Source: Candidatus Saccharimonadota bacterium (GTDB taxonomy: Bacteria > Patescibacteriota > Saccharimonadia > Saccharimonadales > Saccharimonadaceae). Taken from it: a stretch of 64,000 nt of DNA. Numbering within the stretch: position 1 is the first letter of the stretch; every line of letters begins with the position of its first letter. Where the stretch lies: assembly GCA_030528025.1 (NCBI GenBank), contig JAUMZP010000002.1, forward strand, positions 198,930 through 262,929, in the 5' to 3' direction. Under the pieces are notes generated by a model that was not told where the DNA came from, did no database searches, and saw only the letters and a program-made list of their open reading frames with translations. A program made the translations under genes and the position numbers. This document shows positions 1 through 64,000 of this stretch, one piece after another.

Positions 1-1
1 G

Positions 2-601
2 GCTAAGAAAATCACTCTAAGCGCTGATGATACGCTATCGGTGCCAGCTAGCGCACTACTAACGGCTGGTATGACGGTAGAGCTCTGGCGTAATGGCAAG
101 CAGACGGTGACAGTAGAGGAGGAAGTCGACTTCAAGACGGAGGAGATTAAGGATGCCGACCGCGAGCGTGGCAAAAAAGAAGTCAAGACCGAGGGCAAAA
201 AAGGCAAGAAGGCCGTGACGTACGAGATTATTATGAAGAATGGCCACGAAGAGTCGCGCAAACAGCTTAGTAGTGTGGTAACGCAAGAGCCAGTCAACCG
301 GGTCGAGATCGTGGGGACGAAGAAGAAGTCGGTTGATACTACCTTTAGTGGTGATTTTTCAGGGGCACTAGCAAAACTACGTAGCTGTGAAGGGGGGTAT
401 ACCTCCAACACTGGCAATGGTTACTACGGTGCGTATCAATTTGACATCAAGACCTGGGGTGGCTTTGGTGGCTATGCCAACGCAGCAGAAGCACCACCAG
501 AGGTCCAAGACCAAAAAGCCTGGGAAACGTACCAGCGTCGTGGCTGGCAGCCCTGGCCAACATGTAAGAATAAGATGGGGCTGCAAGACATCTACCGCTA
601 G
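2..601 (+). CDS. G5-domain protein with Rpf-like transglycosylase domain (5'-partial)
   Basis: The reading frame is open to the window edge, so the N-terminus and any signal peptide lie outside. A G5 domain comes first (roughly residues 25-110 of the visible part, ending in VEIVGTK). A compact C-terminal domain follows with LRSCEGGY, NTGNGYYGAYQF and RRGWQPWPTC. This matches the resuscitation-promoting-factor/transglycosylase-like lysozyme fold; in that family the Glu of the CE(S/G)G motif is catalytic. Likely role: extracellular peptidoglycan cleavage, on its own wall or that of an actinobacterial host (inference). It lies 21 nt upstream of another G5 protein, so the two are probably cotranscribed. 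Rpf-type domains are typical of Actinobacteria, so this may be host-derived. Confidence 0.8.
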   Translation, partial: AKKITLSADDTLSVPASALLTAGMTVELWRNGKQTVTVEEEVDFKTEEIKDADRERGKKEVKTEGKKGKKAVTYEIIMKNGHEESRKQLSSVVTQEPVNRVEIVGTKKKSVDTTFSGDFSGALAKLRSCEGGYTSNTGNGYYGAYQFDIKTWGGFGGYANAAEAPPEVQDQKAWETYQRRGWQPWPTCKNKMGLQDIYR

Positions 602-622
602 CAGCCTAGCTAAGAGGACGAG

Positions 623-1669
623 ATGATTACGAAAAGTCTCCATCATCTGTGGCAGCATCGTCAACCAATGATTGCTTGCTTGCTGGGGCTGAGTATCATA
701 AGCGGCCTTGCCGTGGCAAGCTATGCTTCGGCTCAGAGCCCAGCAGCGGTGCCAGCTCGACTGGTTACTGTAGTAGAGAATGGTCGAGAGCGTGCTGTGT
801 ACTCGACTGCTTCGTCTGTGCGGGAGCTTATCGCTACCTCTGGTATGAAGATCGATGCCTCGCATGATTCCGTCTCGCCCCACCTTGACGCGCTACTAGC
901 GCAAGCAGCGCCAACAGTGACAATCCAGCGTGCTCGGTTAGTTACTGTGATAGATGGTAAGAAACGTTCTCGTGTGCTCACCGCAGCACGGGTCCCGCAG
1001 GATATTGCCAAGGCGGCTGGTATGGTACTCTACCGCGAGGATAGAGTCAGTCTCCAGACGCCTGGCAACATTGCACTGGACGGGCCAAGTGAGATGATGA
1101 CTATTCACCGCGCACCAACACATACAGTGACAGCGGAGGAACCGATTGCATTTGCAACTGAGACGATCAAAGACAAGCAGCAGTTCATCGGTAGCAAAAC
1201 AATTAAGCGAGCTGGCCAGCCAGGCATTCGCCGCTTGACTTATACAGTCGAGATGAAGGATGGTGCTGAGGTGCAACGCCGCCTAACAGCACAAACAGTG
1301 GTAAAGCAGCCGACTGCGCAAGTAGAAGTAGTTGGGACCAAGCCTAAGAATCCATTGACGAAGAGCAAGGGTACACATCACTTTACTGACAGCAAAGGGG
1401 TGAGCCACCGCGAGACATACTACGATTTGCCGATGAACGTTGCCATGCACAACTGTGGTGGTGGCACCTACACTATTCGCGGTGATGGCGCTAAGGTTGA
1501 CAAAGACGGCTACATCCTCGTGGCAGCGAATTATAGCAACTACCCACGCTGCTCGGTGGTTGAAACAAGCATGGGTCCAGGCAAAGTGTACGATACCGGA
1601 AGCTTTGCTACTAAGCATCCACATGGCTTTGACCTCGCAACGGATTGGACGAAGGCGGATGGCAAGTAG
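623..1669 (+). CDS. Exported DUF348-G5 protein with C-terminal 3D-like (YabE/Rpf2-type) domain
   Basis: The protein has 348 aa. A hydrophobic N-terminal segment (about residues 17-37, ending ASYASAQS) looks like a signal peptide or anchor. Two DUF348 repeats follow (about 45-85 and 104-146, each starting ARLVTV), then a G5 domain (about 160-238) that ends VEVVGTK like the preceding gene. The C-terminal domain carries VYDTGSF and GFDLATDW, resembling the 3D (three-Asp) double-psi barrel of YabE and MltA-type lytic enzymes. Likely an extracytoplasmic wall-remodelling enzyme or sensor. The start is preceded by a GAGG-rich sequence. Domain order is well supported; enzymatic activity is inferred. 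Confidence 0.75.
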   Translation: MITKSLHHLWQHRQPMIACLLGLSIISGLAVASYASAQSPAAVPARLVTVVENGRERAVYSTASSVRELIATSGMKIDASHDSVSPHLDALLAQAAPTVTIQRARLVTVIDGKKRSRVLTAARVPQDIAKAAGMVLYREDRVSLQTPGNIALDGPSEMMTIHRAPTHTVTAEEPIAFATETIKDKQQFIGSKTIKRAGQPGIRRLTYTVEMKDGAEVQRRLTAQTVVKQPTAQVEVVGTKPKNPLTKSKGTHHFTDSKGVSHRETYYDLPMNVAMHNCGGGTYTIRGDGAKVDKDGYILVAANYSNYPRCSVVETSMGPGKVYDTGSFATKHPHGFDLATDWTKADGK

Positions 1670-1693
1670 ATACTGCGCAGAATCCTGATATAT

Positions 1694-3367
1694 TTATTGT
1701 GCTGCTGCGATGGTCTCAGCGTATAATTGTTCGAACGTCTTCTTTTTACCCTGACCTCGTCCACCAAGTCGTTTGCCACTCCTCCGCCTGAAGTTTTTGC
1801 CATGATGCCGCTTTTCTGGGTTGTCTCGGGCTGATCGTGCTTGCCCAACAGCATCTGAGCGGTTGATCTCGCGCATAATAGAAGAAATATCACGCGAAGT
1901 CAGTGACGTATGAGCGGCCTCATCAGATTGTTTTGTTATGTGAGAGCGATGTTTTGTTGCTGCTGACCGCACAGTGTGTTTAGTATGATGTTTCTTGGGC
2001 GGCGGTGCTTGTTCTTGTGTGGTGGGTTGGTTCTGAAAGTCAGGAGTATAATCCATTAAGACGAGATCGCGTTTTGCGAGACATGCAAAGAGCTCGTCTT
2101 GGGCGTGGCTAGGCATATCGATGCCAAACTCATGATAGAGAACACTGATAACACGGCGTTTTGTGGGGTGCTGTGCTGGGTCAATCTCTGTTATTAATTG
2201 GTATACCATATCGGCAATAGCAGTTGTATCAGGAGTGGTAGTGTGCTCATACACTGTACTTATTTGACTACGATCAGCCAGTGTTGTTGCTGAGTGCTTG
2301 GTATCTAGGTTATTAGGTTGATGAGTATCCGATGAGTGAGGCGCATGTGTTAGTGGCTCGTGAGGTGATGGTGCGTTGGGGCGAGACGGGCGAATATCAT
2401 GATCAGTATCCGGACGGGTATCAACTACGACGACGGCGGGGTTGAGTTGATACGTGCGCCCACGCCGCTGGCCAAGTGCTTGTACAACAGGGGTTGACTC
2501 GTCTGTAAGCCAGGCAAGTTGTGATAGCAAAACGCGTGCGCTGCGGGAAAAAGTGGTTCGTCTTGTATTTTCGCTGCGTGCATGAGGCTGAAAGCCATAC
2601 TCGCGGATATTGTGAGACCGCATAACTTTATCGCGATGGCAGAGGAGGGTGTTGAAGATAAATAATTCATCTCCAGATAGGATGGTGCGATGATCTCCGA
2701 TAGCAATAGTACTATCGCTTTCTATTGTTAGAGTGATTGGGTCGACATCCTCAGGTGGACTCACCGCAGGAATGTAATCGGGTGACACGATACGAGCGTA
2801 GAGATCAGGCATTTCCTGCTTATCACGTGCTTCGACAGAGGATATTGCGGTGGCTGGTTCTGATGATAGCTCGGCGTTGGCTTCTTCTGCTAGGGGCGTG
2901 GTCTCTAATGTCTTGGATGGTGACAGTGTTTCCAATGGTTGAGCTGCCTCAGATTCGTCTGCGAAAGAAGTAGAAGGATCTGCCTTGGAAAGTGATTGTA
3001 GTGATGATGGTATGTTGTGCTCTTGAGAGTCTGTAGCAGGGGTGGGATCAATAATAGACTTAGGGCTATCTGATGATAGTGAGACGTCTGGCTTAGTAAC
3101 TGCCTGAGATTCGTAACTAGCAAGCTGTGGGATAAATGACATGCTAAGCTCTGCTATGCGCGCGAGCTGTGCTTGGATTCGTTGGTGGCGACGTTCTTCT
3201 GTTTCTTCTGTTTCTTCGCTATGCTTATGAGTAGCCCAGTATCCAACAGCGGCGGAGCCAATGAGCGCGACTTGCTCTTCAATGATGCGAAGCTTTTCTT
3301 CAAGTAGCTCGGGCAGAGATAAGTGATAAGAGTCTGAAGGTGTGTCTGAGGTTTCTTTGGTATCCAT
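1694..3367 (-). CDS. Hypothetical low-complexity protein, 557 aa
   Basis: I do not recognise a family. Residues 1-70 look helical and charged. Residues about 80-220 are Ser/Thr/Glu/Pro-rich and probably disordered. A folded block around 230-310 (DELFIFNTLLCHRD ... RRGRTYQLNPAVVVVD) could be a small winged-helix or DNA-binding module. A second small block near 385-440 (VYQLITEIDPAQHPTKRRVISVLYHEF) is followed by a basic tail (FRRRSGKRLGGRGQGKKK). A basic C-terminus plus an acidic N-terminus suggests nucleic-acid or surface interaction, but this is a guess. The start is supported by CATAAT placed 6 nt before the ATG. It is transcribed divergently from rsmA across repeat element A. Confidence 0.6.
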   Translation of the reverse strand: MDTKETSDTPSDSYHLSLPELLEEKLRIIEEQVALIGSAAVGYWATHKHSEETEETEERRHQRIQAQLARIAELSMSFIPQLASYESQAVTKPDVSLSSDSPKSIIDPTPATDSQEHNIPSSLQSLSKADPSTSFADESEAAQPLETLSPSKTLETTPLAEEANAELSSEPATAISSVEARDKQEMPDLYARIVSPDYIPAVSPPEDVDPITLTIESDSTIAIGDHRTILSGDELFIFNTLLCHRDKVMRSHNIREYGFQPHARSENTRRTTFSRSARVLLSQLAWLTDESTPVVQALGQRRGRTYQLNPAVVVVDTRPDTDHDIRPSRPNAPSPHEPLTHAPHSSDTHQPNNLDTKHSATTLADRSQISTVYEHTTTPDTTAIADMVYQLITEIDPAQHPTKRRVISVLYHEFGIDMPSHAQDELFACLAKRDLVLMDYTPDFQNQPTTQEQAPPPKKHHTKHTVRSAATKHRSHITKQSDEAAHTSLTSRDISSIMREINRSDAVGQARSARDNPEKRHHGKNFRRRSGKRLGGRGQGKKKTFEQLYAETIAAAQ

Positions 3368-3450
3368 GTATGGATTATGCCATAGTACATAGATTTACAC
3401 AATATTTTTCCACTTTAGCTACTATTTTTTATATTTTTTCATCCCAACAT

Positions 3451-3791
3451 ATAGTACAAATCGATTTGTACTATAGTTACCCTGTTTTTTCCCTGTTAGT
3501 GTGGGTCCTCTTTTCTCTTCTCTTATATATTTATATATAATAAGGAGAGAAATCGATATGGATATATAGATGTATATAGAGATATAAAGATAAAGTAAAT
3601 AGAGAGAAAGATAAAAATAGATAAAGAGAATAAATAAAGATAAATAAATAAAAATAGAGATAAGAATATAGATATAGAAATATAGAGAAAGAGAGTTATA
3701 GAGATATATAGAGATAGGTATAGAAATAGATAGATATTAGATAAAGAAGGAGAAGATAGAATATAAGAATTATGATAAAAAGAAATTATGG
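3451..3791 (+). repeat. GATA-rich intergenic repeat element, copy A
   Basis: The element fills most of the 486-nt divergent gap between the 557-aa gene and rsmA. It starts with a perfect 24-nt palindrome (3451-3474, arms ATAGTACAAATC/GATTTGTACTAT). TTACCCTG, a pyrimidine tract, an AT block (TATATATTTATATATAATA) and AAGGAGAGAAATCGATATGG follow. The last part is a degenerate AGATA/TAGA/GAGA tract. From 3555 to 3791 the top strand has no C at all (237 nt). A second copy with the same order of parts lies at 58126-58488. No protein is encoded: the ATG after GGAGAG reaches a stop after three codons. Function unknown. Confidence 0.8.
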
Positions 3792-3841
3792 CTATAGAAG
3801 GTATCAGTCAGTTATGCAGAGCATACTGTTACTAACCCTGG

Positions 3842-3847
3842 TATAAT
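3842..3847 (+). promoter_or_regulatory. -10 element of rsmA (leaderless start)
   Basis: A perfect TATAAT ends 6 nt before the rsmA ATG, which places the expected transcription start on the start codon. No good -35 hexamer is visible 16-18 nt upstream. Confidence 0.65.
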
Positions 3848-3853
3848 ACAACT

Positions 3854-4636
3854 ATGGCATTACAAAATAAAAAATCTCTAGGGCAGCATTGGCTCAAAGA
3901 CCCGGATATGCTGGCGGCGATTGCCGATGCAGCGGCACTAACCCCTGACGATACAGTATTGGAAATTGGTCCTGGACTTGGCACATTGACAAGCCGGCTC
4001 CTTGCCCGGGCGGGCAGGGTCACCGCGGTAGAGTACGACACTGATCTAGCGCGCAAACTACCAGGACAATTCCCGGGCAAGCAATTAACAGTCATACATG
4101 AAGATATTCTGCAGTTTGATCTTAGCCAGCTTCCCACTGGCTATGTCGTGGTAGCAAATGTACCATATTATATTACGAGCAAGATTGTCCAAAAGCTGCT
4201 GACAGCGGAGAATAAGCCGCGCCGCACAGTACTGCTGGTGCAGAAGGAGGTGGCTGAGCGAATCGCCGCTGAGCCCGGTGCAATGAGCCTATTAGGCGTG
4301 AGCGCTCAGCTCTATGCTGAGGCGAAGCGAGGCCCAGTGGTACCGCGCCAATTCTTTGTGCCACCGCCCAAGGTAGATTCGCAGGTAGTGGTGCTCGAGA
4401 CGCGCACTCAGCCTCTCGTGTCGCTAGCGGACGAAAAGGACTTCTTCCGCGTGGTGCGGGCGGGCTTTGTAGCGAAGCGCAAGAAGCTGCGCAGTGCACT
4501 TGCGGCAGGCCTTGCACTAGACAAGGCAGAGGTCGAGACGATGCTGCAATACGCTGGTATATCGCCAGACTGGCGGGCAGAGGATGTGTCGATTGCCCAG
4601 TGGCTCACTATTATGCAGGAGTGGCGCGCGCGATGA
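3854..4636 (+). CDS. rsmA: 16S rRNA (adenine1518-N6/adenine1519-N6)-dimethyltransferase
   Basis: This 260-aa protein is the KsgA/RsmA SAM-dependent methyltransferase that dimethylates two adenines in 16S rRNA helix 45 late in 30S assembly. Visible motifs are the N-terminal KSLGQHWL, SAM-binding LEIGPGLGTLT (motif I), the acidic VEYD, catalytic NVPYYI (motif IV, usually NLPYY/NIPYY), and PRQFFVPPPKVDS in the C-terminal half. Length is normal. The stop overlaps the next start (ATGA), so the YfiH-like gene is translationally coupled. Confidence 0.95.
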   Translation: MALQNKKSLGQHWLKDPDMLAAIADAAALTPDDTVLEIGPGLGTLTSRLLARAGRVTAVEYDTDLARKLPGQFPGKQLTVIHEDILQFDLSQLPTGYVVVANVPYYITSKIVQKLLTAENKPRRTVLLVQKEVAERIAAEPGAMSLLGVSAQLYAEAKRGPVVPRQFFVPPPKVDSQVVVLETRTQPLVSLADEKDFFRVVRAGFVAKRKKLRSALAAGLALDKAEVETMLQYAGISPDWRAEDVSIAQWLTIMQEWRAR

Positions 4637-5376
4637 TCCGGGCTGATCAGCCTACCTGCTTCCCGCCAGAACTCCTTGTTAGCGTGTCATCGAGCAGTGA
4701 TGGCACAATGCTTGACCGCACGTTAGGTGAGATACATCATCCGCAGGTAGTGGCACACCGACAGGCCTTTTGCCAGGCGAGTGGGGCCGCATATACAGAG
4801 GTGGTGTATCAACGGGTTGTCTATGGCGCAGGCCGCAGCTATGACCAGCTCTGCGAGGTCGATAGCGCTGCAACAACTCGCCATACTGCCGAGATGGTAG
4901 CGGACGGCCTCGTGACGCACTCGCCTAGAGTGGGGTTGCTATTGCCAGTAGCTGATTGCGTGGCCACGGTGCTGTATGATCCGGTGCAGCGGGTGCTCGC
5001 GCTATTGCATCTGGGGCGGCATTCGACACTCTCACCACTGCTTGTTCGGACAATTGATCGCCTCGTCCACGAAGGCTCCCGGGCAGAGGATATTATTGTT
5101 TGGATGAGCCCGAGCGCGCAGCGGCAGAGCTATGTGATGCAGTATTTCGACCAAATGGCTGACCCAGCTTGGCAGCCCTTTTGCTCGCACGAAGCTGATG
5201 GTATCCATCTTAACCTGCAGGGCTTTAATGCTGCTGCGTGCCAGCGCGCGGGCATTGCGCCGCGCAATATCCACATCTCGCCTGTCGATACAGTGACAAG
5301 CCCTGACTACTTCTCGCACGCAGCGGGTGACACTGCTGGGCGGTTTGCGGTGCTGGCAATGATGCGAGAAAATTAA
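4633..5376 (+). CDS. YfiH/PgeF family (Cu-oxidase_4 domain) protein, variant active site
   Basis: A 247-aa protein if it starts at the ATG overlapping the rsmA stop. The order of conserved blocks fits the YfiH family: VVYGAG, ADGLVTHSPRVGLLLPVADCVATVLYD, then ALLHLGRH, and the C-terminal SPDYFSHAAGDTAGRFAVLAMM. Family members bind metal through a His of a QVHG-type motif, the Cys of ADC and the His of HAGWRG, and are reported as purine nucleoside phosphorylases/adenosine deaminases or peptidoglycan-editing factors. Here the first His appears to be Tyr (RVVYGAG) and HAGWRG is HLGRHS, while Cys and the second His remain. The active site may be altered. Family call fairly sure, activity unsure. 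Confidence 0.7.
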   Translation: MIRADQPTCFPPELLVSVSSSSDGTMLDRTLGEIHHPQVVAHRQAFCQASGAAYTEVVYQRVVYGAGRSYDQLCEVDSAATTRHTAEMVADGLVTHSPRVGLLLPVADCVATVLYDPVQRVLALLHLGRHSTLSPLLVRTIDRLVHEGSRAEDIIVWMSPSAQRQSYVMQYFDQMADPAWQPFCSHEADGIHLNLQGFNAAACQRAGIAPRNIHISPVDTVTSPDYFSHAAGDTAGRFAVLAMMREN

Positions 5377-5536
5377 CGGCAATCCGCAGATAGACGAACG
5401 TCAAGCTCCTCCGTGGTATGACTGCGTCAGCTACTCCCATATACCTTGCAATATATAATTACATCAGCTATTCTGTGATAAGAAAAGGTTTGTCCATTAA
5501 TCGACCGCGGGTGGATGCAAGAGAAGGAGTATGATT

Positions 5537-6199
5537 ATGGGATGGTTTAAGAATTCGTTTGGCATTGGAGCTGGTGTAACGCTGGGAGATATGGCGGCCC
5601 AGACTGGTGTTGCTATGGCAGTTGATATTATTGATGGATCGACTAAGAAACTGCAGGACGACTATCGCATTGAGCATTTTGACCCAATTGTCCGCGACGA
5701 TATTTCGCACATTATTGCACGTAGCGCGCTGAGTGAGATGTCATATCCCTTTCCTACTGAGCTCGATTCCAATGCGAAGGCCGCGCAGCAGCCAGGGGAG
5801 CGGAAGAGCTTCGTGCAGCGGCATAAAATCGCCGTCGGTATAACTGCTGCGCTTGTGCTGGTGGCGATATGCAACCCCAAGCAAAGCGCTATCGTGTTGC
5901 TTATTGGGCTGTGGCTGCTGATTGTTGCCGTCGGCATCGCTGTATTCAAAAAAGCAAGCCACACCGCCACAGGCATGATGGTTGGTGCGCTCAGTGCACC
6001 AAGGGAGCAGCTTATCAAGGATGGTCAGCAGTATTGGCGTATTCGCGAATATGTGCGCCAAGCTCTGGCTGCGTCTGAACTCAGCCCACAAGATGCTGTA
6101 CTAAAACTTAGTCGCACCCAACTTGGGCAGCAATTCCCAGACACAGTGGAAGAGATCGAAGCAAACGCCTTTTACTATAAGCAAAAATTACAGCAATAA
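5537..6199 (+). CDS. Hypothetical membrane protein, ~220 aa
   Basis: No family is recognised. The N-terminus is Gly/Ala-rich (WFKNSFGIGAGVTLGDMAAQ) and could associate with the membrane. Two adjacent hydrophobic helices lie around residues 98-137 (IAVGITAALVLVAI and AIVLLIGLWLLIVAVGIAVF). A soluble helical C-terminus follows, with an EYVRQALAASELSPQDAVLKLSRTQLG stretch. I chose the second of two close ATGs because GGAG at 5526-5529 is 7 nt from it but only 1 nt from the first (5531). Confidence 0.6.
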   Translation: MGWFKNSFGIGAGVTLGDMAAQTGVAMAVDIIDGSTKKLQDDYRIEHFDPIVRDDISHIIARSALSEMSYPFPTELDSNAKAAQQPGERKSFVQRHKIAVGITAALVLVAICNPKQSAIVLLIGLWLLIVAVGIAVFKKASHTATGMMVGALSAPREQLIKDGQQYWRIREYVRQALAASELSPQDAVLKLSRTQLGQQFPDTVEEIEANAFYYKQKLQQ

Positions 6200-6219
6200 G
6201 CAAATAGAAGGAGCAACCC

Positions 6220-6567
6220 ATGCGCATTATCAAACGTCCAGCAACCACCATCCCTAAAGAATCTGCTCGCGGTGGCAGTGGAGCACGCAAAGTCTATGTG
6301 TCGGCTGAGCACACCACAAGCCCATATTGCGAGGCGATCACCCATGGTTAGCTACCTACAGGCGCAACTTTTGACTGGCATGACCACCCCGGTGTCGAGG
6401 AAACAATGATTGTCCTCAAAGGTAGTGGCGAGGTGTCTGACGCAGATGGTACATATACCTACAATCCAGGCGACGTCTTTATCTTTCCACCCGATACGCA
6501 GCACAAGATCCACAACCCAGGGCCAGACGAACATGAGATGATATTCATGAGCATTACAGGGAAGTAG
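6220..6567 (+). pseudogene. Cupin-domain protein interrupted by an in-frame TAG
   Basis: Read through, the frame gives a 115-codon single-domain cupin: FDWHDHPGVEETMIVLKGSGEVSD, then YNPGDVFIFPPDTQHKIHNPG. These are the two cupin motifs with metal-ligand His/Glu pattern HxH...E and H. Codon 44 is TAG (6349-6351), just before the first motif (THG*LPTG). The frame is intact on both sides, so this is one substitution and not a shift. A GAAGGAG ribosome-binding site precedes the ATG. No internal start would restore the first strand segments, so I call it a recent pseudogene; a sequencing error at one base is the alternative. Confidence 0.75.
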
Positions 6568-7411
6568 CTATTTCCATACGATACAGGCAAGACCGAGTGT
6601 TGCTAGCGTCGTTGCAAGGATATTTTGTTGTGGGTGATCACGCTCACCAAGCAGTAATGCGCTGAGTATCATGATGATAATAACCCCGGTTCCAGAAATG
6701 AAACTCGTGATGCTCACTAGCCCTGTACTAAGGGCGAGCACAAAATAATGTGCAGACAAAGCCCGAAATGTCATGAGCAGATAGGTCTTCTTTTGATAAA
6801 AGAGTCAACGATCAATTGGTCGTTTGAGCACCAGAACAATACCCCACAGAAGCGGTGTTGCGATATATGCCATAAGCGTCATATAGGTAACGTAGCCAAC
6901 AGAAGTCACAAGCTTTTTCTCAACAATGTTCAAACAGGCAATTGTCATAGCGCAGCTCACAGCCCATGCAACACCAGCTCGAGTAACCTTGTGTGATCCT
7001 CGCTGACGAATGATGAAGGCAGCCATGAAGATAAGCCCACCGCCAGCAATTTGGCGGAACGAGACATATTCTCCAAGGAGAATGGCACCAAGGATGGTCA
7101 CAAAGAGTAGCCGTACATTATACAAAACCGAATGGGCGCCTGCCTCGAGGTGCTGCAACGATAGCGTATTGGTAATATGGAGCGCTATGGTGAGACTTAA
7201 CGCCAGACACAAGAGGAAACCTACCTCGCCAGTCATAGCACTGAGATGAAGTGGTACGAACCACGATACAATAATAATCGGGAGAGCAATACCTGTCTGC
7301 ATGAGTGCAGCCTGCAACCCAAGGGTCGGCGCGTCGGCTCAGTGAGCGGCGCAGCACTAGATTGTACCCGACAAGCCCAACGAGATGGAGAATAAGGAAA
7401 CTATACCACAT
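6568..7411 (-). pseudogene. EamA/DMT-family transporter, frameshifted and with in-frame TGA
   Basis: Three pieces join into one multi-helix permease of about 280 residues. The N-terminus MWYSFLILHLVGLVGYNLVLRRSLSRRADP begins at 7411. A frameshift near 7315-7330 leads to LGLQAALMQTG and the core (GAILLGEYVSFRQIAGGGLIFMAAFIIRQ). TGA at 6805-6807, in the same frame, separates LKRPIDR from LFYQKKTYLLMTFRALS and the last helices (SALLLGERDHPQQNILATTLATLGLACI). The repeated LLGE motif and about ten helices fit drug/metabolite exporters. Two independent lesions make loss of function likely. Its end abuts the end of the cupin pseudogene without a gap. Confidence 0.7.
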
Positions 7412-7563
7412 AAGTTAGTGATATCCCGGCCGATTTCTTAATTGCTTTAATGTTGCATATAAATCTAGCGGTGTTGGTGTATGAGAGACGGCTGTTGGTT
7501 CTTCTGGGTTGCATTTGTGTTGCGCGGAGTCGTACAGTCATAATAGCTATTATTGTAACATCT

Positions 7564-8589
7564 TTAATTTTTATGCGTGAGGTCTTCGCCCAGCTTGTCA
7601 CGCAGCTTTGCTGGCACAGGATAACCTTTCTCTTGAAGCTGAGCGAGGATACGTACCTGCTGCTCAGGTGTATAATATACGGTTGGGCGTCGACCTTGCT
7701 CTTTGCGCGTTATACCGGTCATATTATCCTCGCCTTCGGATTTTTCTTGATTAAGGGCGGCAATAGCTCGTCGCACTGTCATGTCGTGTACACCGAGTGC
7801 TCTGGCGAGTTGCGGGCAGGTCATTTCTTCTTCCTGCGGAGGGAGGAGCGTATGGGTATTGGTGTCGTAGGGGCGAAGATGCTCTTGGAGGCTCAGAAGT
7901 TGTTTGGGTGTGATGAATGGGCGCATCGAATTGCCGCGTGGAGCGATAATGATCTCGCCAATCTTCTGGATGACCTGAGGATTCCTCAACGCTTTCTCGA
8001 CCGCATACGGTGTTATATCAAGGTGGCGAGAAGCCTGGCCAATAGATATAAGTGGCTCTGGGTTATGATGATAGACGCCATGGAGCCAGTTATTGTTAGT
8101 CTGGTCGGCAGCGATACGCTGATGCACATCAGCAAGTGGGCTCGTGAGTGCATCATACATATACCAGGCAAAATGATGATCGGTCGATAGAGCAACACCG
8201 CACGTCTCATCTTGCACGAGCTCAGCAAGATCATGTTTTCTATACTCATGCAATGGTTGATAGCTATTGCCCTGAGCCTGTGCGGCTTGTTCTACAGCTG
8301 GAGTATCAAAAACAAAAGCAATATCTGGATAAGTGATAACGGTGCGAGCAGGCTGGGTGTCGTGTGGTTGGATGGTTGCAATAAAGCGAAGGAGTTGCTG
8401 TGATGCAGATGTTTCTTGAATATGTTGCGATATATAGGCCTGCGCCGGGTCGTGAGTAGAAAGACCGAGATCATTCTCAAGCAAAAAGCGTAGAAGTTTG
8501 TGCAAGTCGTTGAGCTTTTCTGCTTGAGCAGTATGACTGTCAAATGTCTCGGGTAATCGTGCTGATTGCTGGGGTTTTTCCATACGCAT
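7564..8589 (-). CDS. HTH-containing protein, paralogue of the upstream neighbour
   Basis: The protein has 341 aa. The N-terminal half (LLRFLLENDLGLSTHDP, TVITYPDIAFVFDT, FAWYMYDALTSPLADVHQRI) is shared with the 381-aa gene at 8638-9783 but matches no family I know. The C-terminal half holds two helix-turn-helix-like segments: ISIGQASRHLDITPYAVEKALRNP and MTCPQLARALGVHDMTVRRAIAALNQ. This suggests a DNA-binding regulator with an N-terminal sensing or partner domain. Of three nearby ATGs I chose 8589, because TATAGT at 8601-8596 stands exactly 6 nt before it. Its exact role is unknown. Confidence 0.6.
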   Translation of the reverse strand: MRMEKPQQSARLPETFDSHTAQAEKLNDLHKLLRFLLENDLGLSTHDPAQAYISQHIQETSASQQLLRFIATIQPHDTQPARTVITYPDIAFVFDTPAVEQAAQAQGNSYQPLHEYRKHDLAELVQDETCGVALSTDHHFAWYMYDALTSPLADVHQRIAADQTNNNWLHGVYHHNPEPLISIGQASRHLDITPYAVEKALRNPQVIQKIGEIIIAPRGNSMRPFITPKQLLSLQEHLRPYDTNTHTLLPPQEEEMTCPQLARALGVHDMTVRRAIAALNQEKSEGEDNMTGITRKEQGRRPTVYYTPEQQVRILAQLQEKGYPVPAKLRDKLGEDLTHKN

Positions 8590-8637
8590 TACCATACTAT
8601 AGCATAGGTAGTGGGAGCGTGTGTTGAGCCTAAGTGT

Positions 8638-9783
8638 TTAGCGAACCGTTGCACCAAGTGATCGCCCCAGGTAAGCTGCGACTTGCTCGGCTTGCCGAGG
8701 CGAGAGGTGGTAGCCTCGCTTGTGAGATGGCTGGCCGTTTTGACGCCGCGCACGATATTGCTCGAGTGTTATGCCGAGGGTCTTAACAGCGTGATTAATC
8801 GTCGCGCGCGTCACATGGAGCCGCTTGGCAACAGTCGTGCAGAGCAGATATCCCGCCGGCGCAGGAGTAAAGAGCCCCTTTTCGCGCGCCCAGTTCTCGA
8901 TCTCTCGCTGGTCGGTGGGCGAGTAGTAGCGGTATGATAGCCCAGTAGCCTTGTGGTACTCCTCGCCGTGGATATTGGCGCCAGCACCGTTAAGCTCATC
9001 AATGATACGCCGCACTGTATTGCCGCCAATGCCAAGCTTCTTGGCGACGCCGTTAAGCGTGCGATATCCCTCTGGTGGTGGGGTAGACTGAAGGTGCTCG
9101 GCGAGGGTCGCTACTTGGCGTGGTGTGAGGAGATGCTGCAGCTCTGTACCACGCTGGGTGGTAGCGATTTTGCCAAGTTTTTTACGAATGACAGGATTAT
9201 CCAGAGCTTTCTCGACAGTCAGTGGTGCAACTCTAAGCTCTCCGGCAGCGCGGTGGATAGTTACTTTGCCAAGTGAGCGCCGGGTTCGAGCCGTATGGTG
9301 CTGCTGCTCCAGCTCCATAGCCTCAGTGATGCGCGCCCGGGCATCGGCAATTGGATAAGTGAGCGCATCAACCATGCTCGCCGTAAAGCGCTGGCCATGA
9401 GGGAGCTCTAGGCCGCAGGCTACGTCTTGCTTGATGAGAGCGAGCAACTCCTCCTTTGTGCAGCTCTCAAGCGACCCATGTTGCTCAGGACGACATTGCT
9501 GCGTCGCGTGCGTATCGAACATAAGCGTGATATCAGGGTAGATAGCCACTGTCCGGCCTGGTTGCTGGCACTCCTGACGCGGCAGTATTGTTATCATGTA
9601 GTGAGCAGGGTTAACTGATACTTCTGTGTCGCTACACTCAGAAGAGATAGATATATCACGCGTGTCATAGCCAAGGTCATTCGCAAGCAAAAATAACAGG
9701 TACTGGCGGTCTTTCTCCAGCTGCGCTGCCCGCTCATTGTCTAGCGAGTGCTCGGGAGGGTGGGATGATGGGCGATGTTCCAT
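8638..9783 (-). CDS. Multi-HTH protein, paralogue of the downstream neighbour
   Basis: The protein has 381 aa. It shares with the 341-aa gene the blocks LLFLLANDLGYDTRD, TVAIYPDITLMFDT, CGLELPHGQRFTASMVDALTYPIAD and LTVEKALDNPVIRKKLGKI. It has three likely HTH units: IHRAAGELRVAPLTVEKAL, LNGVAKKLGIGGNTVRRII and LCTTVAKRLHVTRATINHAVKTLG. This architecture suggests a sequence-specific regulator binding an extended site. The two genes are tandem on the same strand, 48 nt apart, and probably arose by duplication; the copy here has one more HTH. TATACT sits 8 nt before the ATG. Confidence 0.6.
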   Translation of the reverse strand: MEHRPSSHPPEHSLDNERAAQLEKDRQYLLFLLANDLGYDTRDISISSECSDTEVSVNPAHYMITILPRQECQQPGRTVAIYPDITLMFDTHATQQCRPEQHGSLESCTKEELLALIKQDVACGLELPHGQRFTASMVDALTYPIADARARITEAMELEQQHHTARTRRSLGKVTIHRAAGELRVAPLTVEKALDNPVIRKKLGKIATTQRGTELQHLLTPRQVATLAEHLQSTPPPEGYRTLNGVAKKLGIGGNTVRRIIDELNGAGANIHGEEYHKATGLSYRYYSPTDQREIENWAREKGLFTPAPAGYLLCTTVAKRLHVTRATINHAVKTLGITLEQYRARRQNGQPSHKRGYHLSPRQAEQVAAYLGRSLGATVR

Positions 9784-9895
9784 AGCAGAATAGTATATTG
9801 TACACGATAGATTGCAACGTTATACCAAAACATGGTACGATACGAGTACTCTTATCTTCTAAAGAGATATACCATAAGTAAAAATACGAGGTACT

Positions 9896-10957
9896 ATGCA
9901 GGCAAACCAATCATCAGCTCAGTCATCTGACAAGCCTAAGCCAATTGACGGCGCACGCCTTGTCTCACTCATTAATGCACTCCGCAAACTCCCCTGGCCA
10001 ATGACGTACGAGGTGTACGATAGTCTCATCCAAGAGCTGGGTTGGCAGCTCGTCAAGCCACGTGAGCAAGAGCCGCAGACGGGGCACGAGCAGTGTATGC
10101 ATTACGATGGTCACATGCCATTGCTTGCTACAATAGAAAATGACGTTGTAACGTCTGTGGCGAGTAGCCCAGTTATCGATATGATTCACCAATTACCAGC
10201 AGACGGGTGTCGCACACTCTACGATGAATACTGCGCAGCTGGCACAGCGGTCTGGGGTTGGCCGACCGATGTACGACACATAGGTCATCTCACTAGTACG
10301 ATGTGGAAGGGTTTTGCTCCACAAACACCAGCTTCGCGGGAGCACGTTAGTATCAATCTCAACGAGGAAGACAAGACAATCATGTTTGTCCTTGCCAGCG
10401 AGCAAACTGGTGCACCGTCCGATGGTGCCCGTCGCCCGCGCACGATTCGTCCCTATCCTGGCCCTGATCCATTGCCACGCCTGGAGAGTGAGCTACACGA
10501 GGAGGCATACTTCTCTCCAGAGCAATTCACCGCCTGGATCGATCGCATCCTGCACCAGCCATGGCCCCTGTCTTTGCAGCAGCTTGATACCATAATGCAG
10601 AGCCAGGGTTGGCAGCTCATGAAGCAAGAGGAGAATACCTGGTGGTATTATGATGGGCCACTGCGGGTTATGGTGTCTGGCGAGGGCAGCACTGTATCTA
10701 TGGTAGTGGCATGGTTTGCTAATGGTTCACCCACGGCAGCCTGTCTTGATCTCTATCGCCAATACGCGCAGGCTGGGAAGGAAGCTTGGGGCGAGCCAGG
10801 CGACGAGGTGGACGAAGCCGAGCATGCCGCAGAAGGCCTTGCTATCTCAACCGTCTGGATGACCGACCAGGACGACACCATCACCCTGATGCAGAGTACG
10901 GATAAGCTCTATGTGCTGATTGATATTGCCAAGCGGCAGCAGCCCAAGACACCCTAA
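9896..10957 (+). CDS. Hypothetical protein with two copies of an unknown domain
   Basis: The protein has 353 aa. Two halves align by eye: LINALRKLPWPMTYEVYDSL then GWQLVK...YDG (residues about 28-85), and WIDRILHQPWPLSLQQLDTI then GWQLMK...YDG (about 210-262). Each continues with LYDEYCAAGTAVWG or LYRQYAQAGKEAWG and a beta-rich end. So this is an internal tandem duplication of a domain of about 140-150 residues. No signal peptide or membrane segment, so probably cytoplasmic. I do not recognise the family. It lies just upstream of metG, which has its own promoter. Confidence 0.6.
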   Translation: MQANQSSAQSSDKPKPIDGARLVSLINALRKLPWPMTYEVYDSLIQELGWQLVKPREQEPQTGHEQCMHYDGHMPLLATIENDVVTSVASSPVIDMIHQLPADGCRTLYDEYCAAGTAVWGWPTDVRHIGHLTSTMWKGFAPQTPASREHVSINLNEEDKTIMFVLASEQTGAPSDGARRPRTIRPYPGPDPLPRLESELHEEAYFSPEQFTAWIDRILHQPWPLSLQQLDTIMQSQGWQLMKQEENTWWYYDGPLRVMVSGEGSTVSMVVAWFANGSPTAACLDLYRQYAQAGKEAWGEPGDEVDEAEHAAEGLAISTVWMTDQDDTITLMQSTDKLYVLIDIAKRQQPKTP

Positions 10958-10969
10958 CCCGCCTCATGC

Positions 10970-10975
10970 TATAAT
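10970..10975 (+). promoter_or_regulatory. -10 element of metG (leaderless start)
   Basis: TATAAT followed by ACCCCT and the ATG. The stretch GCTATAATACCCC is repeated almost exactly before alaS, so the two synthetase genes may share promoter properties. Confidence 0.65.
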
Positions 10976-10981
10976 ACCCCT

Positions 10982-12478
10982 ATGACCAAACAACACGCCT
11001 ATATCACCACTGCTATTCCTTATGTCAACGGCAAGCCGCATATTGGTAATGCGCTCGACTATCTCCTAGCCGACATCTGGGCGCGCTATCAGAAGCAAAA
11101 TGGCCACGAGGTACGCTTCCAAGTTGGTACGGATGAGCATGGTAATAAAATCGCTGCCAAGGCTCAGGCAAATGGGCTTGACCCACAGGGCTATGTGGAT
11201 AGCATGTATGGCAACTTCAAAGTCTTGATGAAGGCAGTTGGTGCAGAATACACTGACTTTATCCGCACGACTGACCCACACCACGTCGCAGCAGTGCAGT
11301 ACATCTGGCAGCGGCTTGCTCAGGCAGGGCTGATATACAAGCATACCTATGAGGGCTGGTATTGCGTGGGACATGAGGCATTCTTTACCGACAAGGAAGT
11401 CCACGAGACGAATGGTATATGTCCTGATCACCAAACACCGTATGAGCGCGTCTCAGAGGAGAACTACTACCTCAAAGCGAGTGCCTTTACCGAGCAGATT
11501 CGCCAAGCCATTACTGAGGGCCGGATGAAAATCGTGCCTGAGTTCCGCAAAAATGAGTTCCTCGAGCTTATCAAAAATGGCGTCCAAGATGTCTCAATTA
11601 GCCGTCCGCGCAAGACGCTTAGCTGGGGTGTGCCGGTGCCAGGCGACGACAGCCAAGTGATGTACGTCTGGCTTGATGCCTTAGCCAACTATATTACGGT
11701 ACTGGGCTATCCAGATAGGGCCGAGTGGCAAGCGTATTGGCCAGCCGATGTGCAAGTCATTGGCAAGGATATTTTGCGCTTCCACGCGGGGATCTGGCCC
11801 GCTATGTTGCTCGGGCTCGACCTCCCACTACCTAAGACACTACTCGTCCACGGATTCGTTCACGTTGGAGGGAGCAAGATGAGTAAAACAGTTGGCAATG
11901 TGGTCGACCCGATGGAAATTATCCAGAGCTATGGGGCCGATGCCTTCCGTTATTTCTTTGCTCGTCATATTCCTACCCAAGACGATGGAGATTTCACTTG
12001 GGAGAAATTTGAGAAGGCATACAATGGCGAGCTTGGTAACGACCTCGGCAACCTCGTGCAACGGGTGGCAGCCATGCTGACACGCTACCAAGCAGGAGTG
12101 ATTGGCGATGCGCCACAAGCCGAGCACGATATGACCATCTACCGCGACATGATGCAGCGGCTGGAGTTTGATAAAGCACTCGATGAAGTATGGAGCTCCG
12201 TCCGCAGCCTCAACCAATACCTCGAGCGAGTCAAGCCATGGGAAATCGCCAAGCGCCGCGCGACCGACCACGATGCCGAGTCGCACCTGAGCGAAGTCTT
12301 AGCCTATGCGGCCAGTACTTTGCTGCAGATTGCCGATGAGCTCGTGCCATTCATGCCTGCCACCGCTCAGGCTATCCACACTATCTTTGGCACTAGCGTC
12401 GTGCCAGCCGACGTCCCACCGCTGTTCCCAAAGCGATATATTCACACTCCCGACCCACGAGCTCACACTGCCTCGTAA
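10982..12478 (+). CDS. metG: Methionyl-tRNA synthetase
   Basis: A class I synthetase of 498 aa that charges tRNA(Met). The HIGH-type motif is PYVNGKPHIGNA (residues about 13-24) and the KMSKS-type motif is GGSKMSKTVGN (about 297-307). The connective peptide has CVGHEAFFTDKEV and the usual downstream PVPGDDSQVMYVWLDALANYIT. The C-terminal anticodon-binding helical domain is present (FDKALDEVWSSVRSLNQYLERVKPWEIAK). It ends without the tRNA-binding (Trbp111-like) extension found in longer MetRS. It is followed after 16 nt by tatD. Confidence 0.95.
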   Translation: MTKQHAYITTAIPYVNGKPHIGNALDYLLADIWARYQKQNGHEVRFQVGTDEHGNKIAAKAQANGLDPQGYVDSMYGNFKVLMKAVGAEYTDFIRTTDPHHVAAVQYIWQRLAQAGLIYKHTYEGWYCVGHEAFFTDKEVHETNGICPDHQTPYERVSEENYYLKASAFTEQIRQAITEGRMKIVPEFRKNEFLELIKNGVQDVSISRPRKTLSWGVPVPGDDSQVMYVWLDALANYITVLGYPDRAEWQAYWPADVQVIGKDILRFHAGIWPAMLLGLDLPLPKTLLVHGFVHVGGSKMSKTVGNVVDPMEIIQSYGADAFRYFFARHIPTQDDGDFTWEKFEKAYNGELGNDLGNLVQRVAAMLTRYQAGVIGDAPQAEHDMTIYRDMMQRLEFDKALDEVWSSVRSLNQYLERVKPWEIAKRRATDHDAESHLSEVLAYAASTLLQIADELVPFMPATAQAIHTIFGTSVVPADVPPLFPKRYIHTPDPRAHTAS

Positions 12479-12494
12479 AACAAAGGAGTAAGCT

Positions 12495-13343
12495 ATGACA
12501 AGTGATACGACACATACTCTTGGCAGCACATCACCTATGCCGCGCCTTATCGATTCGCACTGCCACCTACACGATAGCGAGTTCTACGACGATGCAGCAC
12601 GCGAGACAGCCTACCAGCAGGCTGTCCAAGCTGACATTGCCATGATCTGCGTTGGGACGGATGTGCGCAGCTCGCGTCAGGCAGTGCAGTTTGCCCTGGC
12701 GCGCGATCACTGTTATGCAGCGGTGGGCATTCATCCCCATGATGCCGAAGCAGCAGGCGAGGCGGGTATCGCAGCCATCCGTGAGCTTCTCGCTGAGAAG
12801 CCACTGCGGCAGGGCCGGCCCGTCATTGTCGGGGTGGGGGAGATTGGCCTAGATTATTTTTATGACAATAGCACCCGCCCAGCGCAGCAGCAGTGTCTCC
12901 AGGCGCAGTTGCAGCTTGCGGCGGAGTTCCAGCTGCCCGTTAGCTTCCACGTGCGCGACGAGAAACAAGCGCATGGTGCGGTGTGGCAGGACTTTTGGCC
13001 TATCTACGATGCCCAGCCAGTACGCGGCGTTCTGCACAGCTTTACCGACATTCAGGCGCAGCTTGAGCAGGGCCGTGCTCGCGGCTTATTTATTGGCGTC
13101 AATGGCATCAGCACCTTCACAAAAGACAGTGCTCAGCAGCAGCTCTACACCGATCTCCCACTTGATGCAATACTGCTTGAGACCGACGCTCCCTTCTTGA
13201 CTCCGATACCCTTCCGTGGTAGAATCAACCTACCGGCTTATGTGGAGGAGGTAGCCCGCGACCAAGCAGCCAAGAAAGGCCTGCCTATCGCGCGCATCGC
13301 CACCACCACAACGGCAAATGTACAAAGGTTATTTGATATATGA
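12495..13343 (+). CDS. tatD: TatD family metal-dependent DNase
   Basis: The protein has 282 aa. TatD hydrolases are TIM-barrel metalloenzymes with 3'-5' exonuclease or deoxyribonuclease activity. Visible features: RLIDSHCHLHDSEF (metal-binding HxH), AVGIHPHDAE, VGVGEIGLDYFYD (Glu ligand), PVSFHVRDE and LETDAPFLTP (final Asp). Start follows AAAGGAG. The metG-tatD pairing is common in bacteria. A 12-residue N-terminal extension precedes the usual start of the fold. Its stop overlaps the next ATG by four bases. Confidence 0.9.
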   Translation: MTSDTTHTLGSTSPMPRLIDSHCHLHDSEFYDDAARETAYQQAVQADIAMICVGTDVRSSRQAVQFALARDHCYAAVGIHPHDAEAAGEAGIAAIRELLAEKPLRQGRPVIVGVGEIGLDYFYDNSTRPAQQQCLQAQLQLAAEFQLPVSFHVRDEKQAHGAVWQDFWPIYDAQPVRGVLHSFTDIQAQLEQGRARGLFIGVNGISTFTKDSAQQQLYTDLPLDAILLETDAPFLTPIPFRGRINLPAYVEEVARDQAAKKGLPIARIATTTTANVQRLFDI

Positions 13344-13942
13344 GCGGTGAGAGTTTCTTTTCGATAGATCACACACCACAACAACAGCCCACACATAAGG
13401 GCAATGTGACGCAGGAGTCAAAACCCCAAGGCGATGAGAATCGCTCTGGTATCATGTCGTATGAGGATCTCATGGCAGAACGGCGGGCGAAGCGTGTTGC
13501 AGCAGGACTTGCTGATGCTTTGCGTGCATATAATGGCACGACAAAGGATGAAGACAAGGGTAAGACGGTATCCCCAGAAGCAATTTATCGTGGGAATATA
13601 CTCTATGCTGCACGAGTGACGGATCTAGTCTTGAATATGCGTGAACAAGAACTTGCAATGTATGGCAGTAATGATGCACGCCAACTTGAGGAGACTAAAG
13701 GGACGAATGGCGTCGTCAAGGCTTTGGAAACACGAGCCTTTGTTGGTGGTGAAACTGATATAGACCCTACACTCTGGGATAAGCAAGTAGAACCAGACGA
13801 CGAATACCCATCTTCGCATGAAGCCCAGGTATACTCGATAAACGGCAATAACTCGCTAGATAGATCATTACATACAGCAAGACAAGCGGATACTGCCAAT
13901 AACGGTAATGGTTATTATTACTCCGGAAGGCGTGCTGCCTAG
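13340..13942 (+). CDS. Hypothetical protein, 200 aa
   Basis: No family recognised. It starts at the ATGA overlap with tatD. The first 45 residues are polar and probably disordered; a helical segment follows (YEDLMAERRAKRVAAGLADALRAY). The tail is Asn/Gly/Tyr-rich (NNGNGYYYSGRRAA). Its stop overlaps the GTG of the next gene, so it belongs to the metG-tatD transcription unit. Probably cytoplasmic. Confidence 0.5.
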   Translation: MSGESFFSIDHTPQQQPTHKGNVTQESKPQGDENRSGIMSYEDLMAERRAKRVAAGLADALRAYNGTTKDEDKGKTVSPEAIYRGNILYAARVTDLVLNMREQELAMYGSNDARQLEETKGTNGVVKALETRAFVGGETDIDPTLWDKQVEPDDEYPSSHEAQVYSINGNNSLDRSLHTARQADTANNGNGYYYSGRRAA

Positions 13943-14379
13943 TGAAAAAGCCAAGCTCACTCCTTGGTAAAGCCTACGCCCTGCTGGCGGGCGATACTAG
14001 CGTTGGTAAGTCGAAGAAGCGCCCCTTTAAGCGCTATACTGAGCGCGAGCTCATCACGCTGGAGAGCGAGATTGGAGCAGAGCTATTTGGCCCGGTAGAG
14101 AAGGGGCGGCATCGCGAGTTCTTTTGCTTAGACGAAAAAACCTGGATTTGGCACGAAGAATGGACAGACGAGAAGCGCCACATCCAGACCAATACTATCC
14201 GTTACGAGATTAACGACCAAGGCATCCTCAAAGCACAAGAGGGTGCTCGCTACAGCTACCTGATCGGTGATGAACTACGTAATTTTATCATGGCGACGCG
14301 CCTCTATTATGAGCGGGTAGCGCGCGAGATTTACCGCGTTGACCCCAATACTGGCCAGCGTTTCGCCGATCCGGACTAG
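13942..14379 (+). CDS. Conserved-looking hypothetical protein, 145 aa
   Basis: It starts at a GTG overlapping the previous stop. A basic N-terminus (GKSKKRPFKRYTERE) precedes a compact alpha/beta body with many aromatic residues (REFFCLDEKTWIWHEEW, TNTIRYEIND, YSYLIGDELRNFIMATRLYYERV). I see no catalytic motif and cannot name a family. It is last in the metG-tatD unit; the next gene has its own -10 element. Confidence 0.55.
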   Translation: MKKPSSLLGKAYALLAGDTSVGKSKKRPFKRYTERELITLESEIGAELFGPVEKGRHREFFCLDEKTWIWHEEWTDEKRHIQTNTIRYEINDQGILKAQEGARYSYLIGDELRNFIMATRLYYERVAREIYRVDPNTGQRFADPD

Positions 14380-14384
14380 AGTGC

Positions 14385-14390
14385 TATACT
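14385..14390 (+). promoter_or_regulatory. -10 element of the cysteine desulfurase operon
   Basis: TATACT lies 7 nt before a GTG start. It places the transcription start at or one base from the GTG and supports 14398 as the translation start. Confidence 0.55.
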
Positions 14391-14397
14391 AATTGGA

Positions 14398-15561
14398 GTG
14401 AAACCAGAGATGATATATTGCGACCACGCAGCGGCCACGCCGATGGATGACCGTGTTTTGGCAGTGATGCAGCCCTACTTTGCAGAGCAGTTTTTTAACC
14501 CGTCTAGTCCTTATGCGCCGGCAGTAGCGGTGCGACAGGCCTATCGCCAGGCAAAGCACCGCCTTGCGGTGGCGTTGGGCGGCAAGCCAGATGAGATTAT
14601 TATGACGGCTGGTGCAACAGAGTCGATCAATCTCATGTTTGCTGGCGTACACGGCCATGTCGTAACGGCAAATATTGAGCACCATGCCGTGTTAGCAGCA
14701 GCGCACCAGCATGATGTGACAGTGGTAAAAGCGAATCCAAAGGGCGTGGTGACGCCCGAGGCGATTGCCCAGGTGATTCGTCCAGAGACGGTACTCGTCA
14801 GTATTGCTCTGGCCAACAATGAGCTAGGAACGATCCAGCCATTGCGGGCAATTGCCGCAGTGGTAGCCCGTGAGCGCCAGCGACGACTCGAAGCAGGTGA
14901 GTCAACGCCGCTCTATCTCCACAGTGATGCCTCGCAGGGGGCAGGTCAGCTCGATATTAATGTGGCGCGCCTTGGCGTGGATGCACTCACGCTTAATGCA
15001 GGCAAGATATATGGTCCTAAGCAAGTTGGCCTCTTGTGGCTGGCCAGCCAGGTGCGGCTTTATCCGCTTATCGTTGGCGGTGGGCAAGAGCGTGGCCTGC
15101 GCAGTGGAACAGAGAATGTGGCTGGTGCGGTCGGCTTTGCAACGGCGCTTGAATATGCCCAAGCACACCGCAAATCTGAGGCGCAGCGCCTTGAACGTTT
15201 GCGTAATAGCATGCAGCGCACGCTATGCGAGCACATCCCCACGGCAGTTGTCTCGGGTGATATGAAGCATCGCTTGGCGGGTCATCTACACATCTCGTTC
15301 CCGGGGGTAGATGCCGAGCGGCTCATTTTCTTACTTGAGCGCGATGGTGTACTCGTGGCAACTGGCAGTGCCTGTGCAGCCAACAAAGGGCTGCGTAGCC
15401 ATGTTCTCACCGCGATTGGCCTGCCGCCAGAGGTAGCCGACGGAAGTCTACGCATCAGCCTGGGGCGGCTCTCGACCGAGGAGAATTGCCAGCGTGCGGC
15501 GCAGTGTATCATTGCAGCGGTGCAGCACGAGCAGCAGCGAATGAAGGGGGCGCGGCGATGA
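14398..15561 (+). CDS. Cysteine desulfurase (NifS/IscS class), PLP-dependent
   Basis: The protein has 387 aa and removes sulfur from cysteine as an enzyme-bound persulfide. Family signatures: YCDHAAATP at the N-terminus, TAGATESINL, EHHAVL, NNELGTIQP, HSDASQGAGQ, the PLP-lysine region LNAGKIYGPKQVGLLW, RSGTENVAG, and the catalytic loop ATGSACAANKG with its Cys. The usual SxHK around the PLP lysine reads NAGK here, so the conserved His before Lys is missing. Two downstream genes overlap it by ATGA, ending in mnmA; supplying sulfur for tRNA 2-thiouridine is the obvious job. No IscU-like scaffold gene is next to it. Confidence 0.9.
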   Translation: MKPEMIYCDHAAATPMDDRVLAVMQPYFAEQFFNPSSPYAPAVAVRQAYRQAKHRLAVALGGKPDEIIMTAGATESINLMFAGVHGHVVTANIEHHAVLAAAHQHDVTVVKANPKGVVTPEAIAQVIRPETVLVSIALANNELGTIQPLRAIAAVVARERQRRLEAGESTPLYLHSDASQGAGQLDINVARLGVDALTLNAGKIYGPKQVGLLWLASQVRLYPLIVGGGQERGLRSGTENVAGAVGFATALEYAQAHRKSEAQRLERLRNSMQRTLCEHIPTAVVSGDMKHRLAGHLHISFPGVDAERLIFLLERDGVLVATGSACAANKGLRSHVLTAIGLPPEVADGSLRISLGRLSTEENCQRAAQCIIAAVQHEQQRMKGARR

Positions 15562-16163
15562 AATTATTACACTGGCTTGCCGGGATATTTATCGCCCTGA
15601 TGCTCCTGGTTTGGCTTGGTGGGCGCTGGCTAACGCGCGACGATCTTGCCACGTGCCAAGCGGCCCCGAGTAGTGCTGAGCAGTGTCAGGTCGCTGATGC
15701 TATTGTGGCGGTGAGTGGCGGCGATACTCAGGCCCGCACTGCTGAGGCGATTCGCCTCTACCAAAATGGGTGGGCACGCTTCATCGTCTTCTCAGGTGCT
15801 GCCGCCGATAAGACCGGCCCCAGCAATGCCGAGGCAATGCGCCGCCAAGCTGTAGCAGCTGGCGTGCCCGACCGTGCCATCCTCACTGAGGAACTAAGCG
15901 AAACCACCCGCCAAAATGCCAAAAAAACTGGCCAGCTCCTCCGCCAAAAGAATCTTGACTCGATCATCCTCGTCACCAGTGCCTACCACTCGCGCCGCGT
16001 TGCGCTGGAGTTTGGCCAGTATGTGCCACATATCGCCATGCGCAGCCACCCTGTCGCTACCGATAGGCAGTGGTCAGACACCTGGTGGCTTACGCCAAGT
16101 GGCTGGCAACTGACGATCGAAGAGTTGGTGAAGATTGGCTGGTTCAAGGCGGTGCAATCATGA
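15558..16163 (+). CDS. DUF218 (YdcF/SanA/ElyC-type) membrane-anchored protein
   Basis: The protein has 201 aa. One N-terminal membrane helix (WLAGIFIALMLLVWLGG) comes first, then the DUF218 domain: ADAIVAVSGGDTQARTAEAIRLYQNGWARFIVFSG, NAEAMRRQAVAAGVPDRAILTEELSETTRQNA and VTSAYHSRRV. The GG, ExxSxxTxxNA and SxYHxxR patterns are typical. Family members affect envelope or peptidoglycan integrity in other bacteria; the biochemical activity is unsettled. It overlaps both neighbours by four bases, so it is firmly in the sulfur-transfer operon although it has no obvious link to thiolation. Confidence 0.85.
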   Translation: MKLLHWLAGIFIALMLLVWLGGRWLTRDDLATCQAAPSSAEQCQVADAIVAVSGGDTQARTAEAIRLYQNGWARFIVFSGAAADKTGPSNAEAMRRQAVAAGVPDRAILTEELSETTRQNAKKTGQLLRQKNLDSIILVTSAYHSRRVALEFGQYVPHIAMRSHPVATDRQWSDTWWLTPSGWQLTIEELVKIGWFKAVQS

Positions 16164-17281
16164 CGCAGCGTGTCTTTGTCGGGATGAGTGGTGGGGTGGA
16201 TAGTAGCCTCACCGCAGCACTGCTGGTTGAGCAGGGCTACGACGTGACCGGTGTGTATATGAAAAACTGGAGCCAAGACCTACCTGGTATGCAGTGCCCC
16301 TGGGCGGAAGACTTAGCTGATGCCAAGCGGGTAGCGGTGCAGCTGGGTATTGACTTTACCGTTTTTGATTTTGAGCACGACTATAAGCACAAGGTGGTAG
16401 ACTACATGCTAGCCGAGTATCAAGCTGGGCGCACGCCTAACCCCGACATTATGTGCAATCAAGAGATCAAGTTTCGGCTCTTTCTCGATACGGCGCGCGA
16501 GCGTGGGGCTGACCTTATTGCTACCGGCCATTATGCGCAGACCGGTGGTGCATGTGCAGAGGATGACAACGCGGCGGCGACTAGTCAAGGACATTCATTC
16601 CAGCCTGATCGCCTCTACCGCGCGACCGACACAGCCAAAGATCAGACCTACTTCCTCTACCGCGTGACGAGTGATGCGCTCCAGCATACACTCTTCCCGC
16701 TTGGTGGCTATACCAAGCAGCAGGTGCGGTATATGGCTACTGAGCGTGGCCTCTGGACGGCGCGCAAGCACGAATCGATGGGAGTGTGCTTTGTTGGTAA
16801 TGTCGGCATGCGAGACTTCCTAAGTCAGTATATATCCACTCGCCCGGGTGATATTATCGACAAGCAAACAGGGGCAGTGCTAGGCCAGCACGACGGTGCG
16901 ATCTTTTACACCCTGGGCCAGCGCCATGGGCTGGATGTCGGCGGTGGCTTGCCCTATTACGTTGTCGGTAAGGACATGGCTGCAAATGTGGTATACGTGA
17001 GTCGTAATATGAATGATGAAGCAATGTGGCGCCATGATGTGCTGGTGGGCGATTTGCACTGGATTCATGGTGCACCAGCGGCGAGCGACCAGCTGACCGT
17101 CCGCCTGCGCCATCGTGGCCAGCTGAGACCATGCACGTTGCAGTATGACTCAGCCCAGGCTCAAGCCACTCTCCATCTCAGTGACCCTGAGCGGGCCGTG
17201 GCAGCCGGTCAGTCAGCCGTGATCTACCGCGGGACAGAGTGTCTTGGCGGAGGGATCGTCGTCGATTCCATGGCTTTATAG
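16160..17281 (+). CDS. mnmA: tRNA-specific 2-thiouridylase
   Basis: The protein has 373 aa. MnmA uses ATP and a persulfide donor to make 2-thiouridine at wobble U34 of tRNA(Lys/Glu/Gln). The PP-loop is GMSGGVDSSLTAALL (residues about 8-22). Also visible: YDVTGVYMKNW, NPDIMCNQEIKF (first catalytic Cys), ATGHYA, KDQTYFLYRV, HESMGVCFVG (second catalytic Cys) and YTLGQRHGL. The start overlaps the DUF218 stop. Together with the upstream desulfurase it forms a minimal thiolation module. Confidence 0.95.
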   Translation: MTQRVFVGMSGGVDSSLTAALLVEQGYDVTGVYMKNWSQDLPGMQCPWAEDLADAKRVAVQLGIDFTVFDFEHDYKHKVVDYMLAEYQAGRTPNPDIMCNQEIKFRLFLDTARERGADLIATGHYAQTGGACAEDDNAAATSQGHSFQPDRLYRATDTAKDQTYFLYRVTSDALQHTLFPLGGYTKQQVRYMATERGLWTARKHESMGVCFVGNVGMRDFLSQYISTRPGDIIDKQTGAVLGQHDGAIFYTLGQRHGLDVGGGLPYYVVGKDMAANVVYVSRNMNDEAMWRHDVLVGDLHWIHGAPAASDQLTVRLRHRGQLRPCTLQYDSAQAQATLHLSDPERAVAAGQSAVIYRGTECLGGGIVVDSMAL

Positions 17282-17393
17282 CTGCTTTATTACCTTAATA
17301 ATGAGTGAAAACAGAGAGGCTATTCTGCAAGACATGCATTCTCCCTTTAAGTATCAGGAAATATGTCACACAACCATTCAGAAGTTAACTCTG

Positions 17394-17423
17394 TTGACAA
17401 CCCAAACAGCAGTTTCGTATACT
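17394..17423 (+). promoter_or_regulatory. Strong vegetative promoter of the LADTG surface protein
   Basis: TTGACA (17394-17399), an 18-nt spacer and TATACT (17418-17423). The predicted transcript has a leader of about 25 nt with AAGGGGG before the ATG at 17456. It is the best -35/-10 pair I noticed in the window, which suggests high expression. Confidence 0.65.
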
Positions 17424-17455
17424 GACACTTATAGACAACCATAAGGGGGATTATT

Positions 17456-18562
17456 ATGAGGGTAAAACACACTCACTCTCGGATGAGAGTTATTGCCGCC
17501 GCGGCAGTCGTCGTTGGTGGCATTGGGCTTGTGGGGCCGCAGCTTGTGGCGCATCAGGCGTATGCTGATGCTGACACTACCGCACCAGTCTTTACGCCAG
17601 CCAAGCCAGAGAAGCTCGTGGCGCGAGCAGGCCGCTCGATTGTCGATGCTGTGCGTACTGTGGCAGCGAATGATGGGGCAGACGGAACAGGTGTTAATAG
17701 CGATGGCGTGGTTATCGACGCAAAAAACCTTGACCTTGCAAACCCAAAACCAGGCACGTACACAATCACCTACCGTGCGATCGATAATGCCAATAATAAA
17801 GCAGAGGTAACGCGCGAGATAGAGATCACAACTACTGAAAAGCTCGAAGCGAAGCTAGCTGAGCCGATGGTGCTGGATGGCTACAGTCCACACACCAGGG
17901 CGGAGGCAATATCCAAACAGGTTATTGCCCGCGCCGTGGTGGCTGATGAGACATCTCCTCAGGCTGTGATCGACAAAGCATTGCAAGAGCTTCAGCAAGC
18001 AATCGATGACCTCCGCGTCGACCACACCGACTACGACAAAGCCAAGCAAGAGCTTGCTGCTGCGCCAGCCTATGTTGCAGCAGACAAGGACGTTGCTGCA
18101 GCAGCGACAGAGGCAGATCGCCTCGCAAATCTCAAAGCAACCACAACGCCAGAGCTTACCAAAGCGACGAAGGCACTCACCACTGCTATAGCCACAGCCA
18201 TCCAGGAGGATCAAGCACGCCAAAAGACAGCCACGCAAGCCGTTGATGCACTCGAAGCTAAGCCGGATCTTGCATTGCTTGCAACAACCCAAGCAGTAGT
18301 CGATACTGTCAAAGATAATGCAGTCAAGGCGGCACTGCAGCGGCGGGTTGATGCAATCCGCACTGCGCTGCAACCACAACAACCACCGCAAGCTGTCGCC
18401 GCACCAAAGACGGCAGCCCACACGCCCAAGCAGACGCATTCTGTAGCAGCTGCGCTTGCCGACACTGGTGTCAACCTGTGGCTTCTCGGCGGGGCAGGTA
18501 TCGCCCTCATTGGTGGGGCAATTGGCCTGTGGCGCTACCGCAGTAAGCTTACCAAGCGTTAG
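17456..18562 (+). CDS. Cell-surface protein: Ig-like domain, FIVAR-type helical repeats, LADTG anchor
   Basis: The protein has 368 aa. Signal peptide residues 1-37 (VIAAAAVVVGGIGLVGPQL ... AYA). An Ig-like DUF5011-type domain follows (about 38-125, DTTAPVFTPA, GTYTITYRAIDNANN). Residues about 126-300 are Ala/Lys-rich helical repeats with the FIVAR-like pattern (TDYDKAKQELAAA, YVAADKDVAAAATEADRL). A Pro/Ala linker leads to LADTG at 334-338, a hydrophobic helix and the charged tail RYRSKLTKR. This is a sortase-type sorting signal; LAxTG is the class E sortase pattern known from Actinobacteria. Likely a wall-attached adhesin facing the host cell (inference). No sortase gene is in the window. Confidence 0.75.
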   Translation: MRVKHTHSRMRVIAAAAVVVGGIGLVGPQLVAHQAYADADTTAPVFTPAKPEKLVARAGRSIVDAVRTVAANDGADGTGVNSDGVVIDAKNLDLANPKPGTYTITYRAIDNANNKAEVTREIEITTTEKLEAKLAEPMVLDGYSPHTRAEAISKQVIARAVVADETSPQAVIDKALQELQQAIDDLRVDHTDYDKAKQELAAAPAYVAADKDVAAAATEADRLANLKATTTPELTKATKALTTAIATAIQEDQARQKTATQAVDALEAKPDLALLATTQAVVDTVKDNAVKAALQRRVDAIRTALQPQQPPQAVAAPKTAAHTPKQTHSVAAALADTGVNLWLLGGAGIALIGGAIGLWRYRSKLTKR

Positions 18563-18579
18563 ATAGTAATATAGCAATA

Positions 18580-18609
18580 CAGAAATCGGCTCGGATGAGT
18601 CGATTTCTG
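18580..18609 (+). terminator. Hairpin after the surface protein gene
   Basis: Perfect 9-bp stem CAGAAATCG/CGATTTCTG with a 12-nt loop, followed by TTAGCAGTGTTTT. The T-run is weak, so termination efficiency is uncertain. Confidence 0.55.
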
Positions 18610-18697
18610 TTAGCAGTGTTTTAAGTAGCAGTACGCTTCGTTATGGAGAGCTTTTATAATCACACCACCAAAGATGCACGGGGCAGTGTGTCCGTGC

Positions 18698-18703
18698 TAT
18701 AAT
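18698..18703 (+). promoter_or_regulatory. -10 element of alaS (leaderless start)
   Basis: TATAAT, then ACCCCCT, then the ATG (7 nt). The surroundings closely match the metG promoter. No T-box structure can fit, since there is essentially no leader. Confidence 0.65.
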
Positions 18704-18710
18704 ACCCCCT

Positions 18711-20594
18711 ATGAATGCTCAAGATATCCGCAACAAATACCTCGAATTTTATGCCAAGCAGCAGCACGCCATTATCAAGCGGGCCCCGCTCATCCTAACC
18801 GACGACCCAACGACCCTCTTTACTGGTGCGGGCATGCAGCCAATGATCCCATATCTGCTGGGTGAGACACACCCACAGGGCAAGCGTATCACCGACTCGC
18901 AGACGTGCTTGCGTGCTCAAGACATTGACGATATTGGCGATAATCGCCACACTACCTTCTTTGAGATGCTCGGTAACTGGAGTTTGGGCGACTACTTTAA
19001 GAAAGAGCAAATTACCTGGATGTGGACATTCCTCACCGAAGAAGTAGGGCTCGACCCGAATCGCCTGTATGTAACGTGTTTCATTGGTGCGCCCGAGTAC
19101 AATATTGCCAAAGACACCGAAGCAGCCGAGCTATGGCGGCAGAAATTTGCCGAGAAGGGGATCGAAGCGAAGAGTGCTGACATCGGCAGCGAAGAGTGCG
19201 GTGCAGCCCGTGGCATCCAGCCAGGTGAGCGCATCTTTTACTATGACGGCAGCAAAAACTGGTGGAGTCGCAACGGCGGTCCCGAGACGACACCAGTCGG
19301 TGACCCATGCGGGCCTGATAGCGAGATGTTTTATGAGTTTGACTTCATCGAGCACGACCCGAAGTTTGGTGAGCACTGCCATCCTAACTGCGACTGCGGG
19401 CGCTTTATGGAGATCGGCAACAACGTCTTTATGGCGTACAAGAAGGTAGCCGAGAGGCAGTTTGTCCCGCTGGATAAGCCGAATATCGACCATGGCTCTG
19501 GCCTGGAACGCATTGCGGCTGCGGCCAATAACGACCCCGATGTCTTTAAGATTAGCCTGATGTGGCCTATTATCAGCAAGCTTGAGCAGCTTAGTGGCAA
19601 GAGCTACACCTCGCATACCGAGAGTATGCGGGTAATTGCTGACCACCTGCGAGCGGCCACCTTCATGGCGGTGGATGGCTGCATCCCAAGCAACAAGGAG
19701 CAGGGCTATGTGATGCGCCGCCTCTTACGACGGGCTATCCGCTACAGCTTCGACCTTGGCATCGAGCAGAATTTTCTTGAAGCAGTGGTGCCGGTGATTG
19801 CCGACCTATACGAGGCAGACTTCCCAGAGGTCAAAGCAGCGCGCGAACAGATCATCGCCGTGCTCGCCAAGGAAGAAAAAGCCTTCCGGCAGACGCTCCG
19901 TAAGGGGCTCAAACAGATGCGGCAGTATGTATCAGATGGCCTGACTGGTGCGGAGTTATTTACGCTATATGATACCTTTGGCTTCCCGGTAGAGCTCAGC
20001 ACAGAGGAGGCATACAAGCAGGGGATCCCACTCTCTGAGGACTGGCGAGCAGAATTTGACACTAAAATGGCCGAGCAGCGCCAGCGCTCCAAGACGGCGC
20101 GCAAGGGGCAATTTAGCGGTGGGCTGGAAGGTCACGACCCAATTCATCTCAAGTACCACACAGCAACGCACCTACTCGGAGCAGCGTTGCGCACGGTATT
20201 GAAAGCACCAGATTTGCAGCAACATGGCAGCAACATCACTGCTCAACGCCTGCGCTTCGACTTCAATCACGACAAGCTCACCCCAGAGGAGAAGCAAGCA
20301 GTGGAAGACCAAGTTAATGCCTGGATCGAGGCAGACTTGCCTGTGAGCTTTGCCGTGTACCCAACAGATGAAGCACTGAAGCTCGGTGCAATTGGCGCCT
20401 TTGGCGAACGCTACAGCGATACCGTCAAGGTCTATTCTATCGGCGAAGGTGATGAGCGCGTGAGCTTCGAAGTGTGCGGGGGCCCACACGTCGAGCACAC
20501 CGGCATCTTGGCCGAAGATGGCATGCGCTTCAAGATTACCAAGGAAGAGTCGAGCTCAGCCGGTATCCGTCGGATCAAAGCAGTGTTGCGGTAG
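18711..20594 (+). CDS. alaS: Alanyl-tRNA synthetase, short form without C-terminal DHHA1/C-Ala region
   Basis: The protein has 627 aa, while typical bacterial AlaRS has about 870. The class II catalytic core is complete (LFTGAGMQPMIPYLLGE, RHTTFFEMLGNWSLGDYFK, GHGSGLER-like DHGSGLERIAAA). The editing domain metal ligands are present (HTATHLLGAALR, HxxxH; CGGPHVEHTG, CxxxH). The protein ends directly after the editing domain (FKITKEESSSAGIRRIKAVLR). The oligomerisation/C-Ala region that helps tRNA binding and editing is absent. The stop is genuine: a strong terminator follows. Shortened AlaRS may be a lineage trait rather than damage. Confidence 0.95.
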   Translation: MNAQDIRNKYLEFYAKQQHAIIKRAPLILTDDPTTLFTGAGMQPMIPYLLGETHPQGKRITDSQTCLRAQDIDDIGDNRHTTFFEMLGNWSLGDYFKKEQITWMWTFLTEEVGLDPNRLYVTCFIGAPEYNIAKDTEAAELWRQKFAEKGIEAKSADIGSEECGAARGIQPGERIFYYDGSKNWWSRNGGPETTPVGDPCGPDSEMFYEFDFIEHDPKFGEHCHPNCDCGRFMEIGNNVFMAYKKVAERQFVPLDKPNIDHGSGLERIAAAANNDPDVFKISLMWPIISKLEQLSGKSYTSHTESMRVIADHLRAATFMAVDGCIPSNKEQGYVMRRLLRRAIRYSFDLGIEQNFLEAVVPVIADLYEADFPEVKAAREQIIAVLAKEEKAFRQTLRKGLKQMRQYVSDGLTGAELFTLYDTFGFPVELSTEEAYKQGIPLSEDWRAEFDTKMAEQRQRSKTARKGQFSGGLEGHDPIHLKYHTATHLLGAALRTVLKAPDLQQHGSNITAQRLRFDFNHDKLTPEEKQAVEDQVNAWIEADLPVSFAVYPTDEALKLGAIGAFGERYSDTVKVYSIGEGDERVSFEVCGGPHVEHTGILAEDGMRFKITKEESSSAGIRRIKAVLR

Positions 20595-20622
20595 CGCTAG
20601 CAGATAATCAGAAATAAATAAC

Positions 20623-20653
20623 ACAATACCAGCAACATATGTGCTGGTATTGT
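20623..20653. terminator. Bidirectional terminator between alaS and the convergent gene
   Basis: Perfect 12-bp stem ACAATACCAGCA/TGCTGGTATTGT with a 7-nt loop. T-rich DNA follows on the alaS side and A/T-rich DNA precedes it, so it can serve both convergent genes. Confidence 0.75.
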
Positions 20654-20710
20654 ATTTATTGGTGTTGGTGTCAATAGTACCTACAAGGGCACAGAAGAGA
20701 GGGCGTGACC

Positions 20711-21556
20711 CTACTGGAGAGCGCAGCGCTCAGCAACCATATCCTCTGTTAGCTGGGCGATAGTGTCGCTTAACTCTGTGATGTCTGGCTCAACATATGT
20801 ACGGCGACGCTGCGAGGTTGTTTCGTTATGATCATAAAAGCAAGCAAGCGTGGTATATTCTAAGTCGTCACTGGTAATACGGCAAGTCACTGGTGCGTCG
20901 AGCTCATCGCAGCTATAGGGTATTTCTAGGGTTGCTGTAGTGCCCATAGCAAGCTGGCCAAGCCGGCGTATCGTCAGTGCGAGACGCACGCCAGACCACT
21001 GTTCACCTTTGAGAATAATATCATCATAGCAGTAGGTCGCATCGCGGCGGACTTGCTCAGGATTGGCTGTAGGAAGGACCGCTTTATCGATGAGAGTCTG
21101 GAGGTCGGCAGCAGTTGTGTCGCGATTGGTTGCATACCGTCTGAATAACTCCGAATCATCATGGCCAAGCGGGCGCGAGTGGTCGAGTAAGCGTGCCACG
21201 TGGTTGTGGGTGATAGGCATCTGGCTGGGGTCGGTCCGGCTATACCAGTATTGCCGATTATCTGCCAGTGTTAGTGCAAAAGAATGATGCTTATCAGGGT
21301 CGGCAAAGGCGAGCTGGCCAGCAGTCAGGCCAGTGGCATCAGCTGTGAGGCCAACGGCCAATGTACCACCTTCGTTATATCGCCCAAAAGGAGCTTGGTA
21401 GGCTATCGTTGTTTCGTCGGGCATGGCATGGTGTGCTTCAAGCGCTGCGACAGTTTCATACAGGTGACGGCCAAGCAGGGTATACTCGGTTGGCTCGTAG
21501 TTCTCAAGTGGAAAGATACCGATAGGCACGGCATCGACTGGCTCGCGATGGGTCAT
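20711..21556 (-). CDS. Hypothetical protein, 281 aa
   Basis: No family recognised. The composition is acidic and Thr-rich. An alpha/beta pattern is likely. Recognisable but uninformative segments are GRHLYETVAALEAHH, HSFALTLADNRQYWYSRTDPSQMP and VRLALTIRRLGQLAMGTTATLEIPYSCDEL, and the C-terminus is helical (DITELSDTIAQLTEDMVAERC). There is no signal peptide or membrane helix. TACAAT lies 9 nt before the ATG. It is convergent with alaS. Confidence 0.5.
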   Translation of the reverse strand: MTHREPVDAVPIGIFPLENYEPTEYTLLGRHLYETVAALEAHHAMPDETTIAYQAPFGRYNEGGTLAVGLTADATGLTAGQLAFADPDKHHSFALTLADNRQYWYSRTDPSQMPITHNHVARLLDHSRPLGHDDSELFRRYATNRDTTAADLQTLIDKAVLPTANPEQVRRDATYCYDDIILKGEQWSGVRLALTIRRLGQLAMGTTATLEIPYSCDELDAPVTCRITSDDLEYTTLACFYDHNETTSQRRRTYVEPDITELSDTIAQLTEDMVAERCALQ

Positions 21557-21750
21557 AGTGAGTGTATTGTACAGTGGTTACCTCTGTTTTGTCAAGAAGG
21601 TGTTACCGCTGTATGATGTTTCTGCAATGTTTCTCAATAACGATGCTTGCAGTGCTTGGTGCAAAATGAATCATTTCATCATAAATTCGCCAATAATCAC
21701 CGTTTAGGGCTAGCAGGCAGGCCTGTATATGGTATATAATAGAGGCGATT

Positions 21751-23013
21751 ATGGTTTTCGATCGATTTCTTACCCGAGCAGATAACAGCGCTAGCGAATG
21801 CCTGGTTGGTCTTGATATTGGGACAGAGTACGTCAAGGCGCTGCTTGCCCGGGTTAACGGTGAGGAGATTGAGATCATTGGTGTGGGGCGCAAGCACCAA
21901 GACCGCAGCGATATGCACTCAGGTGCAATTGCCGACATTGCCGCAGTCGTGCGTAACTGCGAAGATGCTCTGGCCCAAGCCGAGTCTGAGGCTGGCATAC
22001 AGGCGCGCCGTGCAGTAATTGGCATTGCTGGCGAGCTTGTGAAGGGTGTGACAAATACCATTCGCTATCGTCGTCCACAGCCCGATCGCCCACTAGATGA
22101 GACCGAAATGGAATTCATCATCGAGAAGGTGCAAGACCGAGCTGCCATCAAGGCGCAGCGGCAGATCGCTCTCGAGACAGGAAACCAAGATGTGGAGGTA
22201 AAGCTCGTCAACTCTGCACTCGTCAGCATTCATATTGATGGCTATAAGGTGAGCAACCCAATTAGCTTCCAAGGTAAGGATGTCGCGGTGCAGATCTACA
22301 CTGCTTTTGCTCCTATGGTGCACATTGGTGCGCTCGAGCGCGTGGCTGATGAACTGGCGCTCGACCTCGTGGCAGTAGCAGCTGAGCCCTTTGCGGTGAG
22401 TCGGAGTGTACTGGGCACAGATGCGAATAGCTCATTTACGGCTATTCTTGCCGACGTTGGTGGCGGCACAACAGACATTGCGGTAGTAAATGATGGTGGC
22501 GTGGAAGGGACGCGGATGTTTGGTATTGGTGGACGCAGCTTTACCAATACGATTGCCAACGAGTGCGCTATTAACTACAACGAGGCTGAGAAGCTCAAGG
22601 TTGCGACTAATCACGAGCAGATGAAACAAGAGCTTAAGCAGCATTTTGATGCCGCAATTGATAAAACCCTCGATGTCTGGTTAGCAGGAGTCGATCTTGC
22701 TCTTAGCGAATTTAGCTCGGTTGACCACTTGCCTAATCGTATCTTGCTCTGCGGTGGTGGGGCGAGCCTCAAGCCACTAGTGAAAGCCCTCGAGACGCGC
22801 GATTGGTATACCGACCTCCCCTTTACACGCCGGCCAGTGGTGCAGCATATTAAGCCCAGTGACGTCTCGGGCGTGGTCGACCTGACGAACAAGGTCAGCG
22901 ACCACTCATTTATCACCGCGATGGGCCTCCTGCGCGTGGGCTACGATACGATGATTGGGGCAAGCGAAACAGAAACACTACGCAATAAATTGAATAAAAT
23001 GTTGAGGATCTAA
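21751..23013 (+). CDS. PilM/FtsA-type actin-like ATPase
   Basis: The protein has 420 aa. The actin/Hsp70 ATPase fold is shown by GLDIGTEYVKAL (phosphate 1, about 22-33), AILADVGGGTTDIAVV (phosphate 2, about 232-247) and LLCGGGASLKPL (adenosine motif). The EFIIEKVQDRAAIKAQRQIAL region would be the inserted SHS2-like 1C domain. Such proteins are PilM in type IV pilus assembly or FtsA in division; both sit at the membrane. The next gene encodes a one-pass membrane protein in the position of a PilN/O-like partner. TATAAT lies 10 nt upstream with GAGG in between, so a short leader with a ribosome-binding site is likely. Confidence 0.75.
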   Translation: MVFDRFLTRADNSASECLVGLDIGTEYVKALLARVNGEEIEIIGVGRKHQDRSDMHSGAIADIAAVVRNCEDALAQAESEAGIQARRAVIGIAGELVKGVTNTIRYRRPQPDRPLDETEMEFIIEKVQDRAAIKAQRQIALETGNQDVEVKLVNSALVSIHIDGYKVSNPISFQGKDVAVQIYTAFAPMVHIGALERVADELALDLVAVAAEPFAVSRSVLGTDANSSFTAILADVGGGTTDIAVVNDGGVEGTRMFGIGGRSFTNTIANECAINYNEAEKLKVATNHEQMKQELKQHFDAAIDKTLDVWLAGVDLALSEFSSVDHLPNRILLCGGGASLKPLVKALETRDWYTDLPFTRRPVVQHIKPSDVSGVVDLTNKVSDHSFITAMGLLRVGYDTMIGASETETLRNKLNKMLRI

Positions 23014-24648
23014 ATGCAAAAAGATGTCATTTATATCGATACCGAGGACGACATTACTGCCATTATTGGCAAGGTGAAGGACTCCTCGCAAAAAATCGTC
23101 GCACTTGTGCCACCCAAGCGGATTGGTGCTATGCAGAGCGCTGTCAACCTCAAGCTCGTCCAGCGTGCTGCCGAGCAAGCGAGCAAGCGGCTCGTCATTA
23201 TCACTGGCAACCAAGCACTCTCGACTTTGGCTGCTTCGGCAAGTATCCCCACGGCGCGGACATTGCAAAGCCGGCCGGAGATGGCTGAGATCCCAGCGCT
23301 CGAGGTCGATGACGAAGATGTCATTGATGGTAGTGAGCTCGAACCAGAAGATCCTGAGCCAGTAACGCCTGCTACTTCTGTACCGGCTCGTCCTGCCACC
23401 CGCTCGGCTGCTCGTAAGACGCTAGATGACGACGACAAAGCAGCTGATATGTCGGCTGCCTCAGATCTCAAGAAGAAGGTAAAGGTACCGGACTTCAACA
23501 AAATGCGCAAGAAGCTCTTGATCGGTGGTGCGGTACTCGTTGTCCTGATCGTTTTCTTGGTGTGGGCGATTTTCTTCGCACCACATGCAACCATCACTAT
23601 CAAGGCTCGTACCTCTGATTTGCCGCTCAGCACCCGCGTTACGATCGGCGATTCGCTTGGCTCAAACCTGCAAGAAGGGACAATCAAGACAACAACCAAG
23701 ACAACGCGCAAAACCATCTCGATCGACTTCACTGCCACTGGCAAAGAAGATGTTGGTGCAAAGGCAACGGGGACGGTGCGCTTCACGCCGGCTTCGTTTG
23801 ACGTCTTACGCAATGGAGCGACAATCGACGCTGGGACGACTATCACGTCCGAGAATGGCATGCAGTATAAAACGACATCGTCGGTGGTATTCGACTCTAA
23901 CGCGTCGGGTGGCGACCTCATGCGTGGCCGCACAACAGAGGTCACCGCGGTAGAGAGTGGCACGAAGTACAATGGTGCATCGGGCTCGGCCAAGGGGCCT
24001 TCTGGCTTCTCCGTCTCTTTTACGCGTGATACTTCTGGTGGTACAGACAAGACAATTACCACAGTACAGCGTAGTGATATTGAGCAAGCGAGGAATAGAC
24101 TCCATAGCTCACTCGATAGCAATGGTGCTAAGCGTGAGCTTGCCTCACAGTTTAATGGCGACAGCTATATCATTCTGAATGATACCTTCAAGCAAAACGA
24201 CAGCGACATTCAGCCGAACGTCAAGGTGGGTGGCGAAGCAACCGACGGCAAAGCTCAGCTGACTGGTGCGGTGGAGTACTCCCTCTCGGCGATTGAGAAG
24301 CGCGAGGCAGGTATCTTCCTTGATGCATACTTCAAGCAACAGATTGACGGCAAGGCCAACCAGCAAGTCCATAGCAATGGCGTCAATAAGCTCTCGGTGA
24401 CCAATGTCTCGGCTAACGGCAATGCCTACAATGCGACTATCACGACCAATGGCAAGATCGGCCCCAAGGTGGATGAGTCGGAGCTCAAAGACTATGCCAA
24501 GGGCAAGCGCTATGCCGAAATCCGCTCGCATGTTGAGAAGATTGAGGGGGTAAGTTCGGCCGATGTATCGTTCTCACCATTCTGGGTGCAATCAGCACCA
24601 AATGACACGAATCGGATAAAGGTGGTATTTGACCTCAATGAACAATAA
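23014..24648 (+). CDS. One-pass membrane protein of a CPR-type family (beta-rich extracytoplasmic part)
   Basis: The protein has 544 aa and its ATG directly follows the previous stop. Residues 1-95 form an alpha/beta domain (IVALVPPKRIGAMQSAVNLKLVQRAAEQASKRLVIITGN). An acidic Pro-rich linker (about 96-165) and one membrane helix (LLIGGAVLVVLIVFLVWAIFFA, about 169-190) follow. The outer part is long and Thr/Lys-rich (ATITIKA, GTVRFTPASFDVLRNGATIDAGTTI). From memory, similar CPR proteins are sometimes annotated as baseplate J/gp47-like. Its location after a PilM/FtsA-like ATPase suggests a membrane partner of that ATPase; this is inference. Confidence 0.65.
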   Translation: MQKDVIYIDTEDDITAIIGKVKDSSQKIVALVPPKRIGAMQSAVNLKLVQRAAEQASKRLVIITGNQALSTLAASASIPTARTLQSRPEMAEIPALEVDDEDVIDGSELEPEDPEPVTPATSVPARPATRSAARKTLDDDDKAADMSAASDLKKKVKVPDFNKMRKKLLIGGAVLVVLIVFLVWAIFFAPHATITIKARTSDLPLSTRVTIGDSLGSNLQEGTIKTTTKTTRKTISIDFTATGKEDVGAKATGTVRFTPASFDVLRNGATIDAGTTITSENGMQYKTTSSVVFDSNASGGDLMRGRTTEVTAVESGTKYNGASGSAKGPSGFSVSFTRDTSGGTDKTITTVQRSDIEQARNRLHSSLDSNGAKRELASQFNGDSYIILNDTFKQNDSDIQPNVKVGGEATDGKAQLTGAVEYSLSAIEKREAGIFLDAYFKQQIDGKANQQVHSNGVNKLSVTNVSANGNAYNATITTNGKIGPKVDESELKDYAKGKRYAEIRSHVEKIEGVSSADVSFSPFWVQSAPNDTNRIKVVFDLNEQ

Positions 24649-25048
24649 GAGAACATACTTAGCGCTTGATGTCGGCGAACGGCGGATTGGCGTGGCAATT
24701 GCCGATCCGTCCGTGCGAATTGCCGTCGCATATGATACGATTGAAGTGGATGGTAGTGAACTTGAGCAGATCACTCAGCTGATTATGAGTGAGCGTGTTG
24801 GGGTGGTGGTCGTTGGTTACCCGCGCAATCAATCGGGCGAGCCTACAGCTCAAACCGCCTATGTTGAGCGGTTTGCGACTCAGTTGACAGATATCGCGCC
24901 GCGCTTGGCATTTCAAGATGAGTCGCTCACCAGCGTACAGGCTGAGGAGTATCTTCGTGCTCAAGGAAAGCCGTATAGCAAGGGCGCTATCGATGCTGTC
25001 GCTGCCAGTATTATTTTGCAAGACTATTTGGAGACGCACTATGACTGA
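24638..25048 (+). CDS. ruvX: Putative pre-16S rRNA nuclease / Holliday junction resolvase YqgF
   Basis: The protein has 136 aa from the ATG inside the end of the previous gene. YqgF has an RNase H fold and is required for 16S rRNA 5'-end maturation in E. coli. Visible: YLALDVGERRIGVAIADP (catalytic Asp), VVVGYPRNQSGEPT, FQDESLTSVQAEEYLR (catalytic Glu) and KGAIDAVAASIILQDYL (final Asp). Length is typical. It overlaps mltG by eight bases. Confidence 0.9.
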   Translation: MNNKRTYLALDVGERRIGVAIADPSVRIAVAYDTIEVDGSELEQITQLIMSERVGVVVVGYPRNQSGEPTAQTAYVERFATQLTDIAPRLAFQDESLTSVQAEEYLRAQGKPYSKGAIDAVAASIILQDYLETHYD

Positions 25049-26732
25049 TTTTCGCCGCCAGCCAGGCAGAGGCTTCCAGGTAGGGAATCCAAACCCACCA
25101 ATGTCGCCACCACCAGCAGAACGCATCACACCACGGTCGGGGCGCTCGGCTGCTTCGGGGCGCAGTGCATCGCCGTATATGCGCCGCTCAGAGCCACATA
25201 GCCCAACGGTAGGGCAACAACAGCCACAATCGACACAATCTATCCAGCCGCAGCCAGCACCGTCTTCTGAGCCGCAGCAGGCGTATGACCCCTACGCGTG
25301 GGTGAGTAGGCCTCAGCCTCAACCACAATCGCAACCAGCACCTCAGCCACAGCCTTACCGCGCACCAGCGTCGTCTCGCGACACGTACGCAGTGCCAGTC
25401 CAGCAGCCAGCGCCGCAATCTCAGCCTCAACCAACCACCATTCCAGTTGACGATTTTGCTGACGATACGCTACCTTCTGGGCTTGATGATGATAGCTTCT
25501 ATGGCTTTGATGACGACCAGCCGCCGCAGCTCGCATCAGAGCCACAGCGGGGAAGTCTGCTTGGCAATGATGACGTTTCACCACTCTTTGCTGATGACGC
25601 GCCAAAGGGCCGGACGATTGGCTCCCAGAAAAAGTCTCCACGCTACAATACTGAGCGGCCACGCCACGGGCGTCGCCGATGGCTCTGGTGGCTCAGTGGT
25701 ATTGGATTGCTAATTTTACTCATCCTTGCAATAGCATACGGGTGGTATCATCAAAACCTGCAGCCGGTCGACCGGACCGATACCACCACGAAGACGCTAA
25801 CGATCGGTGAGGGTGACACGTTCAAGACCGTTGCTGCTACACTGAAAGAGCAGGGGCTGATTCGTGATGTTCGCGCCTTCGATATCTACACCCGCCTGTC
25901 GGGCTCGCGCAATCAACTCCATACTGGCGTATGTCAGTTTAGCCCTGCGCAGTCGTTGCCTGAGATCGTGACCAAGCTTTCGCAGGGGTGTCATGATAAT
26001 CGTGCCGTCACATTCTTGCCAGGTGGTACTGTGGTCGATTCGCGCTACAAGCCGCAAGGCCAAGATGCCACCACTGCGCTCAAGCGGGCTGGCTACAGCG
26101 AGGAATCGATCAAAGCTGCACTTGCTAAGACGTACGACAGTCCACTCTTTGCCAATAAGCCAGCTGGCACCTCGCTCGAGGGTTATATCTTTGGTGATAC
26201 GTACTCTGTGCCGGCCAATCAAGGTCCAGAAGCAGCTCTCAAGGCAGCCTTCGCGCATATGTACGAGCAGATTCAGAATAATGGCTTGATTGACAAATTT
26301 GCAGCCCAAAAGCTCAATCTCTACCAAGCTATCACCCTCGCCTCCATCATCCAGCGCGAGATGGGGTGTGGTGGTGCGAGCCAAGATTGCTACCAGATCC
26401 AGCGACAGATTGCCCAGGTCTTTTACAAGCGTTTGCGTGAAAACAAAGTACTTGGCTCGGATGTAACCTTTATCTATGGGGCGGACATTGCTGGTGTGAG
26501 CCCTAATGTCAATCTCGACTCGCCGTACAATACACGCATCAAGCCAGGCTTGCCACCTGGGCCGATTGCCACACCTGGCCTCGGCGCGCTCAAAGCTGTG
26601 GCCGATCCAGCCCCAGGCAACTACGAGTTCTTCCTTGCTGGCGATGATGGTAATGTCTACTTTGCCAACACTGATGCTGAGCATCAGGCTAACATCAAGC
26701 AGCACTGTAAGAAGCTCTGTTCTGAGCTATAG
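25041..26732 (+). CDS. mltG: Endolytic murein transglycosylase MltG with long disordered N-terminus
   Basis: The protein has 563 aa. MltG (YceG) cleaves nascent glycan strands and sets the ends of peptidoglycan chains. Residues 1-210 are Pro/Gln-rich and cytoplasmic, much longer than in most bacteria. One membrane helix follows (WLWWLSGIGLLILLILAIAYGW, about 213-235). The outer part has a LysM-like subdomain (TKTLTIGEGDTFKTVAATLKEQGLI) and the YceG core. The catalytic Glu is E440 in ITLASIIQREMG; the signature NLDSPYNTRIKPGLPPGPI is present. A rare extra pair of Cys lies nearby (MGCGGASQDC). Confidence 0.95.
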   Translation: MTDFRRQPGRGFQVGNPNPPMSPPPAERITPRSGRSAASGRSASPYMRRSEPHSPTVGQQQPQSTQSIQPQPAPSSEPQQAYDPYAWVSRPQPQPQSQPAPQPQPYRAPASSRDTYAVPVQQPAPQSQPQPTTIPVDDFADDTLPSGLDDDSFYGFDDDQPPQLASEPQRGSLLGNDDVSPLFADDAPKGRTIGSQKKSPRYNTERPRHGRRRWLWWLSGIGLLILLILAIAYGWYHQNLQPVDRTDTTTKTLTIGEGDTFKTVAATLKEQGLIRDVRAFDIYTRLSGSRNQLHTGVCQFSPAQSLPEIVTKLSQGCHDNRAVTFLPGGTVVDSRYKPQGQDATTALKRAGYSEESIKAALAKTYDSPLFANKPAGTSLEGYIFGDTYSVPANQGPEAALKAAFAHMYEQIQNNGLIDKFAAQKLNLYQAITLASIIQREMGCGGASQDCYQIQRQIAQVFYKRLRENKVLGSDVTFIYGADIAGVSPNVNLDSPYNTRIKPGLPPGPIATPGLGALKAVADPAPGNYEFFLAGDDGNVYFANTDAEHQANIKQHCKKLCSEL

Positions 26733-26886
26733 ATCCCAGCTGTAGGCTGCACCTGTTCTCGCGTATTCCTTAGCAATATTGAGCTACGTTTCGTACTCTG
26801 GCAGTAACATGCCGCACATAAACGTCGCTAGGCCAAAACTGTTGCAATTTTCACAAAATATCATTTCCCACCACTGTTGTAAACCA

Positions 26887-26915
26887 TTGACTAAACTACA
26901 ACCGCGTAGTAGAAT
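26887..26915 (+). promoter_or_regulatory. Promoter of the LysM-CHAP gene
   Basis: TTGACT (26887-26892), a 17-nt spacer and TAGAAT (26910-26915). The start of transcription would be near 26922, giving a leader of about 190 nt. Confidence 0.5.
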
Positions 26916-26921
26916 GGATGG

Positions 26922-27113
26922 TAGCCAGTCGGGGAGTGATAATACGGGGAATGCAAGAGAGGGAAATTGCTCTACCAATGGCCTGCCTTTAAATGTCGTA
27001 CGAGCACCGAAATCAATTTTTTTAATATCATAATAAAATCGGTCGACATGTGTGCTCCGTTCTCTTGTATAAGAGAAGAAAGACAGAGTGAGGTAGCAGC
27101 GCGCTAGTAATAG
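26922..27113 (+). promoter_or_regulatory. Long structured 5' leader of the LysM-CHAP gene
   Basis: The 381-nt gap between mltG and the CHAP gene has no convincing ORF. The predicted leader has a G-rich 5' part, a GAGCAC...GTGCTC long-range pair enclosing CCGA...TCGG, and a perfect 7-bp hairpin TTCTCTT/AAGAGAA with loop GTAT (27060-27077). No T-run follows that hairpin. I cannot match the consensus of the c-di-AMP (ydaO) riboswitch, which controls wall hydrolases in other Gram-positives. Confidence 0.4.
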
Positions 27114-28355
27114 ATGCGCAGGAGAACGATCATTCGTCAACAACAAGCAGCCGAGCAGGCTTCACAACTTGAACTTTCGCCTATTACCGTGCGGAGTCGG
27201 CGCCCGCGACCACTGTATAAGTCATTATCGCCGGTACGGACATCGGCCTATGTGGGGGTTTTTGTCCTAGTGCTTTCACTCGTCGCCATGAGCTATCAGC
27301 CAATTTTGGCAGAAAACACCGCTCTAGCTAGCGCTGCGCCCGTCAGTGCAACGCGCCAGACGGCAGCGACACCATCAGCAGATGGGGTAGATCAGCTCGT
27401 TGCAACCAATGTTGCTACATCAATTGCTGAGAGTACAAATCTGCCTGTCACCAACAACGTTGCCAACCTCTCGCAGTCAATTGCTGCAGAGAACTCGTTT
27501 ACCCAAACGAGTGCCACGACGATTAACAAGCCGCAGATTGTTCAGCCAACAGCTGACAACCGCACTATTAAGAAATACACGACAGTTGCAGGCGATAGTG
27601 TGCCAAGCCTTGCTGATAAGTTCAAAATTAGCACACAGACTATCAAATGGGTTAACAAGCTTACTAGTGATGCGCTTGAGCCGGGCAAAGAGCTGACCAT
27701 TTTGCCAGTCAATGGTATTCTCTACACCGTTAAGGATGGTGATACACTTGATAGCATTGCTGCTAAATACAAAGCAGATAAGAACCAGCTCACTCTCTAC
27801 AACGACCTTGAGTTGACTTCTACCCCTGCTAAGGGTTCGCAGCTTATCATCCCTGATGGCTCGTTGCCAACAGAGGAGCAGCCAGGCTACGTAGCGCCAC
27901 GCTCGGGTGCTGCTGCTCGCGCAGCCAGCGCAACAACTGGTACAAATAGCTACAACGGCACTGGCGCCTACGGTGGTGCTGCTGGTACAGCTCATGCCTG
28001 GACAGGCGGCGGCGACGGTGGTGGCTACGCCTGGGGTAACTGTACTTTCTATGCCTACGAGCGCCGTCTTGAGCTCGGCCGGCCAATCGGCCGCCAGTGG
28101 GGCAATGCTGCTACCTGGGCTAGCTTCGCCCGCGCATCTGGCTACGGTGTCGGCACAACGCCAGCCGTTGGTGCAGTGATGCAAAATGGTGGTGGGTATG
28201 GCCACGTTGCCATTGTCGAGAGTGTTAACCCTGGTGTTTCGGTCACCATTAGCGAGATGAACGGCTTCCGCTGGGGTGGTGGATTCAACCGCGTTGGCTT
28301 CGGTAACATCCCATGGAACGAAGCAGTCGGTGGTCGCTACCAGTACATCTACTAA
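27114..28355 (+). CDS. Anchored LysM-CHAP peptidoglycan hydrolase
   Basis: The protein has 413 aa. A basic cytoplasmic N-terminus is followed by one membrane helix or signal anchor (about 43-66, TSAYVGVFVLVLSLVAMSYQ). A Ser/Thr/Ala linker leads to two LysM domains (about 152-197 KYTTVAGDSVPSLADKFKI; about 200-248 YTVKDGDTLDSIAAKYKA), and then a C-terminal CHAP domain with catalytic Cys310 (YAWGNCTFYAY) and His364 (GYGHVAIVE). CHAP domains are amidases or endopeptidases of peptidoglycan; LysM binds the glycan. It probably trims the cell's own wall, with the upstream mltG; a role against host wall is possible. Confidence 0.9.
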   Translation: MRRRTIIRQQQAAEQASQLELSPITVRSRRPRPLYKSLSPVRTSAYVGVFVLVLSLVAMSYQPILAENTALASAAPVSATRQTAATPSADGVDQLVATNVATSIAESTNLPVTNNVANLSQSIAAENSFTQTSATTINKPQIVQPTADNRTIKKYTTVAGDSVPSLADKFKISTQTIKWVNKLTSDALEPGKELTILPVNGILYTVKDGDTLDSIAAKYKADKNQLTLYNDLELTSTPAKGSQLIIPDGSLPTEEQPGYVAPRSGAAARAASATTGTNSYNGTGAYGGAAGTAHAWTGGGDGGGYAWGNCTFYAYERRLELGRPIGRQWGNAATWASFARASGYGVGTTPAVGAVMQNGGGYGHVAIVESVNPGVSVTISEMNGFRWGGGFNRVGFGNIPWNEAVGGRYQYIY

Positions 28356-28375
28356 TTCGATATACTAAGCCTTGT

Positions 28376-28405
28376 AAACACCTCTGTTGATGCAGAGGTG
28401 TTTTT
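28376..28405 (+). terminator. Intrinsic terminator before obgE
   Basis: Stem AAACACCTCTG/CAGAGGTGTTT, loop TTGATG, ending in TTTTT. The obgE -10 element follows directly. Confidence 0.85.
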
Positions 28406-28422
28406 GGTATACTTAATAGTAT

Positions 28423-29799
28423 ATGTTTGTAGATACAGCAAAGGTAACAGTAGTAGCGGGTCGTGGTGGCGACGGTGCGGTGAGCTTTCGACATGAAATA
28501 TACGTAGACAAAGGTGGACCCGATGGCGGAGATGGCGGTCGTGGTGGTGATGTTGTATTTGTTGCAACAGAACAGCTCAACACCTTGCTCAAGTTTCGCT
28601 ACAAACCAGAGCTCAAGGCAGAGCCTGGTGTTGCGGGTGGCAAGAAGAAGATGGCGGGCCGATCTGGTAAGCCACTGGTTGTCAAAGTGCCAGTAGGGAC
28701 ACTGGTGAAGCGAGATGATGTGGTAATCGCCGACCTCGCTGAGGCAGAGCAAGAGGCCGTCATTGCCAAGGGTGGCGATGGTGGCTTTGGTAATGCGCAT
28801 TTTAAATCTAGTGTGCGTCAAACGCCGCGCATGGCCGAGCTGGGCGAAGCAGGGGAGAGCTTTGAAGCGGAACTGGAGCTGAAGTTACTGGCCGATGTTG
28901 GTTTGGTGGGCTTTCCTAATGCTGGTAAATCGACCTTCCTTAGCGTGGTGAGTAATGCGCGTCCGGAGATTGCGAATTACGAATTTACCACACTCACGCC
29001 TAACCTTGGTGTGGCCGATATTGATGATGGTTCAGTCCTGATTGCCGACATTCCTGGCCTGATTGAGGGAGCGAGTGAAGGTAAAGGCCTGGGCGATGCC
29101 TTCTTGCGGCACGTCGAGCGGACGGCTGTGCTCCTCCATCTTGTTGATGTGTATAGCAATGATGTAGCCGAGCGCTACCAGGCGATTCGTCACGAGCTGC
29201 AGCAATACAGCACCGAGCTCGCTCAGCGGCCAGAGGTCATCGTGCTAACGAAGTGTGATGGGCTCGATGACGATATCGTCCAGATGCAGATAGATAGCTT
29301 GCGCCAGGTGGTTGACGAAGCAACGTCGATTTTTGCAATTTCCTCGATTGCGCATCAGGGAGTCGTTGATGTGCTGCGAGCTTTGCGCCAGATAGTAGTA
29401 GCGGCGCGGGCGGCTGAGGCGGCAGCTGAAGAGGACGACGATTTTGCTAACGGCGAGGGGCTTGCGACTATTACGCTCGGTAGCCAAGCTAAGGCCGATG
29501 CTTGGGCAGTGCAGCAACTGCAGGGGTACGCGGCGCAGCAGTGTGCTGAGGCGTCGGTAGAGAGCGGCCTCACTAACCCGCGAGAGGATGGCGAGATGCC
29601 GCGTGTCTTTGCTGTGTCTGGCCAAAAGCTCGAGAAATTCGCTCGTCGCACGAACTTCGCTCAGTTTGAGGCAGTTAATCGCCTGCGTGATATCATGAAG
29701 CGCCTCGGTGTCACACATGAGCTCATCCGTCAAGGAGCGGAGGGCGACAGCATCGTGCAGATTGGCGATAGTCAGCCGTTTCCGCTGGTGGAGCAATAA
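28423..29799 (+). CDS. obgE: Obg family GTPase
   Basis: The protein has 458 aa. ObgE is a ribosome-associated GTPase acting in 50S maturation and stress control. The glycine-rich Obg fold occupies residues 1-158 (GRGGDGAVSFRHEIYVDKGGPDGGDGGRGGDV). The G domain has GFPNAGKST (G1), the switch region with TTLTPNLGV, DIPGLIEGA (G3) and LTKCD (G4). The C-terminal OCT domain is present (RVFAVSGQKLEKFARRTNFAQFEAVNRLRDIM). TATACT lies 9 nt upstream. Confidence 0.95.
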   Translation: MFVDTAKVTVVAGRGGDGAVSFRHEIYVDKGGPDGGDGGRGGDVVFVATEQLNTLLKFRYKPELKAEPGVAGGKKKMAGRSGKPLVVKVPVGTLVKRDDVVIADLAEAEQEAVIAKGGDGGFGNAHFKSSVRQTPRMAELGEAGESFEAELELKLLADVGLVGFPNAGKSTFLSVVSNARPEIANYEFTTLTPNLGVADIDDGSVLIADIPGLIEGASEGKGLGDAFLRHVERTAVLLHLVDVYSNDVAERYQAIRHELQQYSTELAQRPEVIVLTKCDGLDDDIVQMQIDSLRQVVDEATSIFAISSIAHQGVVDVLRALRQIVVAARAAEAAAEEDDDFANGEGLATITLGSQAKADAWAVQQLQGYAAQQCAEASVESGLTNPREDGEMPRVFAVSGQKLEKFARRTNFAQFEAVNRLRDIMKRLGVTHELIRQGAEGDSIVQIGDSQPFPLVEQ

Positions 29800-29822
29800 A
29801 ATATATTAATATCAATCATATA

Positions 29823-29851
29823 ATATACCACCTCTGTGCGAGGTGGTATAT
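29823..29851. terminator. Terminator between obgE and the convergent gene
   Basis: Perfect 12-bp stem ATATACCACCTC/GAGGTGGTATAT with loop TGTGC. It can serve both convergent genes. Confidence 0.75.
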
Positions 29852-29872
29852 TTGCTATAAAGCGCCAGTTTC

Positions 29873-30823
29873 CTATGCTTCAATATCATCATCGTTGGCT
29901 GCTGCTCCACTATTGTGGGTATAGTGGAATACCTCGAGCGCGGTACCTAGGCTATTGATTGATTGCTCTGCACTTTCTGCTTTAAAGTGCATTATATCGG
30001 CTATGTCGGCAATCTTGTCAAGAGACGCCGACATACTGCTGAGCATCTCTTGCATTCCACGTTGCAGCTGCTGGGCAAATGCTTCCTCGTATTCCTTGTA
30101 GTTTGGGTCTTCCTCATTTTTCTTACGGTAGCGCCATTGGTTGGCTTTTTCCTTCAATTCATTGAACAGGGTGCGGAGCGTGTCAGTATGGTAGCCAAGT
30201 GTATCGACACCATCATGGCCAGTTCCGTGAGCACCGAGCTCCTTGAAGTTGATATCGGCATCGCTACAGCACTTCTGTGCATCAGTAAGAAATGTAGCAA
30301 ATGCAGTATTGTTGCTATCATATGATTTTTCTGTTTCAGTAGACTCTGCATCTAGATCAGTCTCTTGGTTTGTATGAGTTGTCTCGTCATCAGTTGATGC
30401 TGTATCCTTGCTAGCTTTATCTTCTGTTTCTCTTGCAAGGACATCAAGCTGGTCGCGTACAGTCTGCAGCTGTGCATCAAATTCTTCATAGAGATCTTTA
30501 CTCTTTGCGCTGAGTAATGATTCGATGTGGCTAATATCATCCTCAAAAAGGGCATCATAATAATCGATATATGCCACCATCTCATCAAGATATTGTGGGT
30601 CTTCGCCGCGTGCGTTTATCTCTCTTACTTTAATCACTAGACTATCAACCATGTCTGGTTTTTTCTTCCGTACTTTATCGGCATACTCTTTGATAACTGG
30701 TGCGCGGTCGACCAGCTTGGTGATACTTGTAATGAGTTGTTCGGGCAGTTGGCCCTCATGCGACGGCTCGTCGCATGGTAGTGGGTCACTACTGCCTTGG
30801 GGAGGGTAGTTGTTGTTTCTCAT
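29873..30823 (-). CDS. Hypothetical coiled-coil-rich protein, 316 aa
   Basis: No family recognised. The composition is strongly acidic and mostly helical. Likely coiled-coil segments: PQYLDEMVAYIDYYDALFEDDISHIESLL, YEEFDAQLQTVRDQLDVLARETEDKASKD and EAFAQQLQRGMQEMLSSMSASLDKIADIADIM. There is no signal peptide if it starts at 30823, the ATG lying 6 nt after TACAGT; the longer frame to 30871 would add a short hydrophobic start that I think is not translated. Probably a cytoplasmic structural or scaffold protein. Confidence 0.5.
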   Translation of the reverse strand: MRNNNYPPQGSSDPLPCDEPSHEGQLPEQLITSITKLVDRAPVIKEYADKVRKKKPDMVDSLVIKVREINARGEDPQYLDEMVAYIDYYDALFEDDISHIESLLSAKSKDLYEEFDAQLQTVRDQLDVLARETEDKASKDTASTDDETTHTNQETDLDAESTETEKSYDSNNTAFATFLTDAQKCCSDADINFKELGAHGTGHDGVDTLGYHTDTLRTLFNELKEKANQWRYRKKNEEDPNYKEYEEAFAQQLQRGMQEMLSSMSASLDKIADIADIMHFKAESAEQSINSLGTALEVFHYTHNSGAAANDDDIEA

Positions 30824-30926
30824 GCCTTTACTGTAGCGCATAGTGGCAAAATATGATAATAAATAGAGCAATATTGCGAAGATGAACTATATAAGACCAT
30901 AATCGCACACAGTAAGCGTAATTTGC

Positions 30927-30932
30927 TATACT
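30927..30932 (+). promoter_or_regulatory. -10 element of the exonuclease I gene (leaderless start)
   Basis: TATACT followed by six bases and the ATG at 30939. Confidence 0.55.
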
Positions 30933-30938
30933 ATACCT

Positions 30939-32351
30939 ATGGCACAAACATTCTTTTTCTACGACCTTGAGACGAGTGGTTTTCGGGCACAGACGGATCG
31001 GATTATGCAGTTTGCCGGGCAGCGGACGGATATGGATTTGCAGCCGATTGGCGAGCCATATAACTTCCTCGTGACGCTGAATGACGATACCTTGCCAAGC
31101 CCCGATGCCCTGATGGTGACTGGCATCACGCCGCAGAAGACACTAGAGGAGGGCTATAGCGAGGCAGAATGTGCGCGGATGGTGAGCGAGCAGATCTTCA
31201 CACCAGGAACGATCGCTGTGGGGTTCAACAATGTGCGCTTTGACGATGAGTTTATCCGCCATCTGCTGTGGCGGAACTTTTATGATCCATATGAGTGGAG
31301 CTGGAAGGATGAGCGGAGCCGCTGGGATATGCTCGATGTCGTGCGACTGACGCGGGCGCTGCGGCCAGATGGCATTGAGTGGCCGATGGATGCGAATGGT
31401 CAGCCTACCAACCGCTTGGAACTCATTACTAAAGCTAATGGCATTGCACACGACAATGCACACGATGCCTTCGCCGACGTTGCAGCTCTGATAGAAGTAA
31501 CGAAGCTAGTGAAACACGCTCAGCCTCAGCTCTTTGACTATCTCCTTGCGATGCGTAACAAGAGGGCAGTGCAGCGGCTCGTCAATCTCGAGACGAAGCA
31601 GCCCTTCGTCTATACTAGTGGCCGCTACGATAAGCAGCATGCCAAGACGACCGTCGCCTTTCCGCTAGCCCCAGCACCCAATAGTAATGTCTTGGTCTAT
31701 GACCTGCGCTACGACCCAACGCCGTTTGTGAGCCTAAGTCAGCAGGAGCTTGCTAAGAAAATCTTTGCCACCTGGGAGGAGCGCCAAGCCGATGGCTTTG
31801 TGGCGCTACCTGTCAAACCATTGCAATACAATCGTTGTCCAGCCGTTGCACCACTTGGTGTGCTAGAGCAGGGCAATGGCTGGAGTAAGATCCATCTTGA
31901 GGCGGCTACTGTGGCGCGCCACCGCGATATTCTTCTCCACCATCCCGACTTTGCTGAGAAGCTCCGCACACTCTACGAAAAAAAGCGTGAGTACAAAAAA
32001 TCGACCGACCCCGAAGGGCAGCTCTACGACAGCTTCGTCTCGGACGCAGATAAGACGCACATTACTGCAGTGCGCAGTGCCGATGCCAAGGCACTGGCAG
32101 ACTTCCACCCAGCCTTTCGTGATGAGCGCTTACCTGAGCTGCTACTCCACTACAAGGCGCGTAGCTTCCCACAGAGCCTCAGTGATGATGAGCAAGCCCA
32201 GTGGGAGCAGTGGCGGAGTACCCACCTGCAGGTGCAGCTGCCGAGCTTTATGGCATCATTGCAGCGCCTGGCCAAGGCAGGCACAGCAGATGAATTTATC
32301 ATGCAGGAGCTGCAGCTGTGGCTTGAGGCTGTGGTACCGGTGGATGGCTAG
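30939..32351 (+). CDS. sbcB: Exodeoxyribonuclease I
   Basis: The protein has 470 aa, close to the usual 475. It degrades single-stranded DNA 3'-5' and acts in recombination and mismatch repair. The DEDDh residues are visible: FYDLETSG (Asp, Glu), FNNVRFDDEF (Asp) and HDAFADV (His, Asp). The SH3-like and helical exonuclease I C-terminal domains follow (VYDLRYDPTPFVSLS, YNRCPAVAPLGVL). The single gene has no partner nearby. Exonuclease I is less usual in small Gram-positive-like genomes, but the match is clear over the full length. Confidence 0.9.
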   Translation: MAQTFFFYDLETSGFRAQTDRIMQFAGQRTDMDLQPIGEPYNFLVTLNDDTLPSPDALMVTGITPQKTLEEGYSEAECARMVSEQIFTPGTIAVGFNNVRFDDEFIRHLLWRNFYDPYEWSWKDERSRWDMLDVVRLTRALRPDGIEWPMDANGQPTNRLELITKANGIAHDNAHDAFADVAALIEVTKLVKHAQPQLFDYLLAMRNKRAVQRLVNLETKQPFVYTSGRYDKQHAKTTVAFPLAPAPNSNVLVYDLRYDPTPFVSLSQQELAKKIFATWEERQADGFVALPVKPLQYNRCPAVAPLGVLEQGNGWSKIHLEAATVARHRDILLHHPDFAEKLRTLYEKKREYKKSTDPEGQLYDSFVSDADKTHITAVRSADAKALADFHPAFRDERLPELLLHYKARSFPQSLSDDEQAQWEQWRSTHLQVQLPSFMASLQRLAKAGTADEFIMQELQLWLEAVVPVDG

Positions 32352-32611
32352 AAGAGCCTTGAGCATCCAAAATCTTCACTTTCTCTATTGATTCCCTACT
32401 ATTTCATTTGAGTAGAGTAAGAAGCTGGCTGTCTAATCAGCTTGAGCCTGAGCAGTCACTCGTCAGTGAATGCCGACTCTTGTAATATCCTTGAGGAAAA
32501 AGCGATGGGGAGGAGAGCCACGAAAATTAATGGGCAGCTCTTTGTGGATTAAACAGAAGAAGCGTTATATAACGATAAATTTTAAGACGCTTAATTGCGA
32601 GAGCGTAGATA

Positions 32612-33043
32612 TTAGTTAGCCTGTCGAGGGCGCTGGCAGCGTGGGCAAATCCCTTGAATCTCGAACGTGTGCGAGGGCTCGGCGAGGTGATGAGCCTGGG
32701 CGATTGCCGCGATTAACCGCTCAATCTTTTCATTCTCGGCAATATCAATCACCCGCCCACAGCGGCGGCACGTTGCGTGGTGATGATGACGAATAAAGAC
32801 ATCGGTCAGCTCGAGCTGGTACTTCCAGCCAATCGGTAGTCGCTGGGCAATGCCAAGCTGCTCAAACAGCTCTACGCAGCGGTACACACTCACGCGGTCG
32901 GCCACAGTAGTGTACTCGACAAGCTGGCGCATCGTGCATGGCCCGTGCTGGTAGAGAGCACAAAATACTGCCCGTCGCACAGTAGTTACGCGGTAATGAC
33001 GCTGGCGCAAGATAGTGGCAAATAACTCGAGCGAATTATCCAT
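32612..33043 (-). CDS. Fur-family metal-responsive repressor (Zur-like by context)
   Basis: The protein has 143 aa from ATG 33043. N-terminal winged helix (TVRRAVFCALYQHGPCTMRQLVEYTTVADRVSVYRCVELFEQLGI), then a dimerisation domain with IRHHHHATCRRCGRVIDI and ICPRCQRP. The two CxxC pairs are the structural Zn site and the His cluster fits the sensory site. Fur-family members bind Fe, Zn or peroxide signals; zinc is favoured here because the divergent unit contains a His-rich COG0523 GTPase, a classical Zur target. TACACT lies 9 nt before the start; longer starts would run through the operator. Confidence 0.85.
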   Translation of the reverse strand: MDNSLELFATILRQRHYRVTTVRRAVFCALYQHGPCTMRQLVEYTTVADRVSVYRCVELFEQLGIAQRLPIGWKYQLELTDVFIRHHHHATCRRCGRVIDIAENEKIERLIAAIAQAHHLAEPSHTFEIQGICPRCQRPRQAN

Positions 33044-33062
33044 ATGAGCAATAGTGTAACAC

Positions 33063-33085
33063 TTATTGCAACAAATTTGCAATAA
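33063..33085. promoter_or_regulatory. Inverted-repeat operator in the divergent fur-like promoter region
   Basis: A perfect 9-5-9 inverted repeat: TTATTGCAA, CAAAT, TTGCAATAA. TTGCAA in its right arm is placed as the -35 of the rightward gene (18 nt from TATCAT at 33101-33106), and the left part overlaps the expected -35 of the leftward repressor gene. Binding would therefore block both promoters. The same pattern with one base-pair change recurs at the second Fur-family gene (47016-47036). Confidence 0.75.
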
Positions 33086-33113
33086 CCTAAGAATCTCTCG
33101 TATCATATGACCC

Positions 33114-33992
33114 ATGACACAACAACCACTTATTATGATCACTGGCGCAAAAGTGACGTCAGCCAAACGGCACTTTACCTCGCAGTTTGGACAAATCGAG
33201 TATCTGACCTATCAAGGGCAGCACTATAAAATGAACGCTGCCACTGGCGTTGTGAAGCAGCTCGCTGGGCAGTATGATCTTTTGGTCGTAGGATACCAAC
33301 CAGATGATGCGGCAATCTTTGCCGAGACGTGCAGCCTACCAACCAACCGTTTTATCCCAGCTGACCTGCGCCGCGCAGCTGACATCGAGCGGACCGCGAG
33401 CCAGGCAGCAGCTCTCCAGCAAGAGCTGGATGTACCACTCTACGTTGTACACTATGGCGGGGCATCGGATACCAAGGCGGCATTGCCCCACAATAGTCTC
33501 CTTGCCCATACCTGGGATATGGAGGCGGCGGCTATCCCTGATTTGGTAGAAAATAATTGCGTCACATTGGTCAAACTGTTGCAAGCACTGCGTCAGCACG
33601 GAGTATTTGCCCGCCAACCATACACCAAGGTAATAAGCATCACGGCTGCGGCAGCAGTCCGCGCCAAGGCTCATCTTGGCCTAGATGTAGCTCAGAAAGC
33701 GGCTGGCCATGGCTTGCTGCGTTCAATAGCCCTCGATCTTACGCCAGAGAATATTTTTATCACTGAGATTATGCCAGGCAGTACCGACACTGGATTTTTT
33801 GACAACGACTACACGATGGATGAGGCGATCCGCGTCACGCGCGACCTTGGCTATGACAAAACGCCAGAGACGTATCCACTCTTTACAGCCGAGCAAATCG
33901 GTGATGCAGTGAAGTATGTCATCACTGCACAGTGCAATGTGCGCGAGATTACTCTCTTGCCGTATGGACAGTTTCCACATCTTGGCGCGTAG
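33114..33992 (+). CDS. SDR-like (Rossmann-fold) protein in the putative metal regulon
   Basis: The protein has 292 aa. It resembles a short-chain dehydrogenase: an opening LIMITGAKVTSAKRHFTSQFG, a Rossmann-type middle, then NCVTLVKLLQALRQHG and VISITAAAAVRAKAHLGLDVAQKAAGHGLLRSIALDLTPENIFITEIMPGSTDTGFFD, which fits the SDR beta6/substrate loop (PGxxxT). The usual GxxxGIG is degenerate (GAKVTSA) and the YxxxK catalytic pair is not obvious. It may be a non-catalytic or divergent SDR. TATCAT lies 7 nt before the ATG, next to the metal operator, so repression by the divergent Fur-like protein is likely. Confidence 0.55.
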   Translation: MTQQPLIMITGAKVTSAKRHFTSQFGQIEYLTYQGQHYKMNAATGVVKQLAGQYDLLVVGYQPDDAAIFAETCSLPTNRFIPADLRRAADIERTASQAAALQQELDVPLYVVHYGGASDTKAALPHNSLLAHTWDMEAAAIPDLVENNCVTLVKLLQALRQHGVFARQPYTKVISITAAAAVRAKAHLGLDVAQKAAGHGLLRSIALDLTPENIFITEIMPGSTDTGFFDNDYTMDEAIRVTRDLGYDKTPETYPLFTAEQIGDAVKYVITAQCNVREITLLPYGQFPHLGA

Positions 33993-34118
33993 TTGGCCGT
34001 ACGTGTGGCTTTGCGCCCTTTGCTCTGTGATAAACCTGCAATACTCGTGGCACAGCATTATAAAGAGTCGTGTTGCGGGGGTTCTAACACATAATAAGAA
34101 TAATCATAAGGAGAAACA

Positions 34119-35744
34119 ATGGAAAAATATAAACAGACATCATCGAATGATCATTCGCTTGAAGTGCTTGGGGTACTTGGGCCGCTCGGTGCAGGTAAGA
34201 CGACAACGCTCAACCAGCTGATCGAACGCGTGCCGGTAGATACAAGCTACGCAGTCGTGGTAAATGACGTCGGCCAGGACAATGTGGACGCGAGGCGGAT
34301 TGCTCAACACCCGGCTAATCGTAGCGAACAGATTATTCCGCTCACAGCGGGCTGTATTGGCTGCTCGGATGCAACGCAGTTCCAGGCGGCGCTCGACCGT
34401 GTGCGTGATGCTGGGGTAGACATGCTCTTTATTGAGCCAACCGGGATTGCGCCAGGGACGGAGATCGCTGAGGTGGTAAGCTTAAGTGGCTATGATTTCT
34501 CGGCCCTTGCCTTGGTTAACGCACGAACAGCATCACGTGACATGCATTATCAAGTGCTACCGAGCCAATTGGCAGTGGCAGACATTGTTGGTATAACGCA
34601 CACTCCAGATAATAGATCAGCACTCACAGTGATCGATTCTGTGCTCGAGCAATTACCTGCCTTGCCACCCGAGGTAGCTGTTGAACTCATTCGCCCCGGT
34701 AGTACAGACTATGCAGAGGTGCTGGCGAGGTTGCGCGGCGTAGAGCGGCAACTCCACCTTGGCCAGCGAGCAGTTGCCCAGGTGTGCGGCAGCCACTGCC
34801 ATGACCACCATCACAGCCATAATCATTGTGATCACGACCATAACGTAAGTGCGCAATCGTTTGCTTTGCGCGGTGATGTTACCTCCGCACAGCTGCGCGA
34901 TTTCCTTATGCCGCTCACCCAAGACTCGAGCGCGCCACTCCTGCGGGCTAAGGGTGTGGCAGCAGGCAAGCGCTTCGATCTCGTGGGCGATGAGTGGAAT
35001 GAGCAACCTGAGCCAGAAGGTGCGCCGCGTATCAATGTGATATTTGGTGGGCATATGCCGCAGCGTGTAGCGACAACAATGCAAGCGTTTGCCTGCCAGG
35101 AGACGATGACGGTGCAAGGAACGAAGAAAGATATCGTTGCCTCAGTGCGTGAGCTGCCGCTGGCTGACCGCATTGCGATTATCGAGCAGCGAATCCAGCA
35201 ATACCCCGCACCGATTAGCCGCGTGCACGGTGAGTTGATTACTGATTGTGAAGCAGATGAGGGCTACGAAATTGCCTTTTGGCGTCAGTCTGATGATATT
35301 CCGGATAATATCAAGTGCCAAGCTCTAGATCACTATCTGGCATTTCGCCTAGCCGGGCTGAATGAGCTGCAAACACACCCTGAGGCGATTGCGCATGATG
35401 ACGAAAAGCGTGCTTATTGGCAGCGTCGCTATGGTGCAACGCTCGGCTGGAACTACTACCACCTGACCGATATGATCGGCCCAGCTATGCAACAGCGCAT
35501 AACGGCCGCGCAGCCAGCTCAGCTGCTGTGTGAAGGATTTATGACGCTCGAGCGTCTTACCTTTGATGAAGGTAGGGCAGAGGAAAAGCCAGAATTTGTC
35601 AGTGCGGTGCTGCGTGCGGCGCTGGCAGCAGAAGATGTGACCAGCGAGCAATGCCAGGCGGTACTGCACCGCGGCCAGCTCCTCTCGGCACAGCATCCAG
35701 AGTATATACAGCGGTGGCAACAAGCAGCTGCTTCTTTTGAGTGA
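34119..35744 (+). CDS. COG0523 (CobW/ZNG1-type) metal-chaperone GTPase with His-rich loop
   Basis: The protein has 541 aa. G3E GTPase: GPLGAGKTTTLNQL (Walker A), VVVNDVGQDNVD, LTAGCIGCSD, MLFIEPTGIAPG (Walker B). The canonical COG0523 CxCC metal motif reads GCIGCS here. A metal-binding stretch of His/Asp/Cys, CGSHCHDHHHSHNHCDHD, lies around residues 225-242. A C-terminal CobW_C-like part follows (INVIFGGHMP, AFACQETM), and then an extra helical region not usual in the family. Role: zinc (or other metal) delivery to client enzymes under starvation. An AAGGAGA ribosome-binding site precedes the start; it probably follows the SDR-like gene in one unit. Confidence 0.85.
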   Translation: MEKYKQTSSNDHSLEVLGVLGPLGAGKTTTLNQLIERVPVDTSYAVVVNDVGQDNVDARRIAQHPANRSEQIIPLTAGCIGCSDATQFQAALDRVRDAGVDMLFIEPTGIAPGTEIAEVVSLSGYDFSALALVNARTASRDMHYQVLPSQLAVADIVGITHTPDNRSALTVIDSVLEQLPALPPEVAVELIRPGSTDYAEVLARLRGVERQLHLGQRAVAQVCGSHCHDHHHSHNHCDHDHNVSAQSFALRGDVTSAQLRDFLMPLTQDSSAPLLRAKGVAAGKRFDLVGDEWNEQPEPEGAPRINVIFGGHMPQRVATTMQAFACQETMTVQGTKKDIVASVRELPLADRIAIIEQRIQQYPAPISRVHGELITDCEADEGYEIAFWRQSDDIPDNIKCQALDHYLAFRLAGLNELQTHPEAIAHDDEKRAYWQRRYGATLGWNYYHLTDMIGPAMQQRITAAQPAQLLCEGFMTLERLTFDEGRAEEKPEFVSAVLRAALAAEDVTSEQCQAVLHRGQLLSAQHPEYIQRWQQAAASFE

Positions 35745-35784
35745 GTCATATGAAGACTTTTGCATAGCCTAACTCACCCCATAT

Positions 35785-35815
35785 AAAACACCCCAGCCAT
35801 CTCCTGGGGTGTTTT
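35785..35815 (+). terminator. Intrinsic terminator after the COG0523 gene
   Basis: Stem AAAACACCCCAG/CTGGGGTGTTTT, loop CCATCTC, T-run. A-rich DNA on the other side may also serve the convergent GlsB gene. Confidence 0.85.
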
Positions 35816-35840
35816 GTGTTGAGGTTAGCGTGGCCTGAGC

Positions 35841-36095
35841 TTATTTTTTGATAAGCTTGAGGATAACCAGTAGCACGACTGCGCCAAAGAAGGCGGTCAG
35901 TAGGCTGGCGAAATTAAAGCCAGTTAGCACATCGGCGCTGCCGCCCATCAGGCTTACAAGCCAGCCACCCAGCATTGCGCCGATGATACCAACGATGATA
36001 TTGGTGAGCGGGCCTGAGCCCTTGCCTTGATTAACCACCTTGGATGCCAGCCAGCCGGCCACACCACCGATGATAAGCCATACAAGTATAGTCAT
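35841..36095 (-). CDS. GlsB/YeaQ/YmgE family small membrane protein
   Basis: The protein has 84 aa. Three hydrophobic, Gly-rich helices: ILVWLIIGGVAGWLASKVV, GPLTNIIVGIIGAMLGGWLVSLMGG and NFASLLTAFFGAVVLLVILKLIKK. The pattern GGxAGWLA...G.GxxxNIxVGIIGAxxGG is diagnostic. Usually linked to stress responses; the molecular role is not settled. AAGGAG lies upstream of the start. Confidence 0.9.
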   Translation of the reverse strand: MTILVWLIIGGVAGWLASKVVNQGKGSGPLTNIIVGIIGAMLGGWLVSLMGGSADVLTGFNFASLLTAFFGAVVLLVILKLIKK

Positions 36096-36156
36096 AGTGT
36101 CGTTATCTCCTTATTAATGGTTATTGTGCTACTATAGCATCTTTGAGGAGTAAAAG

Positions 36157-38310
36157 CTACTGGGGCACCTCTGGGCTAAAGGTGACTCGCCCGTCAGCTA
36201 CCTTGGCTACCACCGTCATACCTTCGTGAATGCGCCCATCGATCAGCTCCAGCGCCAGCGGGTCAAGAATACGCTTTTGTACCAAACGCTTGAGCGGCCG
36301 GGCACCGAAGCTTGGGTCGTAGCCATCCCGCGCGAGCATGTCGCGGATGCTCTCGTCAAACGCCAGTGTGATATCGCGGCTGTCTTTAACCTGGCGGGCA
36401 ACGCGCTCCAGCTGCACATCAACGATGGCCCGCATGGCTTGCTCGTGAATACGGTCAAAAATCACAATATCGTCAATGCGGTTGAGGAATTCTGGGCGGA
36501 AGTGACGGCGCAGTACTTCAAGCATTTTATTGTCCAGCACAGACAGGTCATCACCGGTAAAGTCCATAATCATCTGCGAGCCAACGTTGCTTGTCATGAT
36601 GATAATGGTGTTGCTAAAGTCGATCGTCCGACCTTGGCCATCGGTCAGGCGGCCGTCGTCCAGCACTTGTAAGAGCACGTTAAAGACGTCGGGGTGGGCC
36701 TTCTCGATTTCGTCAAACAGTACCACGCTGTAGGGGCGGCGGCGCACTGCTTCGGTCAATTGGCCACCTTGGTCGTAGCCAACGTAGCCTGGTGGCGAGC
36801 CAATCAGGCGGGCTACGGCGTGACGCTCCATGTATTCGCTCATATCGATGCGGATCATGGCGTGCTCGTCGTCAAATAATTCGCGGCACAGGCTGCGGGC
36901 TACCTCTGTTTTGCCGACCCCGGTTGGGCCAAGGAAGAGGAAGGAACCAATCGGCCGGTTGGTATCGGCGAGGCCAGCGCGTGAACGGCGAATAGCGCTC
37001 GCCACGGCAGCCACGGCGCGGTCTTGGCCAATAACCTGGCGGCTGATTGAGTCTTCAAGTTTGGTTAATTTACTCGATTCGCTTTCCATCAGTCGCTCTA
37101 CGGGAATACCTGTCCAGCGCGCCACCACACTGGCGATATCGTCGGGCGTGACTTCTTCGCGCAGTAGGCGGTCGGCTGGTGGGATGGCCGCTAGTTCCTG
37201 GCGAGCGCTGGCGAGCTTTTTCTCCAGCTCTGGCATATCGCCGTATTTAATGCGGCTGGCGGTTGCCAGGTCGGCATCGCGTTCAGCGATTTCTAGTTGT
37301 GAGCGCAGACTGTCCATTTTTTCAGCAGCGGTGTTAACAGTCTGGAGGATATCCTTTTCGTGCTGCCATTTGGTATCGATGACATCAGCTTTGGCTCGGA
37401 GGTCAGCGATCTGCTGCTTAATTTCCTCTTTACGGGCCTTGGCGTGGTCGGATTTGTCTTTTTTGAGCGCGGCCTCTTCAATCTCTAGCTGCAAGCGGCG
37501 GTTATTGAGCCGATCCAGACTAATCGGCACGCTCTCCAGCTGCATCTTGAGAGCGCTGGTTGCTTCGTCCAGGAGATCAACCGCCTTATCTGGCAAAAAG
37601 CGATCAGGTAAGTAGCGAGTAGAGAGTCGCGCCGCCGCTACAATTGCATCATCAGCAATCTTGACGCCGTGGTGGACTTCGTACTTTTCCTTGAGGCCAC
37701 GCAAGATAGCGATGGTGTCGTCAAAGCTTGGCTCGCCGACATAGACTGGCTGAAAGCGCCGTTCCAGCGCCGCGTCTTTCTCAACATATTGACGATACTC
37801 GGACAGTGTGGTGGCACCAATCATATGGAGTTTACCCCGTGCCAGGGCAGGTTTGAGCATATTGCCGGCGTCCATACTGCCTTCGCCTTTGCCAGCGCCG
37901 ACCATGGTGTGAATTTCATCAACGAAGAGGATGATCTCGCCAGCAGCTTCCTCAACCTCTTTCAACACGCCTTTGAGGCGCTCTTCGAACTGACCGCGGA
38001 AGCTGGCACCCGCCAGCAAGCTGGAGATTTCCAGACTGATGAGCCGTTTATCCTGCAGCGACGCCGGTACGTTCCCCTTAACGATGCGCTGCGCCAAGGC
38101 CTCGACGATGGCGGTTTTACCGACGCCGGGTTCGCCGATCAACACCGGGTTATTCTTGGTACGCCGGCTGAGGATCTGCATGGTGCGGCGAATCTCTTCA
38201 TCTCGGCCGATCACTGGGTCGAGCTTGCCTTCACGCGCCAGAGCAGTGAGGTCGGTACCAAATTGCTCGAGGGGTTTTTTGTTATCTTGTTTGTTCATGG
38301 TTGGTGGCAT
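36157..38310 (-). CDS. clpB: ClpB-type AAA+ disaggregase lacking the N-domain
   Basis: The protein has 717 aa, while full ClpB has about 860. It starts at the first AAA domain ([27 protein letters not shown]), with Walker [11 protein letters not shown] and Walker [14 protein letters not shown]. The coiled-coil middle domain is present (about 275-390), so this is ClpB and not ClpA/C. The second AAA domain has [11 protein letters not shown] and [16 protein letters not shown]. The C-terminal domain is normal ([17 protein letters not shown]). The substrate-binding N-domain is absent; AAGGAGAG before the ATG shows this start is real. With DnaK it rescues aggregated proteins. A CIRCE operator lies upstream. 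Confidence 0.95.
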
Positions 38311-38417
38311 ATATCTCTCTCCTTGTAGTTATGTAGTGCGGACAACAGAACGCCCGATTAGTTGCTTAAAAAACGAGTAGCCGATCGCGCTGGGCATCAG
38401 CCGCGTGGCCTATTGGT

Positions 38418-38455
38418 ATAGTAGCAAATTAGCACTCTCAGTTCAAGAGTGCTAA
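38418..38455 (-). promoter_or_regulatory. CIRCE element and promoter of clpB
   Basis: TTAGCACTC, 9 nt, GAGTGCTAA (38429-38455) is a perfect CIRCE, the operator of the heat-shock repressor HrcA. On the minus strand TTGAAC (38446-38441), a 17-nt spacer and TACTAT (38423-38418) form the promoter, with the -35 lying in the CIRCE loop. clpB is therefore predicted to be in the HrcA regulon. hrcA itself is not in the window. Confidence 0.9.
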
Positions 38456-38619
38456 TTGACATGAGTTTTGATGGGTGCACCTGATTTGCTCAGCACTACT
38501 TTTTTAGCGTCAAGTGCGTATACTCATAAGAGCAATATAAGACATTGATGTTTCAGCGACTTAACCCTTCTGAGTGAGATTAAAAGGATATAGCAGCAAT
38601 CAGTTTCCATTCTTTTGTG

Positions 38620-38625
38620 TATAAT
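38620..38625 (+). promoter_or_regulatory. -10 element of the Nudix gene (leaderless start)
   Basis: TATAAT, seven bases, then ATG at 38633. It decides against the longer frame that begins at 38615, upstream of the -10. Confidence 0.65.
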
Positions 38626-38632
38626 AGACGCC

Positions 38633-39133
38633 ATGACAAACATATATTTTACTCGGGTAATCCAACCGGAGAATGACCACCCCCATTTCTTAGCCAAAGC
38701 ACTCATTGTTGATGTGACTGGCAAAATTCTCGTCCTTGAGCGCAGTAATACACATCTGCTCTTTCCGCACGGTACCGACCTGCCTGGTGGCATAGTTGAG
38801 CCTGGCGAGACACCACTTGAGGCAGCACGGCGGGAGATAGAAGAAGAGACTGGCCTTGGCTTTGCGCCGAGTCAGCTGAGTGTGGCCTTCGAGCACGTAC
38901 TGCCACACCCTGATGGCCAGCGGCTAAGCTATATGTGCTACGCGGCACGCGTTGATGGTGATGCACCAGAAATTACCCTCAGCTGGGAGCACAGTGGCTA
39001 CCGATGGTTCACACCAGATGAGCTTATGCAGAAGCCTATCACGTCGCAGACTGACTATCCCTTTGCGGCGGCTGTGCACTATATCAGCTTATTGCGGCAC
39101 TATGCCCAACAGGAACGACCTGAACTGCTGTAA
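38633..39133 (+). CDS. Nudix hydrolase
   Basis: The protein has 166 aa. The complete Nudix box GGIVEPGETPLEAARREIEEETGL fits GX5EX7REUXEEXGU and binds the catalytic metal. The fold is otherwise ordinary (HFLAKALIVDVTGKILVLERSNTHLLFPHGTDLPGG; WEHSGYRWFTPDEL). Substrates are nucleoside diphosphates linked to another group, but which one cannot be told. The neighbouring 77-aa gene follows after 20 nt. Confidence 0.9.
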   Translation: MTNIYFTRVIQPENDHPHFLAKALIVDVTGKILVLERSNTHLLFPHGTDLPGGIVEPGETPLEAARREIEEETGLGFAPSQLSVAFEHVLPHPDGQRLSYMCYAARVDGDAPEITLSWEHSGYRWFTPDELMQKPITSQTDYPFAAAVHYISLLRHYAQQERPELL

Positions 39134-39153
39134 CCGATAAATAATAAAGGAGA

Positions 39154-39387
39154 ATGACCGACTCAAAGACAGAGATATACCGGCAGCATAATATGGAGGT
39201 TGCAATTGATGACTCGCCGCATCACCTCGAGCGTGGCCTTGAAGGAGATGATGCGCCGCTTGGCTTGGCAATTTTATTTGGCGAACGGCCATGGCATCCA
39301 GGCGTTACGATCGATGATCCGCGCGCTATTGAGTGCCGCACCTGGGCGGAGGCGGAAGAGGCTATTGCTCGGTATTTCGCTCGGTAA
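39154..39387 (+). CDS. Small hypothetical protein, 77 aa
   Basis: AAAGGAG stands 3 nt before the ATG. The acidic protein has a helical C-terminus (CRTWAEAEEAIARYFAR) and a VTIDDPRAIE segment. No family recognised. It is probably cotranscribed with the Nudix gene. Confidence 0.5.
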   Translation: MTDSKTEIYRQHNMEVAIDDSPHHLERGLEGDDAPLGLAILFGERPWHPGVTIDDPRAIECRTWAEAEEAIARYFAR

Positions 39388-39468
39388 ATTTGAGTGAGAA
39401 AAATCTGGCTCTGGATAATACACTGATTGGCTTGCAATCTGTATGTAGGATGGGCTACTATATTTTCT

Positions 39469-40213
39469 ATGAATCTAATGATGAAACTAACGAGACTCTT
39501 GAGAGTTCTCTGGCCAGTACTACTCTGCGCGGTGGTGTGGCAGCTGCTGCTGCAGTTTGCCTCGGTAGACCAGTAGTGATGGCTACAAAAAGCAATGAGC
39601 CCACTCACGACGGCGATGATTTTTCTTGCAGTTTGGCGCTATAGCGATCGGCATCAGCCAACGACATGGCTCCTTCTTGTAGCGCTTGTGCTGTTTGCTG
39701 TGACCGACTCGCTGGTGGCATTCTTGCCCTTCTCGCATCTCATCGTTGGGCTGAGGGGTGTCTTTGCTGGCGTATCCGGTGCTCTGTGTTATAAATTTGT
39801 GGCGCCTCATCTTTGCCCTTGCGAAGGGGGCCGCCAGGCGCATAAATTGGGTATTGCTGCTAGCTACCTTCATGGGCAATGCAATAATGGTATATTCAAC
39901 ACTGTACAATGTGTTGCCGCGTGTAGGAAGACCGCTCCTTGCTGGAGCAATAAAAGTGTATGCTGCTGTACTTATGGTGCTGATGACGAGCGGGACAGCA
40001 GCAGCTCTGACAGACTATTGGCTACGGTGGAGCGTGGGCAGTTGTAATGGGACAATACTTGCTGCCTCGGAGTCGGCCCTTGCGCTGCAGCTCTTTGGTA
40101 AAGCATCTGAGGCATGGATTATCTATAGTATTATCCCATTGTATTGGTGTGGCCTCGTCTCCTATGTTGCGGCAAGCCGACCAAAGAAGGAGCGGCTTAC
40201 ATCGCGAGTGTAG
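39469..40213 (+). pseudogene. YhhN-family membrane protein, two in-frame stops and a frameshift
   Basis: The N-terminal helix LLRVLWPVLLCAVVWQLLLQFASVDQ (frame from 39469) is followed by adjacent stops TAG TGA (39574-39579). The same frame continues with MSPLTTAMIFLAVWRYSDRH, LLVALVLFAVTDSLVAFLPF and VGLRGVFAGVSGALCYKF. A shift near 39790-39830 leads to RRINWVLLLATFMGNAIMVYSTLYNVLP and AASESALALQLFGKASEAWIIYSIIPLYWCGLVSYVAAS. Order and motifs fit YhhN (TMEM86/lysoplasmalogenase-like) proteins with about eight helices. TACTAT 7 nt before the ATG suggests the promoter survives. Confidence 0.65.
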
Positions 40214-40286
40214 CGCTCTAAAAGATGTGGAGAGGCTCAGTTGGCCGTCTAGTATCTCACCAGTATACATGCTACAATAAGACGAT

Positions 40287-43121
40287 ATGTCGGAGCAGAT
40301 ACGTATTGTTGGGGCGCGCCAGAATAACCTCAAAGATGTCAGCGTGACCATTCCACGCGATCAGTTTGTGGTGGTGACAGGCCTGAGTGGTAGTGGTAAG
40401 TCAAGCCTTGTCTTTGATACGATCTACGCTGAGGGGCAGCGCCGCTATGTGGAGAGTTTGAGCAGCTATGCACGGCAGTTTCTTGGCATTATGGATAAGC
40501 CCGACGTTGACTCCATTGATGGCCTGAGCCCCAGTATTAGCATCGACCAAAAGTCAACGAGCCGCAACCCGCGCTCCACTGTGGCTACAGTGACGGAGAT
40601 TTACGATTATTTGCGCCTGCTCTTTGCTCGGGTGGGGGTGCCGCATTGCCCAGCTCTTATGCCCGATGGTACGCGCTGTGGCAAGCCTGTCCAGCGCCGG
40701 ACAGCTCAGTCTATTATCGACGAAATTATGAAACTTCCTGAGGGGAGCAAGCTCATGCTGCTGGCACCGATCGTGAGCCAAAAGAAAGGGGAATTTGCCC
40801 ACATCCCCGAGCAGTACATGCGCAGTGGCTTTGCACGGGCTCGGGTAGATGGCGTAGTGTATGCGCTTGATGAGTTTCCAGAATTGCAGAAGAGCTATAA
40901 GCATGATATTGAACTGGTGGTCGATCGTGTCGTGATGGCACCAACGATGATGAGTCGCATCTCGCAGTCGGTTGAGCAAGCGCTGGAGCTTGCTAGTGGG
41001 GTTGTGCAGGTGCTGGATGCCAAGAGTGGGGAGATCACAACGTATAGTCAGCGCTATGCCTGTATGGATCACCCAGGAGAAGATATCCCCGAGCTTGAGC
41101 CGCGGCTTTTTAGCTTCAACGCGCCGCAGGGAGCGTGTCCGGTTTGCACGGGCCTCGGTACACGTCTGGAGGTTGACCCAGAGCTCATCCTTAACCCTAA
41201 TCTGACGATTGCCGAGGGAGCAATCCGCCCCTTCAACCGCTTTAATGCCGAAGCATGGTATATGAAGCGTCTCGCCGCGGTGGCTGAGGAGTACGGCTTT
41301 AGCCTGCACGCGCCTGTCAAGGAGTTGAGTGATGATGTTGTGCAGAAGGTACTGTATGGCACAGGCAGGCAAAAATATCGTATTCACCTCAGCGGTAATC
41401 GCTATTACGACTCGACCTACGAAGGGGTTATCCCGAACCTTGAGCGTCGCCATCGCGAAACCGATAGTGAGTTTATGCGCAAAGATATCGAGCGCTTCAT
41501 GCGGGAGCGTAAGTGTACGGCCTGTAAGGGAGCGCGACTCAAACCAGTGGTACTTGCAGTGACAGTCAATAGCCTCTCTATTATGGATATTTGCAATCTT
41601 GACGTCGCCAACGCGCTGGATATGATAGGTCAGCTGGAATTTACTGCGGAACAGCAGCACATTGTTAAGCTTGTTGTCAAAGAAATCATGGCGCGGCTGG
41701 GCTTTATGAACAATGTTGGACTCAGCTATCTCGAGCTGGGGCGAGCAGCGAACACGCTCAGTGGTGGTGAGGCGCAACGTATCCGCCTCGCGACGCAGAT
41801 TGGTAGTGGTCTGCAGGGGGTGCTGTATGTGTTGGATGAGCCATCGATTGGCCTCCACCAGCGTGATAACGATCGCCTTATCCAGACGCTCAAAAATCTA
41901 CGCGACCTAGGTAATACCGTGCTTGTAGTAGAGCACGATGAGGATACAATTGCGGCGGCTGACTATCTCGTAGATGTTGGGCCAGGTGCTGGCGTGCACG
42001 GCGGGGAAATTGTGGCATATGGCACGCCAGCAGAGGTAGCACGCATGCCGCAGAGCATCACTGGTCGGTATCTGTCTGGCGCGGAGAAGATCCCAGTGCC
42101 AGCTCAGCGCCGCCCAATTGAACAGGGCCGTGCACTAATAATCCGTGGGGCACGCGAGAATAATCTCAAGAATATCGACGTCACCATCCCGCTTGGCGTC
42201 CTTACACTGGTGACAGGGGTGAGTGGCAGTGGTAAGTCGACGCTCGTCAATAGCATTCTCGCGAGCGAGCTCACTGCCCGTTTACATCGCGCCCAAGCAG
42301 TGCCAGGTGCACATGATGCAATCGATGGGGTCGAACAGCTCGATAAAGCAATTGTTATCGACCAGTCGGCAATTGGCCGCACTCCGCGCTCCAACCCTGC
42401 TACCTATACCGGTGTCTTTACACAGATTCGCGAGCTTTTTGCGGGCACGCCTGAGGCGAATATCCGCGGCTACAAGCCAGGGCGCTTTAGCTTTAATGTT
42501 AAAGGCGGGCGCTGCGAGCATTGTCAGGGCGATGGCGTTATTAAGATTGAGATGCATTTCTTGCCGGATGTCTATATTCAATGCCCCGAGTGCCATGGTA
42601 AACGCTATAATCGTGAGGCGCTTGAGATCACCTATAAAGATAAGACGATTAGCGATGTCCTGGATATGACGGTCGAGCAAGCCTGTGAGTTCTTCGCTAA
42701 CATTCCTGCGATCGCTCGCAAGTTGACGACGATCAACGAAGTGGGTCTTGGCTATATCAAGCTCGGCCAGCCCGCCACGACCTTTAGTGGTGGTGAGGCA
42801 CAGCGTATCAAACTTGCTACCGAGCTGAGTCGGCGCACGACTGGCAAGACACTCTATATTCTCGACGAACCAACTACCGGCCTGCACACCGCTGACGTCA
42901 AGAAGTTACTCGAAATTCTCCAACGCCTCGTAGCGGGTGGCAACAGCATGGTTATCATTGAGCATAATCTTGAGGTTATCAAATGCGCTGACCATATTAT
43001 TGACATGGGTCCCGAAGGCGGGCAGGGTGGCGGCACCGTCATCGCCAGTGGTACACCCGAAGAGGTGGCACATAACCCAGTATCGTTTACCGGGAAGTAT
43101 TTGCGGCCACTGTTGGGCTAA
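40287..43121 (+). CDS. uvrA: Excinuclease ABC subunit A
   Basis: The protein has 944 aa. UvrA is the damage-recognition ATPase of nucleotide excision repair. Two ABC modules: GLSGSGKSSLVFDTIYAEGQRRYVESLSSYARQF and GVSGSGKSTLVNSIL for Walker A, and LSGGEAQRIRLATQIGSGLQGVLYVLDEPSIGLH and FSGGEAQRIKLATELSRRTTGKTLYILDEPTTGLH for signature plus Walker B. Zinc-binding CTACKG and CEHCQG...CPECHG are present. The N-terminal zinc finger region reads HCPALMPDGTRCGK, shorter in Cys than usual. TACAAT lies 8 nt before the ATG. Confidence 0.97.
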   Translation: MSEQIRIVGARQNNLKDVSVTIPRDQFVVVTGLSGSGKSSLVFDTIYAEGQRRYVESLSSYARQFLGIMDKPDVDSIDGLSPSISIDQKSTSRNPRSTVATVTEIYDYLRLLFARVGVPHCPALMPDGTRCGKPVQRRTAQSIIDEIMKLPEGSKLMLLAPIVSQKKGEFAHIPEQYMRSGFARARVDGVVYALDEFPELQKSYKHDIELVVDRVVMAPTMMSRISQSVEQALELASGVVQVLDAKSGEITTYSQRYACMDHPGEDIPELEPRLFSFNAPQGACPVCTGLGTRLEVDPELILNPNLTIAEGAIRPFNRFNAEAWYMKRLAAVAEEYGFSLHAPVKELSDDVVQKVLYGTGRQKYRIHLSGNRYYDSTYEGVIPNLERRHRETDSEFMRKDIERFMRERKCTACKGARLKPVVLAVTVNSLSIMDICNLDVANALDMIGQLEFTAEQQHIVKLVVKEIMARLGFMNNVGLSYLELGRAANTLSGGEAQRIRLATQIGSGLQGVLYVLDEPSIGLHQRDNDRLIQTLKNLRDLGNTVLVVEHDEDTIAAADYLVDVGPGAGVHGGEIVAYGTPAEVARMPQSITGRYLSGAEKIPVPAQRRPIEQGRALIIRGARENNLKNIDVTIPLGVLTLVTGVSGSGKSTLVNSILASELTARLHRAQAVPGAHDAIDGVEQLDKAIVIDQSAIGRTPRSNPATYTGVFTQIRELFAGTPEANIRGYKPGRFSFNVKGGRCEHCQGDGVIKIEMHFLPDVYIQCPECHGKRYNREALEITYKDKTISDVLDMTVEQACEFFANIPAIARKLTTINEVGLGYIKLGQPATTFSGGEAQRIKLATELSRRTTGKTLYILDEPTTGLHTADVKKLLEILQRLVAGGNSMVIIEHNLEVIKCADHIIDMGPEGGQGGGTVIASGTPEEVAHNPVSFTGKYLRPLLG

Positions 43122-43176
43122 TTTCAAAGGATAAAAACATATATGGTGTTACTGCGACAAGAGGAGCTCGTTCGTC

Positions 43177-43620
43177 TTAGAGTAGGCCTAGTTCGCGGCA
43201 ATAGTTGCTATTGCGTTTTTCATCGCGAACACGCGGTGGGAGGAGTTTCGCGAGACTTCTAGTGTATAATTCGCCGCCGTCAGAGTCCGGTTGCTCATGA
43301 CGTGTCACAGCTCCACCCTGATAATAGAATTTCCATACATCGCAAAACCCGGATGGATGCTCGTGCTTCTTCTCACGGCAACTCACGCCAGCGTAGATTA
43401 CCTCACTATTGTGAGCAAAAACGTACGTTTTGCACGTTTCGCCCTGGCGGATCTGTGCCAGATAGCGTTCGGTCATTTGGCGTGCCGGTGCGTCGTTGCC
43501 ATATGCTAGGCCATCCGTCCACCACCAATAGACTGCGAACCCGCCCGCAACCAGTGCCAGAAACAGTACAAGGAGGATAAGTCGTTTGATGCGAATGCGC
43601 GGAAGAAGTGGTAGCTTCAT
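43177..43620 (-). CDS. Hypothetical membrane-anchored protein, 147 aa
   Basis: A basic N-terminus and one membrane helix (RLILLVLFLALVAGGFAVYWWW, about 13-34) precede a small outer domain with three conserved-looking Cys (ETCKTYVF, GVSCREKK, GFCDVWKFYYQGG) and a fourth near the end (NYCREL). Disulfides are possible. No family recognised. Confidence 0.55.
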   Translation of the reverse strand: MKLPLLPRIRIKRLILLVLFLALVAGGFAVYWWWTDGLAYGNDAPARQMTERYLAQIRQGETCKTYVFAHNSEVIYAGVSCREKKHEHPSGFCDVWKFYYQGGAVTRHEQPDSDGGELYTRSLAKLLPPRVRDEKRNSNYCRELGLL

Positions 43621-43765
43621 AGCTATACAATACCGCGCAGTAAGGGATAATGCAAATTTGCTTGCTATCAGTAATCGGCAACAATATCCGCGCTATGACC
43701 CTTCAGGCATGATAGGATAATGAGAGTAATATATACGTATAAAACCAAGGTAGAGTATATCTACT

Positions 43766-44296
43766 ATGAGATCAAAACAGTCACAACCTGATAAGCAATC
43801 ATATTGCACTGCGATCCTCCGCTATGCTCAGCGCGATCAAGCGATGCGCCAGCAGTACTTGGCTGATGGTGGGGTATGGGATGCATCGCTCGACGCTGAC
43901 TCGACTGAATTTTTGCGTACGATTGTGGCGGCAATTGGCTGGCCAACAATACGTATGGTGGGCAGTAAGGCTTCGACCGCGGCGTGGTTGCTACTACAGC
44001 ATTCGCCAGATATCGACTTTATGGAGCGCTGCCTTGAGCTAATGAAGGCAGTGCCACGTGGTGAGGTTGCGCTGCGCGATATAGCCTTCCTCGAGGATCG
44101 GGTGTGTTTACTGCGTAGTCGGCCACAGATATATGGCTCGCAGTTTCAGGGGCGAGGTAAAACCCTTCGTCTCTACCTGGTCCAAGACGCTGAGCGGCTT
44201 GATGAGCGTCGTGCAGCGATGGGTCTGCCGCCATTTGCAGAGTATGAAAAGCAGATTCGTCAGATGTATGGCGATGAGCCGCCAGCTGCCAGATAA
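43766..44296 (+). CDS. DUF6624-like protein
   Basis: The protein has 176 aa. The blocks RDQAMRQQYLADG, AIGWPTIRMVGSKASTAAWLLLQHSPDIDFMERCLELM, DIAFLEDRVCLLRSRPQIYGSQF and DERRAAMGLPPFAEYEKQIRQMYG fit the pattern I associate with DUF6624 (WP...VG..A..AAWLL.QH; DRV....G.PQ.YG.Q). The function of that family is unknown. No signal peptide. Confidence 0.65.
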   Translation: MRSKQSQPDKQSYCTAILRYAQRDQAMRQQYLADGGVWDASLDADSTEFLRTIVAAIGWPTIRMVGSKASTAAWLLLQHSPDIDFMERCLELMKAVPRGEVALRDIAFLEDRVCLLRSRPQIYGSQFQGRGKTLRLYLVQDAERLDERRAAMGLPPFAEYEKQIRQMYGDEPPAAR

Positions 44297-44340
44297 GAGG
44301 TATAGGGCAAAAATCTCGGACAGTCGAACAAGACAAAATA

Positions 44341-44372
44341 AAAGAGCCAGCTGCTCATGCGCTGACTTTTTT
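44341..44372 (+). terminator. Imperfect terminator after the DUF6624-like gene
   Basis: AAAGAGCCAGC pairs with GCTGACTTTTTT around a 9-nt loop, with one internal mismatch region, and ends in six T. Confidence 0.5.
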
Positions 44373-44405
44373 ACACAAATAGTGTACTAAATAAATGTAC
44401 TGAGG

Positions 44406-45074
44406 TTATTTCTTCGTTCGCTTGCCTTTACTGAACAGCACAGAGAGCTGATACCTGAGCTTATCGCGAGTTGATTTTTGTTTGAGCGCATGGATAGCCA
44501 TCGGTGCAACAGAGATAAGGATGATAATAATTGCGGTCACCTCAATATTAACCCCAGCCCCAGTGAGGATTGCGCCTGCAAAATAGCCAAGATAGGTGAA
44601 GATGGCGGCCCATAGCGCACCCCCGACGATATTAAACAAGAGGAACGTATTGTAGTGCATCTTGCTGGCACCAGCCACAATTGGGGCAAAGGTGCGCACG
44701 ACGGGTACAAAGCGCGCCAGGACGATGGTTAGTGAGCCATGCTTTTGGTAAAATTGCTCGGCCTGCTCAAGATATTTTTTCTTAAAAAAGCGCGAGTTGG
44801 GCTTGAGAAAAAGCTTGCGCCCGACTTTGCGACCAAAGGCATAGCCAGTGCTATCGCCCAGGATTGCCATAAGAGCGATCGCTGCAACGAAGAGATGAAT
44901 ATTGAGTGGGTGGCCAAACAGGCGAAGGATCTCTTGATTCACCATATAGCCTGCCGTAAAGAGTAGACTATCCCCTGGCAAGACAAAACCGATCAAGAGG
45001 CCAGACTCTGCATAGACCACGAGTAAAACCGCGGCAATGCCGAGGCCGGTAATTGCATGTATAAGTGATTCCAT
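44406..45074 (-). CDS. DedA family membrane protein
   Basis: The protein has 222 aa with about five hydrophobic segments. DedA signatures: FVLPGDSLLFTAGYM, ILGDSTGYAFGRKVGRKLF and LARFVPVVRTFAPIVAGASKMHYNTFLLFNIVGGALWA. DedA proteins are linked to undecaprenyl-phosphate or phospholipid flipping and to membrane-potential homeostasis; which applies here is not known. TATACT lies 8 nt before the ATG. Confidence 0.9.
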   Translation of the reverse strand: MESLIHAITGLGIAAVLLVVYAESGLLIGFVLPGDSLLFTAGYMVNQEILRLFGHPLNIHLFVAAIALMAILGDSTGYAFGRKVGRKLFLKPNSRFFKKKYLEQAEQFYQKHGSLTIVLARFVPVVRTFAPIVAGASKMHYNTFLLFNIVGGALWAAIFTYLGYFAGAILTGAGVNIEVTAIIIILISVAPMAIHALKQKSTRDKLRYQLSVLFSKGKRTKK

Positions 45075-45203
45075 CGCGCTTTAGTATACCATACTTCGCT
45101 CAGAGAAGGGAGCTCTCCGCTGCTTTTAGCTCGCGCAGTACAAAAATGCTATACTAAAAAGGCAATATTACTTAACTCCGGAACCATATCCGAAAGGAGA
45201 ACT

Positions 45204-45899
45204 ATGGGAGATAAGATAACACTAAGGATCGAGACACGATCAATTCACGGTAAGAAAGTTCGCCAATTGCGCCGCCAGGGCATAACGCCAGCGGTGGTGT
45301 ATGGTGCTGGTATGGATGCTGCTGATGTGCAGGCACCAAGTGGTGAGGTGGCAAAGGTTGTGGCCGCAGCTGGCCGCCACACACCAATTCATTTGACAGG
45401 GGTTAAGCGGCGCATTGCACTTATCAAAAGTATCGATTATGACCCAACGCGAGTGGGCGTGATTCGCCACATTGCTCTACATGCGGTGCGCGCAGACGAG
45501 CCGGTTACGGCAGAGGTGCCAGTGCGCCTTATTGGCATGGGTGAGTCTGAAGCTGAGAAGAATGGACTAGTCGTGCTGCAGGCAATTGAGAAGGTTGAGG
45601 TGAAGGCCTTGCCGATGGACTTACCTGAAACGCTTGATGTTTCGGTGCTTGGCCTAGCCAGTGAGGGTGACCGCGTCACGGTGGGCGACATTACACTGCC
45701 TGAGGGTGTTGAACTGGTCGAGCATGACGATGGCCGTGAAGGTACTGCCGATGATGACGTGACAGTGAAGGATCTCGTCATTGCGAGTGCCTACGAGCCA
45801 AGTGCTCTTGCTGCCGCTAATGAAGCTGCCGCTGGTGCCGCCGAAAACGCGGATGCTGAAGACGTTGCAGCCGAGCAGGGTAGCGACGATAATGTATAG
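45204..45899 (+). CDS. rplY: 50S ribosomal protein L25/CTC (long form)
   Basis: The protein has 231 aa. The N-terminal 5S rRNA-binding L25 domain (HGKKVRQLRRQGITPAVVYGAG, LIKSIDYDPTRVGVIRHIALHAV) is followed by the TL5-type beta domain (VPVRLIGMGESEAEKNGLVVLQAIEKVEVKALP, LPEGVELVEHDD). An Ala/Glu/Asp-rich acidic tail of about 40 residues ends the protein. CGAAAGGAGA precedes the ATG; TATACT about 50 nt upstream gives a normal leader. Confidence 0.9.
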   Translation: MGDKITLRIETRSIHGKKVRQLRRQGITPAVVYGAGMDAADVQAPSGEVAKVVAAAGRHTPIHLTGVKRRIALIKSIDYDPTRVGVIRHIALHAVRADEPVTAEVPVRLIGMGESEAEKNGLVVLQAIEKVEVKALPMDLPETLDVSVLGLASEGDRVTVGDITLPEGVELVEHDDGREGTADDDVTVKDLVIASAYEPSALAAANEAAAGAAENADAEDVAAEQGSDDNV

Positions 45900-45948
45900 T
45901 ACCTAGTGAGTGATCCTAAGCAACACTTACAAGAGCGATTGATCATAA

Positions 45949-45978
45949 AAGAAACCAGTCATGAGAGGCTGGTTTCTT
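45949..45978. terminator. Terminator between rplY and the convergent SDR gene
   Basis: Stem AAGAAACCAG/CTGGTTTCTT with a 10-nt loop, T-rich downstream. It can serve both genes. Confidence 0.75.
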
Positions 45979-46007
45979 ATGCTATATCGGCTGTAATTAT
46001 GCAGCAG

Positions 46008-46808
46008 CTACACTGCGAGAAATCCGCCGTCCACCACAATCTCCGCCCCATTGACGTACTGGCTCATCGGCGTACCAAGCCACAGCGCAGTGCAGGCAAC
46101 GTCATCGGGCTGGCCCAGATTCTTGGCAGGGAGGCGGAGGTTATAGGTCAGGCCAGTCTTGATGATGGAGAAGTCGAGCTTCTTGAGCGCCGCAAGCCCC
46201 ATCTTCTGAGCACCTGGTGTGCTGATGCCGCCCGGCAAGATGGTATTGACCTTCCAACCACTCCGCCCAAAGTCTTTAACGAGCCCACGGCTCAGCGCGA
46301 GAACACTGGCTTTGCTCATGGCGTAGAGCGTCATGTCGTAGGTCATACCTTTGAGGGCTTCAATGGAGCTGATGTTGATGATAGTGCCTGGTGCTGTGCG
46401 GCGAGCGATCATTTCTTGACACATGGTGAGCACTGCCCGAGTGTTGATCTGCATTGTCTTGTCGAAGGTTGCCTGGTCGATATTAGCGAGCTTGACTGGC
46501 GCGAAAATACCAGCGTTGTTGATGAGAATATCTGGTGTTGGGGTGATGTCGTGCCACAGCGAGGTGACAGCGTTGTGGTCGGAGAGGTCAACAATATGCG
46601 TCGTGACGGCGGCGTCAAATTGCTCACGTAGCTCGGTAGCGGTTTGCTGCAATGCGTCGGCATCGCGATCAACAAGCTGGAGGGCAGCACCAGCCTCGGC
46701 ATAGCGCCATGCGATCGCCTTGCCAATGCCCATTGCGGCACCAGTAATGAGCACCGTCTTATTCGTCAGCTTCAGTAATTCGTGCAGGGGAGTTGGATGT
46801 GTTGTCAT
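46008..46808 (-). CDS. Short-chain dehydrogenase/reductase
   Basis: The protein has 266 aa. Classical SDR: VLITGAAMGIGKAIAWRYAEAG (TGxxxGIG cofactor site), DILINNAGIF (NNAG), INISSIEALKG (catalytic Ser), LYAMSKASV (YxxxK) and VNTILPGGISTPG. The Asp after beta2 (LVDRDAD) favours NAD over NADP. The C-terminus ends VNGAEIVVDGGF as usual. The substrate cannot be inferred. The start at 46808 is supported by TATACT 6 nt upstream. Confidence 0.9.
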   Translation of the reverse strand: MTTHPTPLHELLKLTNKTVLITGAAMGIGKAIAWRYAEAGAALQLVDRDADALQQTATELREQFDAAVTTHIVDLSDHNAVTSLWHDITPTPDILINNAGIFAPVKLANIDQATFDKTMQINTRAVLTMCQEMIARRTAPGTIINISSIEALKGMTYDMTLYAMSKASVLALSRGLVKDFGRSGWKVNTILPGGISTPGAQKMGLAALKKLDFSIIKTGLTYNLRLPAKNLGQPDDVACTALWLGTPMSQYVNGAEIVVDGGFLAV

Positions 46809-47015
46809 GTCATTAGTATAGCATAACCAATATGAATCGGGTGTAGTATCTATTGCAAGAGTTTCATACCTTAGGCTTTGAAGCCCTATGTTAGCAGTAT
46901 ACGAGTTGATATTTCTTTGAGCAGATTGGCTTCTTGAAACGAACACTGGAAGCAGAGGGCGCTCGCACTGAGCAGATAGGGTTTGGAAAATAATTGAAGA
47001 AAAGCATTGTCTTTT

Positions 47016-47036
47016 TATTGTAAATGAATTACAATA
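47016..47036. promoter_or_regulatory. Inverted-repeat operator over the promoter of the second Fur-family gene
   Basis: TATTGTAA, 5 nt (ATGAA), TTACAATA. It is the same pattern as at 33063-33085 (consensus TATTGYAA-N5-TTRCAATA). TACAAT (47030-47035) inside the right arm is the -10 element, 6 nt before the ATG at 47042, so binding would block polymerase directly: autorepression is expected. Confidence 0.75.
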
Positions 47037-47041
47037 GCTGC

Positions 47042-47443
47042 ATGGAGCAATCAGTACGACGCCGAACGACGAAATATACCGATCGAGTGATCGCGATTCT
47101 TCGCCAGCTACAGCATGCCACCAACGCCGAGATTGCGGCCGCACTACGCCACGATTACCCCCGTGTCAGCGCGACCACAGTACACCGTATTACCCAGCGG
47201 TTGCAGGCAGATGGGGTAATTGGCCTTGCACCAGCAACGGCGCACGGCTGCCTGCGCTACGATAGCAATCCTGCGCCGCATGACCACTTTGTCTGCAGCT
47301 CCTGCGACGGCCTGCACGATATCACCATCGCGCCAGCGCTGCGGCGTGAACTTGCGCGGCAGGTAGCAGACTGCCTCGTCGATGGGCCGCTCATCATTAC
47401 TGGCACATGCCACCCCTGTCATCACGATAATCATAATTCATAA
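47042..47443 (+). CDS. Fur-family repressor (second paralogue)
   Basis: The protein has 133 aa from ATG 47042. The ATG 18 nt upstream lies inside the operator and before the expected transcript start, so I reject it. Winged helix: RVIAILRQLQHATNAEIAAALRHDYPRVSATTVHRITQRLQADGVI. Metal-binding features are PHDHFVCSSCDGLHDI and GTCHPCHHDNHN, with two CxxC pairs. Fur, Zur and PerR cannot be separated by eye; the thioredoxin gene directly downstream suggests a peroxide- or redox-linked role (PerR-like, inference). Confidence 0.85.
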   Translation: MEQSVRRRTTKYTDRVIAILRQLQHATNAEIAAALRHDYPRVSATTVHRITQRLQADGVIGLAPATAHGCLRYDSNPAPHDHFVCSSCDGLHDITIAPALRRELARQVADCLVDGPLIITGTCHPCHHDNHNS

Positions 47444-47454
47444 GGAGAAAAATC

Positions 47455-47784
47455 ATGGCACTATACAATACCACTACCAAGCAAGAATTTGAGGAGCATG
47501 CTCTTCAGAGTGAGCGGCCAGTGCTGGTCGACTTTTGGGCACCGTGGTGCCCACCGTGCCGCGCAATGGCACCACTGCTTGAGCAGATTGCTGAAGAGAC
47601 GGAGTTCGATGTCGTCAAGGTCGATACCGAAGCAAGCCAAGACAATGCAGCGCTTGCCTTGCAGCACCAAGTGCAAAGTATCCCTAACATGAAGATATTC
47701 AAGAGCGGTGCTGTAGTGGCAGAACTGGTCGGCATGAAGCCAAAGCAAGTACTGATCGACGCTCTGCAGCAAGCAGACGCCTAA
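47455..47784 (+). CDS. Thioredoxin with CPPC active site
   Basis: The protein has 109 aa. Thioredoxin fold: PVLVDFWAPWCPPCRAMAPLLEQIAEE, the cis-Pro loop SIPNMKIFKSG, and the C-terminal helix. The redox motif is CPPC, not the usual CGPC, which alters redox potential in studied proteins. AAGGAG precedes the ATG, 11 nt after the Fur-family gene, so the two form one operon under the operator at 47016-47036. Confidence 0.92.
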   Translation: MALYNTTTKQEFEEHALQSERPVLVDFWAPWCPPCRAMAPLLEQIAEETEFDVVKVDTEASQDNAALALQHQVQSIPNMKIFKSGAVVAELVGMKPKQVLIDALQQADA

Positions 47785-47810
47785 TCACTTTACTGGCAGA
47801 TTTCCTCCTC

Positions 47811-47840
47811 AGGACCGGCACAGATGTGTTGGTCCTTTTA
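47811..47840 (+). terminator. Terminator after the thioredoxin gene
   Basis: AGGACC/GGTCCT outer stem with an inner CACA/TGTG stem, followed by TTTTA. Confidence 0.7.
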
Positions 47841-47991
47841 TTATGGAGTATCATTGCTTTCGCTAGCGAAAAGTGAAGTGAACTGATAGTGTGCAATGAG
47901 ATGGGGTTTTAGTATAGTAATAAATGAGCGCTAGGCAACAACGGAGTGCACGCATTGTATGACCTACTTAGATATAGAGTATAATGACAGT

Positions 47992-48542
47992 ATGCGTCAA
48001 TAAAAAATACTCCTACCAATCTGTCAAGCGGGCGATCCGGTGCTGCGTGAGAAAGCGAGGCATGTGAGCCGCGAAGAAATCACCACACCAGCAGTGCAGC
48101 AGCTTATTGCAAATATTAAGCACGCCGTGGCGGAGAGAGATTATGGGGTTGGGCTGGCTGCACCCCCCAAGTGGGGCAGGCCTTGGCACTGAGCGTGATT
48201 GCTATCAAGCCGACGCCAAACCGCCCAGACCGCGAACCATTTGAGCAAGTTATTATCAATCCATCATACACCGGCATTGGCCAGACAACGGGCATGTGAG
48301 GGGGTTGTGTCAGTGGTGATGAGGGGCGGCTTTTTGCGCAGGCGCAGCGCTACCAACAGATCAATGCTCAGTGGGATGATGAGTGGGGTGAGCATCATAC
48401 TGCGGTACTGGATGGCTTTGTTGCTCATGTCTTTCAACACGAGGCTGACCACTGTCAAGGCGTACTTTTCTTTGACAGGGTGGCAGATACGACAACCTAC
48501 ATGACAGCAGCAGAGTATCGCAAGCGCGTCGTGCAACGGTAA
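47992..48542 (+). pseudogene. def: Peptide deformylase pseudogene
   Basis: The deformylase order is clear when frames are joined: ILLPICQAGDPVLREKARHVS, YGVGLAAP/QVGQALALSVI (motif 1 GxGLAAPQ), GGCVSG (motif 2, normally EGCLS) and FQHEADHCQGVLFFDR (motif 3 HExDH). Lesions: TAA as the fourth codon, a shift in a run of six C (48165-48170) inside motif 1, TGA right before motif 2, and Glu to Gly in EGC. The TATAAT promoter 6 nt before the ATG is intact. Four lesions rule out simple sequencing error; a functional copy should exist elsewhere if formylated starts are used. Confidence 0.85.
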
Positions 48543-48575
48543 GTTGCATTTAAGATTCACTCACTTCTCTCAAGA

Positions 48576-49778
48576 TCAGTGATTATTCGCCAAAAACGAT
48601 TGCTTAACTTGCTGGTAGGCGTCGCGGAACGGCACACCTTTTTCCACTAATTCATTGATTTTGGCAACAGTATAGAGCTCATCGGTCATCGCCTCAGCCA
48701 ATCGGTCAGTGTTAGCTTCTAGCTCGCTCACGCAGAGTGCCAAGACCTCTAGCGTATTGAGGGCCGAAGTGAAGGCGTCCATGGTGATCTTTTTGGTGAG
48801 TTGTAAGTCGCGGTGATAACCGCTGCCAGCACCTGTCGAAATAGCTTGGAGTTGCAAGGCGTAGTTTGGATAGGCGTGAGCAGTGGCACGCATGATCTCG
48901 AAGACGTCATAGTTACGCTTGTGCGGCATGATGGACGATCCCGTGGTCATGGTGACGGGCAATTTGAAATAGTTAAACTCCTGCGAGGTAAATAGCAACA
49001 TGTCTTCAGCAAATTTGCCAGCAAAGACCATGATTGGGTTGAGCGCCTGCACGGCAATCAGTTCAAAAACGCCACGCGACAGGCCACAGTATATGGGGTT
49101 TTCCTGCACTTTGGCGAAGCCTAGTTCGCTCGTTGTCATCTGGCGGTCAAGTGGTAGGGTAACGCCAAAACCGGCAGCACTACCGAGCGGGTTTTGGTCG
49201 ATGGCGGCAATGCTGTGTGCGACCAATTGCTGGAGGTCATGAAACGCATCGTGATATGAGCCAAGCCACATACCGACGGTAGTAGGCATAGCCTTTTGGG
49301 TGTGGGTGTAGCCAGGCATTTCGGTCTGGCCAATGGCAGCAATTTTGCCAGCATAGGCCTGGGCGACTGCATTCAGCTTGTCCGCTACTGCTTCAAGTTC
49401 CGTTTTGATGAATAGCCGCATCATCACCAAGGCTTGGTCGTTGCGGCTTCGGCCAGTGTGAACCTTTTTGCCAATTGGTCCGAGTTTTTCTGTTAGATAT
49501 AGCTCAATGGCGGTGTGGCCGTCTTCGTGTTCGCTGGTGAGGGTGAAGTCGCCAGTTTTCCATTCGTTGAATAGCTCGTCCAAGGCTGCTGCCAATTGTT
49601 GATATTCATCGCTAGTCAGCACGCCAATTTTTTCTAGCATGTGAGCGTGCGCTTTGGTGGCGGTAATGTCGTGACCGAGTAAGTACTGGTCCAATACCTG
49701 ATCATCACCAATGGTGTATGCCTCGACCAATGGGTGGAGTGAGCCAGTTGCGGTTGATTGCCATAGTTTATTTGCCAT
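48576..49778 (-). CDS. argH: Argininosuccinate lyase
   Basis: The protein has 400 aa, while the family norm is about 460. It splits argininosuccinate into arginine and fumarate. Conserved: HEDGHTAIELYLTEKLG, VHTGRSRNDQ, PGYTHTQKAMPTT, DQNPLGSAAGFG and the mobile signature loop TGSSIMPHKRNYDVFE with the catalytic Ser (usually SSIMPQKKNPD). The C-terminal domain is shortened. It overlaps argG by 11 nt. Confidence 0.93.
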   Translation of the reverse strand: MANKLWQSTATGSLHPLVEAYTIGDDQVLDQYLLGHDITATKAHAHMLEKIGVLTSDEYQQLAAALDELFNEWKTGDFTLTSEHEDGHTAIELYLTEKLGPIGKKVHTGRSRNDQALVMMRLFIKTELEAVADKLNAVAQAYAGKIAAIGQTEMPGYTHTQKAMPTTVGMWLGSYHDAFHDLQQLVAHSIAAIDQNPLGSAAGFGVTLPLDRQMTTSELGFAKVQENPIYCGLSRGVFELIAVQALNPIMVFAGKFAEDMLLFTSQEFNYFKLPVTMTTGSSIMPHKRNYDVFEIMRATAHAYPNYALQLQAISTGAGSGYHRDLQLTKKITMDAFTSALNTLEVLALCVSELEANTDRLAEAMTDELYTVAKINELVEKGVPFRDAYQQVKQSFLANNH

Positions 49779-51030
49779 ATGAGTATGCTCCTTCAGCTGT
49801 TCGCTGACTTAATGAATATAATTCAATGAATCCGGCGGACGAATTCTGGTTGAATGCGTCGTTGGAATCAAAGGTTGCAAGATTGATATCAAACAACGAA
49901 TGTGGTGAGTCCACACTGACGACGGTGATGGTACCTTTGTATAGGCGGACCGTCACTGTGCCGGTGACTTTTTGATTCTGGTCATCAATATAGGCATTGA
50001 TGTGATGGACGGCTGGCTCGTACCACTGAGCTGCGTAGGTGAGGTAGGCCCATTTTTTGTCCATTTCGGCTTTGAGCTCATTTTCAACACGGGTCGAGAC
50101 CAATTGTTCAAGCTTTTGATGGGCAGCAATCAAGATGGCAGCACCAGGGTTTTCGTAGACACCACGCACCTTCAGCCCAACCAGCCGATCTTCAATAAGA
50201 GTTGATACGCCGACGCCGTGTTTGCGGCCGAGCTGGTTGCAGTGCTGAATGAGTGCCTGAAGTGAAAAGTGACGATTATCGACAGCAACAGGCACACCTT
50301 TGATGAATTCAATGGTGATATCTTCGGCTTCGTCTGGTGTGTATTTGATGGTTGAGCACCAATTAAGAATGGCATGATAATTTGGTTTGAGTGATGGTGA
50401 TTCAATTTCGCCGCCTTCGCTGGTGATGCCCCACATATTTTCATCGGTCGAGTAGGGCGATTCCTGGGTGTGTGGTACGGGGATGTTGTGTTTCTTGGCA
50501 TAGGCAAGTTCTTCCTCTCGGCCCATACTCCACTCACGTACCGGTGCTAAGATCTTGAGGTTAGGGTTGAGCGTGGTGATGTAAGTTTCGAAGCGAACTT
50601 GGTCGTTTCCTTTACCGGTGGCACCATGTGCGATGACTGTGCAGTTGTACTTTTCGGCATATTCGACGGCTAATTGCGAGATAATGATGCGCCCCAGTGG
50701 CGTGCAGAGGGCATAGCCACCTTGATAATCAGCATTGGCTTTGATTGCCAGTGATAGTAGCTCATCGGCGAAGCGGTCGCGGGCGTCAACCGTGATGGTT
50801 TCTATAGCGCCGAGCGTTTTGGCCTTTTCGGCGATGGCGTCGAGATCGTCAACAGTCTGGCCAATATTAACCGTGAGGGTGATGACGCTGCAGTTATATT
50901 TTTCTTGGAGCCACTTAAGCATGACGGATGTGTCGAGGCCTCCTGAATAGAGTAAGAGGCACGTGTCAAACTCGCCATTTGTCGCCTCGTGGCTGGCAAC
51001 TTTAGTGTAGTGAGGTGTGTCGTGATTCAT
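49768..51030 (-). CDS. argG: Argininosuccinate synthase
   Basis: The protein has 420 aa. It joins citrulline and aspartate using ATP. LLLYSGGLDTSVMLKWL is the PP-loop; also AHGATGKGNDQVRFE, REWSMGREEELAYAKKHNIPVP, YSTDENMWGITSEGGEIE and GVGVSTLIEDRLVGLKVRGVYE. Length is normal. AGGAAGG precedes the start. Only the last two steps of arginine synthesis are here, so citrulline must come from elsewhere. Expression is controlled by the attenuator between 51051 and 51169. Confidence 0.95.
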   Translation of the reverse strand: MNHDTPHYTKVASHEATNGEFDTCLLLYSGGLDTSVMLKWLQEKYNCSVITLTVNIGQTVDDLDAIAEKAKTLGAIETITVDARDRFADELLSLAIKANADYQGGYALCTPLGRIIISQLAVEYAEKYNCTVIAHGATGKGNDQVRFETYITTLNPNLKILAPVREWSMGREEELAYAKKHNIPVPHTQESPYSTDENMWGITSEGGEIESPSLKPNYHAILNWCSTIKYTPDEAEDITIEFIKGVPVAVDNRHFSLQALIQHCNQLGRKHGVGVSTLIEDRLVGLKVRGVYENPGAAILIAAHQKLEQLVSTRVENELKAEMDKKWAYLTYAAQWYEPAVHHINAYIDDQNQKVTGTVTVRLYKGTITVVSVDSPHSLFDINLATFDSNDAFNQNSSAGFIELYSLSQRTAEGAYSYGK

Positions 51031-51050
51031 ATCCTTCCTTTCTATAATAA

Positions 51051-51081
51051 TTAAAAAGAGCCGCTCGGATGAGGGCTCTTT
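51051..51081 (-). terminator. Attenuator terminator upstream of argG
   Basis: On the minus strand AAAGAGCC and GGCTCTTT form an 8-bp stem whose 11-nt loop contains a further CTC/GAG pair, followed by a run of U. It lies between the Arg-rich leader peptide and the argG ribosome-binding site, so it must be read through for argGH expression. Its 5' arm (AGCCCTC) is perfectly complementary to GAGGGCT at the end of the leader ORF. Confidence 0.88.
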
Positions 51082-51106
51082 CGTTGGTTTTATACTATAC
51101 GACTAA

Positions 51107-51169
51107 TTAGCCCTCTGAATCAGAGCGGCGACGACGAGCAACGATAACGATGTTGTGTCGATATGTCAT
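51107..51169 (-). CDS. Arginine leader peptide of the argGH attenuator
   Basis: A 20-codon ORF, MTYRHNIVIVARRRRSDSEG, with four consecutive Arg codons (CGT CGT CGC CGC) and a fifth Arg near its start. TATGGT (51181-51176) stands 6 nt before its ATG and TTGTGA (51205-51200) is a plausible -35, so the peptide starts at the 5' end of the mRNA. Just after the Arg codons, CTCTGA/TCAGAG forms a small hairpin (segments 1:2); GAGGGCT in segment 2 can pair with AGCCCTC in the terminator arm (2:3). Ribosome stalling on Arg codons would cover segment 1 and favour 2:3, preventing termination. Confidence 0.88.
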   Translation of the reverse strand: MTYRHNIVIVARRRRSDSEG

Positions 51170-51311
51170 ACTAACACCATAGCACACCGCGCATATTTTT
51201 CACAATACTTTTCATATAAAATTGCGGTGCGCTACAATAGTCATATACATTGGTATGACGAGGGGATAAAATTGTGCAGCAATATAACAAAGAAGCGCCT
51301 AGTATGGACGT

Positions 51312-51974
51312 ATGAGTGGACGAGCAGTGAATATTCTCCTCGTTGAAGACGAACCAACCCTCCGAGCTGGTACAAAGCAGTTCCTCGCGCAGCGCGGCTT
51401 TACGGTGATAGTAGCATCCAGCGGCGAGGAGACGCTGGAGAGATTTGCCGAGGCGGACGCTATCATCCTCGATATTATGCTGCCAGGGATGAGCGGGATC
51501 GAGGTGCTGCACAAATTCGCCAGACGAGCGACGTGCCGGTACTCATGCTGACGGCACTACATGATGAGCCGACACAGATCGCTAGTTTTGACGAGCTGGC
51601 GGATGACTATATGAGTAAGCCATTTTCGCTCGTGATTTTGGAAAAGCGAATTAAGGCGCTGCTGCGCCGCCAGCAACCCACCGTAACCTTATGGCGGCGC
51701 GGCCTGGCCTCGGTGGATTTTGCCGCCTATCAAGGGTTTTATGATAATACTGACGCGCACCTCAAGCCTAAGGAAGTACAGCTCCTCAAGCTGCTGGTGG
51801 ATAATCCAAATATAGTCTGGAGCCGGCAGGCTATTATCGACCGGCTGTGGCGCGATGACGAGGTGCCGTTCGACCGGGTGATCGATGTCTACATCAAAAA
51901 ACCTGCGCAAGAAATTGCACCTCGACTGCATTATCAAGGTGAAGGGAGTGGGCTATCGCTATGAAGCGGCTTAA
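51312..51974 (+). pseudogene. OmpR-type response regulator, two frameshifts
   Basis: The receiver domain starts normally (VNILLVEDEPTLRAGTKQFLAQRGF, phosphoacceptor in AIILDIMLPGMSG), then loses a base near 51515-51530 and resumes in another frame (VPVLMLTALHDE, DDYMSKPFSLVILEKRIKALLRR). The winged-helix output domain follows (LKPKEVQLLKLLVDNPNIVWSRQAIIDRLW, FDRVIDVYIK). A second shift in an A6 run (51896-51901) scrambles the last 25 residues; in the other frame the correct end NLRKKLHL...VKGVGYRYEAA appears and stops at 51974, overlapping the kinase start. Both shifts are single-base. Confidence 0.85.
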
Positions 51975-53346
51975 ATTATTTCCCAAAACGTTTTTGGTAT
52001 CGATCGGCCTATTCGCGGCGTTGATCATCCTGGTGCATGCGCTGGTCTACACCTTGATGCCGCAATTTTATCTGCAGCAAAAAGAGCGCGAGGCGGCTGA
52101 TAATCTCACGGTGCTGACGACCAAGCTGCACGGTAAATCTACCGAGGGGATGAGTCGCCTGAGCCAAGAGTTTGCTACCATGAATAACGTTAATATCACA
52201 CTAACGATCAATGGGCACGACCAATATTTTCAGGGCTTTGAGTCGATCAATATCGTGACGGATAGCGGCAAACCGGTCGACACCAGCGTAGTAAAAATTG
52301 CTGATGGCCAGACGGTCGATCCGCGCTCGGTGATTTTGCAGCAGGGTAGTGTGACGGATAAACAGGGATGAGCGATCGCAGTCAAGCTACTGGCTGACGT
52401 AGCGCCTGTCACTCAGGCCAAACTCGCCACGCTGCACGTATTGCCCTATACCATGCTTGGCTCGCTACTGGTAGCACTGTTGTTTTCGTACATCTGCAGC
52501 CGCTTTGTGACACGGCTGATTCGCCAGATGGCCGCGGTGGCGACGACCATGCAGCGGCTGGAAAAGGACGCGCACTATCCAGTACGGAGCAGTGATGAAA
52601 TCGGCGTGCTGGGGCGAAATATTAATGAGCTCTATCAAAATCTGTGGCAAACAATACGCTCGCTAGAACATGAAAATAAACGGATCACCCAGCTAGAAAA
52701 GGAAAAAATCGCTTTCCTGCGCGCAGCCTCGCATGAGCTAAAAACGCCACTAGCGGCCCTCAGGATTATGCTTGAGAATATGCAACTCAACATCGGCGAA
52801 TATAAAAATCGTGACCAGTACCTGGCGGAATCGGTGGTGCAGGTTGACCGTGTGGCGGCAATGGTGAATGACGTTTTGCGCTCTGGCAGCGCGGCCGAGC
52901 AGGCTTTGCACCAAGAGGAGCGGCTGACGGTCGATACGATGATTGCCGAGGTGGTTGACGATTATACGCTGCTGGCGAAAACGCGCGGCATGACGTTCGC
53001 GGTTAACACGCAGCCTACGACCATTTACGCAAACCGTGACATGATGCACTACGTTATCTCGAACTCGGTATCAAATGCGGTACGCCACGGTGACGCTAGG
53101 AGTGTGATAAAAATTACTTGTGACCAGCATGAACTAGCTATTGAAAACGCCTGCCAGCCACTTACCAAGTAGCAGCTCCAGTACATCTTCGATCCGTTTT
53201 ATCGCACGTCTGGTAGCGCGAAGCAGCACGCTGACAGTAGCGGCATCGGCCTCTACACCGTAAAGATGCTACTCGACGCCAAGGGTCTAGACTACGACTT
53301 CACGCTGCACGGGCAGGGTATGCGGTTTGTGGTCACATTATCCTAG
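51961..53346 (+). pseudogene. VanS/BceS-like sensor histidine kinase, two in-frame stops
   Basis: One continuous frame of 461 codons holds TGA at 52369-52371 (KQG*AIAVKLL) and TAG at 53170-53172 (CQPLTK*QLQYIFDPFY). Domains: membrane helix 1 (FLVSIGLFAALIILVHALVY), an outer sensor of about 120 residues, helix 2 (MLGSLLVALLFSYI), HAMP, the dimerisation box LRAASHELKTPLAALR with the phosphorylated His, and an ATPase domain with ISNSVSNAVRHGD (N box), DPFYRTS (F box) and SSGIGLYTVKML (G box). Without readthrough the sensor and the ATP-binding end are lost. Paired with the broken regulator upstream. Confidence 0.85.
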
Positions 53347-53456
53347 GGTATAGATACACTTTGTGAGTGTGTCCGCACAAATTGCCGGCAGTTACCTGAA
53401 CGGTAAGTGCTATAATTTAGATAACTATTAGTAATATGTAACGGATAATAAAAATC

Positions 53457-54086
53457 ATGGATGGATTCATTCTAGTGGCAATAAAATTGCTGATTGGCTT
53501 TTTTGCCCTGACAATAATAATTAATCTTTCAGGCAAGGGTAACTTAGCGCCATCATCTGCTAGTGATCAGGTGCAGAACTACGTACTTGGTGGTATTATT
53601 GGTGGCGTTATTTATAATAATAGCATTCAGATTTTGGATTACATCGGTATCTTGTGCATATGGTGCGCGCTGGTGCTGACATTGAAATGGATCAAGCAGT
53701 ATAACGTAAGGGTAAAGCAGCTCATAGATGGCAAGGCATTAATTATTATTGATAATGGAAAAATCAACATTGCAAATTGCAAGAAAGTTGGCTTGAGCGC
53801 TCACGACGTGTCTTTCAAACTACGAACACAGAACATCTATTCGACAGAAAAGGTAAAAAGAGCCGTCGTGGAGCAAGATGGTGAATTGATTATCACGCAG
53901 GAAGGGGAAGAAAATCCAAAATTCCCGCTTATAACAGATGGGCAGCTGCAGGCTGACATTCTGCAGGTAATTGGCAAGGACGAAACGTGGCTGCTGAAAG
54001 AAATGAAAAAGCAGAGGCTGCAGGTGTATAGCGATGTATTTTTGGGAGAGTATGTGGACGGGAAGCTGATTCTGACGGCTTATTGA
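53457..54086 (+). CDS. DUF421 (YetF-like) membrane protein
   Basis: The protein has 209 aa. Two to three N-terminal helices (LVAIKLLIGFFALTIIINLSG, NYVLGGIIGGVIYN and DYIGILCIWCALVLTLKWI). The soluble DUF421 part follows: GKALIIIDNGKINIANCKKVGLSAHDVSFKLRTQNIYSTEKVKRAVVEQDGELIITQEGEENP. The order and the GK...SxxDxV motif (GKGNLAPSSASDQVQN) fit YetF/YdfR proteins, related to spore-protein SpoVA-associated modules in Firmicutes. Function unknown. It is intact between the broken kinase and transporter genes. Confidence 0.8.
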   Translation: MDGFILVAIKLLIGFFALTIIINLSGKGNLAPSSASDQVQNYVLGGIIGGVIYNNSIQILDYIGILCIWCALVLTLKWIKQYNVRVKQLIDGKALIIIDNGKINIANCKKVGLSAHDVSFKLRTQNIYSTEKVKRAVVEQDGELIITQEGEENPKFPLITDGQLQADILQVIGKDETWLLKEMKKQRLQVYSDVFLGEYVDGKLILTAY

Positions 54087-54149
54087 TAAAACGTATTGAC
54101 CTGCACCCCTAGATAACTAGTCTCACTTGTTCTGATACAATAACCTATT

Positions 54150-54488
54150 ATGACTATACATCAATTAAAATTGGCTACCGAGCCTTTTAACGCTATCACC
54201 TCTGGTAATAAAACCATCGAATCGCGACTATACGACGACAAGCGCCGGAAAATTCAAATCGGTGACCAAATAATTTTTACCAATCGAGATAATCCGAGTC
54301 AAACTGCCACTGTTAAAGTAGTCGGTTTGCTGCGCTACGCAACCTTTCATGATCTATTTTCGCATAATGATCCGCAGAAATTTGGTAGTGAGAGTGTTGA
54401 ATGGCTAGAGAATCAGATTAGTAAGTTTTATTCTATCAAAGACCAGCAATTACATGGTGTAGTAGGGATTGAGTTTATACTAATATGA
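54150..54488 (+). CDS. ASCH-domain protein
   Basis: The protein has 112 aa. HQLKLATEPFNAITSGNKTIESRLYDDKRRKIQIGDQIIFTNRDNPSQTATVKVVGLLRYATFHDLF matches the ASCH (ASC-1 homology, PUA-like) fold, with the GxKxxExR motif and a beta barrel. ASCH proteins are predicted RNA binders, and some hydrolyse modified nucleosides such as N4-acetylcytidine. TACAAT lies 8 nt before the ATG. Confidence 0.85.
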   Translation: MTIHQLKLATEPFNAITSGNKTIESRLYDDKRRKIQIGDQIIFTNRDNPSQTATVKVVGLLRYATFHDLFSHNDPQKFGSESVEWLENQISKFYSIKDQQLHGVVGIEFILI

Positions 54489-54594
54489 TGACCCAAGATA
54501 GTTGTATTATGTGATTGTGACTATAACCCTCGCCCATTTCACACTCCCTTCACATACCCTTGCTACACTGACATAGAATCAGGAAAGGAGATCT

Positions 54595-55362
54595 ATGTCA
54601 TTTGTACAACGTGCCTGGTTGTATATCACCAGGAAAAAACTCAAAACGCTGATTTTGCTGGCGATTTTGCTGTGTATGTCGACGATTATGCTGAGTGGAT
54701 TTGCCATCAAGCATTCGACCGACGCGGCGGCGCAGTCACTAGACAAAACGCTTAAGGCCGGCTTCACGCTGGGTAATAATCCGCGTACCAATCCGGGAAC
54801 GGCGCGCGGTTCAGGAACGGTGTCGAATAAAGACATCAACGCGGTGAAGAATCTGGAGGGCGTGACGGACTATGTTAAACGCCAAAATGCCACGGTCGAT
54901 TTTATCAATACCAAACTTGTGCCGTTACCAAGCGGCAGCAGCAGCTATGACGCCGAGAAAGACAAGCAATTTGGTAACGCTGCCACCATCATCGGCGTCA
55001 ATACATCTGAGCTTGAAACCAAGTTCCGGGCTGGAGTGCTCAAGCTCATCGCTGGCCGGCACATCACCAAGCATGATTCACACACAATTTTGGTGCACGA
55101 AGCTTTTGCTAAGGCTAACAACCTGAAGCTTGGCAGCAAGATAAAGCTAAAGGCCAATCAATACGACACCGACAATGAACATCCATCCAAGGACGAAGTT
55201 GAAGTAGAAATCGTCGGTATATTTAGCGGCACAAACCCAAAGCAGGCGACCTACCTGCAGGCTTTTGCCTTCGGCTACATGGTCGTCTTGGTATCAGCTA
55301 TCGCTGCTACCGCGCCAATCATGCGCCAATCACCAAAGCAAATTTTAGCAACACTAAGTTAG
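54595..55362 (+). pseudogene. FtsX/MacB-like ABC permease with a large internal deletion
   Basis: The N-terminus is normal: AWLYITRKKLKTLILLAILLCMSTIMLSGFAI, then a MacB-like outer domain (TKFRAGVLKLIAGRHITKHDSHTILVHEAFAKANNLKLGSKIKL, DEVEVEIVGIFSGTNPKQ). It then jumps within one frame to the last helix (FAFGYMVVLVSAIAATAPIMRQSPKQILATLS). Related permeases have about 450 or more residues with three further helices and an outer strand region in between; here only 255 remain. The join is in frame, so a short protein could be made, but it cannot form the usual four-helix FtsX core. Confidence 0.75.
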
Positions 55363-55370
55363 GAGATAGT

Positions 55371-56025
55371 ATGTCACTACTTACATTACACGATATCGTT
55401 TATTCATACCCAGGCGACACCAGCAACGTGCTGAATGGTATTAATTATCACTTTGAAAAGGGCACATTCTACGCCATCGTCGGTAGTTCTGGGGGCTGGC
55501 AAGTCGACCCTACTCGGGCTCCTAGCAGGGCTAGACACGCCGACCGGCGGGCAGATTTTGTTTGATGATAAAGGCATCGCCGAGCAGGGGTACTCGCATC
55601 ATCGCAAGCACAACATCTCGCTGGTGTTTCAGAATTATAATCTGATCGATTATCTGACACCGCTAGAAAACTTAAAATTGGTTAATGCCAAGGCTACCAA
55701 CGAAACGCTATATGCCATGGGGCTCGACGACGATCATATCAATCGCAACGTTATGAAACTGTCTGGCGGCCAGCAACAACGCGTGGCGATCGACCGAGCG
55801 CTGGTGTCCTCCGCACCGATCATCTTGGCGGACGAGCCAACTGGCAATCTGGACGAAGCTACCGCTGCGGATATCATCACTATCCTGCGCCAAGCCGCCC
55901 ACGAAAACAACAAATGCGTCATCGTCGTCACTCACAGCAAACAGCTCGCTAAAGGGGTGGATGTGGTGTTGACGCTCAAAGACAAAATGCTTCGGCCCAG
56001 CAAGAACAATAAAAGGCGTAGCTAG
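55371..56025 (+). pseudogene. ABC transporter ATPase, single-base shift in Walker A
   Basis: LTLHDIVYSYPGDTSNVLNGINYHFEKGTFYAIVGSSG continues, after one extra G in the G5 run at 55491-55495, in the second frame as AGKSTLLGLLAGLDTPTGGQILFDDKGI. The rest is intact: VFQNYNLIDYLTPLENL (Q loop), LSGGQQQRVAIDRAL (signature) and PIILADEPTGNLDEATA (Walker B). MacB/LolD/BceA type. With four G the gene would encode a normal protein of about 217 aa, so this is either an error, a switchable run or a very recent loss. Confidence 0.85.
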
Positions 56026-56028
56026 GAT

Positions 56029-57075
56029 TTAATCGTGGTACAGATAGTGCCGCAATCTGTCAGGCAAAGCAGGCGCGAGCATGTCGTAGGCGTTGCTAGT
56101 CAGGGCAATTGACAGCTGGTCGCGTGGCTGACGCTTGGATAATTTCGTCATACCAAAGAGCTCTGGACTCACGTGTCCACCGAGAATAGTGTCGAGTCGG
56201 CCAAAACCAGCGGTTAGGCGAATAGCGTACTCATTATGCGCATGAGCAATATCAGTAAGATCGTTGAGCAGCGGAATGAGTGTGTTGTTGCCAAAAGCCG
56301 CCCGCTGCTCAGGTGAGAAACGTGCATTGTAGCTGCGCGGCAGTGGCACTGCAAGATTTTGCCCATCGCCTGTCCAGTCAATCAGATCGCCGCCATAACG
56401 CTGCACGGCAGTGAGTGCTTGGCTACCAAAGCGAATGAGAAATGAGCGCAGCTCTCCGTCATTACGCGCTATCTCCTTGGTTGAATGCGATACATCCCAC
56501 ATGGCAAGCGCAACGTTTGGTGTAGTGGGTGATTTAAGCGCTAGCATATCGGCAACTGACTGAGTAGGATATGATGCTCGCGCCAATGCTTGCAGCGCTG
56601 TAACGCCAACACCGAGAGTAGTTTTGACGCTGTCGTATTGCCATAGTATTTCCAGTTCGCTCAGCTGACGTTTGGCTGGCGTACGGTCTTTTGTAAAAGC
56701 GGCTTGCAAGACGGCGTGTTGGTCGGGTAGTGGTAAGTTGAGGACGCGATGATTAGGATTCATCGCACTATCAGTCAGCGTAATGTTATCCTGGTTTTCC
56801 TCGATAACACGTCCAGCAACTGACGACCCATCAACGCGGTGCCCTGTAATATGTGTTTCTTGAAAATCAAATCGGTCATCAGCCGGACCGTGTGGTGAAC
56901 ACGCAGTAGCAACTGCCCCAATTGAATCAGGATTGCATTCATCATGCATAAAGACGGTAGCTGCATCTGGCAACGTATCAGCCATGGGTGCGTGCTGCAG
57001 AAAATCACTTACTGTTTGCACAAGTGCTTGCTGGTAGTCATACGCTGGTGTGGCGTGCGAAGTTTCGTGGTGCAT
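56029..57075 (-). CDS. Putative class III nucleotidyl-cyclase-fold protein
   Basis: The protein has 348 aa. Residues 1-150 are unrecognised. From about 188 the order resembles the adenylate/guanylate cyclase catalytic domain: ALAMWDVSHST with D194 (metal site 1), FGSQALTAVQRYGGDLIDWTGDGQNLAVPLP with D237 in GDG (metal site 2), RLTAGFGRLDTILGG (usually GxxxGxxxxGxxG), and QLSIALTSNAYDML (usually AxRLxxxA...I.VS..AY..L). The substrate-selecting Lys/Asp pair and transition-state Asn/Arg are not clear. It may make a cyclic nucleotide or be a degenerate relative. The end lies 3 nt from the ABC ATPase end, convergent. Confidence 0.5.
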   Translation of the reverse strand: MHHETSHATPAYDYQQALVQTVSDFLQHAPMADTLPDAATVFMHDECNPDSIGAVATACSPHGPADDRFDFQETHITGHRVDGSSVAGRVIEENQDNITLTDSAMNPNHRVLNLPLPDQHAVLQAAFTKDRTPAKRQLSELEILWQYDSVKTTLGVGVTALQALARASYPTQSVADMLALKSPTTPNVALAMWDVSHSTKEIARNDGELRSFLIRFGSQALTAVQRYGGDLIDWTGDGQNLAVPLPRSYNARFSPEQRAAFGNNTLIPLLNDLTDIAHAHNEYAIRLTAGFGRLDTILGGHVSPELFGMTKLSKRQPRDQLSIALTSNAYDMLAPALPDRLRHYLYHD

Positions 57076-57130
57076 TAGTTATATTATGCCACATATTGGT
57101 GAAATAGGGTATGATTAAAGGACGCCTGGC

Positions 57131-58078
57131 TCACGACTGGCGCTTCTTCATATATTTCGCGGTCTCCTCCCAGAGCGGGTTATCCTTGTATGGTACGCCA
57201 TCGTGCGCCCAATACCACCAAAAGTATCCACCAACGTAGCGTGGAGTGTGCTGCGGCATGGCATAATAATGCCGAAACAGCTGTAGTTTACGCGCCATCG
57301 AGGCATGCTCGCTGGGTGTGCCGCACTCGCCAATGCCAAGCTTGGCCTCTGGGAAGAGCGTCTCAAGCTCAGTAAAGACCTGTCGCCAGTTGGGCTGGTA
57401 GCCATCGTTGTCATCGTCGTAGTAGCTGACGAGGACATAATCGACGCCCTGCTTCAGATCATCGGGTAGGTATGTTTGTAGCCACTCTTTCATGCTCAGT
57501 GTGCTTCCGTTTGGCGGGAAGTAGTAGGGAACAAGCGCCGCCGCAGCATGCTTATCCTTAATGTATCGGTAGGCACTAGCCACCTTCGCGGCAGTAAGGC
57601 GAGGGTCTTCTTGGATCCACTCTTGGCCATTCATTTCATTGCCAACCTCCCATATCGCTACGTAGTGAGATAAATACTGGTAAGACTCAGCAAAGCGTTG
57701 TTGATAGCGCTCAGTGCTGTAGCTGTGAATATCAGAAGAATCAACGGGCTGGGCCATGATATCGGCCACGCGATGAATCGCCTTGAATAGCCCACGGTAA
57801 CTCTGCGGCGATCTATCTTTAGACATAACGATCCGCACCGTTGGCCGAGCAGGCAAACGCTGAAGAGCCTCCACGATATCAGCAAGCCGTCTCGTGCCCT
57901 CCCAGCTGTCGTCGATCGTCAGGCCATAGAGCATACGTGATGATGCATGATGAGAAGGTGAATGGTTCGCGCTGCCTTGCGGAGTAGAGTGTGACGCTGG
58001 CGCTAGCACGCGCAGCAGCACATACATCAGCAAACAAAGCAATAGAATAAGACCAGCAATATGAACGTATTTTGGCAT
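57131..58078 (-). CDS. Membrane-anchored glycoside-hydrolase-like TIM-barrel protein
   Basis: The protein has 315 aa. An N-terminal signal anchor (VHIAGLILLLCLLMYVLLRVLA, about 5-26) and a Ser/His-rich linker precede the barrel (from about 48, LYGLTIDDSWEGTRRLADIVEALQRL). The pattern fits clan GH-A: IWEVGNEMNG with E148 as acid/base after strand 4, and AKLGIGECGTPSEH with E251 as nucleophile on strand 7. GGYFWWYWAHDG is a substrate-site strand 8. Which sugar is cut cannot be told. An extracytoplasmic enzyme, possibly acting on host polysaccharide (inference). Confidence 0.65.
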   Translation of the reverse strand: MPKYVHIAGLILLLCLLMYVLLRVLAPASHSTPQGSANHSPSHHASSRMLYGLTIDDSWEGTRRLADIVEALQRLPARPTVRIVMSKDRSPQSYRGLFKAIHRVADIMAQPVDSSDIHSYSTERYQQRFAESYQYLSHYVAIWEVGNEMNGQEWIQEDPRLTAAKVASAYRYIKDKHAAAALVPYYFPPNGSTLSMKEWLQTYLPDDLKQGVDYVLVSYYDDDNDGYQPNWRQVFTELETLFPEAKLGIGECGTPSEHASMARKLQLFRHYYAMPQHTPRYVGGYFWWYWAHDGVPYKDNPLWEETAKYMKKRQS

Positions 58079-58125
58079 ATAATAAGCTCCTCACAAGGTA
58101 GTATATCAAGGCGCAGTTTTATATC

Positions 58126-58488
58126 AAAAAGGCGAATTTCGAAATTCGCCTTTTTTACCCTGCTTTTACTCTGTTACAGCGGGTTCTTTTTCTCTTCTTT
58201 TATATATTTATATATAATAGGAGAGAAATCGATATGGATATATATGGATGTATAGAGAGACATAGAGAATAAGTGTAGATATATAGAGAAAGATAAAGAT
58301 AAGAAGATAAAGAATAGATAAATAAAGAGATATAAAGATAAGTAAAGATATAAAAAGATCGATAAATAAATGAACTAGAAATAGATAGAGAGATAGCAAT
58401 ATAGAGAAAGAGATGTATAGATATATAGAGATGGATAGAGAAATAGATAGAGAAATATGAGAAAGAGAGTTATAGAGATAGAGAGATG
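58126..58488 (+). repeat. GATA-rich intergenic repeat element, copy B
   Basis: Same order as copy A at 3451-3791. A perfect 30-nt palindrome (58126-58155, half-site AAAAAGGCGAATTTC) is followed by TTACCCTG (58155-58162), a pyrimidine tract, TATATATTTATATATAATA and GGAGAGAAATCGATATGG (to 58237), and then a long AGATA/TAGA/GAGA tract. Only four C occur on the top strand between 58261 and 58488. By eye about 75 of 85 positions of the conserved core match copy A. It occupies most of the 565-nt divergent gap; the remaining 155 nt before the next gene show only its promoter. Confidence 0.8.
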
Positions 58489-58630
58489 CGTTATAACGTT
58501 ATAAAGATAGAAGAGGTAGCCAAGTGTGTACGATGCCCTGCAGGTAGTGCATCTCCGATAAATGAGTCAGGGGTAATGCGTACATAATAAGAACGTATAC
58601 CATGTTTATGTCACATCAGTAATAAAGTGG

Positions 58631-58636
58631 TATAAT
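58631..58636 (+). promoter_or_regulatory. -10 element of the methyltransferase gene (leaderless start)
   Basis: TATAAT, seven bases (CATACGC), ATG at 58644. Confidence 0.6.
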
Positions 58637-58643
58637 CATACGC

Positions 58644-59102
58644 ATGAAGAAGCATATGATATATAACCATATTCCTGATTTTTGTCTCTTCGGCTTCGGC
58701 TTTGCTGCTTTAGCAGTAGCGTGGACGTGGCCAGGGACAGTAGTGATTGCTAGCGAATGGTGGCTGGTAGGTGCTGCTTGCATTGTTGTGGCTGTGTTTA
58801 TAATGCATGCAACGATGCGCGCTTTGCGCCGAGCTGCAACCTCAACCAACCCGCTTGATGAGCCAAGCGAGCTGCTCACCACGGGGCCGTTCAATTTCTC
58901 GCGCAATCCACTCTATCTTGCATATATCTTGGCGGTACTTGGTTGCGCGTTGGTGAGCGGCTCATGGCTAGCGTTGCTGTGCCCAGTGGTGTGCTTTGGC
59001 GTGCTAAACTGGCTCATTATTCCAATCGAAGAGCACGCCATCCATCACATCTTTGACGAGCGCTACGAGTGGTACTGCCGACGGGTGCGGCGCTGGCTGT
59101 AG
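58644..59102 (+). CDS. PEMT/ICMT-type membrane methyltransferase family protein
   Basis: The protein has 152 aa with four hydrophobic segments. The C-terminal signature LLTTGPFNFSRNPLYLAYILAVLGCALVSGSWLAL ... IIPIEEHAIHHIFDERYEWYCRRVRRWL has the conserved GPxxxxRNPxY and ExxxxxxFxxxYxxYxxxVxRW of the isoprenylcysteine carboxyl methyltransferase/phospholipid methyltransferase superfamily, with the SAM site formed by RNP and the EE/H region. The substrate is unknown (lipid or prenyl group). The Lnt-like gene starts 5 nt after its stop. Confidence 0.85.
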   Translation: MKKHMIYNHIPDFCLFGFGFAALAVAWTWPGTVVIASEWWLVGAACIVVAVFIMHATMRALRRAATSTNPLDEPSELLTTGPFNFSRNPLYLAYILAVLGCALVSGSWLALLCPVVCFGVLNWLIIPIEEHAIHHIFDERYEWYCRRVRRWL

Positions 59103-59107
59103 TGTCT

Positions 59108-60424
59108 ATGGTGTGCAAGCACATAGAACCTATGCGCTTTATGATAATACGGCGAGCAGCTCGGCCATATGTTTTTGCAGCGATATCTGGCATTGTTGTG
59201 GCAGGAACGGCTTTTGCCCCACATTGGCTTCTGCAGCTACCAGTATTTTTTGCATTGGCATTGCTGTTTGTAACAGTGCGACGACTGTCGGGCGTGCATC
59301 TTTATGGCGTTGGTGCTTGTTTCTTGCTGGCATGGCTCTTACCAACGACCTATTGGTATTACTATTTTATGTCGCCCGGCGTGGCACTTGGTGCAAGTGC
59401 TGGTTGGGCGCTTTTGCAGGCCAATCTGTTTTGGATTATAGCTCTGCGTCGGTATATTCGGACATACTGTGCTGTAGTGCTCTTTGTTATTGCATGGTGC
59501 ACATTGACGTATATACGAACCCATGCACCAGTGGTAGAGGATTGGTGGATTCCCCATCTTGGCTATAGCGTGTGGCGTCATAGCAGTATCACCATGTGGA
59601 GTGTCTATGGCGGCGAAGCAGTGCTCGAAGCGATTGTATTACTCTGCGGCGTGAGTATAGCGTGGCTGATAGTGCATGCTCGTATGAGCGTATGGATATG
59701 TATGAGCTGTGGGCTTGTTTTACTCGTGGCAATAGCAAATAGTATTGCTGTGCATATGCCAGCCAAGCCACTCCCTCCAGTGATTGCACTCCAAAAGATG
59801 ACACGTGGCGGCGTTGATACACCCGCTACTGAAGCTGATGTGCAGGATCTTATACACCTGACAAAGCGCGCAATTGCACAGTACCAATATCCTCATGCGA
59901 CAATCATCTGGCCAGAAAATTCTATCCCATCTGCACTGCACACAACAATTGCAGCCTTTGCACAAAAAGAATCGATCAACATCGTCTACCACACAACAGA
60001 AAAAGACGATACAAGAATATACAAGAAAGTCGTACTGGTAGATCAGTCTGGTCGCAGTATACTAACAAATTACAAAGCGCATCTTGCGCCAGATGAATCA
60101 ATTGGCATAGCGCGTTATTCACGCGTAATTGCTACGCATAATGCTACGAAAGTTACGGCATATGTTTGCTATGACATACACTACCCAGATATTGTTGAGC
60201 GGCTCAAGGGGAGTGACGTTGCCTATATTCCGCTGAATGATGCTGCGTATGGCTATCTGCAAAAGCAATTTCACGCAGCGGATAGTGTTATTCATGCGAG
60301 GCAGGCACAAACAGCCGTTGTTTTGGCAGGTACAGATGGGCCAACCATGATTATTAACAGCAACGGTATCATCGTTGACCGCTTGATAGGGAATACTACT
60401 GGATTCATTGGATATAGCAAATAA
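59108..60424 (+). CDS. Apolipoprotein N-acyltransferase-like (Lnt) protein
   Basis: The protein has 438 aa. About seven helices (residues 20-215) precede a carbon-nitrogen hydrolase domain. The catalytic triad is visible: E270 in IIWPENSIP, K323 in LTNYKAHLAP and C354 in AYVCYDIHYPD. Lnt adds the third acyl chain to lipoproteins at the outer face of the membrane. Length is below the usual 500 because the N-terminal membrane part is short. The pairing with a membrane methyltransferase suggests a joint lipid-modification function (inference). Start could also be one of the Met codons a few residues later. Confidence 0.8.
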   Translation: MVCKHIEPMRFMIIRRAARPYVFAAISGIVVAGTAFAPHWLLQLPVFFALALLFVTVRRLSGVHLYGVGACFLLAWLLPTTYWYYYFMSPGVALGASAGWALLQANLFWIIALRRYIRTYCAVVLFVIAWCTLTYIRTHAPVVEDWWIPHLGYSVWRHSSITMWSVYGGEAVLEAIVLLCGVSIAWLIVHARMSVWICMSCGLVLLVAIANSIAVHMPAKPLPPVIALQKMTRGGVDTPATEADVQDLIHLTKRAIAQYQYPHATIIWPENSIPSALHTTIAAFAQKESINIVYHTTEKDDTRIYKKVVLVDQSGRSILTNYKAHLAPDESIGIARYSRVIATHNATKVTAYVCYDIHYPDIVERLKGSDVAYIPLNDAAYGYLQKQFHAADSVIHARQAQTAVVLAGTDGPTMIINSNGIIVDRLIGNTTGFIGYSK

Positions 60425-60579
60425 GAGCGCGTGCTTTGTGTAGTATACGATAACTTGAGGTGAGCTGTGTATCTTTCTTACTGGGCAAACAGGGATAAGG
60501 CGTGCAGTGTTGGCTGTAAAGTGCTCATTAATCCATACTGTGATAAGAGATACGTGTACTATCTCCAAAAATTTACTGC

Positions 60580-60585
60580 TATACT
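60580..60585 (+). promoter_or_regulatory. -10 element of the frameshifted membrane-protein gene
   Basis: TATACT, seven bases (AGACACT), ATG at 60593. Confidence 0.5.
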
Positions 60586-60592
60586 AGACACT

Positions 60593-61170
60593 ATGAATAT
60601 TATTGCACTTGCATTTGGCCTTGGCGTGGCTGGGTTTGATGTGTTTGGCGCAGTGCTGGTTGTGCTGCTGGTGGCAAGCAAACTACCCAAGCAAAGAATC
60701 GCTGCATTTGCGCTCGTCGTCTTAGTGGGGATGGTCACTGCTGGTGTAGCGGCATCGCTCCTACTTGGCGGCAGTGCCGAGTTATTTGCCCAGGCACTCC
60801 ATCATGTACCAGCTTGTGTGTGGGTAGGCGCAGCATTGTGCTTGGTGGCATTATCTATGCGGCCAGTGCCTTTACGGACCCATCATTCCTCGCAGTGATC
60901 GCTATAGCGAGCCGCGAACAGTCACTCTTTGCTGTTATCATAGCGCACGTCGTGTGGTTGCTTGTTAGTCAGGGGCTATTCTTTGGCCTTGTCATCGCGA
61001 TTGTGTGCGATAGGCACCAACCCCTCATAGCCTGGTTCGAGCGGGTGCGGGCCCAGTACAGCACGCTCATTCACTCAAGTATTACAGTGGTTATCGTGCT
61101 GTGCGGGCTTATTCTGCTTGCAGATATGGCAGCCTTCTTGCTGAGTGGCCATTGGCTACTGCCTGAGTAG
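60593..61170 (+). pseudogene. Unidentified membrane protein split by a frameshift
   Basis: MNIIALAFGLGVAGFDVFGAVLVVLLVASKL and two more helices run in one frame to about 60840. The next frame continues GGIIYAASAFTDPSFLAVIAIASREQ, VVWLLVSQGLFFGLVIAIVCDR and VVIVLCGLILLADMAAFLL to the stop at 61170. The hydrophobic periodicity continues across the join, so I read this as one protein of about 190 aa with six helices and a one-base shift. The repeated loop (GFDVFGA ... FTDPSF) hints at a duplicated transporter half. No family named. Confidence 0.55.
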
Positions 61171-61218
61171 TGGGCGGCAACTACCGCCCAGCAACATGAC
61201 GCTCGCCGTGTATCTTTG

Positions 61219-61224
61219 TATAAT
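61219..61224 (+). promoter_or_regulatory. -10 element of the DUF1697 gene
   Basis: TATAAT, six bases, ATG at 61231. It favours this start over the ATG at 61264. Confidence 0.6.
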
Positions 61225-61230
61225 AGCACT

Positions 61231-61810
61231 ATGCACACGTTACAGCACACCACAGCAAAACTAATGCGCTACGCACTGCTGCTTCGCGGCATTAATGTTG
61301 GCGGCAAGCATAGGGTGAGTATGGATCGCCTGAAGGCGGACTTGATGGAGCTGGGCTTTCGTAGCGTCGTCTCGTATATCAATAGCGGCAATCTGTTTTT
61401 TTAATAGCAGCGAACCGGAGGAGGCGATTCAGCGCACCCTGGCGCGCTATTTTGACGCGACCTATGACTTCCCAGTGCCATTTATTATCATCAGCGCTGC
61501 TACGCTTCAGCAAGAGGTAGCTCAACTACCCAGCTGGTGGCAGGATGACACGGCCTACCGACGGGATGCGCTGTTCTACTTGCCAGAGGCGGATAAGACG
61601 GCGGTTGAGGCAGAGGCAGCCACCTGGGCGAACGATCGCGAGCAGCTCTATTTTGGGCGCACCGCGTTCTTCTATTGCAATCACGATCAAGCCGATTATC
61701 TCACATCAAACTACCATAAAAAGCTACTCAAAGCCCGGTTTTATAAGCAGCTCACAATTCGTAACGGCAAAACCTTTCAGAAAATAATCGAACGAACATT
61801 GGAGGACTAA
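61231..61810 (+). pseudogene. DUF1697 family protein, frameshift in a T7 run
   Basis: YALLLRGINVGGKHRVSMDRLKADLMELGFRSVVSYINSGNLFF is the classical DUF1697 start. A run of seven T (61396-61402) shifts the frame into TAA TAG. With six T the protein continues NSSEPEEAIQRTLARYF and joins the remaining frame (VPFIIISAATLQQEVAQLPSWW ... GKTFQKIIERTLED). Full length would be about 192 aa. The function of DUF1697 is unknown. The single lesion in a homopolymer could be a sequencing error. Confidence 0.8.
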
Positions 61811-62281
61811 TGAATATCTACGCTTATCAACGCCCACTTGGGCCTATTGCCGACGACGAGGCTTTGCGCCAGCAAATATATTGCGGTGTATGATGCCAAG
61901 ACGCACCAGCAGGTCGTGCGCTTTTGCCACGTGTATGGTCATCGGCTACACGAGCTCACCAGCCACACCTTCCCATATAACAGTGACATTGCTGACGCGT
62001 ATGCTGGTATGGAGCAGTGGCTTGCTGGCAAGGCGAACTACCATAAGGCCCGCAACGCAAGCTTTCAGATTGGCCGCCAGGCGCGCTCTACAACCGACCG
62101 AACGGTGGAGCGTTTCCTGCGCACTATGGCACAGCTCACGGCGAGTCCGCACGTGAAATATCACGGGCTGTGGGCAAGCGACTTTGCCATCACCCTTATC
62201 AACACCATGTACCCAAATAATGAAGCGGCAGTGCGTAACGAACGCATGGCACAGATACAACTTTTGAAAAGCATTGACTAA
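61810..62281 (+). pseudogene. Hypothetical gene, probable frameshift near its start
   Basis: An ATG overlapping the DUF1697 stop begins MNIYAYQRPLGPIADDEALRQQIYC and hits a stop after a few codons. The other frame, open from near 61838, continues KYIAVYDAKTHQQVVRFCHVYGHRLHELTSHTFPYNSDIADAYAGMEQWL and runs to 62281 with an ordinary alpha/beta pattern. I think one shift around 61875-61890 splits a single gene of about 155 aa. An intact gene from the GTG/ATG near 61838 is the alternative. No family recognised. Confidence 0.45.
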
Positions 62282-62372
62282 ATCTAAATATAGTTGCGTG
62301 TATAAAAGGTACGTTTAATACAGTAGTATAACCTGCGGCTCGTGAGCAATTGAGCCAGCTACACAACTTCGC

Positions 62373-62378
62373 TATACT
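62373..62378 (+). promoter_or_regulatory. -10 element of the UDG-family gene (leaderless start)
   Basis: TATACT, six bases, ATG at 62385. Confidence 0.55.
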
Positions 62379-62384
62379 AAAGAT

Positions 62385-62975
62385 ATGACAAACGCGCAAT
62401 CACAGCCACTCCTCTACGAGCACATTTGTGCCGATCCAATGAACGCTGATTTTGCGGCACGGGGTTGGCCCCCGGTGTACAGTGCCTCGGCAAGCTCCCG
62501 CATCGTGATTATTGGCCAAGCACCAGGTCGCATTGCTCAGGAGACAGGAGTGCCGTGGAATGACGCCAGTGGCCGCCTTTTGCGGCAGTGGCTTGGCGTG
62601 AGTGATGAGCAATTTTACAACCCCGATCTCTTTGCGCTCATCCCAATGGATTTTTACTACCCCGGCAAGGGCGTGCACGGTGACTTACCGCCACGCAAGG
62701 AGTTTGCCGAGAAATGGCACCCAAAACTCCGTGCCCAGATGCCAGCAGTGCGCCTAACGATTCTGGTTGGCGCCTATGCGCAAAAGTACTATCTTGCCCG
62801 CCAGGCGGAGAAAAACTTAACAGAAACAGTAGCGCATTTTGCGCACTATTTGCCACAGTATTTTCCACTGGTGCATCCTTCGCCGCTGACTGCTCGCTGG
62901 CGAGCGCGTAACCCATGGTTTGAGGCAGAGGTTATTCCGGTGCTGCGGCAGAAGGTTTACCAAGCTTTAGAGTAA
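62385..62975 (+). CDS. Uracil-DNA glycosylase superfamily protein
   Basis: The protein has 196 aa. Motif A: VIIGQAPGRIAQETGVPWNDASGRLLRQWLG, resembling GxAPGxxExxxGxPFxGxxG of family 4/5-like UDGs. Motif B: FPLVHPSPLTARWRARNPWFEAEVIPVL, resembling HPSPxxxxxxxNPxF. No FeS-cluster Cys set is visible, so it is not a typical family 4 enzyme; it fits the COG1573-type group of uncertain substrate. Role: removal of uracil or another damaged base, or a related non-repair activity. Confidence 0.8.
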   Translation: MTNAQSQPLLYEHICADPMNADFAARGWPPVYSASASSRIVIIGQAPGRIAQETGVPWNDASGRLLRQWLGVSDEQFYNPDLFALIPMDFYYPGKGVHGDLPPRKEFAEKWHPKLRAQMPAVRLTILVGAYAQKYYLARQAEKNLTETVAHFAHYLPQYFPLVHPSPLTARWRARNPWFEAEVIPVLRQKVYQALE

Positions 62976-63143
62976 TTATGAAGGCGTGTGAGTGCTGCCA
63001 GGTAATGGATTGGCTGTATTTCGTATCCGTATAGAACGCACGATGAATATTATTCGAACAAGATAAAAACGGACACGGCAGAGTTGCACAATAGCATGCA
63101 AAAACACTTCACACTTCCACAAAAGTGTGGTATAACCAAGTGT

Positions 63144-63980
63144 ATGAAACGATCCCCAGAAACAACCCTAGATAATGCATATTTCACATTAGTTGCAGCA
63201 GATTTTCACAATCGGATGGAAGACGTGGGAGATGCTCCCTATACTGTGGTTGGTGGGCTCGGTCTACACGCAGTCACTCATGCTGAGGAGATCGATTGGG
63301 ATGATCGTGTGGTACGGATTGGTAATATCTACCTGCCGCGGCGACGTGAAAATAATGGCACAGTGCGAGATCTCGACACATTAGTGCATACGACAGATAC
63401 AGTAGCAGCATATCGAGATGAGATGAAAGATGCGCTGGGTGGATTGCTTGTTCCTTCGGCATTTGGCCTTAGGCCATATGACACTCCGCTAATGAATACG
63501 CTCAAAGGTTTGAGCCATTTCACTGGTGATCGCTATCTCAAAGAGGACGAGGGGGGTGAAAAGGAACTTTACTGGCGTCTTGCTGGCAGCGAAACGAAGA
63601 TTCCACTTGAAAGCCTTGACCCTTGGCGTGTCGAACAAGACGGCCAAACAGTTTGTACCATCCTTGGCCCCGTTGCTCAGCTTGGTGCGTATCAGAACCG
63701 ATCGATTACTGGTGTGCGCAAAAAGGACGAAGAGAAACTAGCAGGACTCATTAACGTTGTTATGCCAAATGGCAAGATTGGGGATATCCCAAAGGAATAT
63801 CGCGAGCAATACTTTGCCTTTGTTGAGCAAGCAGAGAAGGTTAAACAGGCGCGACAAAAACTTGGTTTGACTGCGCTTAAAGCACAGCTTTTGGCAGATC
63901 TCGAAACGAGAGAATGGGCTGTTAAGCTTGCTCAAGGCGAGCACGATCGTTTGTTCCAGCCATTTACTGGCAAGCAGTAG
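63144..63980 (+). CDS. Hypothetical protein, possibly nucleotidyltransferase-like
   Basis: The protein has 278 aa. TATAAC lies 7 nt before this ATG and rules out the longer frame from 63084. The N-terminal part, APYTVVGGLGLHAVTH then NGTVRDLDTLVHT, loosely fits the GG...DxD pattern of the polymerase-beta nucleotidyltransferase fold, though the spacing is longer than usual. The C-terminal 60 residues are helical (FAFVEQAEKVKQARQKLGLTALKAQLLADLE). No partner toxin/antitoxin gene is visible. The NTase suggestion is weak. Confidence 0.45.
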   Translation: MKRSPETTLDNAYFTLVAADFHNRMEDVGDAPYTVVGGLGLHAVTHAEEIDWDDRVVRIGNIYLPRRRENNGTVRDLDTLVHTTDTVAAYRDEMKDALGGLLVPSAFGLRPYDTPLMNTLKGLSHFTGDRYLKEDEGGEKELYWRLAGSETKIPLESLDPWRVEQDGQTVCTILGPVAQLGAYQNRSITGVRKKDEEKLAGLINVVMPNGKIGDIPKEYREQYFAFVEQAEKVKQARQKLGLTALKAQLLADLETREWAVKLAQGEHDRLFQPFTGKQ

Positions 63981-63988
63981 CTTCGCGC

Positions 63989-63994
63989 TATAAT
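63989..63994 (+). promoter_or_regulatory. -10 element of a gene starting beyond the window
   Basis: TATAAT (in GCGCTATAAT) followed by exactly six bases to the window end. By the spacing seen elsewhere, a start codon should lie at 64001-64003. Confidence 0.5.
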
Positions 63995-64000
63995 AGAAAG

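Follow-up and report, generated by a model that had tools for sequence, protein, structure and literature searches.

A putative ribosome-mediated arginine attenuator upstream of argGH in Saccharibacteria

Upstream of the argGH genes of a Saccharibacterial genome, on the minus strand of the 64,000-nucleotide stretch analysed here (the window), a short open reading frame with consecutive arginine codons is followed by an intrinsic terminator. The question raised by this locus is whether it works as an attenuator of the trp/his type, with charged tRNA-Arg as the signal, as proposed in a preliminary description made from the letters of the window. The locus was analysed in the window, in related genomes and in other lineages of the candidate phyla radiation (CPR).

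Anatomy of the leader locus

The order of the RNA elements on the minus strand, between 51205 and 51049, was confirmed: a promoter-like site, a short ORF, a set of mutually exclusive pairings and a terminator, followed by argG and argH. The promoter-like site is inferred from the sequence and consists of a weak -35-like hexamer, TTGTGA (51200..51205), located 18 nt upstream of an extended -10-like element, TG-C-TATGGT (hexamer at 51176..51181), which in turn lies 6 nt upstream of the leader ATG, where the preliminary description had placed it. The leader ORF, MTYRHNIVIVARRRRSDSEG followed by a stop, spans 20 codons (51107..51169), from the ATG at 51169 to the TAA ending at 51107, and has no Shine-Dalgarno sequence. 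It contains the expected four tandem Arg codons, CGT CGT CGC CGC, at 51125..51136.

Three pairings can be drawn downstream of this run. Segment 1 (51121..51129) overlaps the last Arg codons and is the partner of segment 2 in the 1:2 hairpin. Segment 2, GAGGGCT (51109..51115), overlaps the stop codon and, as indicated by covariation with segment 3, forms the 5' strand of the antiterminator. Segment 3, AGCCCTC (51071..51077), is identified by pairing and covariation, and alternates between the antiterminator, formed with segment 2, and the 5' arm of the terminator. The terminator (3:4) extends over 51054..51082, from GAAAGAGCC to GGCTCTTTT (its arms may also be written AAAGAGCC...GGCTCTTTT), folds at -15.8 kcal/mol, is followed by a U-run and is also backed by the pairing found in relatives. 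Both 2:3 and 3:4 are thus present as first described. The 1:2 hairpin is also present, in a form different from the proposed CTCTGA/TCAGAG, which would leave a loop of one base; the corrected hairpin pairs CTCTG with CAGAG around a 3-nt loop, and adds GCC/GGC.

The first gene after the terminator, argG (49768..51030), encodes a 420-aa argininosuccinate synthase (TIGR00032, 444 bits) and, as already noted in the preliminary description, has a ribosome-binding site of its own, AAGGAAGG (51031..51040), upstream of the start at 51030. Its end is overlapped by argH (48576..49778), assigned by sequence to argininosuccinate lyase and used as the query for finding argH in relatives. On the other side of the leader, divergent from argGH, a response regulator (51312-51964, plus strand) and a histidine kinase (51961-53172, plus strand) are each split over two frames, either as pseudogenes or because of indels in the assembly, and the same is seen in an ABC ATPase at 55371-56025. 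The window genome is Saccharibacterial, as it carries a lysM-TM7 RNA and its closest argG relatives are recorded as Candidatus Saccharibacteria. The lysM-TM7 RNA, a known cis-regulatory family of Saccharibacteria (RF03005), is found at 26981-27124 on the plus strand with 120 bits.

Taken alone, the window shows a leader pattern only modestly beyond chance. A loose scan for attenuator patterns found four sites, this one and three others, and dinucleotide-shuffled windows produced about 0.8 such patterns per 64 kb. The 2:3 pairing of the leader compared with its own shuffles reached a p-value of 0.004, and the fold of the whole leader a z-score of -1.8. It is recurrence in related genomes, and not the statistics of the single window, that makes the arrangement certain.

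Recurrence and helix conservation in Saccharimonadales

A true argG gene was found in 10 of the 295 genomes of the family set, and in nine of these the region upstream of it contains both a terminator and a short ORF that includes an Arg run. The cultured Saccharibacterium TM7x has no argG (PMC12815258). The order-wide set of argG carriers is a union of 28 Saccharimonadales genomes. The search for such ORFs and terminators in relatives, suggested with the initial proposal, was positive in 16 of the 28, the leader being followed there by argG, by argH-argG-argS, or by a GNAT-like gene and argG-argH. The remaining genomes include one with a T-box-like leader (G396), ten without a leader and one in which the region was masked. 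In one genome (G411) argG has no leader, and a leader precedes a separate argH-argF-argJ-argB operon. The longer argG type of family f31 (about 550 aa; L112, L114, L117, L118, L125, L126) is found without a leader; at two loci with this long type (L147, L148), argG is followed by a gene judged by eye to be amidinohydrolase-like. Leader ORFs related to that of the window were identified at 33 other Saccharimonadales loci, and a cluster of Arg codons, exclusively of the CGN type, occurs in all 37 leaders tested.

Conservation of the helices was evaluated on the 16 argG leaders. The 2:3 duplex is better than that of shuffles of the same region in 14 of them at p<0.02, for a combined p of about 6e-22. 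A first alignment by MAFFT (A1) misaligned the terminator arms, and was replaced by an N-padded one, anchored by hand on segments 2-4 (A2) and therefore biased towards the structures. In the latter, 95.5% of the cells of the terminator helix are paired, against 30-66% in slid controls, and 89.4% of those of the antiterminator helix, against 45-47%; since the alignment was anchored by hand, the slid controls and the compensatory double changes, present in 8 of 10 antiterminator pairs, outweigh the pairing percentages. The comparison indicates that terminator and antiterminator helices are mutually exclusive and maintained by compensatory changes. The 1:2 hairpin, between the first Arg codons and segment 2, was evaluated in 21 leaders of one type, where 84.8% of the cells are paired (29-54% in slid controls) and only three pairs covary; its support is below that of 2:3 and 3:4.

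These data bear on the simplest alternative, that a chance short ORF stands before an ordinary terminator with no regulatory role. The number of patterns generated by shuffled windows under the loose scan would agree with it, but it is refuted by conservation: the arrangement recurs at 34 Saccharimonadales loci, most of them arginine genes, and its exclusive helices covary, which leaves this alternative a practically negligible probability. A lack of both the Arg run and the compensating 2:3 pairing at homologous loci, indicated beforehand as evidence against attenuation, is not the pattern seen across the 28 argG genomes, 16 of which have the leader. The Arg run, the terminator and the compensating 2:3 pairing, all kept in related argG loci, support the reading as an arginine attenuator of the trp/his type.

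The mode of translation initiation was also addressed in the collected leaders. The best -10 hexamer lies 6-7 nt upstream of the leader ATG in 25 of 37 leaders, and the mean Shine-Dalgarno pairing is -0.8 kcal/mol at leader starts vs -5.5 at the next gene. As suggested in the preliminary description, the leader ORF is probably leaderless, with a transcript starting at or beside the ATG. Leader ORFs at the 5' end of the transcript have precedents in the attenuators of Sinorhizobium and Corynebacterium, namely trpL of S. meliloti (PMC7298713), with Trp codons, and the ilvBNC leader of C. glutamicum (PMC11857589), with branched-chain codons, both from other phyla; compared with these, leaderlessness is here deduced only from promoter spacing.

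Switch geometry and the nature of the signal

In the 16 leaders, the first two Arg codons are found 10-22 nt upstream of segment 2, near the downstream limit of the ribosome footprint, and the stop codon lies from just before to about 29 nt past the start of segment 2. The effect of ribosome position was modelled with a footprint from -18 to +12 relative to the A-site, and the probability of 2:3 was computed before the 3' arm of the terminator exists. The median is 0.87 for a ribosome stalled at Arg vs 0.05 for a ribosome at the stop codon; 36 of 37 leaders shift as expected, and the modelled switch fails in one (G030). The low value at the stop codon implies that in the footprint model a ribosome in that position is sufficient to free the terminator, without 1:2. 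The role of 1:2 would accordingly be reduced: the hairpin would not be essential to the switch, because segment 2 would already be covered by the ribosome that has reached the stop codon.

On these grounds the leader, with high probability, controls argGH through ribosome-mediated transcription attenuation in response to charged tRNA-Arg. RNA polymerase would start at or beside the leader ATG, and a ribosome would follow on the leaderless mRNA. When Arg-tRNA is scarce, the ribosome would stall at the Arg run, with a footprint covering segment 1 and ending just short of segment 2, so that 2:3 could form before the 3' arm of the terminator is made, and argGH would be transcribed. When Arg-tRNA is ample, the ribosome would reach the stop codon, in or just beyond segment 2, and cover this segment, and 3:4 would terminate transcription. 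If translation did not take place, the 1:2 hairpin could occupy segment 2. Equilibrium folding of the ribosome-free RNA allows 2:3 as well in many leaders (mean 0.75), and default termination without translation is therefore not clearly predicted.

This behaviour of the free RNA, together with the fact that any ribosome stalled upstream uncovers segment 2, would also suit a real terminator whose input is general translation or the stringent state, the Arg codons just making the leader slow. The control codons, however, are always Arg at arginine-linked loci, and Trp-Trp is found before trpS in another CPR order, which makes a general input very improbable. A sensor based on an arrest peptide, in which the ribosome would be halted by the nascent Arg-rich peptide in combination with a ligand such as free arginine, as in TnaC or SpeFL, was considered because leaders of one subgroup share the pattern RR-S-x-R-I-x-G-(S/G)-C. 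The shared residues, however, coincide with bases that take part in the 1:2 and 2:3 helices, the third Arg is preceded by different residues (S, Y, D, N, H or P), and f1 leaders have only the Arg run in common; moreover, biosynthetic genes and argS are expected to be induced by scarcity. Such a sensor appears improbable.

A sensor of charged tRNA-Arg would fit the physiology that can be read from the genomes. The arginine repressor ArgR (PF01316) was not found in the window genome (G000, 98.6% complete), where arginine deiminase and ornithine carbamoyltransferase genes stand side by side; in four relatives arcA is divergent from or near argGH. If argGH were left on alongside the deiminase pathway, a futile citrulline-arginine cycle would waste ATP, and restricting argGH expression to times of Arg-tRNA shortage would thus make sense.

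Further arginine leaders and their significance

A covariance model was built from the 16 argG leaders and used for searches by RNA pattern alone. In the 295 family genomes, strong matches were found at argG only; weaker partial-model matches (20-27 bits) turned out to be plain gene-end terminators in the cases inspected. The leader of the window, a divergent member, scored 22.8 bits with model R1 and 33.3 bits with model R2, both models having been trained with it. Among 393 genomes of the order, 18 further leaders (31-61 bits) were found upstream of other genes, bringing the Saccharimonadales loci to 34. Two other order-level matches (L228, L229), lacking Arg codons and located before apparent infC/rplT genes, were discarded. 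The genes behind the further leaders, identified by Pfam for ten examples and by eye for the others, are argS, with or without a GNAT or argB-like gene, the argH-argF-argJ-argB operon, Asp/Glu racemase-like genes (PF01177) and GNAT-like genes with AstE/AspA-like ones. Since the search used the RNA pattern only, argS and the arginine operon behind matches are independent support for arginine as the signal. The PF01177 racemase-like genes follow strong Arg leaders in five genomes (L211, L215, L220, L222, L227), with no obvious adjoining arginine gene. The pairs of GNAT-like and AstE/AspA-like deacylase genes (L214, L216, L221) perhaps supply arginine, or a precursor of it, by deacylation.

In other CPR families, Arg leaders precede argG in four genomes (G558, G571, G723, G699) and a GNAT-like gene with argG in a fifth (G551); a candidate in G500 (L249), with Arg codons and no clear terminator, was not counted. 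Outside Saccharibacteria, 78 argG loci were searched with the covariance model; no score exceeded 19.1 bits, and the best match (L072) is a terminator ending the preceding gene. An ORF with Trp-Trp, MTNTYQQIKFSWWRHSK, followed by a terminator, was observed upstream of trpS in another CPR order (L245, G541), and is a probable Trp attenuator. Upstream of a 306-aa gene (L232, G324), a terminator that may have a segment-2 pairing was seen, along with a short ORF containing dispersed Trp codons.

T-box leaders (RF00230) likewise sense tRNA charging and control a terminator, but have no leader peptide, the tRNA binding the RNA directly, and their antiterminator has a bulge for the tRNA acceptor end. 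No match to RF00230 was obtained in the window at the gathering threshold. T-box-like leaders, both below the gathering threshold, were found upstream of argH/argG in G396 (L132, 32.7 bits, with the AGAGUGGUACCGCG motif present) and upstream of argG in another CPR genome (L261, G692, 52.4 bits). In Actinobacteria, arginine operons are reported to show no conserved RNA element, and T-boxes are cited for arginine control at the RNA level (PMC1262725).

The mechanism itself is of the classical type. The trp, his, leu, thr and phe attenuators of Proteobacteria, and those of trp and leuS in Actinobacteria (PMC1262725), are built alike, from a short leader ORF in which codons for the end product stand in tandem, three pairings that exclude one another, an intrinsic terminator and a stop codon at segment 2; they differ in the control codons, which here are Arg. 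As far as can be judged at sequence level, the leaders appear to share all testable features of a classical ribosome-mediated attenuator apart from 1:2. The uORFC-8-2 cysS motif of Rhodobacterales (PMC8632094) likewise places a leader-peptide attenuator, with two codons in tandem, before a tRNA-synthetase gene, although with Cys codons and in Alphaproteobacteria. The leaders that were compared with Rfam matched none of its families. Literature searches found no paper joining the candidate phyla radiation with transcription attenuation, nor one that treats arginyl-tRNA synthetase together with the leader peptide of an attenuator; in papers on both arginine and ribosome-mediated attenuation, titles and opening parts of abstracts, from a literature covering few subscription journals, mentioned no arginine attenuator. 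Arginine specificity and a CPR regulon of this kind thus appear undescribed.

It is somewhat probable that CPR bacteria without a recognisable ArgR run their whole arginine regulon by leaderless Arg-codon attenuators (argGH, argS, argB-like, argHFJB, racemase, GNAT and AstE-like genes), with T-boxes instead in some lineages, and that the racemase, GNAT and AstE-like genes are missing steps of arginine supply. Such a regulon flags the Asp/Glu racemase-like, GNAT and AstE/AspA-like genes as having probable arginine-related functions. Gene regulation has hardly been studied in CPR bacteria, and the attenuator would provide a compact sensor of tRNA-Arg in reduced genomes. In Saccharibacteria it is tied to an arginine metabolism, comprising arginine deiminase, ornithine carbamoyltransferase and argGH, that shapes the relation between parasite and host.
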